64,000 bases of DNA from positions 4,774,001-4,838,000 of the forward strand of contig JAPNXP010000003.1 in the NCBI GenBank assembly GCA_028753945.1. Direction: 5' to 3'. Origin of the DNA: Hexactinellida sp. DTS-2022 (lineage: Eukaryota; Porifera; Hexactinellida). A model generated the notes under the pieces. That model saw only the letters and a list, made by a program, of their open reading frames with translations. It was not told the DNA's origin and made no database searches. The translations under genes were made by a program, and so were the position numbers. How positions within the stretch are numbered: the first letter of the stretch is position 1; the number at the start of each line of letters is the position of its first letter. Positions 1-64,000 of this stretch are shown in pieces.

Positions 1-231
1 GGTTGTGCACTTGCACTACCGGCACCACCGTACTTTGCGCCTATGAGTCAAATACCAAAAACTAATTCGGGTCAAACCGAATATTTAACTATACTATTCG
101 GTTGCACCTTGATGCATACTAATTTTTCACAAGTTTATACTTTATAAACTTGGCTAGTACGTATTATGTACTTATATTCCATTCCCTAGGCCCTAGGGGT
201 GGGTTATAACCGAGTTCTACTGAGCACTGAC
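1..231. other. Start of CYFIP intron 6, with a repeat fragment
   Basis: This A+T-rich stretch lies downstream of the last CYFIP exon visible in the window. I see no further coding exon in it, so the rest of the gene lies beyond the left edge. Positions 66-115 hold a short relative of the AACCGAATAT repeat that is much larger at 671-1098. Confidence 0.5.
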
Positions 232-556
232 TTGTATAGCGCGTAGAAAGCACTGTCGCTGTACAGATCCAGCGGGTACAGCAGGTACTCGAGCATGTTC
301 TTCTCCTTGCTCTCTATAATGCTAGAGGTCAGTATCCACGGGAGAGACTGGTCGATTGGGAACTGAATGTTTGCGCCCATCGTCAGCTCCAGGAAGAACT
401 CCCTGTACCAGAGCTGGGACAGGTCACTCGCCTCGCGTATCATCATCGGGAAGTTTATGAGGTCGGGGTAGAAGAAGGATTCTCTGTGGAAGTCTTTAAG
501 CGCCTGAAGAGACTGACTGGATATCATGCCGTCTAGCGTCTTCCCCTTAGCGAGAC
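232..556 (-). CDS. CYFIP: CYFIP (Sra-1/PIR121) coding exon 6, last in window
   Basis: This exon continues CYFIP, described under coding exon 1 (7388-7696). The translation contains FHRESFFYPDLINF, LSQLWYREFFLELTMG and IQFPIDQSLPWILT, and ends SDSAFYALYK. All match conserved CYFIP sequence near residues 550-680. The acceptor AG is at 558-557 and completes a split glycine codon from exon 5. The donor is GTCAGT at 231. The protein is cut by the window edge after about 683 of roughly 1250 residues. The missing half should carry the rest of the platform that binds NCKAP1 and the WAVE helices. Confidence 0.9.
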
Positions 557-670
557 CTGTCAGATTGGAAGTAGTATAAGCTTGTGTAGAAAGCTGCATA
601 TAGTTAATGGGAGTAATATGTTCTTCGTATTATGCGGAAATAGGGGATTAAACATTGTATTCCTTAAAAT

Positions 671-1098
671 CAAGGTTGAAACCGAATACTGATATATTTG
701 GTTGAACCGAAGATTTATTGCCGAATATACATAGTTGATATTCGGTTGCCAACCTGATATCACTATTCGATTTTCGGTCTCCCGACCGAATATAATCAGT
801 ATTCGTATTCGGTTGAAGCAACCGAAAATTATCAGTATTCGTATTCGGTTACTCAACCAAATATCAGTATTCGTATTCGGTAGGCAACTATTCATGACAG
901 TGGCGGCGCTAGCATGGGGCTGGATGGGGCGCTAGCCCCATCACATTTTTTCTTAGCCCCATCAGTTGATGGGAAACTGATGGGGCAAGGTTGGCTTAGC
1001 CCCATCAAGAACCCGGGTTAGCCCCATTCAATACGCAGGGCTAGCGCAGCCACTGATTCATGAATACTGATATTCGGTTCGAGCGGTTTCAACCTTGC
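671..1098. repeat. Composite inverted-repeat element (AACCGAATATCAGTATTCGGTT family)
   Basis: Both outer ends carry the inverted sequence AAGGTTGAAACCG (left end reads AAGGTTGAAACCG; right end reads CGGTTTCAACCTT). The interior is made of many direct and inverted variants of a unit reading roughly CCGAATATCAGTATTCG. A younger hAT-like element has inserted inside at 898-1055. I see no coding capacity. It lies in CYFIP intron 5. Confidence 0.6.
898..1055. mobile_element. Non-autonomous hAT-like element with 8-bp target duplication
   Basis: The 158-bp element has 16-bp terminal inverted repeats with one mismatch (CAGTGGCGGCGCTAGC on the left; the right end inverts to CAGTGGCTGCGCTAGC). It is flanked by a perfect 8-bp duplication ATTCATGA (890-897 and 1056-1063), the hAT signature. 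The interior repeats TAGCCCCATCA in both orientations, so the transcript could fold strongly. There is no transposase. It is nested inside an older repeat (671-1098). Confidence 0.85.
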
Positions 1099-1295
1099 TT
1101 AAAATATATTGTTTGCCTTTCCGTAATCATATTAACGAGAGAGAGCCTCAGAATATATGTATGCAAAAATCAATGCTGGATTATCAAAATAAGCAAATTT
1201 CAAATATTATGATAAAAGGAATTGCTTTGTTGGCCGCAAACACATAGGCCAATCTCTCTCATTTTATTTTCAGTTACAAACCCACATACACGTAC

Positions 1296-1560
1296 CTTCC
1301 TGCAGGAGAGATTCCAGCATGGTTCTGACCATGTAGATCTGAGTTGAAGAAGGAGACACTCTCCGTTTCGGGATTTCTACAAAGTATCCGTTTTTGGGAT
1401 CTTTCTCCCCCCTCCAGGCCGGGTCCTGCCGCTTGCCCTGAACTCCGTCTATCAGGTCTATAGCCGTGTCTCGTATCGACATCAGGATTATGGACAGGTC
1501 GGACTTCTTCTTCTTAACCACTGGGCGGGCCGCGTCTCGCAGTGTTCTTTGGAGAAATAC
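1296..1560 (-). CDS. CYFIP: CYFIP coding exon 5
   Basis: This continues CYFIP (see 7388-7696). The translation starts VFLQRTLRDAARPVVKKKKS, then holds AWRGEKDPKNGYFVEIPKR and SSTQIYMVRTMLESLL. These equal the vertebrate segments ending LRQAIKKKKN, ALRGEKDPKSGFDIKVPRR and SSTQLYMVRTMLESLI. The acceptor AG is at 1562-1561 in phase 0. The donor GTACGT begins at 1295 after one base of the next codon. Confidence 0.9.
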
Positions 1561-1630
1561 CTAACATGGAGTGTGTTAGATGCAGTGCATTGCTTTAATA
1601 CGATTTAATTTCGTCTAATATACAAGATTC

Positions 1631-1809
1631 TACAGTAGACTCTCGTAAATACGAACACCAGGGGACAGTCAGCATTTATTCGTATTTTCCGGAAAATCGT
1701 ATTAACAGGAGTCACTTGCGTGCATTTATATAAGCTAGGGAATTAAACGTTGCACTCGTTAACCAATATTTCCCGTTATCCGTGTTGGTATTAACGATAG
1801 TCTACTGTA
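1631..1809. mobile_element. Short TACAGT-ended element (pogo/Tigger-like MITE)
   Basis: The 179-bp element has inverted ends: TACAGTAGACTCTCGT on the left, and the right end inverts to TACAGTAGACTATCGT. TA sits at both ends, as expected for TA target duplication by Tc1/mariner-pogo transposases. Variants of CGTATTAACG recur inside. No coding capacity. The family assignment rests on the ends only. Confidence 0.65.
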
Positions 1810-1950
1810 CAAATGGTGTTTGCGTATAGCGTAACATTTTGCAATAAATTTGCTTGCTAATAGAGGAATAGAATTAACAATATTAAATGCTCGCTTGGAG
1901 ACAGAAAATATAACTTGCTATTAGAGCAATATTTGCTATTAGATGAACAA
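1810..1950. repeat. Fragment of the TTGCTAATAG repeat family
   Basis: The text resembles the complete elements at 48555-48724 and 49093-49254: TTGCTAATAGAGGAA, then TTAAATGCTCGC, then CTATTAG. The left end abuts the preceding TACTGTA end and the right end is unclear, so it is a fragment or a merged insertion. Confidence 0.45.
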
Positions 1951-2049
1951 CACTGTGGTAACATTTCAGAGTTATTAATCGATTGCTTGTATGAATTATT
2001 GCCCATTAAATCAGCATCTAGGCTATATAACAAGAGAGGTGCAGTATCA

Positions 2050-2865
2050 CTACAGACTGGCTTCTGTCTGTATGTCGATACACAGGGGCCGCAGCAGTGG
2101 CTTCAAGCTCTCCACTTGAACACTGGAGTCTGTTTTAGCCACTTTCCTGTCAGACTTGAGGATAAGACTGAAGCTATCTCTGGTCTGGCATTTGACAGAT
2201 TTCTTGGGAACAGTGCCTCTATTGGTAGCTGCCTGGTGTAGGTTGGCCAGCTTCTTAATTCTCCTATCAGTGTCTTTAACCTCCGCTTTAAGTCTCCTGA
2301 CAATGTCGTTCTGCGCTATGAGCTTATCCCTCAACAGCTGATTCTCCTCTTCGTACCTAATCCTGTCCTCTCGGTATCTCCTGTTGGCCTCGTACGAGCC
2401 ATTCAGTCGGCTCTCGATCTCCAGGCTAGCCTCGCGAATTTCGCTAATTTCCTGCGACTTCTGGTTGGTCTGCTCCTCCCTGCGCTCTATCTCGCCCTCG
2501 AGGCGCTCTATGGCGCTCTCCTGCGTGTCCAGGATGTGTCTCAGCTCGCCGCACTTCCGCTCGCGCGAGTGCTGTCGGTACAGCTGCAGCCCGGCCAGGT
2601 GCTCGTCCAGCCGAGACACCACTCGCTGGAACTTGGTCAGCTGGTACAGACGGACGTCTCCGCCCGAGTAGGGCAGCAGGCCCTGGGAGGGTCTCCTGTG
2701 TGTGAGCAGCGAGGTTAGCGAGGTGGAGGCTACAAGCGGGAAGTGCTGGCTGTGTGCAGCCTCCCTGGGGTAGGGGTTATAAGCTGTGCTAACGAGCTCT
2801 GCCATGAATGAACTAGGCACGTGTTCAGTGCTTATATACTGCAGTGCCAGGTGGTGACAGCTCAT
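2050..2865 (-). CDS. Single-exon coiled-coil protein nested in a CYFIP intron (unidentified)
   Basis: I do not recognise this family. The reading frame gives up to 271 residues with a G+C-rich composition typical of exons here and unlike the intron around it. Residues ~75-215 are charged and heptad-like (QESAIERLEGEIERREEQ, then RYEEENQLLRDKLI), predicting a long coiled coil. The N-terminal ~70 residues include HRRPSQGLLPYSGGD, and the tail is basic then acidic. Two starts are possible: Met1 at 2865, or Met21 (MAELVSTAYNPY) at 2805. A TATATAAG on the minus strand near 2837-2830 lies just upstream of Met21 and favours the shorter form. It lies between CYFIP exons 4 and 5 on the same strand, but has its own stop and no CYFIP similarity, so it is read as a nested gene rather than a missed exon. 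Confidence 0.7.
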   Translation of the reverse strand: MSCHHLALQYISTEHVPSSFMAELVSTAYNPYPREAAHSQHFPLVASTSLTSLLTHRRPSQGLLPYSGGDVRLYQLTKFQRVVSRLDEHLAGLQLYRQHSRERKCGELRHILDTQESAIERLEGEIERREEQTNQKSQEISEIREASLEIESRLNGSYEANRRYREDRIRYEEENQLLRDKLIAQNDIVRRLKAEVKDTDRRIKKLANLHQAATNRGTVPKKSVKCQTRDSFSLILKSDRKVAKTDSSVQVESLKPLLRPLCIDIQTEASL

Positions 2866-2939
2866 TGGTCAACTCAATAGCTGTCTGGATATGGTACAAC
2901 CCATACAGTTATATAAATATAACTTAATTGTGTCCACAT

Positions 2940-3700
2940 CATAATATGAATATACGTATAGTATTTATCCATCCAGGCTTTTATCCAGGGAAAAATTCTG
3001 CGCGCCTAGAATGGTTCAGACGCGCCAAATATACAAATTCTGATTAAGTATGGTATAAGAGTATCACTCAATTTTCGCAAGCCTTGAAAAGTTACATTTG
3101 AATTTGACGCGATAGGATTAAACCTTGCTCCATTACATTATAATGTGCTCATAAAAGGGGCCAGAAAATATGAACTGTCTCTTGGTTCTAGCTATATTAA
3201 CTGTTTTATAACTCTATTTAGTAATTTGTAATTACCACGATGTATATAGATACCTAGTGTAAATACGAAAACGGTTAAGTGCTTGGGACCTGTAAATTCC
3301 TTCGTTAAACCCGGATATTCGTCATAAGAGGATAATAAGTAATGCATTTAGTGCTGGAGGAAAATGTCCATTTCGTTATAACCGATTTGGGTATAACGGG
3401 AGTTCACTGTATTAACTTCCTTTCAACCCTTTCCAGTACAAATGACACCGGTTATACGAATTTCGGACATTTTGACGGTCCCTTGGTGTCCGTACTAACT
3501 CGATTATACTATATACAAATAGTGTACCAGTATCAATGAATTATCCAGGAGCGCGAGACGCTCCTTTTGGAGTATGATTTTAGGTCAAATTAATTAGGAG
3601 CGCGAAAATTTGGAATCCTCTCCTATACCGTAACATAATTTGTGATTTAGGCGAATGAAAATTGGATCAGACCAGGATTAGGAGCTATTTACAAACGGCT
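2940..3700. repeat. Cluster of dispersed repeat remnants in CYFIP intron 4
   Basis: Three families lie side by side. Positions 2965-3110 (AGGCTTTTATCCAGG ... GCGCGCCTAGA) match 10938-11060. Positions 3255-3411 carry TTCGTTATAACCG units ending TTCACTGTA, as at 20500-20705, and 3418-3515 resemble 26380-26484. Positions 3541-3690 (GGAGCGCGAGACGCTCC ... GGATTAGGAGCT) resemble 26490-26595. No gene is seen here. Confidence 0.55.
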
Positions 3701-3722
3701 GTATAAACTATAATACACTGAC

Positions 3723-4025
3723 CTGCATTCTCTGATGCGTGTTTAGCGCTATGGCCTCCGTGAAGAGTCCCTCCATGCTCACCAGCATCCGACTGAGGCC
3801 CTTAATCATAGCGAGCAGCTCCGTGAGCGCGAACTTCTCCTCCTGCGAATAGTTGTAGCGGATGGCCTTCTCGTAGTTGGTGGCGTCGTGAGGACAGGAC
3901 TTGTTGAGGAGCGGATCCGCGGGGTGACTCAGCTTCCAGTAGTGCATGTCGTGCAGCTGGGTGGTCCAGGAGGTCAGCTTGCGAATGTTGTTGTACGCCA
4001 GCATGTAGAGGTCCTTTATCTGCTC
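3723..4025 (-). CDS. CYFIP: CYFIP coding exon 4
   Basis: This continues CYFIP (see 7388-7696). The translation begins EQIKDLYMLAYNNIRKLTSW and contains HYWKLSHPADPLLNKSCPHD and RYNYSQEEKFALTELLAMIK, equal to the conserved vertebrate [20 protein letters not shown] and [20 protein letters not shown]. The acceptor AG is at 4027-4026 and the donor GTCAGT begins at 3722. Both borders are phase 0 and the 303-nt exon keeps frame. Confidence 0.92.
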
Positions 4026-4424
4026 CTAGATATACATTCTTATTAGGATACTAGCATGGATACACACGGGGGCAACTATTATTAACTAATCCATAGACCA
4101 ATTGATTGTATAATCTCATCATGGGGACTCTAAAATATTTGCTCATATAATAATAATCCCAAAAATGAAAACGTAACTTCATAGCCGTTTTCATAGAGAT
4201 ATTGGGGAATACGTACTCTGTATTGTATAGTGTGTATAATCCCAGTTAACAGCCCATTATGGCTCCTAAGGTATCTGTATGAGAGATAACTTATAGAGAG
4301 CTCAGCTTTTCTAATACTAACTCAAAGGTCAGTTTAACATTTCTTGACATTAACCTTTATAAGTACTTCTGTTACTACAAGAAGAGCTGAGCTCTATAAG
4401 CTACAATATTATATTAGCACTAAC

Positions 4425-4847
4425 GTCCGATAGGTCCCCGCTGCTGCTGGTCTGGAACTCGTTGTTCCGCTTCGCCAGCTCTGCGATGGAGGAGAGATGC
4501 TCGTTCCTGAGCATAGGCAGCTTCTGCAGAATAGACAGGTTGGTCTTGTCCTCAACTTCGTCCAGGGTACAGGTCCATTTAGACGCATCGTAGTGCTTCA
4601 ATTCGCGCACTAATCCTGCTAGGATTATACTGACGTCACCGTATAGCGGGGCCACTGGGTTGTGCTTGAATATCTTGTCTATCTCCTTTAGGTTGATGCG
4701 CTTGAGCTTGTTAATGTTAACAGCGTTTGAGTCCAGTACCAACATGCCGTAGCCTATGGCCTTAAGCAGTGTGTATTTCTGCTGCGGCAACAGGTACATC
4801 TCGTTCTCGAAGTGCTGGCAGCAGAGGATTATAGTGGAGGAGAGCAC
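4425..4847 (-). CDS. CYFIP: CYFIP coding exon 3
   Basis: This continues CYFIP (see 7388-7696). The translation contains FENEMYLLPQQKYTLLKAIG, KLKRINLKEIDKIFKHNPV and VAPLYGDVSIIL, matching human [39 protein letters not shown] and PLFGDMQIEL. The acceptor AG is at 4849-4848 and the donor GTTAGT at 4424; the exon is phase 0 to phase 0. The intron on its 5' side has a run of ACAATATAACA-type simple repeats at about 4855-4935. Confidence 0.92.
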
Positions 4848-5186
4848 CTATGGGCATACAGTACAATGTAACAATAGTATACAATATAACAGTAGTATAT
4901 AATATGACAATACAATAGTATACAATATAACATAAGATGTGAAAACGCCCTAGCGCAGAACAAACAGCTGTAAATTGATACAATCGAACATAGGCGCCAA
5001 TTTCCAACCGTCAAGGTTTGGGGTATACTTTTTGAGATTTTCCAAATTAGGAACCCCCAACTTTTTTGTCGAACCATAAAAACTGTCGCCTATGCAATCG
5101 ATATACTAACTGCCTAACGGGACAAATGCATGCAATATCTCTGATTAATATAATACAATACTACAGTATAATACATAAGATATTAC

Positions 5187-5612
5187 CTCCTCATATCCGT
5201 CTATTTTCTCCAGGTTATCCTTGAGCATATATGTAATCTCTTTCTGCTTGGCAAAGAACATGGACAGCTTCTGCTCCTGCTCCATAACAAACGCGTTAAT
5301 CTCGCCTCGCTTCAGAATGGACTCTGCCCGTCGGTAGCATGCAAAATCGTTGTTAATGCAGGACTTCATGTCCTTAAGCGCGTCCAGCACTGCGAACATG
5401 TTAAGCAGCTTGGCCAGCGTGAGGTGGTACGTCTCGGAGATAAAGTCCTTGCGCTTCTGCGGCCGCGCCAGCTCGCGGAGCTCCTCGCAGAACCGCGTTA
5501 TTGTGGTTTCTATGAACTTGAGGAAGTCCCGCAGCTTCTGCACCTCCGGCTCCAGGATAGCCAGCGTGCTCTCGTAGATCTCCACGCGGTTAGGCTGGTC
5601 AGGCTTGCTAAC
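5187..5612 (-). CDS. CYFIP: CYFIP coding exon 2
   Basis: This continues CYFIP (see 7388-7696). The exon starts VSKPDQPNRVEIYES, directly continuing AIPQ of exon 1, as in human AIPQVKCNEQPNRVEIYEK. It continues with LAILEPEVQKLRDFLKF and KLLNMFAVLDALKDMKS and ends DGYEE. The acceptor AG is at 5614-5613 and the donor GTAATA at 5186; both are phase 0. Confidence 0.93.
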
Positions 5613-5653
5613 CTACCCACGCACAGTGTGTTAATACATGTATATCATATTAA

Positions 5654-7056
5654 CGCTGGTTCCGCATTGTAATCACCCATTATTAGAAATGTCCAAATTT
5701 TTACAATATTTTCATAGATACTGCGGAGGGAGGGTATCTTTCGATGGGACTTGGGTTTTCATCGATCCGATCATTATTTCCAGAGTTATGACCGTTTTAG
5801 AAGATCGGCATTTAATATTAAAACTCGGTTTTATAACTCCGAAGGTGTTGCCCACGTTAAAATAACTATTTATTGTATTTACAACGTTTCAATATTCAGA
5901 CATATGATAGTTTGAGGAAATTTTTGCACATCTCAACAAAATTTTTTAGGAAAAAGTGGAAATTGCAAAAGTTATAGCCCTTCGGCGATCTTCAGGGTAC
6001 GGATTCGTAACTAAATAGTAACTCGGAGAGGAAAGGAGATAAATTAAAATAGCACTAGTGAAAAATGATCAGCATACATGGTTTCCCATATGCAAATAAT
6101 ACATTTTGTGAGCCTAGGACGCCCCGTTTTCAAAAATGCCCTATATGGTAGTGTGAATGTGACCAATTTTGATGACACATGCAAATTTGAAACTTCTAAA
6201 CGAGAGACTCTAGAGCTTAGCTCTAAATTACTAATCACATTGATATATCATCTCGAAATCATTGCAATGTCTAAAATCACTCAAAACCAAATGGTTACCT
6301 TCCTAATAATCCCGAATGCCCATATATGGAGGTGTCATGTGACCATCGAAAGAGAGAAATCCAAATTCGAAAGTGAACTGGAGCTTAGTTCTAACTTTCA
6401 GACACTATCAGTAAATGAATTCCAGCTTGATGGCCGATTTCAATTCCTTCCCGGAACAATATTCTTCGCTGTAGACGTGTCGAAAATCGTCTCTGCCACC
6501 TGAAAACCACCAAATCTAAATATAGACTGCCACAATCTTTAAAGCTTAGTTCTGGGGAACTTTATGAAGTTATATCGCTGAGATTTGGAACATAGCACTC
6601 TAATAAGTAAACTAAGACCTGTTTCAGTTCCGATTGTCCGAATTCGTCCTTAAAATACAAACTGGGGCCCTTTGGGAGCAAAAATGTGGCTCAAATGTGG
6701 GAAAACCGTCCGGTTTTTTTTTAATCGAGCCATTCCAAGAGAAATTTGAATTTTTTCTCTTAAGAAGCTCCTAGGAAGTCTCAAGGGGACATGCAATAAT
6801 GGTTTAGATCAAAAATTAGATCTGTGCCCTTTTTCAAATTTTCAAGACTAAGCTTTTAGTACTTTATTATTCTATATGGGAGCTTAAATCCAGAATTTCA
6901 AAAAAAATCAGTGCTTATAAGCCCTATATTAGAGTACTAGAAGTCTTAAAATAGCCTATACATATGAGCCCCTATGTACTTGGAAGTATTGACTTACTAG
7001 GATCAACGAGTACTGTGTTGTATAAACTCACTAATTTGACCAAGGCGGAACCAGCG
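5654..7056. mobile_element. Candidate TTAA-flanked element in CYFIP intron 1
   Basis: The 1.4-kb segment starts CGCTGGTTCCGCATTG and its right end inverts to CGCTGGTTCCGCCTTG, one mismatch in 16. Both ends are bordered by TTAA (5650-5653 and 7057-7060), the target duplicated by piggyBac-type transposases. Inside, GAGCTTAG-containing blocks near 6090-6240 and 6310-6400 look like diverged copies of each other. I see no transposase; the longest open frame (6078-6503) looks like chance. A 13-bp direct repeat ACAGTGTGTTAAT also lies just outside both ends (about 5623 and 7088). The assignment is inferred from the ends. Confidence 0.5.
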
Positions 7057-7387
7057 TTAAAGAGAGTGTTAGGTAACATAGTTATATACAGTGTGTTAAT
7101 GTGCTATGTATCGAACTAGGATAGTCGATTTTAGAGTTCCCTAATATATTATTCAGTAGATATATCATTAAGACAGCCAGTTTGACTTGATGAGTTATAT
7201 TTTCAAAAATAACACATCTTCTGGTTGACCACTTTAGTGTTTAACTTAGTTCCCTTATTAGCAAGAATGTATTACCCGTTATGTAATATTATGCTGCTGA
7301 GCGGATCACTTTTCCTTGCTATACAGATATGTCCGTCCGCTATTAATATCTACCTACCCTGCTAAACCTAAGATCCTATCAGATTAC

Positions 7388-7696
7388 CTGCGGAATGGCT
7401 CGGGATATGGACCTCCAGGTGTACAGCATGCTGGAGAAGTAGTTCCCCTCCTCCAGCGTCTCATTAAGGTTGCTGCACCGCGTGGCCTCCTCGTTATAGC
7501 GACCCACCCCAAATATAAACGCGCCTCGGTCCTCAAAGTTTGTATCGAAGTTGACTGTGTACCTTATGCTGGCGGGCTCTGCCTCTATGTTGGGCTGGTG
7601 GTCCGGGAGCTTTATGTCGTCAAGGCAACGGATGTTAATCTTGGCATCCTCCAGTGTGTGGTCGCCTCTGATATCGTTATCATCCGTGTGAGACAT
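7388..7696 (-). CDS. CYFIP: CYFIP coding exon 1: start of the WAVE-complex subunit Sra-1/PIR121
   Basis: CYFIP is the large WAVE regulatory complex subunit that binds active Rac1 and relays it to Arp2/3-driven actin assembly; its paralogues also bind FMRP and eIF4E. The exon starts [18 protein letters not shown] and contains [15 protein letters not shown] and [15 protein letters not shown], matching human NFNTNFEDRNAFVTG and VMLYTWRSCSRAIPQ. The Met at 7696 is taken as the start because the family N-terminus aligns within a few residues. The donor GTAATC begins at 7387. Six coding exons (7388-7696, 5187-5612, 4425-4847, 3723-4025, 1296-1560, 232-556) join in frame to about 683 residues; the C-terminal half lies left of the window. 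Identification is from remembered family sequence, not a search. Confidence 0.93.
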
Positions 7697-7801
7697 GTGT
7701 GGTAATGGTAATATGTTAATTGAGTATTCTAATTACCATATAATGACAAGCTAATAGATATTAATTAACAGGATTTACTTGTGTATATATGTACGTACAT
7801 A

Positions 7802-7946
7802 TACAAGTAGACTCTGTATAGAGCAAATAAGGTTAATTCCCTAGCCTAACAAATGCATGCAAATGAAATCGGTTAATACAAATTCCGGATAATACGAACA
7901 TAATTCGACGGTCCCCTAGTGTGCATAGTAACGAGAGTCTGCTGTA
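7802..7946. repeat. TACAGT-family element, TTAATACGAATTCCGG subfamily
   Basis: The left end reads TACAAGTAGACTCTG and the right end CGAGAGTCTGCTGTA; inside lie GGTTAATACAAATTCCGG and GACGGTCCCCTAGTGTGC. The same text recurs, diverged, at 26380-26484 and 3418-3515. It lies just 5' of CYFIP. Confidence 0.55.
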
Positions 7947-9235
7947 TTTCTTATATGGATATGCGTTATTTCACTCACATCTATTTGTAGAGTAGGATCG
8001 TAATCTGATATAAACTTACTTACAAACTATAACATTTATTTCTGAGAGGCTCGAGTAATAAACAGAGTGAAGTCTCAAGTTTGACGGCTTAAAACTAGGA
8101 ATCCACAAGCAACTATAGTCATACATTATTAGTCTAGAGGCATAATATAGTTTGAGTAGCGAAAAGTGGAAACACTCCATATAAACTGTCATTTTAGGCG
8201 TCAAATCGACGCACAAGAGATTTAATTAATCCACGATATAAAAGTTACTAAAGTTATAAGTATAAATACAGTTATTCGATGTTAGTCTACTGTATAATTA
8301 CTAGAATTAGTATAAATAATACCTAGAGAGAGTATCTTATTTCCCAATAAGATTATCTTTAAATTATCTCAAGCAATGAGCAGAAACTCAGCTCATTCAG
8401 AGAATCCAACTTTTGGAATGTTCTTACACCTGTGCCCCACTAACTCAGTCATGTTAACGAATAACGTAATTACACAAGTATACTACGGACAATACTTTAA
8501 CGTGCAATCATTAATACAGTCAGGTCTGCTTATTGTGAACAATTTTTCGTTTGCTTAATATGAAGGGATTATGAACAAGCCCTATGGTCCCAATTTAACA
8601 ACTTACATAGGGTTTGGATTAATTAGAGTTCGCATATTTCAAGTCTCTCTATTATGAACACAATTTCAGTATCTTTCATGTTCACAATAAAAGAACCTGA
8701 CTGTATGTGGAAGAGTCTATGGAAGTCAATCAGATTATCACGCCAGCATCGCCTCCGATATTTGCCGGATTCAATTCTGCCTGGGGTGGGGGCATCAATT
8801 TTACAAAAAACTTTGTCTCGGATGACGACAATTTCGTTGGGATTTGAGGACATAAATTATTTAAATAACAAATAATTTGAATCAAATCCTTTTTTGGTGA
8901 GTCCAAAAACTTTAATTTACACTCAACCCTTGAGCTAAATAAGTTTTCCCTCCCAGTAACCCCCATATAGGCCCCTAGCACGTCAGTATATGTAGGGTAT
9001 ATAGAATTGGAGAGTTGATCACAACTATAATGCCAGATAAATTTTACACAAAGCTTGCTAACTGGATTAGTGTTTTAAAGGCATATTAAAGTGTAAATAA
9101 AATACAAAAATTGGTGACCTGTATGCCTGTTAGAAGCTCTCAAAGTGCCAAGAACCGCGAGGATTCTTAAATGTAACAATTAATCCCTAACGCTTCTCCA
9201 CTCAATACAACTACTCTGTAGACAACAGTGCAGCA
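7947..9235. other. Intergenic region with one dispersed repeat
   Basis: No gene is supported. Positions 8560-8705 are an inverted copy of the CTATTATGAACACAA family, ending CTGACTGTA; the same text in the other orientation is at 40578-40720. Short open frames here overlap that repeat or are A+T-rich chance frames. Confidence 0.5.
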
Positions 9236-10159
9236 TTACTCCGACTTGACATACGAGGCAGACAGCAGATACCCAGTGTGTGTCGGCATGGACACCTTAG
9301 GCACCACGCTGAGCACCTCCCTCCCCCCCTCGCCCGCGCCCGGGCCGAGCCTGGCCTCCGTGAGTCTACAGACCGACACCTGCAGCGGCTGCTCCAGACA
9401 CTCCTGCAGTCGGATGTCCGAGAACCCCGTCTCTGCCAGCGCCAGACAGCTGCGCTGCACCTGCTCCACGCAGGGGGAGAATGACGTCACGCGGTTGTGC
9501 CCCGGCCGGAAGCTGCGCGGACAGTGCGGGATGGCTTCCCAGGGGTTCGGCAGGTCCAGGAATATAGCCGAGACCGCGCTGCTCACTCCGAACCCGTCTC
9601 TGCAGACGTCTCGGCACTCACAGGTGACAACTTCCGCGAGGCCGTGCGCGCGGAACTCGGCAGCGGCCTGTTGCGCGCGCGCCGCGTGGAAGTCGTAGGT
9701 GTAGAGGTGTCCGGCGGGCGCCACGGTGCGTGCGATCGCGTGGGAGAGAGACCCGGAGCCGGTGCCGCTCTCGCAGACGCGGGTGCCGGGGACCAGCTCC
9801 AGGAGAGTGGTGATGAGACTGATGCTCGGCGTGTACAGAATCTGAGTTCTGTGCGGCAGGGAGAGCGTCCACAGCTCGGGCGTGGGCCGCAGGGCCCATC
9901 TGTAGCTCCGCCCCTTGTGGGACCAGACCTTGCTGCCGTACTCGCGGCCTAGCATGTCCGAGTGCAGGAACACGCCGCTACGAGAGTTAACGCACTCGCC
10001 AGGTTCTACCGTGATGGCGTGCAGGCCGTCATAGTCAGAGAGGATTACCGGGTCGTTAAGTTTTATGTGAGACTTGTAACCCTTGCTGTTCATGCTGAGG
10101 CAGCGGTGTAATGTTATACTGGAGGTAGTGGGCGTTTGTAAGTATTTGACAAATAACAT
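9236..10159 (-). CDS. TRMT61A: tRNA (adenine-58-N1)-methyltransferase catalytic subunit TRMT61A
   Basis: TRMT61A, with TRMT6, methylates N1 of A58 in the T-loop of tRNAs using S-adenosylmethionine. The 307-residue single-exon frame matches the family throughout: PTPELWTLSLPHRTQILY, then the SAM-binding motif CESGTGSGSLSHAIARTVAP, then DVCRDGFGV and FLDLPNPWEAI (family DxPxPW), FSPCVEQVQRSC and a C-terminal HTGYLLSA. Human TRMT61A is about 289 residues. The start is uncertain. Met23 (MNSKGYKSHIKL, at 10093) aligns with the usual N-terminus; the extra 22 residues from 10159 could be a mitochondrial presequence or untranslated. Its G+C is much higher than the flanks. It has no introns in this window. 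Confidence 0.95.
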   Translation of the reverse strand: MLFVKYLQTPTTSSITLHRCLSMNSKGYKSHIKLNDPVILSDYDGLHAITVEPGECVNSRSGVFLHSDMLGREYGSKVWSHKGRSYRWALRPTPELWTLSLPHRTQILYTPSISLITTLLELVPGTRVCESGTGSGSLSHAIARTVAPAGHLYTYDFHAARAQQAAAEFRAHGLAEVVTCECRDVCRDGFGVSSAVSAIFLDLPNPWEAIPHCPRSFRPGHNRVTSFSPCVEQVQRSCLALAETGFSDIRLQECLEQPLQVSVCRLTEARLGPGAGEGGREVLSVVPKVSMPTHTGYLLSASYVKSE

Positions 10160-11173
10160 AAATGTTATAAGATTGTATACAAGTTAGTGTACACTCTAAA
10201 TCAAGCTAAGGCTGGAATTATAATAATATTATGACGTATAGTATATAGCTGTAGGTATGCTAGGAACAAGTCCAACCATAAACACCTGTTTTACGCACAG
10301 AGTGCTTATTTTCAAAGTAACGCTTCCAAGGGGGGAAAAACCAATGTGTGACAGACCATCTTTTGTATTACAAAATGAATAAAAAAGCATAACATAGGGA
10401 GTGTAACTGCAACGTAACGTTTGAATTGCCTAGCAATTTCGCTTATCCGTATTATCAACCATATTATGTACCATTAGTATAAGTTATATAAATCACCAAA
10501 TGGGTCGCAGACTCAGGTGATAAGTAATCTCGCCTCTATATAGTATGTAATTGTAGAGTTTTTTCATTATAGGAATTCCTATTGGAAATGAGAATCCTGA
10601 GATGTAGAATATGCCTTGAACCTTGTTGAATTAATTAATGTTATTTTGCAGTTGAATATAAAAGTATGTAAATATAATTAAGGTCTTAAGTCTTAAAATT
10701 AAAATTTTTGGGTAGTTGATCTCATTGGACTTCATTAAATGTTTGATTGGATTTATATAGTGTAAGTCAAAAAGTACAATATTGTAGTATACTAGTATAA
10801 ACAAATTTTTGCTAATGACCGAACTTGTATCAGAGGAAATGAATACGTAATGATAATTATTTGACGACCTAAAATCGCTAGTTAACACGTAGTATTGTAG
10901 ATTACCGCGACAATCAGTAGCGCCGAGTACGCACACTCAGGCTTTCATCTAGGCAAACTTATCTGCGCGCCTAGATTAAGTTTGAGCTCGCTCACACGCC
11001 TAAAATAATCAATTTATATCACGTCTATGGGAGCATCTCTCGATTTTTGCGAGCCTAGACAAGTTTCCTACAATATTACACGCTTTGGATGAACCCTGCG
11101 CACAGTTTATTTAAATAATTAAATTTTGGTTAATTAATAAACAGTCGAAGATACTGCCTCCTGGAAAAAATAG
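10160..11173. other. A+T-rich intergenic region
   Basis: No gene is supported. Positions 10310-10425 contain AACGCTTCCAAGGGG and AACGTAACGTTTGAA, related to the repeats at 19021-19100 and 51800-51965. Positions 10938-11060 match the repeat at 2965-3110. Confidence 0.45.
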
Positions 11174-12512
11174 ACCTGTCACGGATATTTTGGTCCCCTT
11201 GGAAAATTGGTCCGGGGAACCTAAATTTTCATGGAATTTTGGTCCAGGTGTAAGCGCGTTTTAGGTATCCAGCGATTTAGGGACCCCATGGATCCCAAAA
11301 CGGTAGCGATATAGGGATCAATTCGGAGATATAGGGACCCAAGTGGCACCAGGGTTTCGTGGGAGTGGAATTTCCATTTCCATTCCCATCCCCATCCCAT
11401 CCCATTCCCATATGAATCATTTGCAACTTTCCACACATACAAATAGGCTGCTATAACATTTCAGAAAAAATGTCGTAACTCGTGTAACTGCTTTGTATCA
11501 CTTGTATTGATATCCATAAGGGTTCCCTATGGGGATCCATATGGGTATCCCCACAGGGGAAATCTGATTCCTATACCCACGGCAACCCTGGGTCACCCCA
11601 CATAAGGCCACCCATCAGGGCCGGCGGAAGAGGGGCGGTTGGGGCGGCCTGGGTCGCCCCACTTTTTCTGTGATTTTTTGGTACTCTGAAATTTCCCGGG
11701 CGTGTTTTTGACTCTGCAATCCTCACAATTATCATCATAATACAAGGCCACCCATACAGTGGCGGATCCAGACATGTTGAAAAGGGGGGGCCCAAGAAAA
11801 AATCCGAGCGTAGCGAGCCTCTTATAATGGGGTCTGGGGGGTAACCCCCAAATTCTTTTTGAGTTATATACACTCAGAAGTCATTTTAAACGCTAATTTC
11901 TATATAAGGAGCATAATTCAAACTTGAGGTGAAGTTTCTTAATTATTTTGTCAATTTCAGTTTCGAAGGGGGGGCCCAGGCCCCCTGGGCCTCCCCTGGA
12001 TCCGCCTCTGCCATATATAACCTATAGGCTCAAGGCATATTCTTCTATATATTGCCCAAATCCTTCACTATCTTTAGTTTGTGAGTATATTTTGTAAATG
12101 CCGTACTCAGGAAGGAGGCAAAATGATACAATGTGCAGATTGTCAAGAATGTATGCGGATCCCGATACTGGCGTGGACAGACCCAAACTATAAGTTGGCG
12201 AGTGAAATTTGCAAAGAAATGTAGTGTTAGTTAGGCCTACCGTAGGAAGTATAATTACTTATCTATATATCATCAAGTAATCATAGGTACTTTAGATAAT
12301 TTAGGGCACATAAACGAGGATACCCAAAACACTGGGGTACCTGTATCACTAGCGATTTAGGGACCCCACGACCACAAAACGCTAGCGATTTAGGGACCCT
12401 ACTACCACAAAACGCTAGCGATATAGGGACCCTACGATCACAAATCGCTGGATACCCAAAACGCGCTTACACCTGATCAATTTTTCGGGGCCCAATTTTC
12501 CAGTGACAGATC
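11174..12512. mobile_element. Composite element with ~120-bp inverted ends and nested insertions
   Basis: The left arm (CTGTCACGGATATTTTGGTC ... GTGTAAGCGCGTTTT ... TATCCAGCGATTTAGGG) reappears inverted at 12345-12512 (CAGCGATTT-type repeats ... AACGCGCTTACACC ... CCAGTGACAG). The arms repeat AGCGATTTAGGGACCC several times. Nested inside are a broken CAGGGCCGGCGGAAG element from about 11617, and within it a CAGTGGCGGATCCAG element (11757-12010). Related terminal text recurs at 13920-14125, 14262-14335 and 14720-14800. No transposase is visible. Confidence 0.6.
11757..12010. mobile_element. hAT-like element with CAGTGGCGGATCCAG ends
   Basis: The left end reads CAGTGGCGGATCCAG and the right end CTGGATCCGCCTCTG, inverted with a mismatch near the tip. 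Subterminal G-rich and C-rich runs (AAGGGGGGGCCCAAG; GGGGGGGCCCAGG) are typical of this widespread non-autonomous type. I could not find a clean 8-bp duplication. It interrupts the CAGGGCCGGCGGAAG repeat, whose uninterrupted copy is at 12539-12703. Confidence 0.6.
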
Positions 12513-12538
12513 GTTTAGAAAACTAGTACATATGATCA

Positions 12539-12703
12539 GGGCCGGCGGAAGAGGGGCGGTTGGGGCGGCCTGGGCCGCCCCACTTTTTCTGTGATTTTGT
12601 GGTACTCTGAAATTTCCCGGGGGTGTTTTTTGACTCTGCAATCCTCACAATTATCATCACAATACAAGGCCGCCCCACCTCTCACGAGCTTCCGCCGGCC
12701 CTG
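12539..12703. mobile_element. Intact CAGGGCCGGCGGAAG inverted-repeat element
   Basis: About 165 bp with perfect 15-bp inverted ends CAGGGCCGGCGGAAG. It is nearly identical to 11617-11756, except that the latter is interrupted. A lone end of the same family occurs at about 13047. No clear target duplication and no coding capacity. hAT-like by its ends only. Confidence 0.65.
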
Positions 12704-13109
12704 CATGATGAATTGGATTGAAACTTCACAAATAGTGTCAATTTTTATTTATTTATAATTTAGTAACTATCCTTCTGGTTGCCAATGGATTCCACGTTTA
12801 TGGTTGGTATAAGTGCTAATTCTGTCCATTTTTCTTATTCCCAGTCTATTTATATAAGTTTTTTTAGTTCTTTACAAATTCAATGTTGAGACTCCTCTTC
12901 ACAAATATGAAATATGTAGTAGCAGTAGGATTGGTAGCTCCGGAAAAATTTATAGTATCTTGAACGTGGCTGGTATTTAAACTTTTGTACCCCTCATTGC
13001 AATTGTTATGGTCGAAACGAATCGAAATTAAATTATTGATGTAAGCAGGGCCGGCGGAAGCAGTTATGAAGTTATCAGGCCCGAATTGACCGATGTCAGA
13101 GGAGAGCCT

Positions 13110-13610
13110 ATTCCCGTGAAAATTGTTCCCCCGAACAATATTTCCTAGGGAATCTTGTTCCCCGCTGCCTAATAGAAAATATTGCTCACCCGAACCGTAT
13201 TCACTAGAAATATTGTTTCCTCGAACAGTATTCACTATTAACTTATCGGTTATAATTATCGGTCTAACAAGTATGATTAAAAGTCTACCAAAATTCGTTA
13301 TACCTCTAAGAAAATTTGTGAAATGTCTACAGATTTTCCATTACCAAAATTACTAAAAAGTCTAACAAAATCACTGAAAAGTCTAACAAAAATCACTGAA
13401 AAGTCTAACAAAATTACTGAAAAGTCTAACAAAATCATTGAAAAGTCTAACAAAATTACTGAAAAGTCTGACAAAATTACTGAAAATACTTTTCATTAAT
13501 TGTAGGATTGGCTTAACAGTATTGTTAATTAGTACTGTTTGTGTTTCTACTGTACTATACAATGGGAAACAGTATTCCCTTAGGAAATATTGTTCAGGGG
13601 AACAGGATAG
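13110..13610. repeat. Inverted-repeat element with a 22-bp tandem repeat core
   Basis: Outer arms are inverted copies of ATTGTTCCCCCGAACAATAT with CCTAGGGAA nearby (13120-13155), answered by CCCTTAGGAAATATTG and TTCAGGGGAACAGGAT (13575-13608). Between them, 13342-13490 holds about seven tandem copies of a 22-bp unit close to AAAATTACTGAAAAGTCTAAC. No gene. Confidence 0.55.
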
Positions 13611-15300
13611 ATAGCCATAGATAGATCGCCAGAAATCATATAATGTAATGACTGTGTCCTTGAAGTTGTTTACAAGAAACTATATTAGAACAAAAATGGA
13701 TTCTCTACATAATTTCGTCCAGCTGTCATACGTCCTTACAAACTATATAAATAAAAAAGTTTGTAAAAAGATAGTTGTTAATTTATTTTGATTGCACATG
13801 TACGTTTTTTCAGACTATTTTAAGCTCCTCAATCTTTGGAGCGCGGACGCCCATTTCCGCCCGACATTTCAAAAGAATCGCACTCCTTTTGTAGCATTTT
13901 GTACATTCACATAATATATGATCAGGTCCCGATTGGTTATCACTGGAGAATTGGCCCCAAAAATTGGTTTGGGGGACCAAATTTTTCTGGGAAAATGGTC
14001 CGGTGAACCAACATTCCATGGAAAAATAGTCCTAGCCTGTAATTTTTGGTCCCAAATGGGATCAATATTTCATGAATTTTGGTCCCAGGACCATTTTTCC
14101 GGGCACCAATTTTTCCAGTGACAGGCCTTTCAGGTATTGGTACACGTCTTGTATCAGATCTTGAGTCCCCCAAATCTATCTTCCATCAAGTTAATTTTAA
14201 TGAATTATTGATTTAAATAACTAAATAAAACATAAACCTCAGAGCGTTCAATTTTCTACAGAAGGACCAAATTTCCATGAAAATTTTGGTCACCCCCGTA
14301 CCAATTTCCCAAGGAGACCAAAATTTCCGTGACAGTTCATTTCTCATCCGAGAAATGTCAAATGGCGCATTTGAACGATAATTATTATTCTGGGGTGACT
14401 ATTATATTGATTTGTATGAGTTCAAGGAAAAACAACAGATATATGTGCAAAAATACGTAGAAAATTAATTATAGGAATATGATTTATCAGAAATTGTTTG
14501 TTGTAAATAGGAGCGCACTCAAGTGTGTGTGCGCTCCGCAAAACAGCTCGTTCCACCTTTCGCTCCTTAATTAAACGTATCGCGATTCAACGTCCGGTCA
14601 GAAGGTTTGGAGCGCGCTCCTTGAAATGCTCTGAAGTTTGGACAGTTGCTGTTGGGCATCTGAACAATGATAAATTGTGCTACAATGCGTATTATGTAAA
14701 AGGCCTCCGGAGGTTGGATCATTATTTTCGCGTAAAATTTTCCAGGGATTAATATCCTATTGAATTTTGGTCCCCTGGATAATTTTCCAAGGGATTAACA
14801 TTTCGGAATTCTCAAGATACATAATGTGAATGCATACAAGTCTCTCAAGCCAGTCTTTTCTGACTAGAGTTTAGCATGCGATTATTCATACAAACAATAT
14901 CTAGTACCAATGTTGAATCACTTTATTTTCAAGCACGCAGTTTCTAATGAATTAAATGTGCGATTATAGCTGTGTTTGCCTAATATAGCAATTATCTATT
15001 AATTTTTGGTCTGACTGAATGGTGGAAAATGGTGGAAAACGACTGAATGGTGGAAAATGACATTCAGACAGAGCCTTAATTTTTGGTTTCTCTCTAAAAT
15101 ACGTACGTACATACGTATTAAATTAATGTTTGTCAAATCTCTATTCAGTTAGTATACATACATTAGTGTACATTGACGTAATTCAGTTATGTATTTTCCT
15201 TTATTTAGCATACATTATAACTTTCCGACTTTTAATTATAAGTACTGTATTTTCTAAGGTTGAATGTTTATGCCAATAAATATAATATAATTCCTACTCA
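13611..15300. other. Intergenic repeats of the TTTTGGTCCC family
   Basis: Positions 13920-14125, 14262-14335 and 14720-14800 are diverged pieces of the terminal arms of 11174-12512. Positions 14508-14640 contain GGAGCGC-type motifs seen also at 3541 and 26490. Positions 15012-15062 hold three copies of CTGAATGGTGGAAAA-like text. No gene is supported. Confidence 0.45.
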
Positions 15301-15320
15301 GCACGCACACACACACACAC

Positions 15321-16025
15321 ATGCAGCAACCTAGACCCGGCTCACAACCTAACCACAACTCTATAGGCGCAAAGGAATGTGACCAGGCGGGTGCGGCTCT
15401 GCTGCCCAATCACATGGAGCAGCCGGTGCGTCAACACTCTGTCATTTTACCGGACATGTGCTACTTCTGCTTTGACGTTTTAATCGCATACTTGTACAAC
15501 CAGGAGGCCGGCTATGTCCCTGCTTTTACTGACGCGCCGTACCCGCTATTCGTCACATGGAAAATCGGACGCGAGAAGAAGCTCCGAGGCTGCATAGGCA
15601 CATTCGACCCGCTCCCGCTCCACAAGGGCCTCCGGGACTACACCATTAAGTCCTCCATGGAGGACAACCGCTTCCAGCCCATCAGCCTGCAGGAGGTGAA
15701 CAAGCTGGAGTGCGGCGTCTCGCTGCTGACCAACTTCTCGCCGGAGCAGGGCTGCTACGACTGGGAAATAGGCGTGCACGGGATCACCATAGAGTTCTCA
15801 GACCACCTCAAGAAGAAAATGAAAGCCACCTACCTGCCGGAAGTTGCGGTAGAGCAGGGCTGGAACAAAGAGGAGACTATAAACTCCCTCCTCAAGAAGG
15901 GGGGTCTGAGAGGGCCCGTTTCGCAACAGGTCCTCGACTCCATCTCCCTGACGCGATACCAGACAGAGAAGATCCGAGTAAGCTACCGCGAGTACATAGA
16001 CTTGTGGTACAATAGAAATGTTTAA
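15321..16025 (+). CDS. AMMECR1: AMMECR1-domain protein
   Basis: The AMMECR1 domain is an ancient fold of unknown biochemical role; human AMMECR1 mutations affect growth and hearing. The 234-residue single-exon frame has a short variable N-terminus, then MCYFCFDVLIAYLY, FVTWKIGREKKLRGCIGTF (the near-invariant LRGCIGTF motif), DNRFQPISLQEVNKLECGVS, WEIGVHGITIEF, and a C-terminal LTRYQTEKIRVSYREYIDLW. All are in family order. Human AMMECR1 is longer mainly in its disordered N-terminus. The chosen Met at 15321 follows a (CA)n run at 15305-15320 that must lie in the 5' UTR or upstream intron; a start a little downstream, such as Met33, cannot be excluded. Confidence 0.93.
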   Translation: MQQPRPGSQPNHNSIGAKECDQAGAALLPNHMEQPVRQHSVILPDMCYFCFDVLIAYLYNQEAGYVPAFTDAPYPLFVTWKIGREKKLRGCIGTFDPLPLHKGLRDYTIKSSMEDNRFQPISLQEVNKLECGVSLLTNFSPEQGCYDWEIGVHGITIEFSDHLKKKMKATYLPEVAVEQGWNKEETINSLLKKGGLRGPVSQQVLDSISLTRYQTEKIRVSYREYIDLWYNRNV

Positions 16026-17137
16026 TTAAAATGTTCATATTTAGAGAGGGAAGTTATTGCAGCTACTTTTAAGAAATGAAATTACACTATTCAATCTGTT
16101 GTACATTAATTGTATTATTCATTACAGATATCTGCCTTATGTTGCACAGCGATCGTTCTGTTCAAATCGAATCAAATCCTTAGTTACAGAATCTATTCAA
16201 AGGAATGTTTGGCTCCTAATATTGACCATAGACTTTCCTCAGTAGTGACATGTTCATTTGCGATTCGCGAACACCATAGTTTACAGAATTTTTAATTTTA
16301 CTATAATTTTACACACCTTTAATCCTTAGATCTTGATTTTGTACTCCGAAAAGTTAGTTTTGTATTACCATTATTGGAAATTTCGCCAGTTTTCGCGATC
16401 ATAAAACACAAATCTCTACGTTTCTGTGTATAACGCGCTCCTGGTCTAATAAATTAATAGAATAACTTATTATTTTAGGTGCTATACTGTATATGTCAAT
16501 TGTCAATCCAGTAATTAGCTTTTATGTACGTAAATATAGTGTATTTTATAATTCTTTCTATTTGACAAGATTGCAACTGTACTTCTATGAATATTTTCAA
16601 TTAAACGAAATGTAAATACGTAGCTTGTTTGTAATAGTTATTAGTTAGCTACCGATATCGGTACTTATGTCTGCAGCCAAATCATATACTTATTTGGATA
16701 TCAGTTACAACATAACAATAGTAAGTTAGTAGTGTGGTTAATCTCGCTAATTTGTAATATACGCATTAGTAACTAAATATTAATAATTGATTATACGATT
16801 TATATACATATCATATTATAATGACATAATTACAACGTTTCATGAGATATTCCCCTACACAAATCATTCTCCTAACAAGCTTGTGTTATAATCAGAGTTG
16901 ATTACCTAAATAGGATATAAAATAACGTGGCTTATTTGTAATAAATGTCCTGTTTTTCTAGTTATTGCTTATTTTAAGAGTTAGACTGAATTATTGTTAT
17001 CACTGAAATAATGTAGAAAAGTCCCCAATAACCACAAAACTGATTTTCCCTATAATTTCCATACTAATGGCAACTAGGAATTTCATCTCAACTTTAGTAT
17101 ATAATGGAACCGGCAAAATACAATATATATCATAAAA
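16026..17137. other. Intergenic, A+T-rich
   Basis: No gene or clear repeat was recognised. The short open frames just after the AMMECR1 stop are A+T-rich and unsupported; part of this is probably its 3' UTR. Confidence 0.4.
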
Positions 17138-18247
17138 ATGGCGTTTTTGAAATTAGATAGAATAGTATACATTGTGTTTAGCATACCTATTACGGTAGTT
17201 AGTTTATTTTGGATTTGTGTGTTAATCAAACATTTAATTCAAACTGTTAAGAATTACAGATTGAACAAGAAAAGGTTTTTCCCAGATGAGATATACCGAA
17301 ATAGAATTCTCTACAACCTTGAGACGCATTTTGTAAAAGATATTATTCTGATAATGTTGCTTCTTTTAGAGCTGATAGAGCCACTGAGTGGAGTGTCGTA
17401 CGTATACAGCACAATAGATCATTATCCATGGTATATGAGTGTACTGAACGAGACAAGAATTGAGGACTGTTCCTTTAGTCGAGTAATCGAATTGTTCTTA
17501 ACAAACAATCTCTGCATTAAGTTCTGTAACTACTTAGACATATTGTTCCTGTGTCAGAGCATGATTGGGGTTTGCATATTCATGACGCTGCTTAGTATAT
17601 TGTGTCGCTATCTGGCAGCTAGATACAACAGACATGCGACCAGTAGAACAGTTTGTAAATATATACTATGGATGTGTGTGCAAATAATCCTATACATACC
17701 TGGGTTCAGTAGATACACACTCGGCGTTACTGCGCTAATCTCGATATTCATAATGCTGATAGATTGGTTCCTGTTGCTTAGAGACAGCAATATGCTTAGG
17801 AATGCGCTGAGACTGTACATACAGGAGCTGCAGCTGCACATCAGTAGGCGACTCTATCTGCGAGATAGGAAGCTCTATAGCACGTATAGGGGGTGCATGG
17901 CAATTCTACTGGCGTCTCTATTCTGTTGCATTATAATACTAGCTATAGTCAACATCCTGCATATAGGATCTAATGTATTCACCAACGAGTGTATCTTATC
18001 ACTAATCAGTGTAAATAACCGCTATTATAGCATATACCACACGTCCTTCCATGTGCTGTATAACATAAAGTACTTGGCAATAGCTATACACTTTGTGCTG
18101 TTGGCTCTCCCGTTGCATTTGGCTACCCTATCGGCTCTGGTGACTCAGTGCATAAAGCAGTGTAGAGGCGTCAACAAACAGTACATACACTACAATCATG
18201 AAATTATGCGGGAATTGTTAGAAAAGCAGAAACAAAGGAAGAAGTAA
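17138..18247 (+). CDS. Orphan multi-pass (about 7 TM) membrane protein
   Basis: I do not recognise the family. The 369-residue intact frame has about seven hydrophobic segments: near residues 8-30 (IVYIVFSIPITVV), 68-92, 132-156, 166-186, 190-210, 252-277 and 306-332. The loops are basic (KNYRLNKKRFF; CRYLAARYNRHATSR; ISRRLYLRDRKLYSTYRG) and the C-terminus is basic (EKQKQRKK). An NETR glycosylation sequon lies after TM2. No signal peptide and no rhodopsin-type DRY or NPxxY motif was seen. It could be a divergent receptor or transporter. Reading is continuous and the start context (AAAAATGG) is acceptable. It sits alone between AMMECR1 and GDH. Confidence 0.75.
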   Translation: MAFLKLDRIVYIVFSIPITVVSLFWICVLIKHLIQTVKNYRLNKKRFFPDEIYRNRILYNLETHFVKDIILIMLLLLELIEPLSGVSYVYSTIDHYPWYMSVLNETRIEDCSFSRVIELFLTNNLCIKFCNYLDILFLCQSMIGVCIFMTLLSILCRYLAARYNRHATSRTVCKYILWMCVQIILYIPGFSRYTLGVTALISIFIMLIDWFLLLRDSNMLRNALRLYIQELQLHISRRLYLRDRKLYSTYRGCMAILLASLFCCIIILAIVNILHIGSNVFTNECILSLISVNNRYYSIYHTSFHVLYNIKYLAIAIHFVLLALPLHLATLSALVTQCIKQCRGVNKQYIHYNHEIMRELLEKQKQRKK

Positions 18248-18298
18248 TTAAAGAAGATTTTATAATAACTCATGTCATATTTTGTAAATAATTTGCTT

Positions 18299-18337
18299 TT
18301 ATTTAATTAATTAATTAATTAATTAATTAATTAATAA
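18299..18337. repeat. (TTAA)n simple repeat
   Basis: About nine tandem TTAA/AATT units just downstream of the orphan membrane protein gene. Confidence 0.9.
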
Positions 18338-19606
18338 GTTATTAATATAATTAAATACCTGTATAGTAGTGCTAACTAAAGTACGGGGCGACAGAATGCT
18401 TTTTTTGATGTCGTGTTTACTTTTCAATATTACTGGAGTGACTAATCGGAATTTTCTGGAAATGTTTTGAATCCTGGAATTTACCAGAAAATGCCAAATA
18501 CTAGTCATATGACTCATATCACATAAATTCCGGGAGATCTGCTGGGGTCTGTATAGGTAGGTGTACACCAATACTGAAATACTATAAATGGACAGGTAAT
18601 AGAATTATAATAAAAAAGAAGATTCATTAAGCACCGGTTTACTTTAATCCATTCGCCTCTCTAACATGTGTTTATCTATCACACCTTTCTCCCCCGCAGC
18701 AGTGCTGGCAGAATGCTCCTCGATATGCCAAGAGGACTTCGGAATGTGGGCTGAAGATATCTTCATTTTCACAGGGACTTGTCTAGAATGAGAATAGGGT
18801 TTGCAAAAGCAATTCGCGATGTTGGGACTTGTTTTGTATAAAAACTCCCGAATAACTCATCACACCCAAGTAATCTACAGTATTTCAGGAGTGAAGAATT
18901 CTTCTATATTGAGAGAGAATAAATGGCTATTTTATGTAACTCATTTATGCACTTTCTGTTCAACTAAATATAAGTTTAATTAACAAATAAACTCCTTATA
19001 AATTAATGTTAGGTCCTTCCTTAGGAACCGTTCAAAAGCTACGTAACGCTTCCAATGGGGAGGGGGGTAACAAATGGAATTTTATTTAGTGCGATTGTAA
19101 TTTGAACGATGTATAAGCATTGCACAAATGTAGTATAGTAAAAATAATAACGACATTGAATAATTTAAAATTCCCCATTCATTTCCTTCCGCAATATTTT
19201 GACCGAGATTTATTCGTGTACCAAAACGTTGCTAGTCGCAATTTGTCAGAATTGTAAAAACTTGGTCCTTCTGGACCAAATCATAACATTTGGTCACAGA
19301 CATTCAAATTCTAACCAAAACTATTCACTCATCTAATTTCGATTGGTCATTCACAACTAATTGACTAACGTGATTGATTATATAAATTTCAAAAAGAGGT
19401 TATGAATTATTTTAAAATATTTAGAGAATGACACTTCTAGCTGTTCTAATACCTCACACGACGAACTGAATGCTGATCTCCATTAGCAAATATGCCTATA
19501 AAATATAAATAAACACACCTATTGTGTGAACCATATTCCCAAACACCATTTTTCTTTTTCTGATACTTGAGTTCTTATTCGTCTCTTTTCGCTAGCTGCA
19601 CGCTCA
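18338..19606. promoter_or_regulatory. Intergenic region and probable promoter of GDH copy A
   Basis: No gene is supported. Positions 19021-19100 resemble the AACGCTTCCAA repeat seen at 10310 and 51800. TATAAAATATAAATAAA at about 19497-19513 is a plausible TATA region 95-110 bp before the GDH-A start. GDH copy B lacks this upstream sequence, so the two copies should be under different control. Confidence 0.4.
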
Positions 19607-20276
19607 ATGGCATTTCGCAGGATCCTCCACCAGTTCTCGCGTCCCTCCATCTCGAGACTACCCAACGCTAGACCCGTGCTGCAGACCCGCCCCATGAGCT
19701 CCCAGGAAGACAACCCCAGCTTCAGCGGCATGGTCCAGGAGTATCTGAAGAAAGCAGAGGAGTACATCATCAAGGACGAGATTCGAATCACGGGACACTC
19801 CCGACAAGAGATCGTCGGACTCCTGGACGCGATACGCGCCTGCAACCACGTGCTTAACGTCACCTTCCCGCTCCGTCGAGACGACGGCTCCATCATCAGC
19901 ATCGAGGGGTGGCGCGCGCAGCACAGCCAGCACAAGACCCCCTGCAAGGGCGGCTGCAGGTTCAGCGAGGACGTCAGTGAGGACGAGGTGAAGGCGCTGG
20001 CAACGCTAATGACCTATAAGAATGCAACCGTGGACGTGCCGTACGGAGGCGCGAAGGCGGGAGTGAAGATAAACCCCCGCAAGTTCTCGGTGGGAGAGCT
20101 GGAGAGGCTGACTCGACGCTTCGCGATAGAACTGTCCAAGAAGGGGTTCCTGGGTCCCGGCATCGATGTCCCTGCCCCCGACATGGGCACTGGGGAGCGA
20201 GAGATGGCTTGGATCGCCGACACCTACGCCCACACCACTGGGCACCTCGACATAAACGCACATGCCTGTGTTACCG
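19607..20276 (+). CDS. GLUD: Glutamate dehydrogenase copy A, exon 1 (mitochondrial)
   Basis: GDH (EC 1.4.1.3) interconverts glutamate with 2-oxoglutarate and ammonia in the mitochondrial matrix. The exon starts [18 protein letters not shown], an Arg-rich presequence, and continues through the N-terminal substrate domain: [12 protein letters not shown], the [12 protein letters not shown] lysine region, [17 protein letters not shown] and [12 protein letters not shown]. The donor GTGAGT begins at 20277 and splits a glycine codon. With exon 2 (20752-21659) it codes for 525 residues; human GLUD1 has 558. Exon 1 is almost identical in DNA to copy B (27801-28470), yet the sequence upstream of ATG is unrelated. 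Confidence 0.96.
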
Positions 20277-20499
20277 GTGAGTTGCTATAATAATATTTGT
20301 TCCATTAGCCTGTCACTTCAAACTCTATTTTTCAGAGTAAAATTTCCGATAATTAAATTTCGATATATCACATGACCATATTTGGAAGAATTTTTCCCAT
20401 AGCAACGTTGGAATGTATCAGGAATGTGTCAAAATACTCTGGTAGCTGTATGGAGTCGAAAGAGGGTCACTTGATTGGGCAAGGACACAATTTGAGAAG

Positions 20500-20705
20500 C
20501 ACTTTTATAACAAGAGTTTATTCAACAAACTACAATAAACTCTTGTAAAAGTGCTTGGGACCTGTGAATTAATTCGTTATATCCGGATATTCGTTATAAG
20601 CGGATGATAATTAATTAATACATTTTGAGGTCTGGGGGAAAAATTCCATTTCGTTATAAGCGGGTATTTCGTTAGATCCGACTTCGTTATAACGGGAATT
20701 CACTG
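20500..20705. repeat. TTCGTTATAA-family repeat in GDH-A intron
   Basis: AAGTGCTTGGGACCTG followed by TTCGTTATA-type units and ending TATAACGGGAATTCACTG, matching 3255-3411. It takes up much of the 475-bp intron and is absent from the intron of copy B. Confidence 0.6.
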
Positions 20706-20751
20706 AAACTATTATTTTTCAATTAATTAAACTACTCTCTCCACTGACTAG

Positions 20752-21659
20752 GTAAGCCGATCAGTCAGGGAGGTATCCACGGCCGCACTCAGGCCACAGG
20801 TCTCGGGCTGTTCTACGCCGCTAAGAACTTCATACAAGATCCCGAGTACATGTCTGCTATCAACTCGGTGCCGGGGTTCGACGGCAAGAGCTTCATAGTG
20901 CAGGGGTTCGGTAACGTGGGCTACCACATAGCGCACTACCTGCACAAGGCCGGCTGCAAGCTGGTGGGCGTGATGGAGTTCGACGGGTCGGTCTACAACC
21001 CGGAGGGGATGGACCCGGAGGAGATACTGGCCCACAAGAAGAAGAACAGGGGCGTGTCCGGGTACACAGGGGGGGAGTTCCTAGAGGGAGACCTGTTCGA
21101 CAGGGAGTGCGACATCATGGTGCCGTGTGCCACCGAGAAGTCCATACATCTGGGAAACGCCGACACCATCAAAGCCAGGCTGATCTTAGAAGGGGCGAAC
21201 GGGCCGACCACGCCCAAGGCTAACGACCTGCTCCTGTCGAAGAGTGTGCTGATGATACCGGACCTGTACGCCAACGCGGGAGGGGTGACTGTGTCCTACT
21301 TCGAGTGGCTCAAGAACTTGAACCACGTCAGCTTCGGACGCATGACCATGCGCTACGAGCGAGAGACTAACTACGCTCTGCTAGACAGCATTCAGAAGAG
21401 TCTGGAAAACAAGTTCGGCAGCGCTCCAGGCTCTATCCCCATTCAGCCGACCCCGCAGTACCTTATACGCATGTCGGGAGCTGACGAGGAGGCACTCGTG
21501 GAATCTGGGCTCCAATACACCATGGACAGAGCCTCCAATAATATCAAGGAAATTGCGAAGAACGCTGGTCTCGGTCTCGACTTAAGAACGGCCGGTCTGA
21601 TCGGTGCTGTGGAGAAAATCTATAAGATATACTACGAAGCAGGGCTCACTTATATGTAG
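20752..21659 (+). CDS. GLUD: Glutamate dehydrogenase copy A, exon 2
   Basis: The exon begins GKPISQGGIHGRTQATG after acceptor TAG at 20749-20751. It carries the Rossmann NAD(P)-binding region FIVQGFGNVGYHIAHYL, then LEGANGPTTP and DLYANAGGVTVSYFEWLKNL. The animal-type antenna region (FGRMTMRYERETNYALL) is present, and the end is AVEKIYKIYYEAGLTYM. From the exon start to about 21462 the DNA is almost the same as copy B. From 21463 the two diverge sharply: YLIRMSGADEEALVESGLQY here, YLHRITGADEETFVESGLEY in copy B. The copy-A tail has LRTAGLIGAVEK where copy B keeps the more usual LRTAALVHAVEK. The frame is intact, so both copies look functional. Confidence 0.96.
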
Positions 21660-22045
21660 TCTGCTATTCTCTTAGTTCTATTCAGTTCTCTTATTTTATG
21701 CAGTAGCTAATTCACACTTTTTATTCTCACTAATTATAGACTTATAAACGAATATCTAATAGGTTCTTAATTAAATTTTTATTCTAATAACTTTTATATA
21801 AATTTTTTTGAAATTAATTTCCAATGGCTTGGGGATTTTATACCAGGCCCGATGGCCCACTCCTTTATGGCTTTACCTAAAAGGATACCAACACTTCAAT
21901 ACACGAAATGGGTTATATAAATTACTCAACTTATATAATATTCGTATATCGAAATACCAATATTCGGGCCAAAAACCACCGCTCAGTCGCCCACACGAAG
22001 TTATACAAATGGGGACTTATTAAACAAGAAAACTAGCGTTCCTAA

Positions 22046-22205
22046 TACAGTAGATGTCGGATATAACACACCGGTTAGAAGAACATATCGGATATAAGCA
22101 CACTATGTTGGGAAACGGTTGCCATATACCCTGTATAATTTATGTCGGTTATAAGCACATCAAGTGCAGTTCCCGACGATGTGCTTATAACCGTCATCCA
22201 CTGTA
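22046..22205. mobile_element. TACAGT-ended short element (pogo/Tigger-like MITE)
   Basis: 160 bp. The left end TACAGTAGATGTCGGATATAA and the inverted right end (TACAGTGGATGACGGTTATAA) match well. Interior TCGGATATAAGCACA and GTCGGTTATAAGCACA repeat the terminal motif. No coding capacity. Confidence 0.7.
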
Positions 22206-22353
22206 TAGGGAATATGTTTCAAATAATTGCGACACATTTCACTTTATTTGAATTTTTGTTTAAGCTATTCTTGGGCTAATTAATTAATACCACATCTCAA
22301 AACACGAATAAAGCACATCTTATGAATCAAATCGCCGTGTATCGAAATGACTG

Positions 22354-22440
22354 TAGTCAGGTTCTTTTATTATGAACAAAATTGTGTTCATAATAGACTT
22401 CATAATAAGCGATTTCAACTTAATACAAACCGGTAATCGG
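22354..22440. repeat. Partial CTATTATGAACACAA-family element
   Basis: Starts CTGTAGTCAGGTTCTTTTAT, then GTTCATAATAGACTTCATA and ATAAGCGATTTCAACTTAA. It matches the first half of 40578-40720. Confidence 0.6.
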
Positions 22441-24138
22441 AAAATTCATTCATAAGAATTATTCCATTTTTATGAACTTTATATGATCACAAATTTTATA
22501 AAAATATGCTGTATTATATGAGAGAGATTAAAAAGGGTAATATTATGAAAGGTAAAAAGTTTAAAATTGAAAGCTGTACGCTATCCCTCTTAAATAGGAG
22601 AGAGTTTCTCTATTGTCATAATTGCGACAAGACTCAAAATTCTTTCATTTCTCGCCGCATTAAGTTTGATGTTTGGGGGTTTCTCTTGTATCTCTCTTGA
22701 CTAGTATAACTTGCTGTAGAGATTGTTCTCTCTGTAGATGCATTAATAGTTTCAAAAAACCTGGATGATGGCAATTAATTCCTGATGTGAACGCATTATG
22801 CCATCCTTCTATTGGTTGTTGGTTCTTGCTAATTTAGAGGAGACTCGATGACGCATATTCCATATCCTTATTGGAAAAGGTGCTACTCTTAGGCTCTGAT
22901 CAGGAAGTCTTTGACCAATGTAATTGACTTCGAAATATTTTAGCGATTTATATTGCTGAATCTGGAAAATCTACATCAATAATTCAATATAAAAAAAATC
23001 AATCACATAAATTTCTAGGACGAACGAAAGGGTTGATATGTTTCAATCCCACTTGCCAATATCCATCTAGTACTCGCTTCAGGATTAGTCGCTCGAGCCT
23101 TCATTTTAGTGACGCCTTTAATCATTTCAATTCTGGACGTATTTGGCCCATGCGTACGATACGAATGTAAGTTTACGACATTCGCATCATTTGTAGATAT
23201 GCGTGCTTTACAGGTTGCACGGTTTTCGCAAACCCAATGTGATAATTGTGGGGAGCATTTATTAAGAATACAGTGCAGTATATATAAATAAACCCTTCAA
23301 TGCAAGCCTTCTACTTATTTTACTCGTCTTGAGTAATTCACTTTTGAAAGGTGTAGCCATGTAAATATTACGAACAAAGAGTTATTTAATATAGCAATTT
23401 GTTCACAAGTATTTATATAAATCGATCATAAAATATTTAAATCTTATAAGTATAGGATGTCCCGATAACAGTTTGTAATTATGAATTCAAAACAGTTCTT
23501 AAAATGGATTTAATCTGGTTTCGGGTCGATGTGATCTAGTAATAACAACCAAATGAACAAATATACTTCTCTCAAGTCAATGGAATAAATATCCTAAGAA
23601 AAAACGTCTGACTACGAAATGTCCAGGCGACAATGTCCGCCATTCATACAAACCATATGCAAGTTGTCAAATTGAGACCATAGGGCAATTTTCATAAGTA
23701 TATTAAAACATCCGGATTACTTGGGGTCAAAGGTATAAATAGAAAAAAAACATTTTCATTTTCACTTTCAATTGAAATTCAATTAACTTTCAGTTTCAAT
23801 TTCACATTCCAGGGAATCCGCGAGTTAAGCAGACGAAGTCGTTCACAATGAGCAGATCCCTAATTGGATACTTTGCTTTTAAATAGAGACATTCATTCTG
23901 CAAACTGTACTTTTTTCTTGTAGAGGAATTAAATAATCCTAGGTCTCCCATTGTAAAATAAATTGAAATGCAAAAAGTGAACTAATTAAAATGCAAGTGA
24001 AACACAACAACCAAATCTAACAGTATGTACCTAAAGAGGAATTGAACTAAGCTAAGATAAATATTGTAAAAAAGAATTGGCAGTATACAGGGCCTAGAAA
24101 AACAGTTTACGGATTACTCTAGGATGGAATTGAGTATG

Positions 24139-25046
24139 TTACATATAAGTGAGTCCTGCTTCAGTGTATATCCTGTATATCTTCTCCACAGCGTGCACGA
24201 GAGCAGCTGTTCTCAGGTCGATGCCCAGACCAGATTCCTTAGCTTTCTTCTTTATATTAGTAGACGCTCTGTCCATGGTGTATTCCAGTCCTGATTCTAC
24301 GAATGTCTCTTCGTCTGCACCGGTTATTCTATGTAGGTACTGCGGGGTCGGCTGAATGGGGATAGAGCCAGGGGCGCTGCCGAACTTGTTTTCCAGACTC
24401 TTCTGAATGCTGTCTAGCAGAGCGTAGTTAGTCTCTCGCTCGTAGCGCATGGTCATGCGTCCGAAGCTGACGTGGTTCAAGTTCTTGAGCCACTCGAAGT
24501 AGGACACAGTCACCCCTCCCGCGTTGGCGTACAGGTCCGGTATCATCAGCACACTCTTCGACAGGAGCAGGTCGTTAGCCTTGGGCGTGGTCGGCCCGTT
24601 CGCCCCTTCTAAGATCAGCCTGGCTTTGATGGTGTCGGCGTTTCCCAGATGTATGGACTTCTCGGTGGCACACGGCACCATGATGTCGCACTCCCTGTCG
24701 AACAGGTCTCCCTCTAGGAACTCCCCCCCTGTGTACCCGGACACGCCCCTGTTCTTCTTCTTGTGGGCCAGTATCTCCTCCGGGTCCATCCCCTCCGGGT
24801 TGTAGACCGACCCGTCGAACTCCATCACGCCCACCAGCTTGCAGCCGGCCTTGTGCAGGTAGTGCGCTATGTGGTAGCCCACGTTACCGAACCCCTGCAC
24901 TATGAAGCTCTTGCCGTCGAACCCCGGCACCGAGTTGATGGCAGACATGTACTCGGGATCTTGTATGAAGTTCTTAGCGGCGTAGAACAGCCCGAGACCT
25001 GTGGCCTGAGTGCGGCCGTGGATACCTCCCTGACTGATCGGCTTAC
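24139..25046 (-). CDS. GLUD: Glutamate dehydrogenase copy B, exon 2
   Basis: This exon has the same length (908 nt) and splice position as copy A. The acceptor TAG precedes 25046 and the last ~30 intron bases also match copy A. The segment antisense to codons at 24524-24805 translates identically to its copy-A counterpart (20993-21274) even in the antisense frame, showing near-identity at silent sites. Identity stops at 24334, and the last ~66 codons differ at roughly a third of residues, ending YRIYTEAGLTYM. The tail keeps LRTAALVHAVEK, close to the animal consensus LDLRTAAYVNAIEK. Frame intact. Confidence 0.96.
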
Positions 25047-25100
25047 CTAGTCAGTGGAGAGAGTAGTTTAATTAATAAATTAATTAATAATGGTATAATA

Positions 25101-25722
25101 CAGTGGTTCCCAACCTTTTTTTAACTCGTGAACCCCCTGATACCCGAAAATTTGGTGGTGCACCCCCAGGACATACCTAAGTCTGAAGGATTCTATTGAC
25201 AAGGACATCTATTATAAAAACAGGATGGGGGTGAACATGATATGGTCTCATTAGGATGAAAAGCGTCAGTATGTAATAATATCACAAGGTTAATCTAAGT
25301 ATACATGGATTTATAGACGAGCGAGCGCAGCGAGCGAGAAAGATTTTCTGGGGTGAAGAGGATTTTCAAATATCATTGAGTATTACTAACAATTTATTAC
25401 AACAATATTTTGCTGATTTTAGGGAGGATAAAATTATGAGGTGCACCGATATTGGGGGGGGGCGAATGCCCAAAGGTAGGTGTGGTAAATGGACCAGTAC
25501 GGGCCAGGCCCTCTATGAAAAAGCGTCGGGTAACTTACAGAACACAATAGTAATAAATCAATATAGTCGAGTAATCAGAATTTAACTTATAGATTATAAC
25601 TATCATATTTTAACAAGCTTTATTTTAAAATGCTCAATATTCACTCCACTCCTTGTCCCGTGCACCCCCAAGGGGTTCATGCACCCCCAAGGGGTTCATG
25701 CACCCCAGGTTGGGAACCACTG
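25101..25722. mobile_element. Non-autonomous hAT element in GDH-B intron, perfect 8-bp TSD
   Basis: 622 bp with perfect 16-bp inverted ends CAGTGGTTCCCAACCT, flanked on both sides by GTATAATA (25093-25100 and 25723-25730). These ends are typical of Charlie-like hAT elements. Subterminal ACCCCCAAGGGGTTCATGC is repeated. No transposase frame. It helps explain why this intron is 2.75 kb, against 0.48 kb in copy A. Confidence 0.92.
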
Positions 25723-26379
25723 GTATAATAGTATAATATTCAAACAATACAATATCGAATAAATGCAACTTTTGTTTGGATATATTTGATGGAATTGCAG
25801 GCAGAAATAACCAAAAATGCGATACGCTCTTTTGGCGTATGATAAGGGATAACCTATAATGGAACAGGGGTGGGCACAAGAGTTCTGTTTCAGTCTGGAA
25901 AAACTAGGATATATTCTGCTACCATTATACGATTTAAGTCTAGTAAACTTTGAAGATTAATTTAAATCCTTGTTTCTCAGTTATTATAAAAAGCCCTCAC
26001 TACCTAGCACTCAAATAATGTTTTAGAAGTCGGTTATTCAAACAAATAAATTATACCCAACTTAGCGGGAGTATGACCAATCATTGCGAACAATTAATCG
26101 TTGGTGACAAGTGATTATAAACTATTCATTATAGCTAGGTTACAATATATTACAAATTTAGCATCTCTCATGATAACCGCGAACCGAAATTGTTATCTCT
26201 CACGTGATGCGTATTGAACGCACCAGTTATGAGGGATTGATTCTAAAGTGCTTTGTTTAAGTTCAGCCGCCGCATTCACATACTTTTCAAACAACTCTCG
26301 CGGGCCGCAGAAATTTGGCCAGTGGCATGGCCCGCACTTTGCCCACATGTGCACTAGAAACGAACACTAATTCAGTCCC

Positions 26380-26595
26380 TTAAAAACCTTTTCAATACAA
26401 ATGACATTGGTTAATACGAATTCCGGATAAGGTGAACACATTTTGACGGTCCTCTGGTCTTCGTACTAACGAGGTTCTACTGTATTTAGGAGCGATAAAC
26501 TTTGGCAACTCTTATAACAAACATTAATTTGTGGTTTAACTTTAGCCGTATGAATATATGATCTCATCAGGATTAGGAGCTTGTTCCCAAATTGC
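26380..26595. repeat. Two adjoining dispersed repeats in GDH-B intron
   Basis: Positions 26380-26484 (GGTTAATACGAATTCCGG ... CTAACGAGGTTCTACTGTA) match 7802-7946. Positions 26490-26595 (AGGAGCGATAAACTTTGG ... CAGGATTAGGAGCTTG) match 3590-3690. The same two families adjoin in the same order at 3418-3690, so they may be one longer element. Confidence 0.55.
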
Positions 26596-26937
26596 TTTAA
26601 GAACAGAAACTTTGATTAGTTACCTTTGTTGGCTCTATTTGCCTTCAATTGAAGTTCGATTTCGTTTGTTTGTCCGGAATAAATTAAAGAAATATGGAAA
26701 GTGAATTAATTACGTGAATTTGTAGTTCAGATGGTGACTAGATTCCATAATGGTATTGTTTTGATAACAAGTATCTTGTTTAGAAATTCTCCTTTTCACA
26801 TTTCGAATGTGAAAATTTAATGATATTTGTAAAAATTACAAATAAATTAAAACTGCTTAATTAATAAGGAATTGTGAAGCGATAAAAAATGCTTGTAGAA
26901 ATATCCTATGACAGAATATTGTCCCATGGATGTTAAG

Positions 26938-27449
26938 TAGGGCATTAGGATCGAACGATCAAAGATCGCGCGATCACGATCGCGATCCTTTTTTGACGAT
27001 CGACGCAGGATCGTCGATCGTATTTTACAAAACGATCGAAATGGAGATCGCGATCATTTTTTAGCATAAATTTTCGATCCTACATTCCGATCTTTTAGAA
27101 AAGGTTGCCCAATTAATTTCATTCACCAAACCATCTAATTTGTTTAACACTTATGTATTTAATTTGAATACGATTATTAATTCAATTTATCCATAAAACA
27201 GGCCCGTAACAATAAAATATTTTTCAGGTTGTTGAAAATCTAACTTCACTGTTTCTAAAAGTTGGTCAAGTTGAAACCTGAGCATCCTGAATAGTTACTA
27301 CGGCAAATAAGAAATGATCGCAAAAATGATCGGGATCGGATCGGCGATCATTTAAAAAAATGCGATCGGGATCGAGATCGCGATACTATTTTAAGTGAAG
27401 ATCGCGATCCGATCCCGATCCAATTTTTTGGCGATCGACTAATGCCCTA
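26938..27449. mobile_element. GATCG-rich hAT-like element in GDH-B intron, perfect 8-bp TSD
   Basis: 512 bp with perfect 11-bp inverted ends TAGGGCATTAG, flanked by ATGTTAAG on both sides (26930-26937 and 27450-27457). About the outer 120 bp on each side consist largely of overlapping CGATC/GATCG motifs, for example AGATCGCGATC. The middle is A+T-rich and non-coding. hAT-like by its 8-bp duplication. Confidence 0.88.
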
Positions 27450-27800
27450 ATGTTAAGTTAGGTAAACAAGTAACAGTGCTGCATGCTGGACTATCAATGC
27501 GCTAGTAATAAGGATTCTGAAGCTGAAACTGATCCCTCATGTCAGGGAGGAATAGAGCTGCTTAAATGGCAAAATGACAATTTTTTGCGAAAATATGACT
27601 GTAAAGTGGAACTTAAGATTTCGTATTACTAATAAATATATCAGGTAAACAATTACTCATATTGGATGTATACTAGAAGTACGTAGTAAGAATTAGACAA
27701 GTTGCTTTTGCAACTTAAAATAGATTTGTTTACACCCAAAATTAATGATATCAACTCATCACGTGGTGACTCGGGATTACGTATTATTATAGCAACTCAC

Positions 27801-28470
27801 CTGTAACACAGGCATGTGCGTTTATGTCGAGGTGCCCAGTGGTGTGGGCGTAGGTGTCGGCGATCCAAGCCATCTCTCGCTCCCCAGTGCCCATGTCGGG
27901 GGCAGGGACATCGATGCCGGGACCCAGGAACCCCTTCTTGGACAGTTCTATGGCGAAGCGTCGAGTCAGCCTCTCCAGCTCTCCCACCGAGAACTTGCGG
28001 GGGTTTATCTTCACTCCCGCCTTCGCGCCTCCGTACGGCACGTCCACGGTTGCATTCTTGTAGGTCATTAGCGTTGCCAGCGCCTTCACCTCGTCCTCAC
28101 TGACGTCCTCGCTGAACCTGCAGCCGCCCTTGCAGGGGGTCTTGTGCTGGCTGTGCTGCGCGCGCCACCCCTCGATGCTGATGATGGAGCCGTCGTCTCG
28201 ACGGAGCGGGAAGGTGACGTTAAGCACGTGGTTGCAGGCGCGTATCGCGTCCAGGAGTCCGACGATCTCTTGTCGGGAGTGTCCCGTGATTCGAATCTCG
28301 TCCTTGATGATGTACTCCTCTGCTTTCTTCAGATACTCCTGGACCATGCCGCTGAAGCTGGGGTTGTCTTCCTGGGAGCTCATGGGGCGGGTCTGCAGCA
28401 CGGGTCTAGCGTTGGGTAGTCTCGAGATGGAGGGACGCGAGAACTGGTGGAGGATTCTGCGAAATGTCAT
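27801..28470 (-). CDS. GLUD: Glutamate dehydrogenase copy B, exon 1 (mitochondrial)
   Basis: The exon is 670 nt, as in copy A, with presequence [18 protein letters not shown] and the same catalytic regions ([33 protein letters not shown]). It differs from copy A at only a few bases: two within the first 15 nt, one in the Tyr codon of TLMTYKNA, one in RFAIELSKK and the final splice-site triplet. Identity continues 19 bases into the intron (GTGAGTTGCTATAATAATA) and then stops. Upstream of the ATG the two genes share nothing I can see. The role is as for copy A. The gene runs toward copy A. Confidence 0.96.
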
Positions 28471-29769
28471 ACTTATTTGCGGACTTAATTATTCGTCAAC
28501 TGATTAGCGAATAAATTTGATTTGTTTTGATGAGATTTGTTCCAAACGTTGAATATAATGCTGATAAATTCAGATGGTTTTCATACACGATAAAATGGCC
28601 AATCCAATTCGAGATAATTTTTGAAATTTCGTATCAAACAAAGTTGGTTTAAATGCAATGCAATTATTGTCTCATCTATGATTAATCGCTGGTATTTAAC
28701 ACATTTGATTGTAGAGCCCGTAAGCATAGAGGTCCGAAAATAGGCTAGTAAGCCTATCCTATAATTGTTCAGGCCTCTTGGAACCAATACCGGAAAGTAT
28801 TTAGAGATTTCGGAAAAAACAGGAAATCGATCATTGGATTATAAAGTACGTAGGACAATCAACGTAAATATATGTTGCAATTATTTTAGTGTAATGTTGT
28901 TAAATTAATTACACTAATTGGGGAAATTTGATAGAATTGTCTGCAAATGAACAAATTTGATAATGATGTGTTGATGGCATTAAAAAATATTGGGCTTCAT
29001 TTGTAATTAAGCAGGGTTGCAGTATTCGCGAAACTAAAACATTTAATATGAACTAACAAAATGGAGCAACTAATATAATATTTTCAAATGGACAGATCGT
29101 GACAGCAGGAAGAATTTTACATATTAATTAATAAGTTAACACAACCCACTAACTAATATAATTTGACCTTTTGAGAAATTCTTGCAAACTTGACTAATAA
29201 TTGAAGAGATAAATCTAAAATAATTGAACAATTTTTGCAACGAGTATCTGTCACAAGAATATGTGTTAATTTTACAAGTAGGTGACATGAAGTCAGGGAT
29301 TATGTAAAGGTCAATTTTATATTATTGCCAATTTATTGGTTTATGCTTTTAGGTCAAAGAAAGATTCTTCAAACTGTGTTTTAGTAAAGACATTATTTGA
29401 TCCAATTAACTTTAAGATATTATCTTGTATGCTCGTTCTTGAGGAATATAAGTAAACAAATTGACAAAATTCAAATAATTATAGAAATTACAACTAATTA
29501 ATTGGGATATATTATTTATTGTTGTTTTAAATTAAATAATAATTCTAAATATTCAGATTGATCCAAAGTTTCAAGATATTATAAATGTAAAAAATTGTAA
29601 TTTAATATGTAAAATCAACAACGTTTTCAATCGTTTTCAAAATAATGAAAACTATCGAAAGTTAGTAAATGACATAATTCAGATTTAATGAACACTTTAC
29701 AAATGAAATGAAATAACATTCTGATGAATACAACATAAACTAAATTTGATAAATATAACCTGTTTAGAA
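28471..29769. other. A+T-rich intergenic region
   Basis: This lies between GDH-B and the 696-residue gene, both transcribed leftward. Nothing coding or clearly repetitive was recognised. Confidence 0.4.
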
Positions 29770-31860
29770 TTAAAGTTCATTTTTCAGTTGTTCAAAATCT
29801 CCCTGAGACGAGTTAGAAATGAAGCTCTTCTGCTCGCACATAGGAAATTCCTTATAAGGAGATGAAGACAAAAATAGAATATCTTCATTACACAGCAGTT
29901 TGTAATCTTGGGAATTGTCTGTTCGCGAATTTTGAGAACATAATTTGCTTATTGGAGTTTCAATGTTAGCACTAAATGTTTGGTGTATTTTAGGAGTAAA
30001 TATAGTGGAATCTTCATTATTATTTGAGTTAGATAGTATTTGAGGTGTGTTCGGCATATCGACAGGAGAGGAGAATTCAATGTGTTCTGCTAGCGCGTTA
30101 AACCCTGAACTACTAGAATGTTGCGAATAACCTTTATCAGGTTTGGGAAGTGAGTACGGTAGACTCGCCGTGTCGAAGAGAGGGGACTTTAGAAGAGAAT
30201 TCGAATCCGGTGACACCTTGAGGGTAAAACTTTTTGGAGTTAAATTGCTATTCCCGAGAAAAGAGAAAGGGGATAGCTGGGCAACAGCAGGGGGTAATTG
30301 GAATGAGGAATCAGGCATTTGAGAGTTGTGAGTTTCTTCCAACTTGTCGATTAAATCAAAACTCTCCAAATCATTAAAAGCCTGTTCGGTTATTTGCCTC
30401 TTAGACTGAGAGGGCGTAAAGGCATTCGCTCGTTTGTCTTTAGTTTGAGATTTAATTTCCAAACTTTCCAAATGTTTTTCAAATAAAGAAACAATACACT
30501 GATCGAGAGTATCCTGAGTTGTCTCCAAATTATCACATTTCAACAAGTTCGTATAGTCTGCTTTAACCTCAGGGTTCTTGCTTCTGGCAATAATAGAGTT
30601 AATCGCGTTTCCGAGTTCTCGCAGTAGGAAGGAATCGTCCTGCTTGCTTGCTATAATTGTTTGGTTCAAAAGCAGTTTTGAGATAAGACTTTCACAGGAA
30701 GATTGAATGAAAGTAGCATTTTCTTCCAAGATATCTGTTAAGTTATTCGAGAGGAACTTCAATGACTCAACCGAGTTTAGAAATAATTTATCAGAAGAGT
30801 CCAGCTCGAAACCAATAACCAGAATTAAACTGTTTTCTACTGTTTTATCTTCCAAATTATTCACAAAATATTGGGAGTTAATTATGCGAGATTTATTATT
30901 GGATAGAGCCAGTTTAACATTATACTTGTTCCACTTAGCCCATGTATTAGGAGACAGAATAGGCGCACAGCCTGATGTGAATGGAATTGTGTTGTTAGGG
31001 CCTATTAACAATATATTCACATCAATTACATCACATCCGTTTAGTTTATTTCTGTTTTTCAAAGGCGGATAAACACATCCTAAATAGAAAATCTTCCAGC
31101 GACATTTGCTACAATCTTTAATACAGAATGACTGGGGCTTAGCCAACCTCCGGTAAATAGGTGGAATTACATAATTATTCGACTTAGAATCTTGATTGTT
31201 AAAAAAACAATTGATATCATTGGTAAAGTATTTCCCTAATTGGTGATAATTAAACGGACACAACACGCGCTCATGCTTCCATTCCTCTTTCAAACATCCT
31301 TGGTGCATAGATTCAATTCTTGTCGATAGTTTGGGATTGACAATTGTGTGAATTTGTAAGATACTTTTCAAAGATGTTAAAATTTGTTCTGTTTCGGTAA
31401 GTAAAGATTCAAGTAAGAAACTTGGTAAAATAATCTTCAATGAATTGTCCGTAATGTTAGCATATTGCCATGACTCATGCATTTGTACACCAGACTCTAG
31501 TAATGTTAAATCCCTCATCAAAATAGAATTAGTTTTGTAAGAAACAACAAATTTGAACTGAGGTGCCTGAGAACATTTAGAAGCTTTATAGCATTCGATC
31601 CAAATTGTATGTATTTCCTTAGCATTTGCGAATACATCAATTATATCGTCGATCAAATTAACCGAATTCCACGAGAGTTGGGAATACAAACAATTATTTA
31701 TAACACTGGAAACTGTGGAACTGTCTAAAGCCTGGTCTGATATACGAATAGAGAGATGTGCCTCCTTAAGCGATTGGGTTGTTACCTGGGCTGAACTTAG
31801 AATCAATAAGTTCACCAATTCATTAATAGTGGTACCGATGATTGAGTTATTAGTTGTCAT
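29770..31860 (-). CDS. Unidentified 696-residue protein with S/T-P-rich C-terminus
   Basis: I do not recognise this family. It is one long uninterrupted frame with A+T-rich codon use, unlike the G+C-rich genes nearby. Residues 1-~470 look folded, with mixed helix and strand and scattered cysteines (FCIKDCSKCRWKIFYLGC near 250). Residues ~490-696 are low-complexity and rich in S, N, T and P. They hold many proline-directed sites: TPSQSKRQ, LSPFSFLG, LTPKSF, SSPVDMPNTP, FTPKIHQT, ETPISKL, SSSPYKEF. Such a tail suggests a nuclear, kinase-regulated protein, for example of replication or meiosis; that is inference. There is no signal peptide or TM segment. The start is the first Met (MTTNNSIIGTTI). 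Confidence 0.75.
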   Translation of the reverse strand: MTTNNSIIGTTINELVNLLILSSAQVTTQSLKEAHLSIRISDQALDSSTVSSVINNCLYSQLSWNSVNLIDDIIDVFANAKEIHTIWIECYKASKCSQAPQFKFVVSYKTNSILMRDLTLLESGVQMHESWQYANITDNSLKIILPSFLLESLLTETEQILTSLKSILQIHTIVNPKLSTRIESMHQGCLKEEWKHERVLCPFNYHQLGKYFTNDINCFFNNQDSKSNNYVIPPIYRRLAKPQSFCIKDCSKCRWKIFYLGCVYPPLKNRNKLNGCDVIDVNILLIGPNNTIPFTSGCAPILSPNTWAKWNKYNVKLALSNNKSRIINSQYFVNNLEDKTVENSLILVIGFELDSSDKLFLNSVESLKFLSNNLTDILEENATFIQSSCESLISKLLLNQTIIASKQDDSFLLRELGNAINSIIARSKNPEVKADYTNLLKCDNLETTQDTLDQCIVSLFEKHLESLEIKSQTKDKRANAFTPSQSKRQITEQAFNDLESFDLIDKLEETHNSQMPDSSFQLPPAVAQLSPFSFLGNSNLTPKSFTLKVSPDSNSLLKSPLFDTASLPYSLPKPDKGYSQHSSSSGFNALAEHIEFSSPVDMPNTPQILSNSNNNEDSTIFTPKIHQTFSANIETPISKLCSQNSRTDNSQDYKLLCNEDILFLSSSPYKEFPMCEQKSFISNSSQGDFEQLKNEL

Positions 31861-32229
31861 TATAATCTAGGGATGGCATTATATAATAAGCCTTACTGAT
31901 CTATAATAATATTCCGATATAAGTTTGTTTGACCTGCCTGATTGTATTACAGAAATTATACATTTAATTAACCATAGTTCAATCCTTTGATATATCAATT
32001 CCAGGTATTCTCCTGGAGTGAACCAGGTTACGTTCATATATACGTACTATCTATGCTATTCTTGTCTGATACAGCTTTAATATTGAAAACTTATAAACAT
32101 ATTACGTGTATGTAAGGAATTGTGTAAAAAAATAGTTGGTGTACCACGTTATACTATAATTCGCTGTTATTAGAAATAATTGACTAAAATACACAAAATT
32201 TGTTGTATTTAGTATTTTAATCAAATAAA

Positions 32230-32970
32230 ATTCAATTGTTGTTGTTTGTTTGTTTGTCCGGATTGTATTAAAGTGGTGGGGAAATACAAACCGGATATAC
32301 TATAATTGAAATGAGAGAATAACTTCCAAATTGTATTATAAGTAAACAAGTATGCTGAGATTGCTGACCACGAATTTCGCAATTAAAAATTTAGAATATG
32401 AATATTTATTGTTGTTGTTTACAAAATTGGTAAACAAATTAATTAAATTCAAAGTGAACGTAGAGGCTAGCTTCCAACGGGTATTATATGTAAACAAGTA
32501 TGCTGATTACGAATACAATTTTTAAAATTTTTAAAGTAAGTATATACTGTATAATGAAAAAAGCGAGACCGAAAGGCTCGTAAGTAATAAGTTATGAGAC
32601 TTATACGTAAAACATAATTCCCCAAACAAATTATAGTGTTACATTAAATCACGACCCAGAATGTACTATTAGTTATAAATGGTAAATTGAGGAAAGTAAC
32701 GCCGCGAAATGCTCTATAATCTTAGCCACACAGATACGAACGAACTAAGGCCACAACTTCATGAGGAGTATATATTAAACATAACAGGGATTTATACTTC
32801 TAAACAATTGGTTTCATGGCGTAGTAAGGCCGCGCAGAGGCCGTTAATTAAGGCGAGAAAAGAAACGCCGAACCGTTGCAAAGCGACCGAGACCAAAGGG
32901 TTGTTAGGGGTTGTTATAAAATTATGAATAATTACCCCTTAATAAATACGAATGAACAACAACAGCAACA
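32230..32970. repeat. TTGTTG-bounded element carrying hairpins and monomers of the 139-bp repeat
   Basis: It starts TTGTTGTTGTTTGTTTG with TTTGTCCGGATTGTATTAAA and ends AACAACAACAGCAACAAC. Inside are two diverged monomers of the tandem unit found at 49401-50545 (GTAAACAAGTATGCTGA ... TTGTTGTTGTTTACA ... AGGCTAGCTTCCAACGGGTA). After these come small hairpins: 32569-32585, 32828-32842, 32852-32869 and 32875-32887. The copy at about 49275-50705 has the same order with an expanded array. No convincing protein. Confidence 0.6.
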
Positions 32971-33518
32971 ACAGATCTGCAAAGTGATTGTTAACAAATA
33001 TCAAGTATTATTTTCCATAGCGAATTAAAATCTCCAATTATTTTAATCGTCATTCAACTCCAAACACGAAGAAGATTATTGAAATGTTGATACCGTATAA
33101 TTAAAATACTAATAGTATAAATAGAATCCTAACAGTACAAGAGTTTGGGGTATTTCTAATAATTAACCAATTATATAATTAACAGCGATGCATTGGAAAG
33201 TAATACTTACAATAGGATTGTAATTTCAACACGTGCAGTTTGTCAAGTGGCTAGTGAAATAATAGAAGGACATACTGTTAATCTAAATTGATGAATTAGG
33301 GGAGATCTCACATTTTCACAATCTGCAAGTACGTATAATCTTAATTGCTCGAAGGACATATATATATTGTATGAAGCACAATAGACAATTTAAATATTTC
33401 ATTCAGAAATAGAGAAGGGCACCTGAGCATAATTAAAAAGAAATAATATAAATAACTCAATTTGTAATATAAAATAAAAAATTCGCTATAAACGCTAAAA
33501 AACCGCTAAAAATCAGAT
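32971..33518. other. Upstream region of the mitochondrial carrier gene
   Basis: A+T-rich, with no recognised gene or repeat. Confidence 0.4.
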
Positions 33519-33888
33519 ATGACTAATTTCCAACGTTTGCCCTACCACAATCCTACAGTGTCCCCCCTCACCACTGCCATTAAACTTGTACAGACGGGTG
33601 CGATGGGAGGCGTGGCAGCCGCCATCTCTCAGATGTTGCATCACCCCATCTACCAACTCAAAAACCAGATGCAGGTGCCCGGATTCAGCTTCAGAGGATT
33701 CGTTAAGCAATCGCTAGCAAATCCCTCCAAGACGCTATACGGGGGAATAACACAGCGGATAATAGCAGTTATGCCCGAGAAGGCACTCAAGATGCAGGCG
33801 TGGGAGATTACGATACTAATGCTAACCTACGCTAGGAACTCAGACGTTAAGAAGATCTCTTCCTGGCTGATGGCTGGGAGCGCTGCAG
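33519..33888 (+). CDS. Mitochondrial carrier (SLC25 family), exon 1
   Basis: SLC25 carriers move metabolites across the inner mitochondrial membrane and have three ~100-residue repeats, each with a PxD/ExxK/R signature. This exon holds repeat 1, with a poor signature (HHPIYQLKNQ, lacking the acidic residue) followed by LYGGITQRIIAVMPEKALKM, which resembles the APEKAIK stretch of aralar-type carriers. The donor GTATAA follows 33888. The three exons (33519-33888, 34305-34562, 34723-34952) join in frame to 285 residues, a normal carrier size. The substrate cannot be named. Confidence 0.88.
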
Positions 33889-34304
33889 GTATAACACAAT
33901 CCCTAATAATAATATGGATTTTATCTAAGGTCAATGAGAATTTGTATCAGAGATAATTTTGGTGCAAGTATTTTATAACAAAATGTAAATTTCTTGGTAT
34001 TTTTAAAACAAATTGGAAATTGCAGAAGAGTCCATAACCACTATAAATGATATGAGAGTATCCTCTATGGACAATAATAAATATTAATAGAATGAACAGC
34101 CACCACACCTGCTATTGAGATAGACCATGCATTGAATAAAAATGTATAAAGCCAATGTTTCTTTATTGACAATTCATCTGTATAAGAGTGTTCTTATTAT
34201 GCTCGAAAGTTTCTTTATTAATATTCACTTTTTTAAGCTACTTGATTGTACTTATGTAATTTATCGGTTACTACACCCCACATTAATAAAGTTACTCTTT
34301 TTAG

Positions 34305-34562
34305 GCATGGCTACATCACTAGTTATATGTCCCTCAGAACTCTTGATGGTACAAGCCACAATGAATAAAATAAACATGAGGCAGTTTGTGAAGAGACATG
34401 GAGCGATAAAGTTGTACAGTGGAATGTCAGCTAGTCTCTGCAGAGACACAACATTCAACTCACTGTTCTTCACAATTAGACACTGTCTCATTACCAGTTG
34501 GGAAGAAAAGCAGAACTCTCCAGCTACAAAGTTCCAGGCATACCTCGCAGGGATATACGGAG
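34305..34562 (+). CDS. Mitochondrial carrier (SLC25 family), exon 2
   Basis: Repeat 2 of the carrier. The exon begins GMATSLVICPSELLMVQATM, where the signature has its acidic residue (PSE) but Gln in place of the basic residue. It goes on to LYSGMSASLCRDTTFNSLFF and ends YLAGIYGG. The acceptor TTTTTAG ends at 34304 and the donor GTAAGT begins at 34563; both borders split a glycine codon. Confidence 0.88.
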
Positions 34563-34722
34563 GTAAGTAAATATTGCAAGAAATTAAAATCCATTTCAAA
34601 ACAGATAGATTCCTTCCATTTAAATAGTACGTATATCAAGAATAAAATATCGATGAGTAATCTCTGAAATAGACGCACAATTAGTAATTTAAAAGCATTT
34701 AAATATTTTATTATTTTTATAG

Positions 34723-34952
34723 GAATTACTGGTGCAATTCTTGCCTGCCCTTTCGATGTAGCCAAGACAAGACTCCAATCTACTGTCGGGCAAGCAAACC
34801 GCGGAAATGTATTAACAATATTAAGAAGTGTTATACAGAAAGAGGGTGTCATTTCACTTTGGAAGGGCGTAGTACCTCGGACCCTGGTGGTATCATCTAC
34901 TCTATCGTTCTTCTATATACTGTTTGAGGCCATTAAGGGAAATGCTCTGTAA
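34723..34952 (+). CDS. Mitochondrial carrier (SLC25 family), exon 3
   Basis: Repeat 3 has the only canonical signature in this protein, CPFDVAKTRLQS, followed by the usual QKEGVISLWKGVVPRTL and FFYILFEAIKG. The acceptor is TTTTATAG at 34715-34722 and the stop TAA is at 34950-34952. The intact third repeat confirms the family. Confidence 0.92.
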
Positions 34953-36345
34953 CTATTGATATATTTTACTAATATGTTAAATTAATAGATGTTTATATTG
35001 GGAGATTATTGACCGAATCTAGTAACAAATTTAGGTTCAAATTTGTAAATGGCTCATGGTTTCATTGTATTTTTTAATCAAAGCGTTACTAGAGATTAGC
35101 TTTAACAAAGTTGAGATGAAAACAACATTTTACAAAGCCTTATTGTGTCCCATTTTAACTTTAGAATAGTGACAATATTTCAGATAACAATGTCATATGA
35201 TAAGTATTCAATCGTAATATATTCAAAGCGATAAATATAATAAGCCAAAGAAATTTCGCGGTCGCTCGCAAGATAATTACTAGATACTAATATAAGTTGA
35301 GTTCTCAGACACACTATAGAGAACACATCTTGTGATCAGAGAATCCGGATGGTTTAGAATCCTAATCTAAATACGGAAATCCTACGAATTGTCGTGTAAC
35401 CAATTGTCAGTACAAGTCCACTCAAAAATCAATATACGTACTATTTTGGATTTTTGAATGAATTTCAGAAGAATTTAGATACATTACCATTAATTTAAAA
35501 AATTGATCACTCATATAGAAATCCTTTAGAAGTGCATTGAGGAGACCCCATAGGAGATCACGGGAGAATTTGCATTGAAAATATTATAAAATAAAGATAA
35601 AATAGAAGTTATATTACTGAGGTCTCAATTAAAATCTAATCTACTGTTTGTATAAAAAGTTATCTTTGGAATTTTGCTCAGTTGCTAAGAGGGCGGCACC
35701 AGGACATTTAAACAAGTGAGACGCTGGGTGCAAACCAAATTTCAGGTTGGACTACGCCCAATTTTTTATATATATCTATTTATTGTCTCTTGGGTAATAT
35801 TTTCTGGAATTTACAACAAGTTTATAAATACAAAATTAGCAAAACGCATCAATACGTAAAATAAATACGCATCAATGAGTAAAAATAGATAATTTTATCT
35901 AATACTGATTTGGTTCTTAGCCTATGAAGTCACACACACCAACCTATTCTGACGGGGTTTAGTTTCACCTGACAAAGTACGTACACCGATGCCTGCAATA
36001 TCAAGTTGACAGGATTAACACTTGGACTTCGTACACATCATTTTGGTATAAAGCACCACAGACATTGAATACAACAATTGATAATTAATTAATTAATAAT
36101 CCAAAAATAGCCAAAATACAATAAGTAAACTATGCCAAGTGACAGGAAAATAATACTGGACAGAGCCCACATTGCCTCCTTACACCGCCACTGGTTGTTA
36201 AGTAAATATTGTACATTAGTTAAATTCTGATCCACCGCCGATGATTTCTTAAAAAACATTAGAGTAGAGTCATCAAAAATATTTATTCTGTAGAACTTTA
36301 GAGTGTATTTATTAGAAATGCAGCATAATATATAACTTAAAATTA
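34953..36345. other. A+T-rich intergenic region
   Basis: No gene or clear repeat was recognised. A lone open frame at the right (minus, 36089-36487) overlaps the inverted-repeat element and is not supported. Confidence 0.4.
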
Positions 36346-36860
36346 TAAGTATTATGGGGGCGCATGCTTTTGTCCGAATTTCTAGTATGCATTTGTCCGA
36401 AATTTTGGAGTATGCAATTGTCCGAATTTTGTTGTATGCATTTGTCCGACAGAAGTAAGCATTTGTCATTGAGTTTTTATGGATCATTGATAAAACACTC
36501 GCATTTCTAAGTGTGATTTTATGGTTTATTGTTAAAACGCACGCATTTCTAAGTGCGTATATATGATTTCGGGGGAAAGCGCGCCCTTTTTAAGCGTGTG
36601 GGTATGGTGCCCTGGTGGAAAATCTCAGTGTCTACGTGATCATTGGGAAAACACCGACTTTCTAAGTGCCTTGTATTGATTATTGATAAAACACTCGCAT
36701 TTCTAAGTGTCTTAGTGACAAAATATCATATGAATGACAAATGCTTACATCAATGTAAATTCGGACAAATGCATACGTCAGTCGGACAGATGCATACTTC
36801 AAAATTCGGATAAATGAATACTACAAAATTCGGACAAATGCAGCTTCCCCGTATTATGTT
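36346..36860. mobile_element. Foldback element with arms built of GCATTTGTCCGAATTT repeats
   Basis: The left arm (about 36350-36470) has roughly five direct copies of a unit near GCATTTGTCCGAATTT. The right arm (36725-36858) has the inverted copies (AAATTCGGACAAATGC). The outermost ends, ATTATGGGGGCGCATGC and the inverted right end ATAATACGGGGAAGCTGC, are partly alike. The ~250-bp centre has three copies of GATAAAACACTCGCATTTCT-like text, each followed by AAGTG. No coding. Confidence 0.65.
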
Positions 36861-36865
36861 AGAAT

Positions 36866-36987
36866 TTGTCCATCTCCCCCATTTATAGAGGTCATTTTGT
36901 ATGGAAATGAACGAATATGGACCAAAATTCCCCCGCTTATAGAGGTTCCCCATTTATAGAGACCCCACTTATAGAGGTTGCACTGTA
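36866..36987. repeat. CCATTTATAGAGG-family repeat ending GCACTGTA
   Basis: Five copies of CCC.TTATAGAGG-type text end at GCACTGTA. This is the same TACAGT-type end as the other short families but with a different internal motif. Confidence 0.5.
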
Positions 36988-37226
36988 TATAAGTAAGTCC
37001 ATTAATAATAAGGTTAAATTGACTGATTCAATTGCAAAACGCAGTAAGCATTTCTCTCTTTGCGAAATTGTGAATGCTTTAATGATTGCAAATGCTTTAA
37101 TAATCCGCTTAATAGGGTGATTTTGGTCCGAGGGTAGTATAATTCCAAGCCAAATTATAATTCCGTTCCGTAAATCTTGCGTAATGTTGACCCACTAAGC
37201 GGAGATCACAACTACTGTATAAGTAC

Positions 37227-37620
37227 TAGAGGTCGCAAGCCCATCCCTAGCCGGAGGCCTGTTCGGGCTCGGGCCTATAGCATCTGAAGTGGCAGCATTT
37301 ATTAAAATTTCCCCTGTTTTTCGCCTTTATTTATACAGTATAGTCCAATTTATAATATCTGTAACGAACCTGCCTTTTCTGCTAATTCAGCTATTTACCT
37401 GGCGTCAACCGATCGGCATCTGGTTAAGATAAACAGGTATTTGTTCACGAATTTATAGTTTACACGATATTCAATTTCTACAACTATTTCATAATATTGT
37501 AACTGTATTTCTAATATCTGGTAGGATTGGGTGAATATCTAAGTTGACTGCCGATCTTGGGCCTCTATGAGTCGGGACGGACCGGGTTCAGCCGAAGACT
37601 TAGGCCCGTTGCGATGTCTA
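37227..37620. mobile_element. hAT-like element with near-perfect 8-bp TSD
   Basis: 394 bp with imperfect inverted ends (TAGAGGTCGCAAGCCC; the right end inverts to TAGACATCGCAACGGGCC). Flanks are ATAAGTAC and ACAAGTAC, 7 of 8 matching. G+C-rich ends surround an A+T-rich centre. No coding. Confidence 0.65.
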
Positions 37621-38661
37621 ACAAGTACGTAGTTATAAGGTTATAAATATGCGCAGAGTACATAAATATGTGTAGAGGACATAAATAGATTCTCGTATGC
37701 ATAGGCTCCTAAAACAGTTTAATTAATATCGTAGCGATCTCCCAATATTTACTAATGGATGTGATTAAATAGCTATTTAAATGTTGTTTACAGCAGCAAT
37801 GCATCAAAGGAGCCACGCTCCATTTTTGGCAGAGCTCGCTCCTATTTTACTACAAACAATTGTTGAGAAATTATAATTGACAAAATTCATATTTTTGCGT
37901 ATATTTGCGGATAAATTGTTGAATTTTGTTAAAATCCATAAGCCCCAATAAATAAATAGTCAATAAAATAATAATAATCATCCGAATGACATTTGACTTT
38001 ACCTTGGATTCAAAAGAATCATAATTATGTAATGTACAAAATGCAATTCTGGTAAATACAAACTCCATTTTATTGAGGAACGGGAACGTTGAGTGTGCCC
38101 CAAAATAGAGGAGCGCTGAATAATTATAAAATAAATATTTGCTCTGTTACCAGATAACCATCTTGTTATTAAGTGAACCGCAAATAGATCCTATAGGTAT
38201 GCATATGTATATGTTGATTTTGTCAAATGTTGATTTTACAAAATCGACATCCGAATCGATTTAAAGTAATGCTTTCGTCTAGGAGGGCGAATTGGAGTTG
38301 CTTCAAATTTGAATACCAATCTACTTAACAGTTCCTAAATATCTTATAAATATAAATAACGCAGGATATAATACAATAGGAATAGACACAATCATTTAAT
38401 TCCACTGAGACAAAAAATTGTCAAATATTTCCTAGCCAAATACCAACGATAGAGATAACCAGCTACTCATGTGACATAGTATCAATAGGAAGATAATGTT
38501 ACAGTAGGACTTCTTACATGAGAGAATGAATGAGGCAATAGCCAGTATTACCCTAATGCAATAAAGTACTAGAAAGTAGGCACACACAAATAATAGAGTA
38601 ATATTCTATATCAGATATTATAAATAGAAATAGAAAGTCATTATCAGATATTAATATCCGA
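37621..38661. other. Upstream region of the ZIP transporter gene
   Basis: A+T-rich. A GGAGC-type motif near 37815-37850 belongs to the dispersed repeat seen at 3541. No gene is supported. Confidence 0.4.
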
Positions 38662-39783
38662 TTGAAAACAGGTCAAAAACAACAATCAATCCCAACTACT
38701 AAAATGACAGATATTCATGATATAGGTGATCACAACGAAGACGAACATATCGACCATCTCAATTTGACCATTTTCAATACCACTGGGATCGAATTGAACA
38801 GTCCTGAATGGATAGCAATTAGGCTATCGTTGATGGTGACTTTTTTCATTGAAGTGTTCGTGGCTGCGATTCTAATTGACTTATTGCATCGCAAAAGGTT
38901 ACTCTCGGAGACCGTGCTGCGGATCGTAGGTTCGCTGACCTCTGGACTGATGCTCTCGGGGGGGCTAGTGCATATCTACGCGGAGGCAGTGGAGCATTAC
39001 GTCGAGTCGGTCGAGCATCCCAACTTCTTCCTCCCGTTCCTAATTGGCGCACTCACAGTCATGTCTCTTATTGTCGTAGACAAGTTAATTAATGTGGTTA
39101 TGTTGGAAAGGAAACGTTACAGAGAACGCAAACAAAGAAATATTACTGTAGTTTCGATTGATCTAGCGAATGGGATCGAACTTAGTAGCGTTGGAACGAA
39201 GAATAAGCACATGAAAATACCTGACTGCGATGAACACCAACATGATACACAAACACAGGGCCATAGCCACTTTGACATGGCACTGGGAACGGACAAATGG
39301 TATGTGGTGATCGTATTCCTAATGGCAATAAGTCTGCACTCCCTATTCGCAGGACTTGGGTTTGGAACCACTAAGAACTTCAAAATAATGTTTCAAATCT
39401 ATGCATTCATAATTCTGCACAAAGGCCTAGTAGCTGCTAGTTTATGCGTTGTTATGCTAAAGCACAAGAAAATATTTACAGTTACTCGCTACTATTTGGT
39501 GGTGACGACATTCTCTCTCACCACGCCGATTGGTGCCTGCATTGGGATTGGGATATCAAACATAAATTTTAAGTTAGACATTGTGGAAGTTGTTTTCAAT
39601 TGCATTTCAGCCGGGACATTCCTGTATCTGAGCCTCAGAGAATTGATTGCGATGTTCTTGGATAAGGCGGAGTCAAAATGGTGGGTCGACATCATCAAGA
39701 TTATTGCATTCATCATAGGATTCGGTTTTCTGACTGGGTTAGCAATCTGGCATCCGGAAGAGGCAGAGGGACACGACCACTAA
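38662..39783 (+). CDS. ZIP-family (SLC39) metal transporter
   Basis: ZIP proteins bring zinc and related metals into the cytosol. The single-exon frame gives 373 residues, or 359 from Met15 (MTDIHDIGDHNEDEHIDH), whose AAAATG context is better. It has a His/Asp-rich N-terminus and three N-terminal TM segments. A long cytosolic loop follows with a metal-binding-like cluster DCDEHQHDTQTQGHSHFD, then five more TM segments. TM4 reads SLHSLFAGLGFG and TM5 LHKGLVAASL, closest to the SLC39A1-3 group (human ZIP1 TM4 HSVFEGLAVG, TM5 LHKG). The TM4 glutamate that helps bind metal is alanine here, so transport may be altered. Group assignment is from remembered motifs. Confidence 0.88.
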   Translation: MKTGQKQQSIPTTKMTDIHDIGDHNEDEHIDHLNLTIFNTTGIELNSPEWIAIRLSLMVTFFIEVFVAAILIDLLHRKRLLSETVLRIVGSLTSGLMLSGGLVHIYAEAVEHYVESVEHPNFFLPFLIGALTVMSLIVVDKLINVVMLERKRYRERKQRNITVVSIDLANGIELSSVGTKNKHMKIPDCDEHQHDTQTQGHSHFDMALGTDKWYVVIVFLMAISLHSLFAGLGFGTTKNFKIMFQIYAFIILHKGLVAASLCVVMLKHKKIFTVTRYYLVVTTFSLTTPIGACIGIGISNINFKLDIVEVVFNCISAGTFLYLSLRELIAMFLDKAESKWWVDIIKIIAFIIGFGFLTGLAIWHPEEAEGHDH

Positions 39784-40192
39784 GGATCCTTACATTTTCC
39801 ATTTACTTCCATTATTCTAATTATTACGTAAGGTACTACACTTGTGACACAATAGGCATAAATAAACTTTCAAATTAGTTTGTGGTTTGTGTCTGTTATT
39901 GTGTCGCAAAGCTGAACTGTAGTTTATTTGTGGTAATTAAACTTGCGTCTGCTCTATGTGTATGTTTCTACAGTATGTTATAATTAAAAATATATTATTT
40001 TGTATAAATAATATGAATATTAGTTCATTGGAGACTAATATTTGAAGACTTAAAAATTAATGATATTCCAGTATTAGCATGGACCTTTTCTGATTTCCCA
40101 ACGGGTTAACATATGTTACATTGTGTAGCTGAGGACTCTTAAATCATTTTTATTCAATACAAATTAATCAAGAAAAACATTCTTATTTATTG

Positions 40193-40491
40193 TAGGGCTG
40201 AAACGAATAATCACCGAATATTCGTTTGAAAGATTGATTTTTGAAAGATTAGATTGAAACAGATATATATTTACTACTTCGACAACAACATGACTTTTGT
40301 TTAGATTGGAGAGATCGTCAATATTTAACTAGCTTTTGTAATAACTAAATTGTGTCTAATACACTTTGTAATTATGATTAAACTATTGTAACATTAACAA
40401 ACAACTATTTTCCACTGTATTTTTAGTCTTGTATTTGATTTAATGCTTAGTCATCAAAACGAACGAATATTCGAATATTCGTTTCAGCCTA
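40193..40491. mobile_element. hAT-like element with TAGGGCTGAAACGAAT ends
   Basis: 299 bp. The left end is TAGGGCTGAAACGAATA and the right end TATTCGTTTCAGCCTA (one base fewer in the G run). CGAATATTCG palindromes lie inside both ends. Flanking 8-mers ATTTATTG and ATTTACTT match at only 6 of 8. No coding. Confidence 0.6.
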
Positions 40492-40577
40492 ATTTACTTA
40501 ATATTTAACTAACGTGTAAAATGGTAGTGTCATATTTTTTAAACTGAATGTTCGAGAAATATTTTGTTTTATCAAAA

Positions 40578-40720
40578 TACAGTCAGGTTCTGTTATTATG
40601 AACATTCAAGGGACCAAATATTGTGTTCATAATAGAGAGACTTCATAATAAGCGAACTCAACTTAATACAACCCTATGTAAGTTGTTTAAATTGGGACCA
40701 TAGGGCTTATTCATAATTAA
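40578..40720. mobile_element. TACAGT-family element, CTATTATGAACACAA subfamily
   Basis: Begins TACAGTCAGGTTCTGTTATT, then TTGTGTTCATAATAGAG, TTCATAATAAGCGAACTC and CCCTATGTAAGTTGTTTAAA, ending near CATAGGGCTTATTCATAATT. An inverted copy lies at 8560-8705; partial copies are at 22354, 23640 and 41430. Confidence 0.6.
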
Positions 40721-42073
40721 AAAACCCTAACAGGCGGGATGGGAGTGTGCTTCTTCTGATTGCACAGGCCACAGCCAATGTTTAAGCTAATTAAGTTAAC
40801 TAGAATTTCAATAGTATTTAAAATTTTAAATTACATTTCATCTTAGTTTAATATAATTTAATTAATGTTTGAATTGTGAAGATTTAAAATGTTTAATTAA
40901 TTAAAGATTAACTGAATTGACATCATCATCAAAAATTGTTCCAAGTGTTTTCATTGCACTTGTATGAAACACATATCCACTTTACAACCAATCAAATAAC
41001 ATTCATTATTTAGTAGTAGGCTTTACTACCATAGAGTAATTACAATATGGAGAAGATGGCTGTTTACGTAAAACCGTTAATAAAACGGAGAATTGATTAG
41101 CGACCTATTCATTTTAATTGATATATAGAAAGAACATCTTTAGGAGAATACAACTTCTACATTTTCAATTGCTAATTCGAATTACCAAAGAGTCACTAGA
41201 CCAGAACACAAATTTCGATATAACTGACGAACAAAGACAAAATTGAGAATTCAGGCTTTGAGGTGATCATCTCCAGGAAATTATCTATTTCCTGTCTAAA
41301 TTTCAAATATTTACCCCCAATGGTCTAGTCAGGCCATCGCGTACGGCCGGCCGGAACTCCATCAGAACGATTTCAATACTGTGCACTTATAGTATAAAAC
41401 TATAGTAGGGTCTACTATAACGATTTTTACTAGAAGCACACTAAAAATCTTCATATTAAGCAGACGTAATCTTGTTCATAATTAGCAGACCTGACTGTAT
41501 AACAGATTAGCTGCCAGATGTTCTACTTTTAATATGGCATCCAACAGATGCGATAATCCCATATCTTGTAATTAGACATTCTTTTAAGATTTAATAATTA
41601 ATTGCTATAACATTATCATTGTGGACACATACGAAATAAAATTACGCTACGGAAGAAGCCATGTTGACATTAGCCAGAATAAATAAAGTGAAAAGTATGA
41701 TTAATTAATAAAAGTACCAAAATTCATTTGTCGAATTCTGAGGGAAGAACTATTGTTATAAAAGGCCATTCCGATTTGCACTTATTATCCGATCCTCCCC
41801 AATCATCCAAAAAGGTTATTTCCCACATTATACATTTAAGATGCATATAATTAAAAAAATTAGTTTTTGACGCACAGCAGATGATTATGGCCTTATTGAA
41901 TATTCTGTAGACTCTAAGCATAAGTAGGAAATGACTTAGATAGCAGATGAATGGATGTGATAAGTAAATAAAAATATTACGAGTATTGAATATAGAAAAG
42001 TTATAAGTTAGAGTTCTTATCTGGATTGTGGGTGTAAATAACATTGATGTTAAGAGATAGGGTTGCTCAATTG

Positions 42074-42232
42074 TTAGTTGCTATTGAGTATCTCATTAGT
42101 AGAGATTTCCAATAATGTATAGGCTCTGTCCATCTGTTTCATAACTTGGTCCGATATGCAGTCCTGTGTGTTTTGTGTATTTGAGTGAAGTAGGAATCTG
42201 AAGCAAGTCTCCCTGATGTGATTAGCATATTT
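42074..42232 (-). CDS. Divergent cyclin, exon 5 (C-terminus)
   Basis: The exon reads KYANHIRETCFRFLLHS ... CISDQVMKQMDRAYTLLEIS and ends EILNSN before TAA at 42076-42074. The last part resembles the final helices of D-type cyclins. The acceptor TTTTCTAG ends at 42233. The junction with exon 4 is the weakest: frame is kept only if exon 4 uses a GTTGGT donor (42850); the better-looking GTAACT donor at 42846 would end the protein within three codons. Confidence 0.6.
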   Translation of the reverse strand, partial: KYANHIRETCFRFLLHSNTQNTQDCISDQVMKQMDRAYTLLEISTNEILNSN

Positions 42233-42850
42233 CTAGAAAATAGGTGTAGTAAGTTATCTCAATTCAAAATATAACATGCATCATGCAGGGTTGATAAAAA
42301 TAATGATTTTTTTAATTTAAATCATGATTTAAATCAAACAACCCTACATGCATGTTAAATGTATTCAGTATAAATAGTTTCCTGATTAAATTATAAGTGA
42401 TAAATTTGAGAGAACTACTATGAATTGCTATCGAATCAAATTTCTGTTAGGATATAAGAAGAAATTAATGTGGCCAAGTTTCTTTATATCGTATTACCCC
42501 AAAATGGTAGCCGGAATATATCATACAATCTTTAAAAACCGTATACTCGAATAGTGCCCCTTGGAATAATCGCCCACAAAGGGATAATTATAATAATTAA
42601 TAATCGCCAATAATTGAAAAATTTACCTACACCCAAGTAGGAAACTAGGAAAATATTGGAATTAATTATCATACAACACCACATAGCACTTGAAGGGAGT
42701 TGGTTAACAGGTTAATGGTATTCAAAGTATTTCCTTAAATAGCAAATAGTAACCCTGAGGGGCTAAAAATTTATAATCACCTAGGCTACTATTCGAGTAA
42801 ATACAGTATATATTTCGAACACTAATTGGAAATGCGTGAAAGTTACCAAC
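42233..42850. repeat. Cyclin intron 4, with a small inverted-repeat element
   Basis: Positions 42287-42348 start CAGGGTTGATAAAAATAATG and end GATTTAAATCAAACAACCCT. This is a short inverted-repeat element whose GATTTAAATC-rich text is typical of small hAT-like elements. No clean target duplication was found. Confidence 0.5.
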
Positions 42851-43078
42851 TTTGAAAGGCTTGTTATCGGCGGTGTGTAGAATGCACGAGAATCCAATGA
42901 CCGAGTAAGGAATGTCTAGGAACTCAGACCCGTACATACAGAAGCAGGACTTGAGAGCGCTCAGAGAGAGCAACTTCTTACGCAACACAATCTCTATCTC
43001 CAACACAGGGATTATGTACTCAATAAATTCCATTGGAGTGGATAGCTTTGAGTATTCCCAGCTTAATTTCTTCGCAAC
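42851..43078 (-). CDS. Divergent cyclin, exon 4
   Basis: The exon starts VAKKLSWEYSKLSTPMEFIEY, which parallels [20 protein letters not shown] of D-type cyclins at the end of the first cyclin fold. It continues through second-fold helices with YGSEFLDIPYSVIGFSCI. The acceptor TTAG is at 43082-43079 in phase 0. The donor taken is GTTGGT at 42850 (see exon 5). The intron between exons 3 and 4 is 5.8 kb and holds RNase T2 and a small ORF. Confidence 0.8.
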
Positions 43079-43505
43079 CTAAGAGATGTTAAGGAATTTG
43101 ACCTATATATTTATCATAATTTCCATTTGATTGAATTCAGTAGACACCAAGCTAGGAAAACTTGTTATTAAAAAAATTAAATTAAGTATTAATCCATCAC
43201 AAAAGTATCCCTTAAAAAATATTACAATTAAGACAATTGTTACTACGTAGATGCCTATCCTGTTTGTACAATTAGCTTTGTCAATAAAGTATAACATATT
43301 TTTCTCGGGCGGAGCAAACATTTTTACAAAGAAAGATTGTTGACAAAAGATTTAATATTTCTTACAAAGTACAAACATAAATACTTCATTGAACTACTAT
43401 TTAGACAGACAATACACTGGAATATTGTTAGATTGAGCACACAAACATAAATAAAAGTAATTTAAGAACATACAATACAAACACCTCTAAATGGTAAGGA
43501 TTTAA

Positions 43506-43751
43506 TCATATTTTAAATTTCTTCTTTTCAAAACGTTTTTCGACATTTCCATTTTCACCTTTTACAACTACTCCTTTAAATATCTCAACATCTATTCCCC
43601 CATTTTTATCATTCTGTATTTTGACACGTTTCTCTTCAAACCCGCCTGGAAACTTATTTATTACAATTCTTTCATCAATGGTAGCAGTTGCAAGTGCCTG
43701 TTTACCTATGGGAACAATCTGCCTTTCATCTGATTTCTTTGTACCAGCCAT
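43506..43751 (-). CDS. Small 81-residue ORF in cyclin intron 3 (hypothetical)
   Basis: MAGTKKSDERQIVPIGKQAL is followed by a Lys-rich, soluble-looking sequence ending VEKRFEKKKFKI. No family was recognised. The frame has balanced charge (many K, E, D) and little of the F/I/Y/N bias of random A+T-rich frames nearby, so it may be real. It has no signal peptide or TM segment and is on the same strand as the cyclin. Confidence 0.4.
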   Translation of the reverse strand: MAGTKKSDERQIVPIGKQALATATIDERIVINKFPGGFEEKRVKIQNDKNGGIDVEIFKGVVVKGENGNVEKRFEKKKFKI

Positions 43752-46334
43752 TTTCGAATTGAGTAATAATAAATTTAAGATTTTTAAGGCTCTAATATAC
43801 TACTTAGCAGTTAGGATATGATGTAATCTCCAAACCATACTTCATAACAATTATTCAACTAGTTGTCATTCAAATCAAATATATAAACTTGTCGCCGACA
43901 AAATAAAATTGTTATTCCGATCATGATTATTATACAATCCTAAATATTTCAAAATATTTCAAACCATTTCCATCTATATTCTATAACTGTAATTTAGTCG
44001 CTTCTCTGTTTAACTCAGCTATTTACTGCCTCTATTTCGTAATTGTCCTATTTTGATATGCTTCTACCCAGAACTAACGTACTAGGGTGTATTCATTAAA
44101 CTTAAACTAAAAAATAGACCGAGTGAAAATGAATCTATAAAGTTAAGAAAATCTTTAAGGGTTTAGTGAATAACTCCTGGAAATACCTCTAATAAGTTCT
44201 CAAATGTCTTATTTTTAATATTTACTATTGAATTTCTTGAAATATTTAAAAAAGGGATTGCATTTTTCCTGCATTCGAATAGTAAACAAATAAAAAGATC
44301 GTCAAAACCAGAGATAAATGGTGAATATTGTATCATGGTCTTAATTCCCTATTAATCATCTCACATTTCAATGACTCTTATCCACCTGGATAGACATGTC
44401 CTTATTGATATTACAGTATGTTGCTATGAATTATTATATCTAAATAGTATATTCAATATAAATATATGAGAAGACCTCATCTATTACAATAAGATGAGAG
44501 ATGAACTAATCTCCTACATAATGTGTTGTTATTCATACATTTAACTTAAGAGATGATGTAGTATACTACATACAAGTTGTGGCAGCAGAAATGATACAAT
44601 TTAAGTCATAAACCCATCGGCAAATTAAATAAATCCAAGTTTAGTTTTCATCTTTTAAAAAAAGTAAAACACCATATCATACATGGATAATGGATTGGAA
44701 TCCGTTCGGGAGGATTGGAATCAGAATCCTAATCCACTCCATTATCTATAGACCATATGTTTAATAAACCTTTCCAAATCTATAAAATATGGATTTTGGA
44801 AGAATTTCCAAATCTAATCTATCTTCTGTATACAATAAATTATCACGAATTTAGTGACATAAAAAAGATTTAGGAAGTAGGTAAATAAATCAGATTTAAT
44901 AAATAAAAGATATTCATAAATATAGAAATTTCCTACATTGTAATCCCGGGGTTTATCAGATAGATTTCAGACAGTGTGGGTCATGAGTCATGGCTCTGTG
45001 ACCCATGACCCATGACCAGGGTATTATACAGTAGTAAAATTGATCAATCCTAAGTCCTAACTAAGGTCACTAGAGTATGAATTTTGAAGGTTCGTTTTGT
45101 ATTACTCTATGGGGACATTCGGTAGTTTTCGCGCTCCTAAACGCAAACATATCCCAATTTATACGCCTCTAGGCGTATGGCGCGTTCCTGGATAAAACCC
45201 TGCCCATGACCCATTTGAAATTTCGATTTTGTCCAGTTATAGTACGAATCAGTTATCATCATCGTCGTGATCAGCGCATAGGAATACTAGATTAATGCAA
45301 GGAATGTAATAATGGCTTTTACCCAGAAACAGTACAGGCTATTTCTTTGGTATTAGATCACTACCAAATTTAATTTTGATTGACTAGCATCATGCATATA
45401 TTGCATGTTGTATTGTGTTGCAAAATGTTAGATATTAAAAAATAGATGTTTAAAAAGGTAAATGGGTAACACGATGGGTCATGGGTCACCAATGTTGACC
45501 CATGGTTCACTCTGATTTCAGATACTTTATGAACAAGCAGATCAACATTAAAAGTATCCTTTATTCCTTACAACAAATACATACATACAAACTATTTCCA
45601 TACTATGGATAATAGTTTATAGAATTGATTGAGACTTGCAAGAATTTCCTACAATCACAGAGGGTCCCTTTCCATCAGATTTTAATGAAGTGGCGTATCC
45701 AATTGTCTCTGATAGATCATAACATTCTGTAGTTTCCCAGTCAACAGGGAATAACTCATTTCCTGTGACAATATAAGCCGTTCGACGTAAGGGTCATAAA
45801 TGATACACATAGTACGTAAATAATTCATTTATATTGCAATAAAGAAATAAGATTATTTAATATCCTAATTGTTTAAGTACAAATATAATATTCCACAGTT
45901 ATAATTAATAATGATTAATTTTATCACCTGCTATATTTAGTTATGATGTGGTATCAAACTATCAATAGGCAAGTAAACATATCCAAATAAATAACTAACA
46001 TATCTTCTGGATAACTCCAGTTAATAAAACGAAAAGTAAGAGATCTGAATAAAGATTTGTCATAAGTAAAGGCTATGTAAAAACTTTAGGAATGATAGAT
46101 CAATTCGTTATTAGCCTAATTTCGTTGTATGCTTTTCGTTATAAGCGGAATTTTTATATTGTGATTAGTAGAGGTATATAAAATATGGACTATTGGACAA
46201 CCTAGGAAGTTTACCGTACAAACGTGATTTGATTATAATACTCCTTCCAAATATCCATAGGTAATCGATAATTACAGATTAAGTATAAGCAACTAGTTAA
46301 CAGATTTAACAATACATAAGTAAACACGTTAATA
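43752..46334. other. Intron sequence with a GGGTCATG repeat
   Basis: Positions 44971-45510 are bounded by CAGTGTGGGTCATGAGTCAT and an inverted right end near CAGAGTGAACCATGGGTCA, with several TGACCCATGACCC copies just inside. This is probably a hAT-like element with another repeat nested at 45065-45200. Elsewhere there is A+T-rich sequence and no gene. Confidence 0.45.
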
Positions 46335-46991
46335 CTATGGATACACTTTATATGATATATTGCCTGTGTTCGGACAGTTAGAAAGCTTGCATTGAATTGG
46401 AAGCAAATCTATGTCCAGACACATTTCAACTCCGCTAACACTTTTACCAGTGCACCTCAATGCAACACTATCTCCTAACGTAGCACTGAATGCACTCATG
46501 AACCTCTCTAGGCTGTACTCGCTACCCGGCTTGATCCCGGATTTCTCTAGGATAGCAGACACATTGTACTGCGTGTAGAGACTTATAACTCTAGAGAAGT
46601 AAGCCCTTTGGTCTGGTACGTTACGCGTGTCGCCTGACACAGCACATCTACCGTGTTTATCCCACTCATGCTTCCAGAGCTCAGAATTAACACTGCCCTT
46701 AATATACGTAAACCAGTACGCATTCATCCTCCCCTCCAGGCCTGTAAGTATACTGGAGTTAAACTCCTCACCGCTGCAATAGAACGGGTACTTAGCGCCA
46801 TCTCCACTGCTGGGCCACAGTCCGTGCACTGTCCACACGGGAGAGACACGGGGGAACTTACAGCGGGCACCCAGGTCTCGGCAGGACTGTGGAGCCCAGA
46901 ACTGAGCGAAAACAAATCTATCAAAAGTATAGTGTTTAGTCTGTACAAGCGATAGGAAACAGAATAGGAAGAGATACGAAGTGAATTTCAT
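46335..46991 (-). CDS. RNASET2: Secreted/lysosomal RNase T2
   Basis: RNase T2 enzymes cut RNA in acidic compartments or outside the cell. The 218-residue single-exon frame starts with a signal peptide (MKFTSYLFLFCFLSLVQTKH). It holds both active-site segments: CAS I WTVHGLWPS (catalytic His) and CAS II KHEWDKHGRCA (Glu and two His). It also has the early FAQFWAPQSC motif (family QxWPxxxC) and paired cysteines through ELWKHEWDKHGRC, CTGKSV and CLDIDLLPIQC. Length fits the family (~220-260). It is complete inside cyclin intron 3 on the same strand. A TATAATATAA near 47030-47020 could be its own promoter. Confidence 0.95.
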   Translation of the reverse strand: MKFTSYLFLFCFLSLVQTKHYTFDRFVFAQFWAPQSCRDLGARCKFPRVSPVWTVHGLWPSSGDGAKYPFYCSGEEFNSSILTGLEGRMNAYWFTYIKGSVNSELWKHEWDKHGRCAVSGDTRNVPDQRAYFSRVISLYTQYNVSAILEKSGIKPGSEYSLERFMSAFSATLGDSVALRCTGKSVSGVEMCLDIDLLPIQCKLSNCPNTGNISYKVYP

Positions 46992-47247
46992 AGTTTGTAG
47001 CTCCTAGACTATGCACTGTTATATTATAGCGTGTTCTCTGCATATTCATTAAGAAAGAGATTTACAGAAGTTGGGAATCGCTGCTCTGTACGAATTTAAT
47101 AGTACACTCAATGGAACTCAATTAAATACATAAATACAGAAGGGAATGCGATAATGACAATGTATGTATGTTAGGAATATTTACTCCGGTTAATATTGTT
47201 TGTTGAAATAACATCAGAATAATAATTCTATAAAAACATTCTATATA

Positions 47248-47403
47248 CAGTAGAACCTCGTTAATACGTATACCAAGGAACCGTTAAAACGTGTACTCAT
47301 CCGTAATTCGTATAAACCGGTGTTATTTGTACTAAAGATGCTTTGAAGAGAACTGAAATAGTTTACGTATTAACCGAAAATTCGCATTCGTATTAACACT
47401 GTA
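47248..47403. mobile_element. TACAGT-ended element, CGTTAATACG subfamily
   Basis: It begins TACAGTAGAACCTCGTTAAT and ends CGTATTAACACTGTA, with GTATTAAC and CGTATAAACCGG inside. It resembles 1631-1809. It lies in cyclin intron 3, 5' of RNase T2. Confidence 0.6.
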
Positions 47404-47904
47404 CGTAGAATGTTTCACTAGATTCTAGAGCCTCATCAGCCACACGCTTACAAAAGTGATCCGGTCAACCGGTACCTTCGAAAATGCCGGATCTGTGGTG
47501 ATACGCTATATTTAGAGTACTGGAATACGACAACATTATTTTAAGTAGAAACACGATAAGTGTCTGTTCTGCCAAAGCCGGAATAGCCCTATGCTTATGC
47601 TACCGTTAATATGCATGCAGTAGTTAATCACAAACTGTGATCATAAAATGTATTCAAATTATATTTACTTTTATATTTTTGTTCGGGTACGTTCCTCAAT
47701 CTCCCCGTATAAATATACCACTGGTAAATGAAATCGGGATCGCGATGTTGTACAAGATTTCTACTGTTCCAAAATCAATAGTAATGGAGTAGTAGTCATA
47801 TTTAAAATGGTAGCTTTTTTATTACAATGAAAAATGTATTTTTATCTATTATTTAATTCAATATAAAGAATGCAGAGTACAAGATTCATTAGCAGGGATG
47901 GAAA

Positions 47905-48256
47905 CAGCCAAGCTGTTAACAGCAAATGAAAATCGAAGCTGTTAACAGCTAGATGCTGATCAATGCAAATAATTGAAATATTATTATATAATCATTTAGT
48001 TTCATTTTCACTGTTATGTAAATACGATATGCAATTCGAATCTAAACATTTTTGAGTATAACTTTCTTTGCTTGTCCCTTTTCCTTGATTTTTACTGATA
48101 CAATTAATGAATTTGAATAGCTAGAATGGGCTGTTAACAGCTCACATTGGCTGTTAACAGCTTAAAGGCGACTTAAATGCAGTTAAGGTTGAATGCCAAT
48201 TGGGGACGAATACTTAGCTGTTAACAGCAAACAGCCAAAATGGCTGTTAACAGCAG
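47905..48256. repeat. Cluster of six GCTGTTAACAGC palindromes
   Basis: Perfect 12-bp palindromes occur near 47912, 47938, 48130, 48150, 48217 and 48243, in two groups. Short AAACAGCC or ATGGCTG extensions surround some. The left edge, CAGGGATGGAAACAGCC, looks like a hAT-type end, but I could not find a matching right end. Confidence 0.65.
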
Positions 48257-48554
48257 ATTCACCACACCTGTTCATTAGTCATCTAGAAAATTTAGCTTTA
48301 TATTACTATGATATAACTTTATCATCCAATTATTTCTTTAAAACACAATTATTATATTTGTCAATATCGGTACATAATCATTTTATCAAAAGCCTGCGTA
48401 TGCTTCCTAACTAATACTATCAGACACTAGATTCTATAATAGTATAACCAGAATGTTGTGTTTATAGAATAGCTCCAAATGGTGTAACAGATAAGAATTT
48501 CAGTTACAAAATTGTATTGTCAGTTTGACAATGTGAAATTATTCTATTAATTAA

Positions 48555-48724
48555 TACAGTGAAATTGTTTTATTAGCAACTCCCCTATTAGCAACTATTA
48601 GCAACTTATTTTAAGTTCCCAAGCGAGCTTTTAATGTTATTTCTGTTCCTCTAATAGCAACTTCGCCTATTAGCAACCAAATTTTATGCAAAATGCGAGT
48701 TGCTAATAAAGCGATTCCACTGTA
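48555..48724. mobile_element. TACAGT-ended element, CTATTAGCAAC subfamily
   Basis: 170 bp. The left end TACAGTGAAATTGTTTTATT and the inverted right end TACAGTGGAATCGCTTTATT match well. TATTAGCAAC is repeated five or more times inside. No coding. Confidence 0.75.
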
Positions 48725-48833
48725 CGTATAATAAAACATTTGTTAATCATGGAGATGTTAGAACTGTATGTTACTTAGTACAATCCTGACAACATGTAGT
48801 ACGCATAGGAATGTATCTAGTATCTACTCTAAC

Positions 48834-49008
48834 CTTGAACTCCTCGTGTATGATGTGTATGGTGGATAGCATGGCTGTCTCAGCCAGCTCCTCGGGGCTG
48901 TACGGCTTGTCGTTAAGGACTCCGCTCGCTATGCAGAGACAGGTCGCAGCTGGAACCTTAAAGGAGTACAGCTCCTCTCGCTGGTCAGCGAATAGTATGC
49001 TCAGATAT
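48834..49008 (-). CDS. Divergent cyclin, exon 3
   Basis: Completes the first cyclin box: R-YLSILFADQREELYSFKV, then PAATCLCIASGVLNDKPYSP and ELAETAMLSTIHIIHEEFK. The YDRYLS motif is split across the exon 2/3 border. The acceptor TTAG ends at 49009 and the donor GTTAGA begins at 48833. Exon 2 plus exon 3 length (396 nt) keeps frame. Confidence 0.88.
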
Positions 49009-49092
49009 CTAACGTATAATATCAGAATAAACATAGAATTATAAAGGATAAATTATATATTCTGTAAATGTCTCTCTAATCAACCAGTGTTC

Positions 49093-49254
49093 TACAGTGG
49101 AGTTCGCGTAATAGCAAGTAGCATTTTGCACGAAATTGTTTGCTAATAGGCGATATTGCTAATAGAGGAACAGCAACATTAAATGCTCGCTCGACGCTCG
49201 GAGAGAAAATAACTTGTAAAAAGAGAAATATTCCTATTAGGCGCCACCACTGTA
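49093..49254. mobile_element. TACAGT-ended element, TTGCTAATAG subfamily
   Basis: 162 bp. The left end is TACAGTGGAGTTCGCGTAAT and the right end inverts to TACAGTGGTGGCGCCTAATA. Inside are TTGCTAATAGAGGAAC and TTAAATGCTCGC, shared with 1810-1950. Confidence 0.7.
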
Positions 49255-49400
49255 TTTATTTCAATACATCTATATTATTAAATCTCGATTGTTGTTTGTG
49301 TGTGTGTGCTTGTTTGTCCAGATTGTATTAAAGTGATGGGGGAATAGAACCGCAATTAATTTTGGGATATAAACTAACTTTCAAATGTTATAATGGATAA

Positions 49401-50545
49401 ACAAATGTTATAATAGGTAAACAAGTATGCTGATTTCGAATTTCGCGTTTATAAATTTATACACGTAATATGAATATTTGTTGTTGTTGTTTACACAAAA
49501 TAGGTAAACAAATTAATGGAAATTCAAAATCAACCTAGAAGTTAGCTTTCAACGAGTATTAAGGATAAACAGGTATGCTAAACACGAATTTCGGGTTTAA
49601 AAATGTATAATATTAATATTTGTTGTTGTTTACACAAAATAGGTAAACAAATTAATGAAAATTCAAAATCAACCTAGATGTTAGCTTTCAACGGGTATTA
49701 TAGGTAAACAGGTATGCTAAACACGAATTTCGGGTTTAAAAATGTATAATATTAATATTTGTTGTTGTTTACACAAAATAGGTAAACAAATTAATGAAAA
49801 TTCAAAATCAACCTAGATGTTAGCTTTCAACGGGTATTATAGGTATACAGGTATGCAAAACACGAATTTCGGGTTTAAAAATTTCTAATATGAATATTTG
49901 TTGTTGTTTACACAAAATAGGTAAACAAATTAATGAAAATTCAAAATCGACCTAGAAGTTAGCTTCCAACGGGTATTATAGGTAAACAAGTATGCTGATT
50001 TCGAATTTCGCGTTTATAAATTTATACACGTAATATGAATATTTGTTGTTGTTGTTTACACAAAATAGGTAAACAAATTAATGGAAATTCAAAATCAACC
50101 TAGAAGTTAGCTTTCAACGAGTATTAAGGATAAACAGGTATGCTAAACACGAATTTCGGGTTTAAAAATGTATAATATTAATATTTGTTGTTGTTTACAC
50201 AAAATAGGTAAACAAATTAATGAAAATTCAAAATCAACCTAGATGTTAGCTTTCAACGGGTATTATAGGTAAACAGGTATGCTAAACACGAATTTCGGGT
50301 TTAAAAATGTATAATATTAATATTTGTTGTTGTTTACACAAAATAGGTAAACAAATTAATGAAAATTCAAAATCAACCTAGATGTTAGCTTTCAACGGGT
50401 ATTATAGGTATACAGGTATGCAAAACACGAATTTCGGGTTTAAAAATTTCTAATATGAATATTTGTTGTTGTTTACACAAAATAGGTAAACAAATTAATG
50501 AAAATTCAAAATCGACCTAGAAGTTAGCTTCTGACGGGTATTATT
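49401..50545. repeat. Higher-order tandem repeat: 139-bp monomers in a duplicated 565-bp block
   Basis: The anchor TTACACAAAATAGG recurs at 49491, 49630, 49769, 49908, 50056, 50195, 50334 and 50473. Steps are 139, 139, 139, 148, 139, 139, 139. The four-monomer pattern repeats as a block of exactly 565 bp, with monomer-specific variants kept in order (CTGATTTCGAATTTCGCG; ATTAAGGATAAACAGG; GGTATACAGGTATGCAAAAC). It lies in cyclin intron 2. Isolated diverged monomers occur at 32330-32540. Confidence 0.95.
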
Positions 50546-50626
50546 GGTAAACAAGTTAAAACTATGGAAAATGGTTGTATATAACGTCCCTTCTACCATT
50601 TTCCATGGCAGAAAGGGTGAGGAGTA

Positions 50627-50700
50627 AGGCCGCACAGCGGCCGTTAACTTGAGGTGCATAGCACCGATCCGTCGCAATGCGACCGAGAACGAAGGGCTCG
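50627..50700. other. Cluster of four perfect small hairpins at the end of the tandem repeat
   Basis: In order: GGCCGCACAGCGGCC, GGTGCATAGCACC (50653-50665), GTCGCAATGCGAC (50671-50683) and CGAGAACGAAGGGCTCG (50684-50700). The copy at 32828-32887 keeps the order and pairing but with different bases (GGCG..CGCC for the second; GTTGCAAAGCGAC for the third). Preserved pairing suggests a folded RNA or a transposon terminal structure. It does not fit a tRNA. Confidence 0.6.
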
Positions 50701-50862
50701 TTTGTTAGTAAATACTGTTTTTAAAAATATCGGTTAGTGAGTATAAATCACAATTCCCCAAGACATCAATTACTTCGGTTTACACTCGAGTCGTTATTGC
50801 AAATAAGTACAAGAGGGGGGTGAAGAGGCATATAGCTACAAGACGGATAAGGGATGGATTAC

Positions 50863-51083
50863 CTGTCGTAGAGAGCTACAGCTAATTGGAACACGTCATA
50901 GAAGCAGCTGGCCCTCTCCTCCGACTGCATCAGGTGCTGAGCTGTGTCGAACATCCAACCCACATTGTCCAGTCTATACCCACCCAGTTTTGAGTTGGAG
51001 CGAACCCTACGAATGAAGTTAGCTCCCTCGGGCGTGGAGCACAGGCTGCTCTCACTGCTCAGGAGAATCTGAATCGCTTCTGA
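50863..51083 (-). CDS. Divergent cyclin, exon 2
   Basis: Reads SEAIQILLSSES ... GANFIRRVRSNSKLG, then the start of the cyclin box LDNVGWMFDTAQHLMQS and CFYDVFQLAVALYD, finishing in the split Arg of YDRYLS. The acceptor TAG ends at 51084 and the donor GTAATC begins at 50862. Confidence 0.88.
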
Positions 51084-51478
51084 CTACGTACATTGATTGC
51101 GAGTTAATTATTATAATTAATTTACTGCTAAGTTATAATTTAGTCCACTGCAATAGTGCATGCTCACATAGGCAAATAATGTGATAATTATATAATATGA
51201 ACCAGTCTCTATTATTACTTAATAATCACAGGATAATGTGCAATGCTATGGTAAGCTGGAAATGCAACAATAAAATATATAATTTGATTTGTGTGCATAC
51301 AAATAAAATAATATATTTTCATCGTAATAGAAATTAATTTTATATCTAGAATTAGAAACATAATTAGTATTTGTGCAGTTGTGCTTTACAAGCACTTAGC
51401 AGACACGTTCTTAGATAACTGATTTATTTGTAAATATGATATCACTAAAATAATATATGTATCTTTAATATGACATAC

Positions 51479-51790
51479 TTTATAGCTGATAAACTTGTTT
51501 CCAGCCTTGACAGGGGGAACAGCCGGAGCGGGACACATGTCTTCATCTAGAGAAACAGACATACAGGTCGTGTCCTTAGATTCGAGATTCCCATCCACTC
51601 GTGTATCAACAGCTCTGGAATCAACAAAGGAGGTCCCATACTGTGTCGGTATATAGATATCTTCTTGAAACGGATTGTCGATGCTCCACACCAGCGAGTC
51701 TATGGAGTTCTGTGTGCTGTTGGTGTGAGAGGACTCGCTCCAGCTGACGTCATCGCAGTAGGAGGGAGTAGGCCGATGCGAACCTGACAT
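51479..51790 (-). CDS. Divergent cyclin, exon 1
   Basis: The N-terminal 104 residues start MSGSHRPTPSYCDDVSWSES and are acidic and probably disordered, ending NKFISYK at the donor GTATGT (51478). The Met at 51790 is chosen because the next Met upstream lies inside a dispersed repeat (51800-51965). Exons 51479-51790, 50863-51083, 48834-49008, 42851-43078 and 42074-42232 join to about 364 residues with two cyclin folds. Cyclins bind and activate CDKs. Exon 4 and the C-terminus look most like D-type cyclins, but there is no LxCxE Rb-binding motif in the N-terminus, so an atypical cyclin is also possible. Confidence 0.8.
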
Positions 51791-51799
51791 TATCAGTGC

Positions 51800-51965
51800 T
51801 ACAGTTAGGGCCTTCAAACGTTACGTAACGCGAACCCCGAAAATAGACTGCCTACCAAGTTGTACCAACCCACGAGTTTATAATTTTATAGTACAAGCTT
51901 GGTCTATCACACAATGGCAACCCCTCCCCTTGGAAGCGTTATATAAGTATTAACGGCCCTTAAGT
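51800..51965. mobile_element. Inverted-repeat element with AGGGCC ends
   Basis: The left end is TAGGGCCTTCAAACGTTACG and the right end AGTATTAACGGCCCTTA. GGAAGCGTTATATAAG near the right mirrors the TTACGTAACGC near the left. Related text occurs at 10310-10425 and 19021-19100. No clean target duplication. Confidence 0.5.
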
Positions 51966-52379
51966 AACTGTGCTCTGATTGTGAAACTTAATGTATTATT
52001 ATTCTATCCAACCCCATATACAAGCATAAACTTGAGAATCAACTGATTTTTTAGTGTTTAGAATATTATTCCCTAAAATAGGTAATAAAGTGTGCAGATT
52101 CATATTTAATGTGTTGAGAATTAAATCAAAGTAAGAAAATATTATACGTATAATAAAAATAACTTTCTCATCAAATAAAATAGAATTTAATAAATCAGCT
52201 GATGACTCTCTCCTGGATTGATACACAAGTATGTGACACCTGTACGTACGTAAGTACGCACGCATTATTGTAATTAAATGATCGTATTGGAAAATATTCT
52301 GTTATCTAAGGTTTGCTTCAACTAGTAGATCCAAATGAGACAAATTCAGAGCACTAACGCCGCGAAGAGATACATAGGA
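51966..52379. other. Spacer between the LRP5/6-like and cyclin genes
   Basis: A+T-rich, with no gene supported. It should contain the 3' UTR of the LRP-like gene and the promoter of the cyclin. Confidence 0.4.
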
Positions 52380-55300
52380 CTAATAATGTAGAATCCCCTG
52401 TTGATTTGTATATGATTTGTTAGTGGTATTTATGGTATAATGAGAAGATATATGTGAGGGGGGGCGCATGGGAGGAGGGCGTTCCGGGCAGAATCCACTC
52501 GCAGAGAGAGCGGTGGATATCTCAGAGTTCGGATGCGCATACTCTATGAATGGCTGGCTTCGCGAGGTTGTCATGCGAGAGAGACCGGACGTACTGGACT
52601 CTATGGCGCGCGGAATATCCTGCTGACTCACGGACAGGAGAACTTCAGAGTTCGTCACGACAGAAGGAGGCGGTACTCTCAGCTCATAAACATGGTCATA
52701 GTCAAAGCTCTTCCTCTCCAGCGAAGCCTCAGTCACGTCCGAGACTAAGTCCACTGTCTCAATATCGAAAGAAGCGGAGCCGTGTCGCTGGGGAGTAGGC
52801 AGGTTGGGGAAGAATTGGGAACGTTCCATACCTTCGTAAAAATCTAGAGAGCAATTCCCTATGTTAGAAATGCTGGGCGTAAATGGGATGCGGATCGGCC
52901 CCCTACTGTGGTGTATGATGGGACAGGTGGAACGGACCTCTGTGTCGTAGGAAGGAGTGCCCCTGATCTCCACATCCCCTTTCCTGGCCGGTAGCTTGTA
53001 GCTCCTACTTCGGTGGTATGGACCCATTAAGCAGAGAGACGCAACTATGACCAGAGGGAATATGCAAATCAACAGTAAAATGACCATCACGAGCGCTAAT
53101 ATTATATAGATTAGCAGAGTTTGATCCATTGCCCTGCTCATTATTGTAGATACGATGTTAGTTGAAGTAGTATGGAGTATAGTAGTGCTTGTAGGACAAT
53201 TGTATTCGTCTGATCTGTCTGGGCAATCAGCTGTTCCATCACACTGTTTAGCTAATGGTAAACACAGCTCATCACTCATACATTTGAACTGGGAAGTATT
53301 GCATTCCAATGTACAGTTCTGTTCGTCAGAGCCGTCAATGCAGTCCTCTCTACCGTCACACCTCCAGCCCACCTCCTCACACTCACTGCCCGGTACACAC
53401 GCGGGGTCTATGTACGGACAGGCGTTCGGTTTGCAGCTCATACTCTCTGCAATGAAGTTTGTATACAGGGGACAGGTGCATAGGGAAGAGCTAATTCTGT
53501 TCATACAAATACCTTTGCAGTCGCTTGATAGACATGGGTGCATTCTATGGTGGATTTCCGGTTCTAATGTGTGTCCTATCATGTCGTATATGTTCCCAAC
53601 AGATGTGACGTCAGTAGCACTCGTGGCGCCAGTGAGCAGGTTGTAGTAGTAGAATCTGGTGCTGGCGGGATCGGTGGACTTCTCCCACCAAACGAGCTCT
53701 TCGCCCGAAACAGCTATCTTCATTTCGGAGCCACTCTGTGAGGTTAGAGTTGGGGCCTTAGAGAGGGTTTGTATGATTGACACTTGTCCAGTGGTGAAGC
53801 TGTACTGGCCAATGTTGTGTGTGTCATAGTCGTGCCAGAACAGACTTCTGTGCCTATAGCTGTACACGAGAGAGGAGGGACGGGAGACATACTGCGAGCT
53901 AACCAACAGCTCCAAGTTAGTCCCATCTAAATCTATTGAGTAAATCGCAGGAGTGCTAGACCAGTCAGAAAAGAATAGCCTACTGGATGTGGGGTCAACA
54001 GCAAGGGCCCGAGGGTTAAATGTGCTGTTGAACAATATGTGGCCAGATAGGGAGTTGTCTAAGCGAGCGAATTCAATCGAGTTTCCATTCTTGCGAGTCC
54101 ATAAGGCGTACTTCCCGACCCAATCAATCTGAAAGTTGAATAGTTGTGAGTCAACAGTGTTAATACTCACTACAGTCTTAGGAAACATTTCGCCTTTGTT
54201 AAGTCCGAACGATTTAATAACACTGTTGCTAGCAGCCGCTTCAACCCAGTAAACAGTGTTGTCTATTGGGTCAAAGGAGATTAACCGCGAATTGTATAGC
54301 GTCCCTATTGGCACAGCCTCGTCCCTTACTCGGGGATACTTACTGAGAGCCAGAATGTAGAACTCTGTCAGAAGGAATATAAATGTGTCGCGGGGTTGGC
54401 ACGTTCTCTGGTCGCTAGATAGCCGCATATGCACCGGACACTCACACACGTATTCCTGTACTCCTCGCGAATTCGGTCTCGCGAGCAGACACAGGTGTGA
54501 ACATCCGCCGTTATTTATTGCGCAATAATGCTGTTTGGGCTGAGAAGACAGGTGAGACAGGTGGAGAGCTCCGGGTGGCTGCATCAGTAGGGACACAATG
54601 TTCTCAAATATGCCATTTGGGAGATAGTGCTTCTGTAGGAAGAATATATTTGGGTTTGAAACGAGTGATCCAATCGAATACAGCCTGTCTGACCCGACTG
54701 ACAGCTGCTGTATGTTGCTGCTGAAATCTAAGAAGAAAGAACCATCCGTACACTCAGGCAGGGTACACTTTAAAACAGTAGACTGCCATTGGTTTAGTAA
54801 CGAAGCGTTTCTAGCCCAGTACATCTCATTAGAGTTTGCATCCACACTCAGAGCAACAGCTAACCCTCTCACAGTGACTACAGTTCTCATGCGTTCTGCA
54901 TTCCCGTGCATTGTCACGATGCTGTGTGGGGAGGAGCTGGTGCTGAAATACACCTCGCCAGATCTCGAGTTAGTAACTAGGGAGTATGGAATGTTATCCC
55001 TCGCGTGGATCAGTACTTTCTGAATGGATCCGTCTGCTGTCGATATTCCTACTAGGCCGGCAGCGCTATCCGACCAGTAGAGGTTCCCAGAGAGAGCGTC
55101 AAATGATAGCCCATGCACTGAATGGTACCCTTCAAGCACAACCTGTTTGCCGCTACCGTCCTTACGCGCGCGACCAATGACACCTTCGTGAGTATTGCTC
55201 CAGTACACGTAGCCAGTTCGCACATCCCCTGATATAGCAGAAGTAGTGGCGTTCATTCCTGAGCGAATTCTGGTATCTAGGGACGGCTCTCTTCTGAAAA

Positions 55301-57311
55301 AGTATAGCTCATCCTTTTGATATACATTAATAAGGCCGGGCTGTGATAGGTACAGCGTCTCTCCGATCTCACTGCACTGTGTAACTCCATTTACTGTATT
55401 CAGCTCAAACCCAGTTGCACACAAACACGAGTATTGACCTGCGTTAGAAGGCAGACAGAGATGAGGACATACCAGCTGACCACTGCTGTCTCTACAGGGA
55501 GATGTCCGGTCTCTATCATTAGGCACAAATGTGATAGAGCGTATTACATCTGTGTACTCGAGCAGTAGAGAATCATTAGTGAATACACTCGATACGTTAT
55601 CAGACCTAAGGTTCAAAATGTTCCCATCCATAACGGATATCCTAGAGATGCTATTAGTCTGAAAAGAAGCGTCAAAAACCAATTCCTTCCTAAGAAGATC
55701 GAATCCTTTCACACCGTCATGAGCAGACCAATACAACACCCTATTCAGTTGGTCTACAGCTAGTGTAGCTACCTCAATGCTCTCAGTCACTAATTCAGGA
55801 CCAGAACTAGCGTCCATTGGGGCCGATACGATTCTGTACACACCGCCCACCTCCTCGACCCAATACAAACGTAGGTTTTCTAAGTCAGCCACGAGATTAC
55901 TGGGCGCTCCTACAATGACGTCATTACCAAACAGTACCCTGCGATACGCCCCATTGGTGCGACAGACTTCAATTCTCCTCAGCAGCTTATCGCTCCAGTA
56001 GAGAGAGTCGCTGATTCCATCCACCACCAACCCACTGACCTGTCCTAGCAAATCGTGAATGAGTAGCGTAGTGTGCCCCGTAGCAACGCTAGTAGCTCTG
56101 ATGTGTGAGTATGGAATGTTGTTTCTGGTGTAGTCCTGGCTCCAGTACACCCAGTGGCCTGACGCAGTTAGTTCAGTTAATGTGTCAGGGGAATAACCAG
56201 TTAACGGCAGTAAGCTGAAGCCTGGCTTCTCTCCTGTCCGTAGCACGTGTATTCCGTCATTAGCCGCTACCAGAGAGACTCCGTAGAGATCTGCACTACA
56301 GCTAGGGGACTGTGTAAGCTGCCGCTCGCCGTTAGAACACACACAGGTAGACTTGTTAGTGGAGAGAGGTAGGCACAGGTGTGCACAGCTGCTGGACAGG
56401 CAGGGGTCAATAGACAGCTGCTGTTGAGTGTTGGGTATCAGTCGGAGTGCTCGCAGGCCCGAGAAGCTATTGAATAGCACAGGCTGATTTGAATGGTTAT
56501 TGATAGAAATACTGATGACAGCCAGTTGATTGGTAACGGGGTCAATGTAGAAGAGCCATTCTCCGTCTGAAGTGACTGTAAATTCGCGAAAGTTCTCACT
56601 GTTGTTCCAGACTCTCTGCCGAGTGGGAGGGTCGCGGAGGCGGGTAAGGTCATGGCTCCATAGTGCCGCGTGTGTGGTGTTGTGATCGAGTGTGTAGAGA
56701 CGAGTGTGGGAAACAGCTGAGCTGATGATGCGTCTCTTTTCACCTGTGAATATTCTATTGGAAGATGTGCTATTGAAGTCGAGTTGGTATATCTCATCGT
56801 TTGTAGTTGTGTAGATTAGTTGGTAGTTTTTGTAGTCATAAGATAGCGAGGTAATTGAAACATTCCCGGGCAGATCCCCTGACAACACCCTTGGGGTTAG
56901 GAATGTTGAGCTTGTATTAGAAGCAGATACTTGAAGCGAGGAAGAAGTTGTAAGGAACAAGCTACGGCAGTAAGGGTCAATAGCTATGTTATTATAACTC
57001 GCACTTTTATTGATCCGGAAATGGTTTCTATTTCCTATGGCAAGTCTCTCTATATACTCGTCTGTCGCGTAGTACAAGAAGAATTCACAAGTGGCCAGTG
57101 CCGTAATCTTTGCATTCGTTATAGAATGGGATAAGTTAGAAACGGAATAGAGCTTGGGAGATGTATCGTTATGGGATAGTCTGAATGTAGCCGAGTAGAA
57201 GTTATTATCTGTTTGTAGAACCAGACTGTACTCCTTCAAATTCCCAAAGGAAGTAGGCAGCAAGCTGCAGGTTGTTAAGAAGATAATGCAGATAGAAATT
57301 GCTCTGTACAT
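52380..57311 (-). CDS. LRP5/6-like Wnt co-receptor, single coding exon
   Basis: LRP5/6 bind Wnt with Frizzled and, when phosphorylated, recruit Axin. This 1643-residue frame begins with a signal peptide (MYRAISICIIFLTTCSLLP). It then shows four YWTD-propeller/EGF modules, with EGF-like cysteine clusters near residues 302, 602, 925 and 1260. Typical blades are SLYWSDKLLRRIEVCRTNG and GNLYWSDSAAGLVGI. Two LDLR-A repeats follow (CDGREDCIDGSDEQNC; CDGTADCPDRSDEYNC; ~1303-1372), a TM segment (~1397-1430) and a ~213-residue tail. Four modules, then LDLR-A, then TM is the LRP5/6 order; vertebrates have three LDLR-A repeats and ~1610 residues. The tail has proline-rich VPPPSVV and PERPPPMRPPSHIS but no exact PPPSPxS. 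There are no introns across 4.9 kb. Confidence 0.93.
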   Translation of the reverse strand: MYRAISICIIFLTTCSLLPTSFGNLKEYSLVLQTDNNFYSATFRLSHNDTSPKLYSVSNLSHSITNAKITALATCEFFLYYATDEYIERLAIGNRNHFRINKSASYNNIAIDPYCRSLFLTTSSSLQVSASNTSSTFLTPRVLSGDLPGNVSITSLSYDYKNYQLIYTTTNDEIYQLDFNSTSSNRIFTGEKRRIISSAVSHTRLYTLDHNTTHAALWSHDLTRLRDPPTRQRVWNNSENFREFTVTSDGEWLFYIDPVTNQLAVISISINNHSNQPVLFNSFSGLRALRLIPNTQQQLSIDPCLSSSCAHLCLPLSTNKSTCVCSNGERQLTQSPSCSADLYGVSLVAANDGIHVLRTGEKPGFSLLPLTGYSPDTLTELTASGHWVYWSQDYTRNNIPYSHIRATSVATGHTTLLIHDLLGQVSGLVVDGISDSLYWSDKLLRRIEVCRTNGAYRRVLFGNDVIVGAPSNLVADLENLRLYWVEEVGGVYRIVSAPMDASSGPELVTESIEVATLAVDQLNRVLYWSAHDGVKGFDLLRKELVFDASFQTNSISRISVMDGNILNLRSDNVSSVFTNDSLLLEYTDVIRSITFVPNDRDRTSPCRDSSGQLVCPHLCLPSNAGQYSCLCATGFELNTVNGVTQCSEIGETLYLSQPGLINVYQKDELYFFRREPSLDTRIRSGMNATTSAISGDVRTGYVYWSNTHEGVIGRARKDGSGKQVVLEGYHSVHGLSFDALSGNLYWSDSAAGLVGISTADGSIQKVLIHARDNIPYSLVTNSRSGEVYFSTSSSPHSIVTMHGNAERMRTVVTVRGLAVALSVDANSNEMYWARNASLLNQWQSTVLKCTLPECTDGSFFLDFSSNIQQLSVGSDRLYSIGSLVSNPNIFFLQKHYLPNGIFENIVSLLMQPPGALHLSHLSSQPKQHYCAINNGGCSHLCLLARPNSRGVQEYVCECPVHMRLSSDQRTCQPRDTFIFLLTEFYILALSKYPRVRDEAVPIGTLYNSRLISFDPIDNTVYWVEAAASNSVIKSFGLNKGEMFPKTVVSINTVDSQLFNFQIDWVGKYALWTRKNGNSIEFARLDNSLSGHILFNSTFNPRALAVDPTSSRLFFSDWSSTPAIYSIDLDGTNLELLVSSQYVSRPSSLVYSYRHRSLFWHDYDTHNIGQYSFTTGQVSIIQTLSKAPTLTSQSGSEMKIAVSGEELVWWEKSTDPASTRFYYYNLLTGATSATDVTSVGNIYDMIGHTLEPEIHHRMHPCLSSDCKGICMNRISSSLCTCPLYTNFIAESMSCKPNACPYIDPACVPGSECEEVGWRCDGREDCIDGSDEQNCTLECNTSQFKCMSDELCLPLAKQCDGTADCPDRSDEYNCPTSTTILHTTSTNIVSTIMSRAMDQTLLIYIILALVMVILLLICIFPLVIVASLCLMGPYHRSRSYKLPARKGDVEIRGTPSYDTEVRSTCPIIHHSRGPIRIPFTPSISNIGNCSLDFYEGMERSQFFPNLPTPQRHGSASFDIETVDLVSDVTEASLERKSFDYDHVYELRVPPPSVVTNSEVLLSVSQQDIPRAIESSTSGLSRMTTSRSQPFIEYAHPNSEISTALSASGFCPERPPPMRPPSHISSHYTINTTNKSYTNQQGILHY

Positions 57312-57618
57312 TACTTTCTAATATTGCTAGGTATAGGGAAAAGGAATGTTAAGAATTAACAAGGAGTTATTCTAAAGGTTCAAGTTGGTCATGTGGATTA
57401 ATAATTTAGATATCTGGTTAAGCCATGTGACAAGATCAATGAATATCAATTAGATCTACAAATACATTCGATTAGATTACATAGCTATTTACGCCAGGTG
57501 AGCAAGATACAATGAATATCAATTAGATCCAACATAGTACCAACATTATTTAGTAGATAATTAAATTAATTCTAAGAACTTGTAATGGTTCTGAAAAATT
57601 AATACTTACTCAGATAAG

Positions 57619-57626
57619 TATAAATA
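57619..57626 (+). promoter_or_regulatory. TATA box of SOD-repeat gene 1
   Basis: TATAAATA followed by AGG, 53 bp before the ATG at 57672. The neighbouring paralogue has the same TATAAATAAG at a similar distance, which supports function. Confidence 0.6.
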
Positions 57627-57671
57627 AGGTCGTTATAGGAGTAAATTACAAGATTATCGGACACTATAACA

Positions 57672-59798
57672 ATGCAAGTAGCATCAGCAATAATACTATT
57701 ATTTGTTGCGGTATACAGTCTCAGCGCAGAAGATGGAATAGCGCGCTTCAACACGAGGAATGTTCGGGGGTATATCAGATTCACTCAACTCGACAATGGA
57801 ACCGTAGAGATTCGCACAAACTTCGTGAGCCTACCTTTCAGCACTGCGCTCCCATACCACGTGCACAACTTCCCGGTAGACTACCGCTATGACCCAGCTG
57901 AGAGGTGCGGGGCCGCGTACACAGGGGGACACTTCGATCCAACCGGGAGGAAACTAGGTTCGATGGGTCGGTACTCCGAATATTGCAGCCAGTCAAACAG
58001 AACTGGATGCGAAGAAGGGGATTTGAGCGGGAAATTCGGTAGGCTAATGAATGGCACAAACACTTTCTGGGATGACAACTTGAGTACAAGTGGGCGTAAC
58101 GGGATACTGTTCAGATCGATCGTTATTCATAGGGTGGAAGGGAGCTCGACACCAAGATACGCTTGCGCCACAATAGAGCCTACAACAAGTCTAGCATCGA
58201 CAATAGCCGCGAGGGCAGCATTTTACGGGAACTTAATTAGCGGGAATATATATTTCTTCCAACGATCACCCTCTGCTTCATCAGTCCAAATATTCATCAG
58301 CCTTAGCACTGTAAACACCGAGAGAGACCTGACCGGGTTAGCTTGGAATGTGCGGCAGAGCGCTCCAGGCGTAAGGAGCCGTCTGGGGTTCTGTGGGAAT
58401 GTGGCCGAGTTCTACAACCCAAGAGGACGGGTACTTGCCAATTGCGACTCCGCGCGACAAGACATGTGTCCGGAATATGCCCTCACAGAGAAACACGGCT
58501 ACCTTAAAGTGACCAGTGAAGGGAACAAGTTCTTCTTCGCCGAATCGGGTAGCATTACCCTCTATGGAGGGGATTCCATCATAGGCAGGTCATTAATCAT
58601 TAAAGAAGGGAGTCGAGTAATCGCATGCGCTGCTATCGGGGCTGTGAGTCCGATTAAACTGAGGGCAGTTCTATCGAACGGATTCGAGATATCCGCCACT
58701 CAGTACTTCCCATTCAGCGCCACACGTCTGAGCACATCTGGAAGCAGGATGTCCCTGACGCGCCTAGAACTCCAGGACACTGGCTACATAAGTGGCGTGT
58801 GTGACGGCTCAGAATCTCGCTACAACCCTTTTGTGAACAACGCAGAAGCGACTGGCGAGAGAACGCCGGACTCAGATCGCCTCGGAGACCTGCTGCAGCA
58901 GATACCGAGCGAGGGGGCGACCAGCGACTCGTCTCCGTTTCCGCTGTCCGGCCCGTTCTCAGCGGCCGAGAGAACAATCTGGTACCAAATGGGGACCAAC
59001 ACAGGATGCGCGAACTTCGGATACAATCTGGATGGCCGCACTGACAATGCATTCGTGCTCCGAGCCTACGCCTCCTTCCAGAGTGTAGGCTTTACTTGCA
59101 TGGTGCACTTCGCCCAGCTGGTCACCGGGACCACCTACCGCCCCACGGCTGCAATAAGTCCGCCCAATCCTAACTTCCAGTCTGGTGACGTCATAGTAAC
59201 AGACAGGTGTACGAACGCGACAAGCAGACAGTACAGGTTTCTCACCGCCTCCGACAGCCGCTTCTACAACCCGTATATGATAACGAGACAGGCGAATAAC
59301 AGGACCCGCTATGACGCAGAATGTATCAGACTGCGGCAGCGCAGATGCACTGTGGGAAACAACCTATTGCAGTCAGCCAGCGATGTTTCGAGAAGCTATG
59401 TCAATACTAACTTGGAGTTAGCAGGCGAATTTGGTGTAGCGACGAGTGGGATAAGAGTTGAGTTGAACGGAATATACTCCGCGACTGTGCAGGCAAATAA
59501 TCAGATGAGCGCTACTTATTACGTAGAGAACTGCCAACAGTTAAACGATAGGCTCCAAAATGGGATAAATACCTGTGCGGGAGTTGAGCCTAATACCTTT
59601 TTGCCCATCATGTGTTCAGATGCCGACATTAATGCTGATAACAACACGGTTAGTGTGACTGTAGACATGGTGTTCGCGCCGGGGACCAATGCAGAGACGG
59701 CACAGGCATGTCTGCTGGCAAGCATCAACTCTGGCAACAAGCTAGCAGCGCCGATAGCTTCTGTTCTGATAGTTGCAATGCTACTTCTGCTAGTGTAA
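57672..59798 (+). CDS. Multi-repeat Cu-only superoxide dismutase-like protein 1
   Basis: Cu-only SODs dismute superoxide outside the cell without zinc. The 708-residue frame has a signal peptide (1-~18), four SOD-like repeats (about 22-175, 175-330, 330-490, 490-650) and a hydrophobic end (ASVLIVAMLLLLV) suiting GPI or membrane anchoring. Repeat 1 keeps all four copper His: H63 and H65 (PYHVHNFPVD), H87 (GGHFDP) and H153 (RSIVIH). It also keeps GCEEGDLSGKFGRL and the cysteine in YACATI. The zinc-loop histidines are absent. Repeats 2-4 keep the scaffold (IIGRSLIIKEG, CAAIG, SRYNPF) but lack these His, so only repeat 1 can bind copper. Many N-x-S/T sites. The architecture fits animal copper-only SOD-repeat proteins (CSRP). 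Confidence 0.88.
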   Translation: MQVASAIILLFVAVYSLSAEDGIARFNTRNVRGYIRFTQLDNGTVEIRTNFVSLPFSTALPYHVHNFPVDYRYDPAERCGAAYTGGHFDPTGRKLGSMGRYSEYCSQSNRTGCEEGDLSGKFGRLMNGTNTFWDDNLSTSGRNGILFRSIVIHRVEGSSTPRYACATIEPTTSLASTIAARAAFYGNLISGNIYFFQRSPSASSVQIFISLSTVNTERDLTGLAWNVRQSAPGVRSRLGFCGNVAEFYNPRGRVLANCDSARQDMCPEYALTEKHGYLKVTSEGNKFFFAESGSITLYGGDSIIGRSLIIKEGSRVIACAAIGAVSPIKLRAVLSNGFEISATQYFPFSATRLSTSGSRMSLTRLELQDTGYISGVCDGSESRYNPFVNNAEATGERTPDSDRLGDLLQQIPSEGATSDSSPFPLSGPFSAAERTIWYQMGTNTGCANFGYNLDGRTDNAFVLRAYASFQSVGFTCMVHFAQLVTGTTYRPTAAISPPNPNFQSGDVIVTDRCTNATSRQYRFLTASDSRFYNPYMITRQANNRTRYDAECIRLRQRRCTVGNNLLQSASDVSRSYVNTNLELAGEFGVATSGIRVELNGIYSATVQANNQMSATYYVENCQQLNDRLQNGINTCAGVEPNTFLPIMCSDADINADNNTVSVTVDMVFAPGTNAETAQACLLASINSGNKLAAPIASVLIVAMLLLLV

Positions 59799-60180
59799 GG
59801 ATGCATGTGGTTATATGTACTACATACTATGGGTATGGACTTTTATTGTGCTTATATAGGATGTAAATAAGGTTAGCTTATATGCAATTCACGTAATGTG
59901 TTTTTGACATTTGAATTCGATTGATGTGTGTGTAAATATTAAATTGTATTTGTCCAGAAGATAAAGATAAATAGGAACTTTAAAATAGAATGGTGAAATC
60001 ATCGCTTCTGAAAAGCTGACAGCAAGTACAGTATTACTCACTGTTTTTATCCGATTGCTCATAGTTTGAAGTTTGAACACAATTAGAATTAGCTCCACTA
60101 ATAATTAGGTATTTTACTAGAGTGAAGTCTATCAAAACAAACAGATCTACGTGTGTGGTATTCATAAATATGTAGTTACT
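59799..60180. other. Spacer between the tandem SOD-repeat genes
   Basis: A+T-rich 3' UTR and upstream region. Short minus-strand open frames here are not supported. Confidence 0.5.
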
Positions 60181-60188
60181 TATAAATA
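60181..60188 (+). promoter_or_regulatory. TATA box of SOD-repeat gene 2
   Basis: TATAAATA followed by AG, 42 bp before the ATG at 60223; compare 57619. Confidence 0.6.
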
Positions 60189-60222
60189 AGTCAATTCTGT
60201 CTGTATTGATACTTGCGAACAA

Positions 60223-62307
60223 ATGATTCAATTTCTAACTTTCATTGTCGTTCTGACCTTCTTCCAGTCGGCCCTAGGAGCTGAACACATAAAGAGAGCA
60301 TATGCGGATTTCAACGGTAAGGGAATCAAAGGCAGAATCACGTTCACAGATAGCGGAGATGACACCGTACAAATCGAGACTAATTTCCCCTCATTTGTTT
60401 CTCTCCCTGCTCTCTACCATGTCCACATCTGGCCTGTGGACTACACGCTAGATCCTGATAGGAGGTGCGCTGCCACTTACGTATGTCAACACTACGATCC
60501 ATGGGGCAAGAAAGCTGAGCACGGAGCTAATTACAGTACTATGTGTGCAGCTAACAAAAGCGAATGTGAAGTGGGAGATCTGGCAGGCAAGTTTGGCAGT
60601 TTATACCAAGGAGTAAGGAATTTGGTTGACAGCTACGGGTTGTCTCTTCGCAACACTCGAAGCATTTTATTTCGCTCTATCGTGATACACCACCCAGGGG
60701 GAACTAGGTACACCTGCGCGACCATAATGCCCGATACAACTAACGAGATTATAACTGCTAGAGCGAGATTCAACGGGCCAATTATCGGAGGATCGATTTA
60801 TTTCTTCCAGGAAAAACCAACAGCAAGAGACGTTACAATATTCGTTGATTTGTTCCTAACGAATTCTGGCTGGGATTTGTCTAATAACATTTGGGAGATC
60901 AATGGGTATCCTACCGGAACAGACGGCAGGAAGGGAGAGTGCGGAAGATTAGGAGACAGCGCCCTTGTCACACTGAACGATAGGCACGGGAGACTAACCT
61001 TCAAGAATACCAATTCTGTGAACAAAGCTTTCTTTACCCAATACAATGGGATAAAGTTGTACGGACCAAATAAGATAATGGGGCGTTCGATCAGAATAAA
61101 ATCTAGCACTGGCACTGTACTGGCTTGCGCTACCATAATGGAGAGCAGGGCCATACGAGCAGCAGCGGTATTCAGCGAGTACAGAATAGAAGCTTTGCGG
61201 TATTCCCGTTTCCTGCCTACACATATCAGACATGTCGGGCATTCCTTTGCGATTACAAACCAGCTGCTACACACGGAGGGGTATTTCGGAAGTCGCGCTT
61301 GTAACAGTTCTTTGGAAACTTACTCGCCATTTTCTATATTTGTACCCAGTGGTCTCAACGACACACAGGACACGAGTGAGATCGGAGACTTGGGCAGCTC
61401 GCTAGCCGCTGGGTGGGTGTGGCACCATGCCCTCCCCCTCTCGGGCTCCTACTCCACCATAGGAAGGACAGTCTCGATTCGGAGAGGCGGGGCTTGGGAG
61501 TGCGCCGACTGGCAGGACGACTTCTCCCAGCGAGACGACAACTCGTACATCTACAGAGCGCGAGCGGGGTTCTCAAACGGGGCCTGCTGGGTTTGGTTCA
61601 ATCAGAGAGTTTCCTCGACTCGCTACGAACCTGATTCAGAGCCACGGACTAGCTTACCTGACTTCGACACTGGAGATGTGACACTGTTCGACTACTGTCC
61701 TTGGGGGAGCGCCACCCGCCAGTACACAATACAGACCCGCGCCACTCTCTCCGGCGACAGCTCTAGATACAACCCCTATTGGGCCAGACGGGAGTCCGAC
61801 AATACAACTGAGTATCTCCGAGATTGCAACAACTACAGAGTGGAGAGATGCGAGGTAGGGGACCTGTACCGTCTCAACCTGGACGCCGCGAGATGGACCG
61901 GTATTCACACCAACCTGGAGCTGCTCGGGGAGTTCGGGGCTAGCTACCGAATTATAGAAATGACAGACTCAGCTGATGCCGGGGTGAGAGAGACAGATTT
62001 TATCCTCCCTGTCTACGGAGCTCCTTTCTCAGTTTGTGTCGGTAGCTGCAACGAAGCTATGCTTAGAGCCAACGAGCTGCAGAACCCGCATAGACTGGCC
62101 AGCGTCGCCTGTGGGAACAGTGTACTAAACGCTTGCGAGGCTGACGAGTACGAGGTGAGCGGAGTCGCTACTGGCGGCAATAGTGCTGAAGCCCTGGCGA
62201 ACGCTAACAGCTTCGTGGCAATCTACTCGGGAGCGGGATACCAGTTCCAAGCCACTTTTATATTTATCCTTCTATCCCTGGTCCTACTCTCACTACTCTC
62301 ATACTAA
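60223..62307 (+). CDS. Multi-repeat Cu-only superoxide dismutase-like protein 2
   Basis: A 694-residue tandem paralogue of the gene at 57672. It starts with a signal peptide (MIQFLTFIVVLTFFQSALGA) and ends in a hydrophobic stretch (FIFILLSLVLLSLL), so it is probably anchored at the cell surface. Repeat 1 keeps copper His H66 and H68 (LYHVHIWPVD), H90 (CQHYDP) and H156 (RSIVIHH), with CEVGDLAGKFGSL and TCATIMP. Repeat 2 (GRSIRIKSSTG, ACATIM), repeat 3 (GRTVSIRRGG, CADW) and repeat 4 (SSRYNPYWARR, CEVGDLY) keep the frame of the fold without the His set. The two proteins are clearly diverged, so the duplication is not recent. Confidence 0.88.
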   Translation: MIQFLTFIVVLTFFQSALGAEHIKRAYADFNGKGIKGRITFTDSGDDTVQIETNFPSFVSLPALYHVHIWPVDYTLDPDRRCAATYVCQHYDPWGKKAEHGANYSTMCAANKSECEVGDLAGKFGSLYQGVRNLVDSYGLSLRNTRSILFRSIVIHHPGGTRYTCATIMPDTTNEIITARARFNGPIIGGSIYFFQEKPTARDVTIFVDLFLTNSGWDLSNNIWEINGYPTGTDGRKGECGRLGDSALVTLNDRHGRLTFKNTNSVNKAFFTQYNGIKLYGPNKIMGRSIRIKSSTGTVLACATIMESRAIRAAAVFSEYRIEALRYSRFLPTHIRHVGHSFAITNQLLHTEGYFGSRACNSSLETYSPFSIFVPSGLNDTQDTSEIGDLGSSLAAGWVWHHALPLSGSYSTIGRTVSIRRGGAWECADWQDDFSQRDDNSYIYRARAGFSNGACWVWFNQRVSSTRYEPDSEPRTSLPDFDTGDVTLFDYCPWGSATRQYTIQTRATLSGDSSRYNPYWARRESDNTTEYLRDCNNYRVERCEVGDLYRLNLDAARWTGIHTNLELLGEFGASYRIIEMTDSADAGVRETDFILPVYGAPFSVCVGSCNEAMLRANELQNPHRLASVACGNSVLNACEADEYEVSGVATGGNSAEALANANSFVAIYSGAGYQFQATFIFILLSLVLLSLLSY

Positions 62308-62728
62308 AGTATATGTCGCTAACAAATTATTTACAATTAGGTAGTCTAGCTAGTATATTCACTTAATAATATTTATTTTCGAAAGTAGTATTATTAAACA
62401 TTTATATTCAATGTAAAACACAGCCATCAAGGGTCATTGAGTGCATGTAAGAGATCAAAAATGACAACAGTCAATTATAGTTTCAATATATCAAAAAGTG
62501 TAATTATACGTATTCTGTCAATCGAATGAAAAACAGAAAAAGTTTTCAATAGATTAGGTCCAAATTAACTACTAATTTAGCTTGTCTTAGCTAATGTATA
62601 TTATGTCTATCAGTTAAAACTTCAGGGTTGAATAACTACCAATATCAATAGCAACAATGAATTCGTTAGTTAGTAAGCCATAGGCATAGGTATATACATG
62701 AGTTCATAGAATTCTCACAACAAACCAA
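62308..62728. other. Spacer after SOD-repeat gene 2
   Basis: A+T-rich, with no gene supported. 3' ends of two convergent genes lie here. Confidence 0.45.
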
Positions 62729-62882
62729 TCAGTCCACTTTCTCATAATTTTCATCATCACTGTTCGATCCCTCGGCCACTTGAGCAGCACTCATGTGCTC
62801 TGCTAGCAACTCCTCAGTGCCCGGGGCATTCTGCTGAATCTCCTCTCTCAGCTGATCGTTAGCTGACTTTAACCCGGCTGAC
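62729..62882 (-). CDS. Terminal exon of an unidentified gene entering from the right
   Basis: After an acceptor TTAG (62886-62883) the minus strand reads SAGLKSANDQLREEIQQNAP ... ELLAEHMSAAQVAEGSNSDD, ending DENYEKVD and TGA. The sequence is charged and helix-prone with an acidic tail, and G+C-rich like other exons here. No family was recognised. The rest of the gene must lie upstream. The last bases of the window read GTGAGT on the minus strand (64000-63995), a consensus donor that would place the preceding exon just past the edge. Confidence 0.6.
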
Positions 62883-64000
62883 CTAATAAATAGTACTGTC
62901 ATATAAGGCTGGATATATTCACTGGAAAAGCGATCGAGAGATGCATCTTGTAAGCTACGTAATTACGGTAATACCACGAATTTAATGTGTTTGGCCAAAA
63001 GTCAATATACTTGCAAAATATAAATTAAATAATTAATAAATTAATTAATTCCGTTTATCCATACATTATATCGGAATTGTTCAATAACACTTAGTCACAA
63101 GTTTAATAAGAATTTCGGACAATTTGATGGTACCCTTTTAACCAGAGTCGATTTTTCTTAATTTGTTTAATGTCAATTAGAGAGAAACAATTAAAAAATA
63201 TAACTTATAAAACAACCATTTATTGTAGATAAATATTATAGTCAAACTGTCGAGACAGAATCACAAGATTGGCAAATGATGTTTAGTCTCGTTCGCCATA
63301 GCAATCCACCAGCTATGATGACACCTATTATACTACTACCCATAGAACTGATGCCAATAATGCAAATGTAATATATTTGTACACTTAAACCTTTTTGAGA
63401 TCCGCGTACTCACATACGGGCATTTAAGTTGAATGTAAATTAATTTACCCTGTGGCCCGTATAAGGACTGAAAAATCCGAAATTGGCCCGTGAATTAGAA
63501 AGGTTTGACACTGGTGTGAAGCCAAGCTAAATATGTATTCATTTTTAATGAAGTTTGATGACAAATTTCGATAACAAATAAATATCTTAAATTATCCACA
63601 ACCGGTTAAAACATCAGTTTTAACTTTTGAATGAATCTAGAAAATATGGATTAGTGATTAGTCACTTTGGGATTGCACATGTACTAGCCATTGTATTTCT
63701 GAGATCCGGGCAAATTCCGTTACGGGCACCCTCCAGACGATACGCAGTATAAGGGACGTTTGAGTATACGTATTTGCATTTTGTGATATTTCATTACTAA
63801 AGGTAACAGGAGATCCCGAAGTTACGTTTGTTCGTCTTGTTCGGTATTGCAATAATTTTTGAGGGGCGTGTACAAATATTGGCCGTGTTCGTACTTTGAA
63901 AATCTACAATATATTGTTTTACCATCTTATGATATAACAGTATTCGGAAATAATATCTCCAAAAATATATGAAACAAAATACAATTGAAACAAGACTCAC
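62883..64000. other. Probable intron of the right-edge gene
   Basis: A+T-rich. TATTAATTAAATAATTAA-like low complexity lies near 63020-63050. No other coding signal was found. Confidence 0.4.

Follow-up and report, generated by a model that had tools for sequence, protein, structure and literature searches.

How can two neighbouring genes be nearly identical through most of their coding sequence, silent sites included, when their flanks, their intron interiors and the end of the same reading frame are not? The question is raised by two glutamate dehydrogenase (GDH) genes, A and B, in a 64-kb stretch of DNA (the window).

Two intact, convergent GDH genes

As a sequence-only reading of the window had proposed, both genes are intact and face each other: translation of the joined coding sequences gives two complete, convergent open frames of 525 aa each, A at 19607-21659 on the forward strand and B at 28470-24139 on the reverse strand. 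Exon 1 of A (19607-20276, +) holds 223 codons and the first base of codon 224, with splice sites read from the sequence and a GTGAGT donor at 20277, and exon 2 runs through the stop codon (20752-21659, +); in B, the joined translation places exon 1 at 27801-28470 (-) and exon 2 through the stop at 24139-25046 (-). The introns are 475 bp in A and 2754 bp in B. For exon 2 of A there is a gap-free alignment to residues 205-504 of PDB chain 1l1f_A ('Glutamate Dehydrogenase 1'; E 2.7e-110) that covers the antenna and the C-terminal helices, and exon 1 of both copies was compared only with a diverged GDH gene on C18. Judged by sequence match A and B are glutamate dehydrogenases of the animal GLUD1 type, and the putative location of the enzymes is probably mitochondrial.

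Identity is confined to two blocks with sharp edges

The two genes were compared base by base, followed by self-BLAST of the window. The first homogenised block extends from exactly the ATG to intron base 19 (A 19607-20295, +; B 27782-28470, -) with 5 differences in 689 bp, and bears out the claim that exon 1 differs at few bases and that identity continues only 19 bases into the intron. The second, with 3 differences in 742 bp, takes in the final 30 bases of the intron and runs on as far as the second position of codon 461 (A 20722-21463, +; B 24335-25076, -). For this exon the sequence-only reading had placed the start about 30 bases inside the intron and the end in A at 21463, both of which stand, and the end in B at 24334, which is the first mismatch, the last identical base being 24335. 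Each tract reaches a few bases into the intron and stops in 9 bp composed only of A and T, ATAATAATA on one side and ATTAATTAA on the other.

Differences in the coding sequence are distributed very unevenly: the initial 1383 nt contain 9 and the final 195 nt contain 53 (Fisher p = 6e-42). The ninth falls at the third position of codon 461 and hence on the first base beyond the tract. The longest identical coding run is 566 nt, whereas placing the 62 differences at random 20,000 times gave runs of at most 341. Over codons 1-461, Ks is 0.024 and Ka 0.001, and 460 of the 461 core residues are identical, the sole change being at residue 2. Silent sites had been said to be conserved, the antisense frame at 20993-21274 equalling that at 24524-24805 of B, and there are indeed zero differences between this segment and its partner. 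The profile of identity and silent divergence across the pair, which had been suggested as a check, is stepped and not smooth.

Beyond the step lie the tails, which run from the third position of codon 461 through codon 525 to the stop (A 21464-21659, +; B 24139-24334, -). Both are open, but Ks over codons 462-525 is about 1.2 and Ka 0.18 (Ka/Ks ~0.15), and 47 of 64 residues are identical; the 17 that differ (27%) are fewer than the third of the last 66 residues estimated previously. The intron interiors (A 20296-20721, +; B 25077-27781, -) are unrelated to each other by BLAST, and in the 5' flank (1 kb), the 3' flank (1.24 kb) and these interiors we saw only short chance matches besides the common intron ends of 19 bp (E 2.5e-5) and 30 bp (E 2.7e-11), in agreement with the view that upstream regions and intron interiors are unrelated.

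Gene conversion as the probable origin of the mosaic

Purifying selection on the protein is ruled out as an explanation, since silent sites are near-identical too, and a chromosomal palindrome is likewise ruled out, the inverted identity consisting of the two coding blocks and 19 and 30 bp of intron only. Silent sites are near-identical within a bounded tract and diverged outside it (Ks 0.024 and 1.2, with the step at 21463), and sequence outside the tracts is diverged, without similarity beyond chance, which argues against a recent duplication. We have high confidence that interlocus (ectopic) gene conversion between old paralogs made the mosaic, much as the sequence-only reading had argued when it found selection on the protein insufficient. 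Conversion is favoured because it is the only explanation considered that fits the near-zero exon Ks, the saturated tail Ks, the common intron ends and the unrelated interiors together. One observation counts against it: an edge exactly at the ATG is not predicted by conversion alone unless homology stopped there.

The history that we envisage begins with A and B as old duplicates, the introns and flanks of which would first have diverged beyond recognition. DNA of one copy would then have overwritten the other over exon 1 and most of exon 2, either as two tracts or as a single tract skipping the non-homologous intron. The tracts may have stopped in the A/T-only 9 bp where homology or microhomology gave out, perhaps with annealing at the microhomology, and the last 195 coding nt would have escaped and so would keep a record of the older divergence.

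That the tracts are almost limited to exons would also suit an overwriting templated by spliced mRNA or cDNA from one of the copies. However, the exact 19 and 30 intron bases common to both copies at the splice sites are impossible from a spliced template, and both copies keep the intron, so that we give this route next to no credence. Common intron ends beside unrelated interiors suggest a genomic donor.

High-copy repeats sit in both introns, which could favour a recent whole-gene duplication, after which transposable elements would have taken over the intron interiors and flanks and tail would have changed fast; the common intron ends total 49 bp, a plausible minimal intron. For the repeat in A (20531-20705) the listing gives another 41 matches, all but one at 82-88% (the best 40 of 1945 candidates scored); this repeat presumably resembles a small pogo/Tigger-type element. 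The B intron contains an element at 25101-25722, which we take to be hAT-like, with inverted ends CAGTGGTTCCCAACC and an 8-bp duplication GTATAATA at 25093-25100 and 25723-25730; its genomic copies are 87-93% alike among the matches listed (best 40 of 3035 candidates). A second high-copy repeat in this intron (26938-27449) has copies at 92-96% among the matches listed, and a third, shorter one (26360-26489) is 72-80% alike to window positions 47241-47368, 7857-7949 and 3411-3514. If the duplication were recent, the intron left after subtraction of recognised repeats, roughly 250 bp for A and 1450 bp for B, should align closely and does not, although more of it may be repeat, recognition having used best-scored matches only. 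A target duplication around the whole insert was not seen by eye in A or B, and a tail Ks of 1.2 with Ka/Ks of 0.15 is unlike recent change. We consider such a duplication very unlikely.

A diverged third GDH gene

In a family search and in DNA searches with each exon as query, the only GDH genes to appear in the genome were A, B and the diverged C18 gene; no third near-identical GDH that could have been the donor was seen. At the DNA level C18 matches the exons of A and B in pieces, at 69-83%. Its core protein is identical at 267/446 residues (60%) to A and to B alike, and its tail at 33/63 or 31/63 to the two copies. With regard to a possible retrogene origin, all three C18 introns are absent from A and B, and the single A/B intron is absent from C18.

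Kinase clusters and control loci

Four kinase clusters likewise have a stepped profile: one lay in a 200-kb stretch selected for its position, and the other three came from groups selected for the closeness of their copies. The examination covered 19 kinase ORFs. The position-chosen stretch supplied the pair C12:4652814+/4660176-, with a 934 bp tract containing 4 differences. A second C12 group and the C11, C15, C3 and C1 groups were taken for close spacing from 132 kinase matches (127 of 419 candidates scored). In C12:4727758-/4734417+ there are 12 differences in 420 nt inside the tract and 284 in 537 outside, and in C11:14200299+/14206132- silent differences amount to 50.6 in 56 sites over the first 100 alignment columns and 7 in 139 afterwards. 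The step was seen in the C15 cluster with four of its five members taken and three of their six pairs profiled; the fifth member, outside the profiled set, is 84% alike over 376 bp in a DNA search. A DNA search with one member per cluster found no near-identical copy outside that member's own cluster.

The sequence-only reading had specified conversion between inverted copies. Conversion holds for the GDH pair, but inverted order seems not to be required, and a restriction to inverted copies was not upheld: the direct C15 pairs 3640192/3643284 and 3640192/3648807 are also stepped, with silent differences of 10.0/50 and 9.0/51 in codons 1-75 and of 6/131 each in codons 76-275. The step is milder here, C15 pairs among reverse-strand copies having about 0.2 silent differences per site in codons 1-75 and about 0.05 in codons 76-275. 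C15 3640192/3643284 have 151 bp of 5' flank in common, at 74%.

Not all neighbours show a step, and a general rule is ruled out by pairs without one. The proteins of the adjacent kinase pairs C12:4718658/4727758, 4660176/4672404 and 4672404/4694553 are only 33-45% alike, the C3 kinase pair gave no match above 40%, and two C1 kinase pairs are alike over their whole shared length, without a step. Within the window, two Cu/Zn SOD-like genes in direct orientation have proteins 37% alike and no DNA match by self-BLAST. PF00106 gave 21 matches. In the 200-kb control, other inverted blocks were considered from 96% identity and 300 bp upwards. Among those listed, 72238-72619/95093-95472 has element-like ends, 142083-142408/142765-143090 lies outside the listed ORFs, and one copy of 134924-135291/136637-137005 overlaps ORF 135633-136949.

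The similar pattern at other loci also bears on whether assembly or polishing made two distinct loci look alike. Eight scattered differences, intron-internal edges, two intact frames and unrelated flanks argue against this as well, and polishing does not usually mix copies about 70% alike; we regard it as exceedingly improbable. An assembly artefact of any kind is unlikely at the GDH pair, the sequence of which is known from the assembly alone.

Base composition of the tracts

In the GDH core, GC at third positions is 0.80, as opposed to 0.58 in the tail of A and 0.45 in that of B, a contrast that persists when stratified by amino acid (p = 0.00065 for A; 0/20,000 for B), and third-position GC is higher inside the tract in all five clusters (GDH and four kinase). 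This suggests recurrent GC-biased conversion, in which case conversion would have been repeated over time with a bias towards GC. The argument is weakened by three observations. Some ORFs without a known tract have significant N-terminal GC dips (C12:4644642, p 0.008; C12:4698054, p 0.022). C12:4687778, 4698054 and 4644642, which were labelled as 'kinase ORF' controls, are absent from the kinase match list. Fourfold sites of A alone give p 0.08, and the eight residual block differences are unbiased, with G/C only in A at 3, only in B at 3, in both at 1 and in neither at 1.

The C-terminal tail

In addition to conversion, selection may keep the tails apart, conversions that reach the C-terminal segment being removed for different allosteric needs of A and B, so that the tail would be an island of divergence; we offer this tentatively. 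In human numbering the tail begins at the equivalent of residue 442, adjoining Arg443, its Ka/Ks is ~0.15, and the 17 differing residues of 64 include the equivalents of human 445, 470 and 498. Substitutions assigned to the human GDH2 lineage include R443S, G456A, N498S and R470H (PMC10812971). However, the Arg443 and Gly456 equivalents are the same in A and B, and a neutral end effect is enough: homology runs out with the stop codon, and unconverted ends also occur in the kinase clusters, the outcome expected if the end effect were purely mechanical. A regulatory difference between A and B through the tail is possible on these residue comparisons.

Known systems and implications

The closest precedent is GOT1Sd/GOT1Sr of the copepod Tigriopus californicus, metabolic-enzyme paralogs like the GDH pair, in which conversion is largely exon-restricted beside a mostly unalignable intron of 761 and 2723 bp (PMC3728101). 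As in A and B, divergence islands persist inside a converted exon of GOT1p1/GOT1p2; unlike the GDH pair, GOT1 has population data showing ongoing conversion, and GOT1Sd is frameshifted in three of four populations, unlike A and B, which are both intact (PMC3728101). Caenorhabditis col-12/col-13 and hsp16 modules are similarly near-identical with diverged flanks, and conversion there is reported in inverted and direct orientation, with introns in 15% of detectable events; the col-12/col-13 identity takes in an intron, unlike the GDH interiors (PMC3966223). Mammalian BMP8A/B, DDX19A/B and TUBG1/2 are old pairs likewise kept alike segment by segment by conversion, in a study that demanded a conserved intron, whereas the GDH intron interiors are unrelated (PMC2720389). 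Primate X-chromosome palindromes also combine inverted-copy conversion with raised GC, but homogenise large arms and not only coding blocks with short intron ends (PMC8981503). Human GLUD1 and GLUD2 are two GDH paralogs with, as in A and B, part of their differences C-terminal; GLUD2 is an intronless retrocopy, and A and B each have an intron (PMC5192433 and PMC10812971).

A wider proposition, which we think may hold but doubt, is that this genome puts local paralogs through recurrent GC-biased conversion limited to coding cores, giving proteins that are mosaics of a homogenised catalytic middle and ends free to diverge, and a GDH pair differing only at residue 2 and in a possibly allosteric tail. 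If true, coding-core conversion would let paralogs retain a common enzyme core while their ends evolve apart. If several clusters have coding-limited tracts and raised GC, the genome would suit measurement of ectopic-conversion tract ends, orientation effects and GC bias, and silent-site dating of duplications in it would mislead. The GDH locus itself is a clean natural experiment, in which two enzymes agree at every residue but residue 2 as far as a sharp boundary and differ in the C-terminal segment beyond it, with unrelated upstream sequence.

Stepped identity between two convergent GDH genes

Two glutamate dehydrogenase (GDH) genes, each encoding 525 aa, face each other in the window, copy A on the + strand (exons 19607–20276 and 20752–21659) and copy B on the − strand (exons 28470–27801 and 25046–24139), with their stop codons 2479 bp apart. 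PDB chain 1l1f_A ('Glutamate Dehydrogenase 1', taken to be the human enzyme) matches exon 2 of A gap-free across 300 residues (E 2.7e-110). The source genome comprises 112.4 Mb in 18 contigs, the window being C12:4774001–4838000. Window ORFs match families such as AMMECR1, a ZIP transporter and LDL-receptor domains, and these matches, together with the presence of spliced genes, suggest an animal.

A and B are near-identical in two blocks, one from the ATG to intron base 19 (5 differing bases in 689 bp) and one from the last 30 intron bases to position 21463 of A (3 in 742 bp). The core (codons 1–461) carries eight silent differences and one replacement difference (Ks 0.024, Ka 0.001), whereas the tail (codons 462–525) has a Ks of about 1.2 and a Ka of 0.18; the abrupt edges and conserved silent sites described in a sequence-only reading are thus borne out. 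BLAST comparison of the sequence outside the blocks (intron interiors plus 5′ and 3′ flanks) gave only short chance matches, in agreement with the earlier statement that upstream regions and intron interiors are unrelated. The longest identical run in the coding sequences is 566 nt, and when the 62 differences in total were placed randomly in 20,000 runs, none reached this length (maximum 341).

Probable gene conversion and the A and B introns

Judging from the divergence of the tail (17 of 64 residues), A and B are old copies. At the same rate about 120 core residues would be expected to differ, and one does; conversion between the two copies most probably accounts for this. A simple recent duplication is excluded by the unrelated intron interiors, and a spliced template for the conversion by the intron ends common to both genes. 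At each intron-internal tract end lie 9 bp made up solely of A and T (ATAATAATA and ATTAATTAA), a composition that would be compatible with annealing at microhomology.

The A intron contains a high-copy repeat of about 175 bp, and the B intron contains high-copy repeats of about 512 bp and about 622 bp, the latter carrying an 8-bp duplication, and an additional shorter repeat of about 130 bp. Outside these repeats, which were recognised among the matches listed, about 250 bp (A) and about 1450 bp (B) of intron interior are still unalignable, and a further part of this may be repeat.

The sole other GDH gene found in the genome is on contig C18 (C18:1959184–1957036; four exons, and three introns of which none is common to A and B), and DNA searches with each A and B exon matched only A, B and this gene. 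It is identical to each of A and B at 267 of 446 core residues, and in the tail at 33 of 63 (A) and 31 of 63 (B). Its antenna region is 6 residues shorter than in A and B, a difference that possibly alters its allosteric control.

The C-terminal tail and regulation

With residue n of A and B corresponding to human GDH1 residue n−20 (ungapped alignment), the tract ends at human 441/442, adjoining Arg443; the regulatory domain containing this residue is presumably the antenna. A work referenced by PMC5192433 places Arg443, in its title, in the regulatory domain, and PMC5192433 itself has the nucleotide sites linked by the pivot helix. Changes in the human GDH2 lineage are at positions 443, 456, 470 and 498, according to tabulated data in PMC10812971. 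Of these, A and B share Arg443 and Gly456 and differ at 470 and 498; they differ as well at 445, which is Ser in A and Thr in B. That A and B differ in regulation is a fair hypothesis on these sequences, and end effects of conversion would explain the tail boundary with no regulatory difference required.

The same step in kinase clusters

The step, a near-identical stretch inside otherwise diverged paralogs, recurs in several groups of neighbouring paralogs across this genome and is not confined to GDH. A 200-kb control stretch of the same contig (C12), picked by position, yielded a convergent pair identified as kinases by Pfam, C12:4652814–4653815 (+) and C12:4660176–4661174 (−), with 4 differing bases in 934 bp and with both ORF ends and flanks dissimilar. 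Among other kinase clusters, selected by proximity among the 132 matches listed, three further ones have the step; other neighbouring pairs that were compared show none.

In the C11 pair (C11:14200299 and C11:14206132), silent differences fall at 50.6 of 56 sites in alignment columns 1–100 and at 7 of 139 thereafter. The head-to-head pair C12:4727758–4728741 (−) and C12:4734417–4735379 (+) is near-identical in columns 81–220 only (12 differences in 420 nt, against 284 in 537 nt outside), with about half of the sites differing on either side. For the C15 cluster (C15:3630850–3649697), four of five members were fetched and three pairs profiled, and these members share a homogenised middle. Silent differences between C15:3630850 and C15:3640192 number 24 at 49 sites in codons 1–75 and 7 at 131 in codons 76–275, and two direct pairs have a milder step (about 0.2 versus 0.05). 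Inverted order seems unnecessary for the step. In the first 25 codons, the two profiled − strand pairs have 15–16 replacement versus 2 silent changes, an excess that may reflect diversifying selection.

When a single representative of each of the four kinase clusters was searched as DNA, all matches came from its own cluster, including a C11 relative 68% alike over its length and the fifth C15 member, 84% alike across 376 bp. Single open frames account for many of the 132 listed kinase matches, and some of them are grouped locally in mixed orientation (such as C15:3.63–3.67 Mb, C11:14.20–14.21 Mb and C12:4.65–4.74 Mb); kinase genes whose domain lacks introns seem to be abundant in this genome.

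Other repeats and pairs are also present. A long array at C12:4516000–4554000 consists mostly of direct repeats, with many matches of about 1.2 kb that are roughly 68–99% alike, and an inverted 369-bp block (C12:4634924–4635291 and C12:4636637–4637005; 96.5%) has one copy overlapping a 438-codon ORF. Within the window, two neighbouring ORFs in direct orientation, each about 700 aa long (57672–59798 and 60223–62307), have an N-terminal Cu/Zn SOD domain and 37% protein identity, and direct tandem repeats at 49409–50556 have more relatives around 32243–32534.

Base composition of the tracts

Third-position GC falls from 0.80 in the GDH core to 0.58 (A) or 0.45 (B) in the tails; stratified by amino acid, the core–tail comparison gives p = 0.00065 for A and 0 of 20,000 for B. 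Of 28 ORFs with 250 or more codons from the window and the 200-kb control, only the two GDH ORFs have a GC fall of at least 0.22 over the last 64 codons, and the C18 gene has no such drop (0.63 then 0.72). All ten tract-assigned kinases, which represent four clusters and not ten independent cases, have higher third-position GC in the tract than in the remainder of their own gene. The same test was significant at 0.05 for none of five step-less kinases (the C3 pair, C12:4672404, C12:4694553 and C12:4718658).

Recurrent GC-biased conversion is a plausible cause of the raised tract GC; since one conversion is hardly enough for such GC, conversion would have recurred in the same segment if GC bias is the cause. 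Counting against GC bias, two other ORFs with no known tract have significant N-terminal GC dips, and fourfold sites of A alone give a core–tail p of 0.08. The eight differences that are left within the GDH blocks show no bias either way, with G/C only in A at three and only in B at three.

Precedents and significance

Titles and partial abstracts on gene conversion, glutamate dehydrogenase and paralogs included no report of GDH conversion. The nearest parallel comes from the GOT1 genes of a copepod (PMC3728101), in which conversion in one pair is largely exon-confined and adjoins an intron of 761 versus 2723 bp. Caenorhabditis pairs with diverged flanks have long been known in both orientations (PMC3966223). 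Conversion between paralogs is thus already known, and the GDH pair is a clear further case; the main interest lies in the frequency of the step across this genome and in its GC signature.
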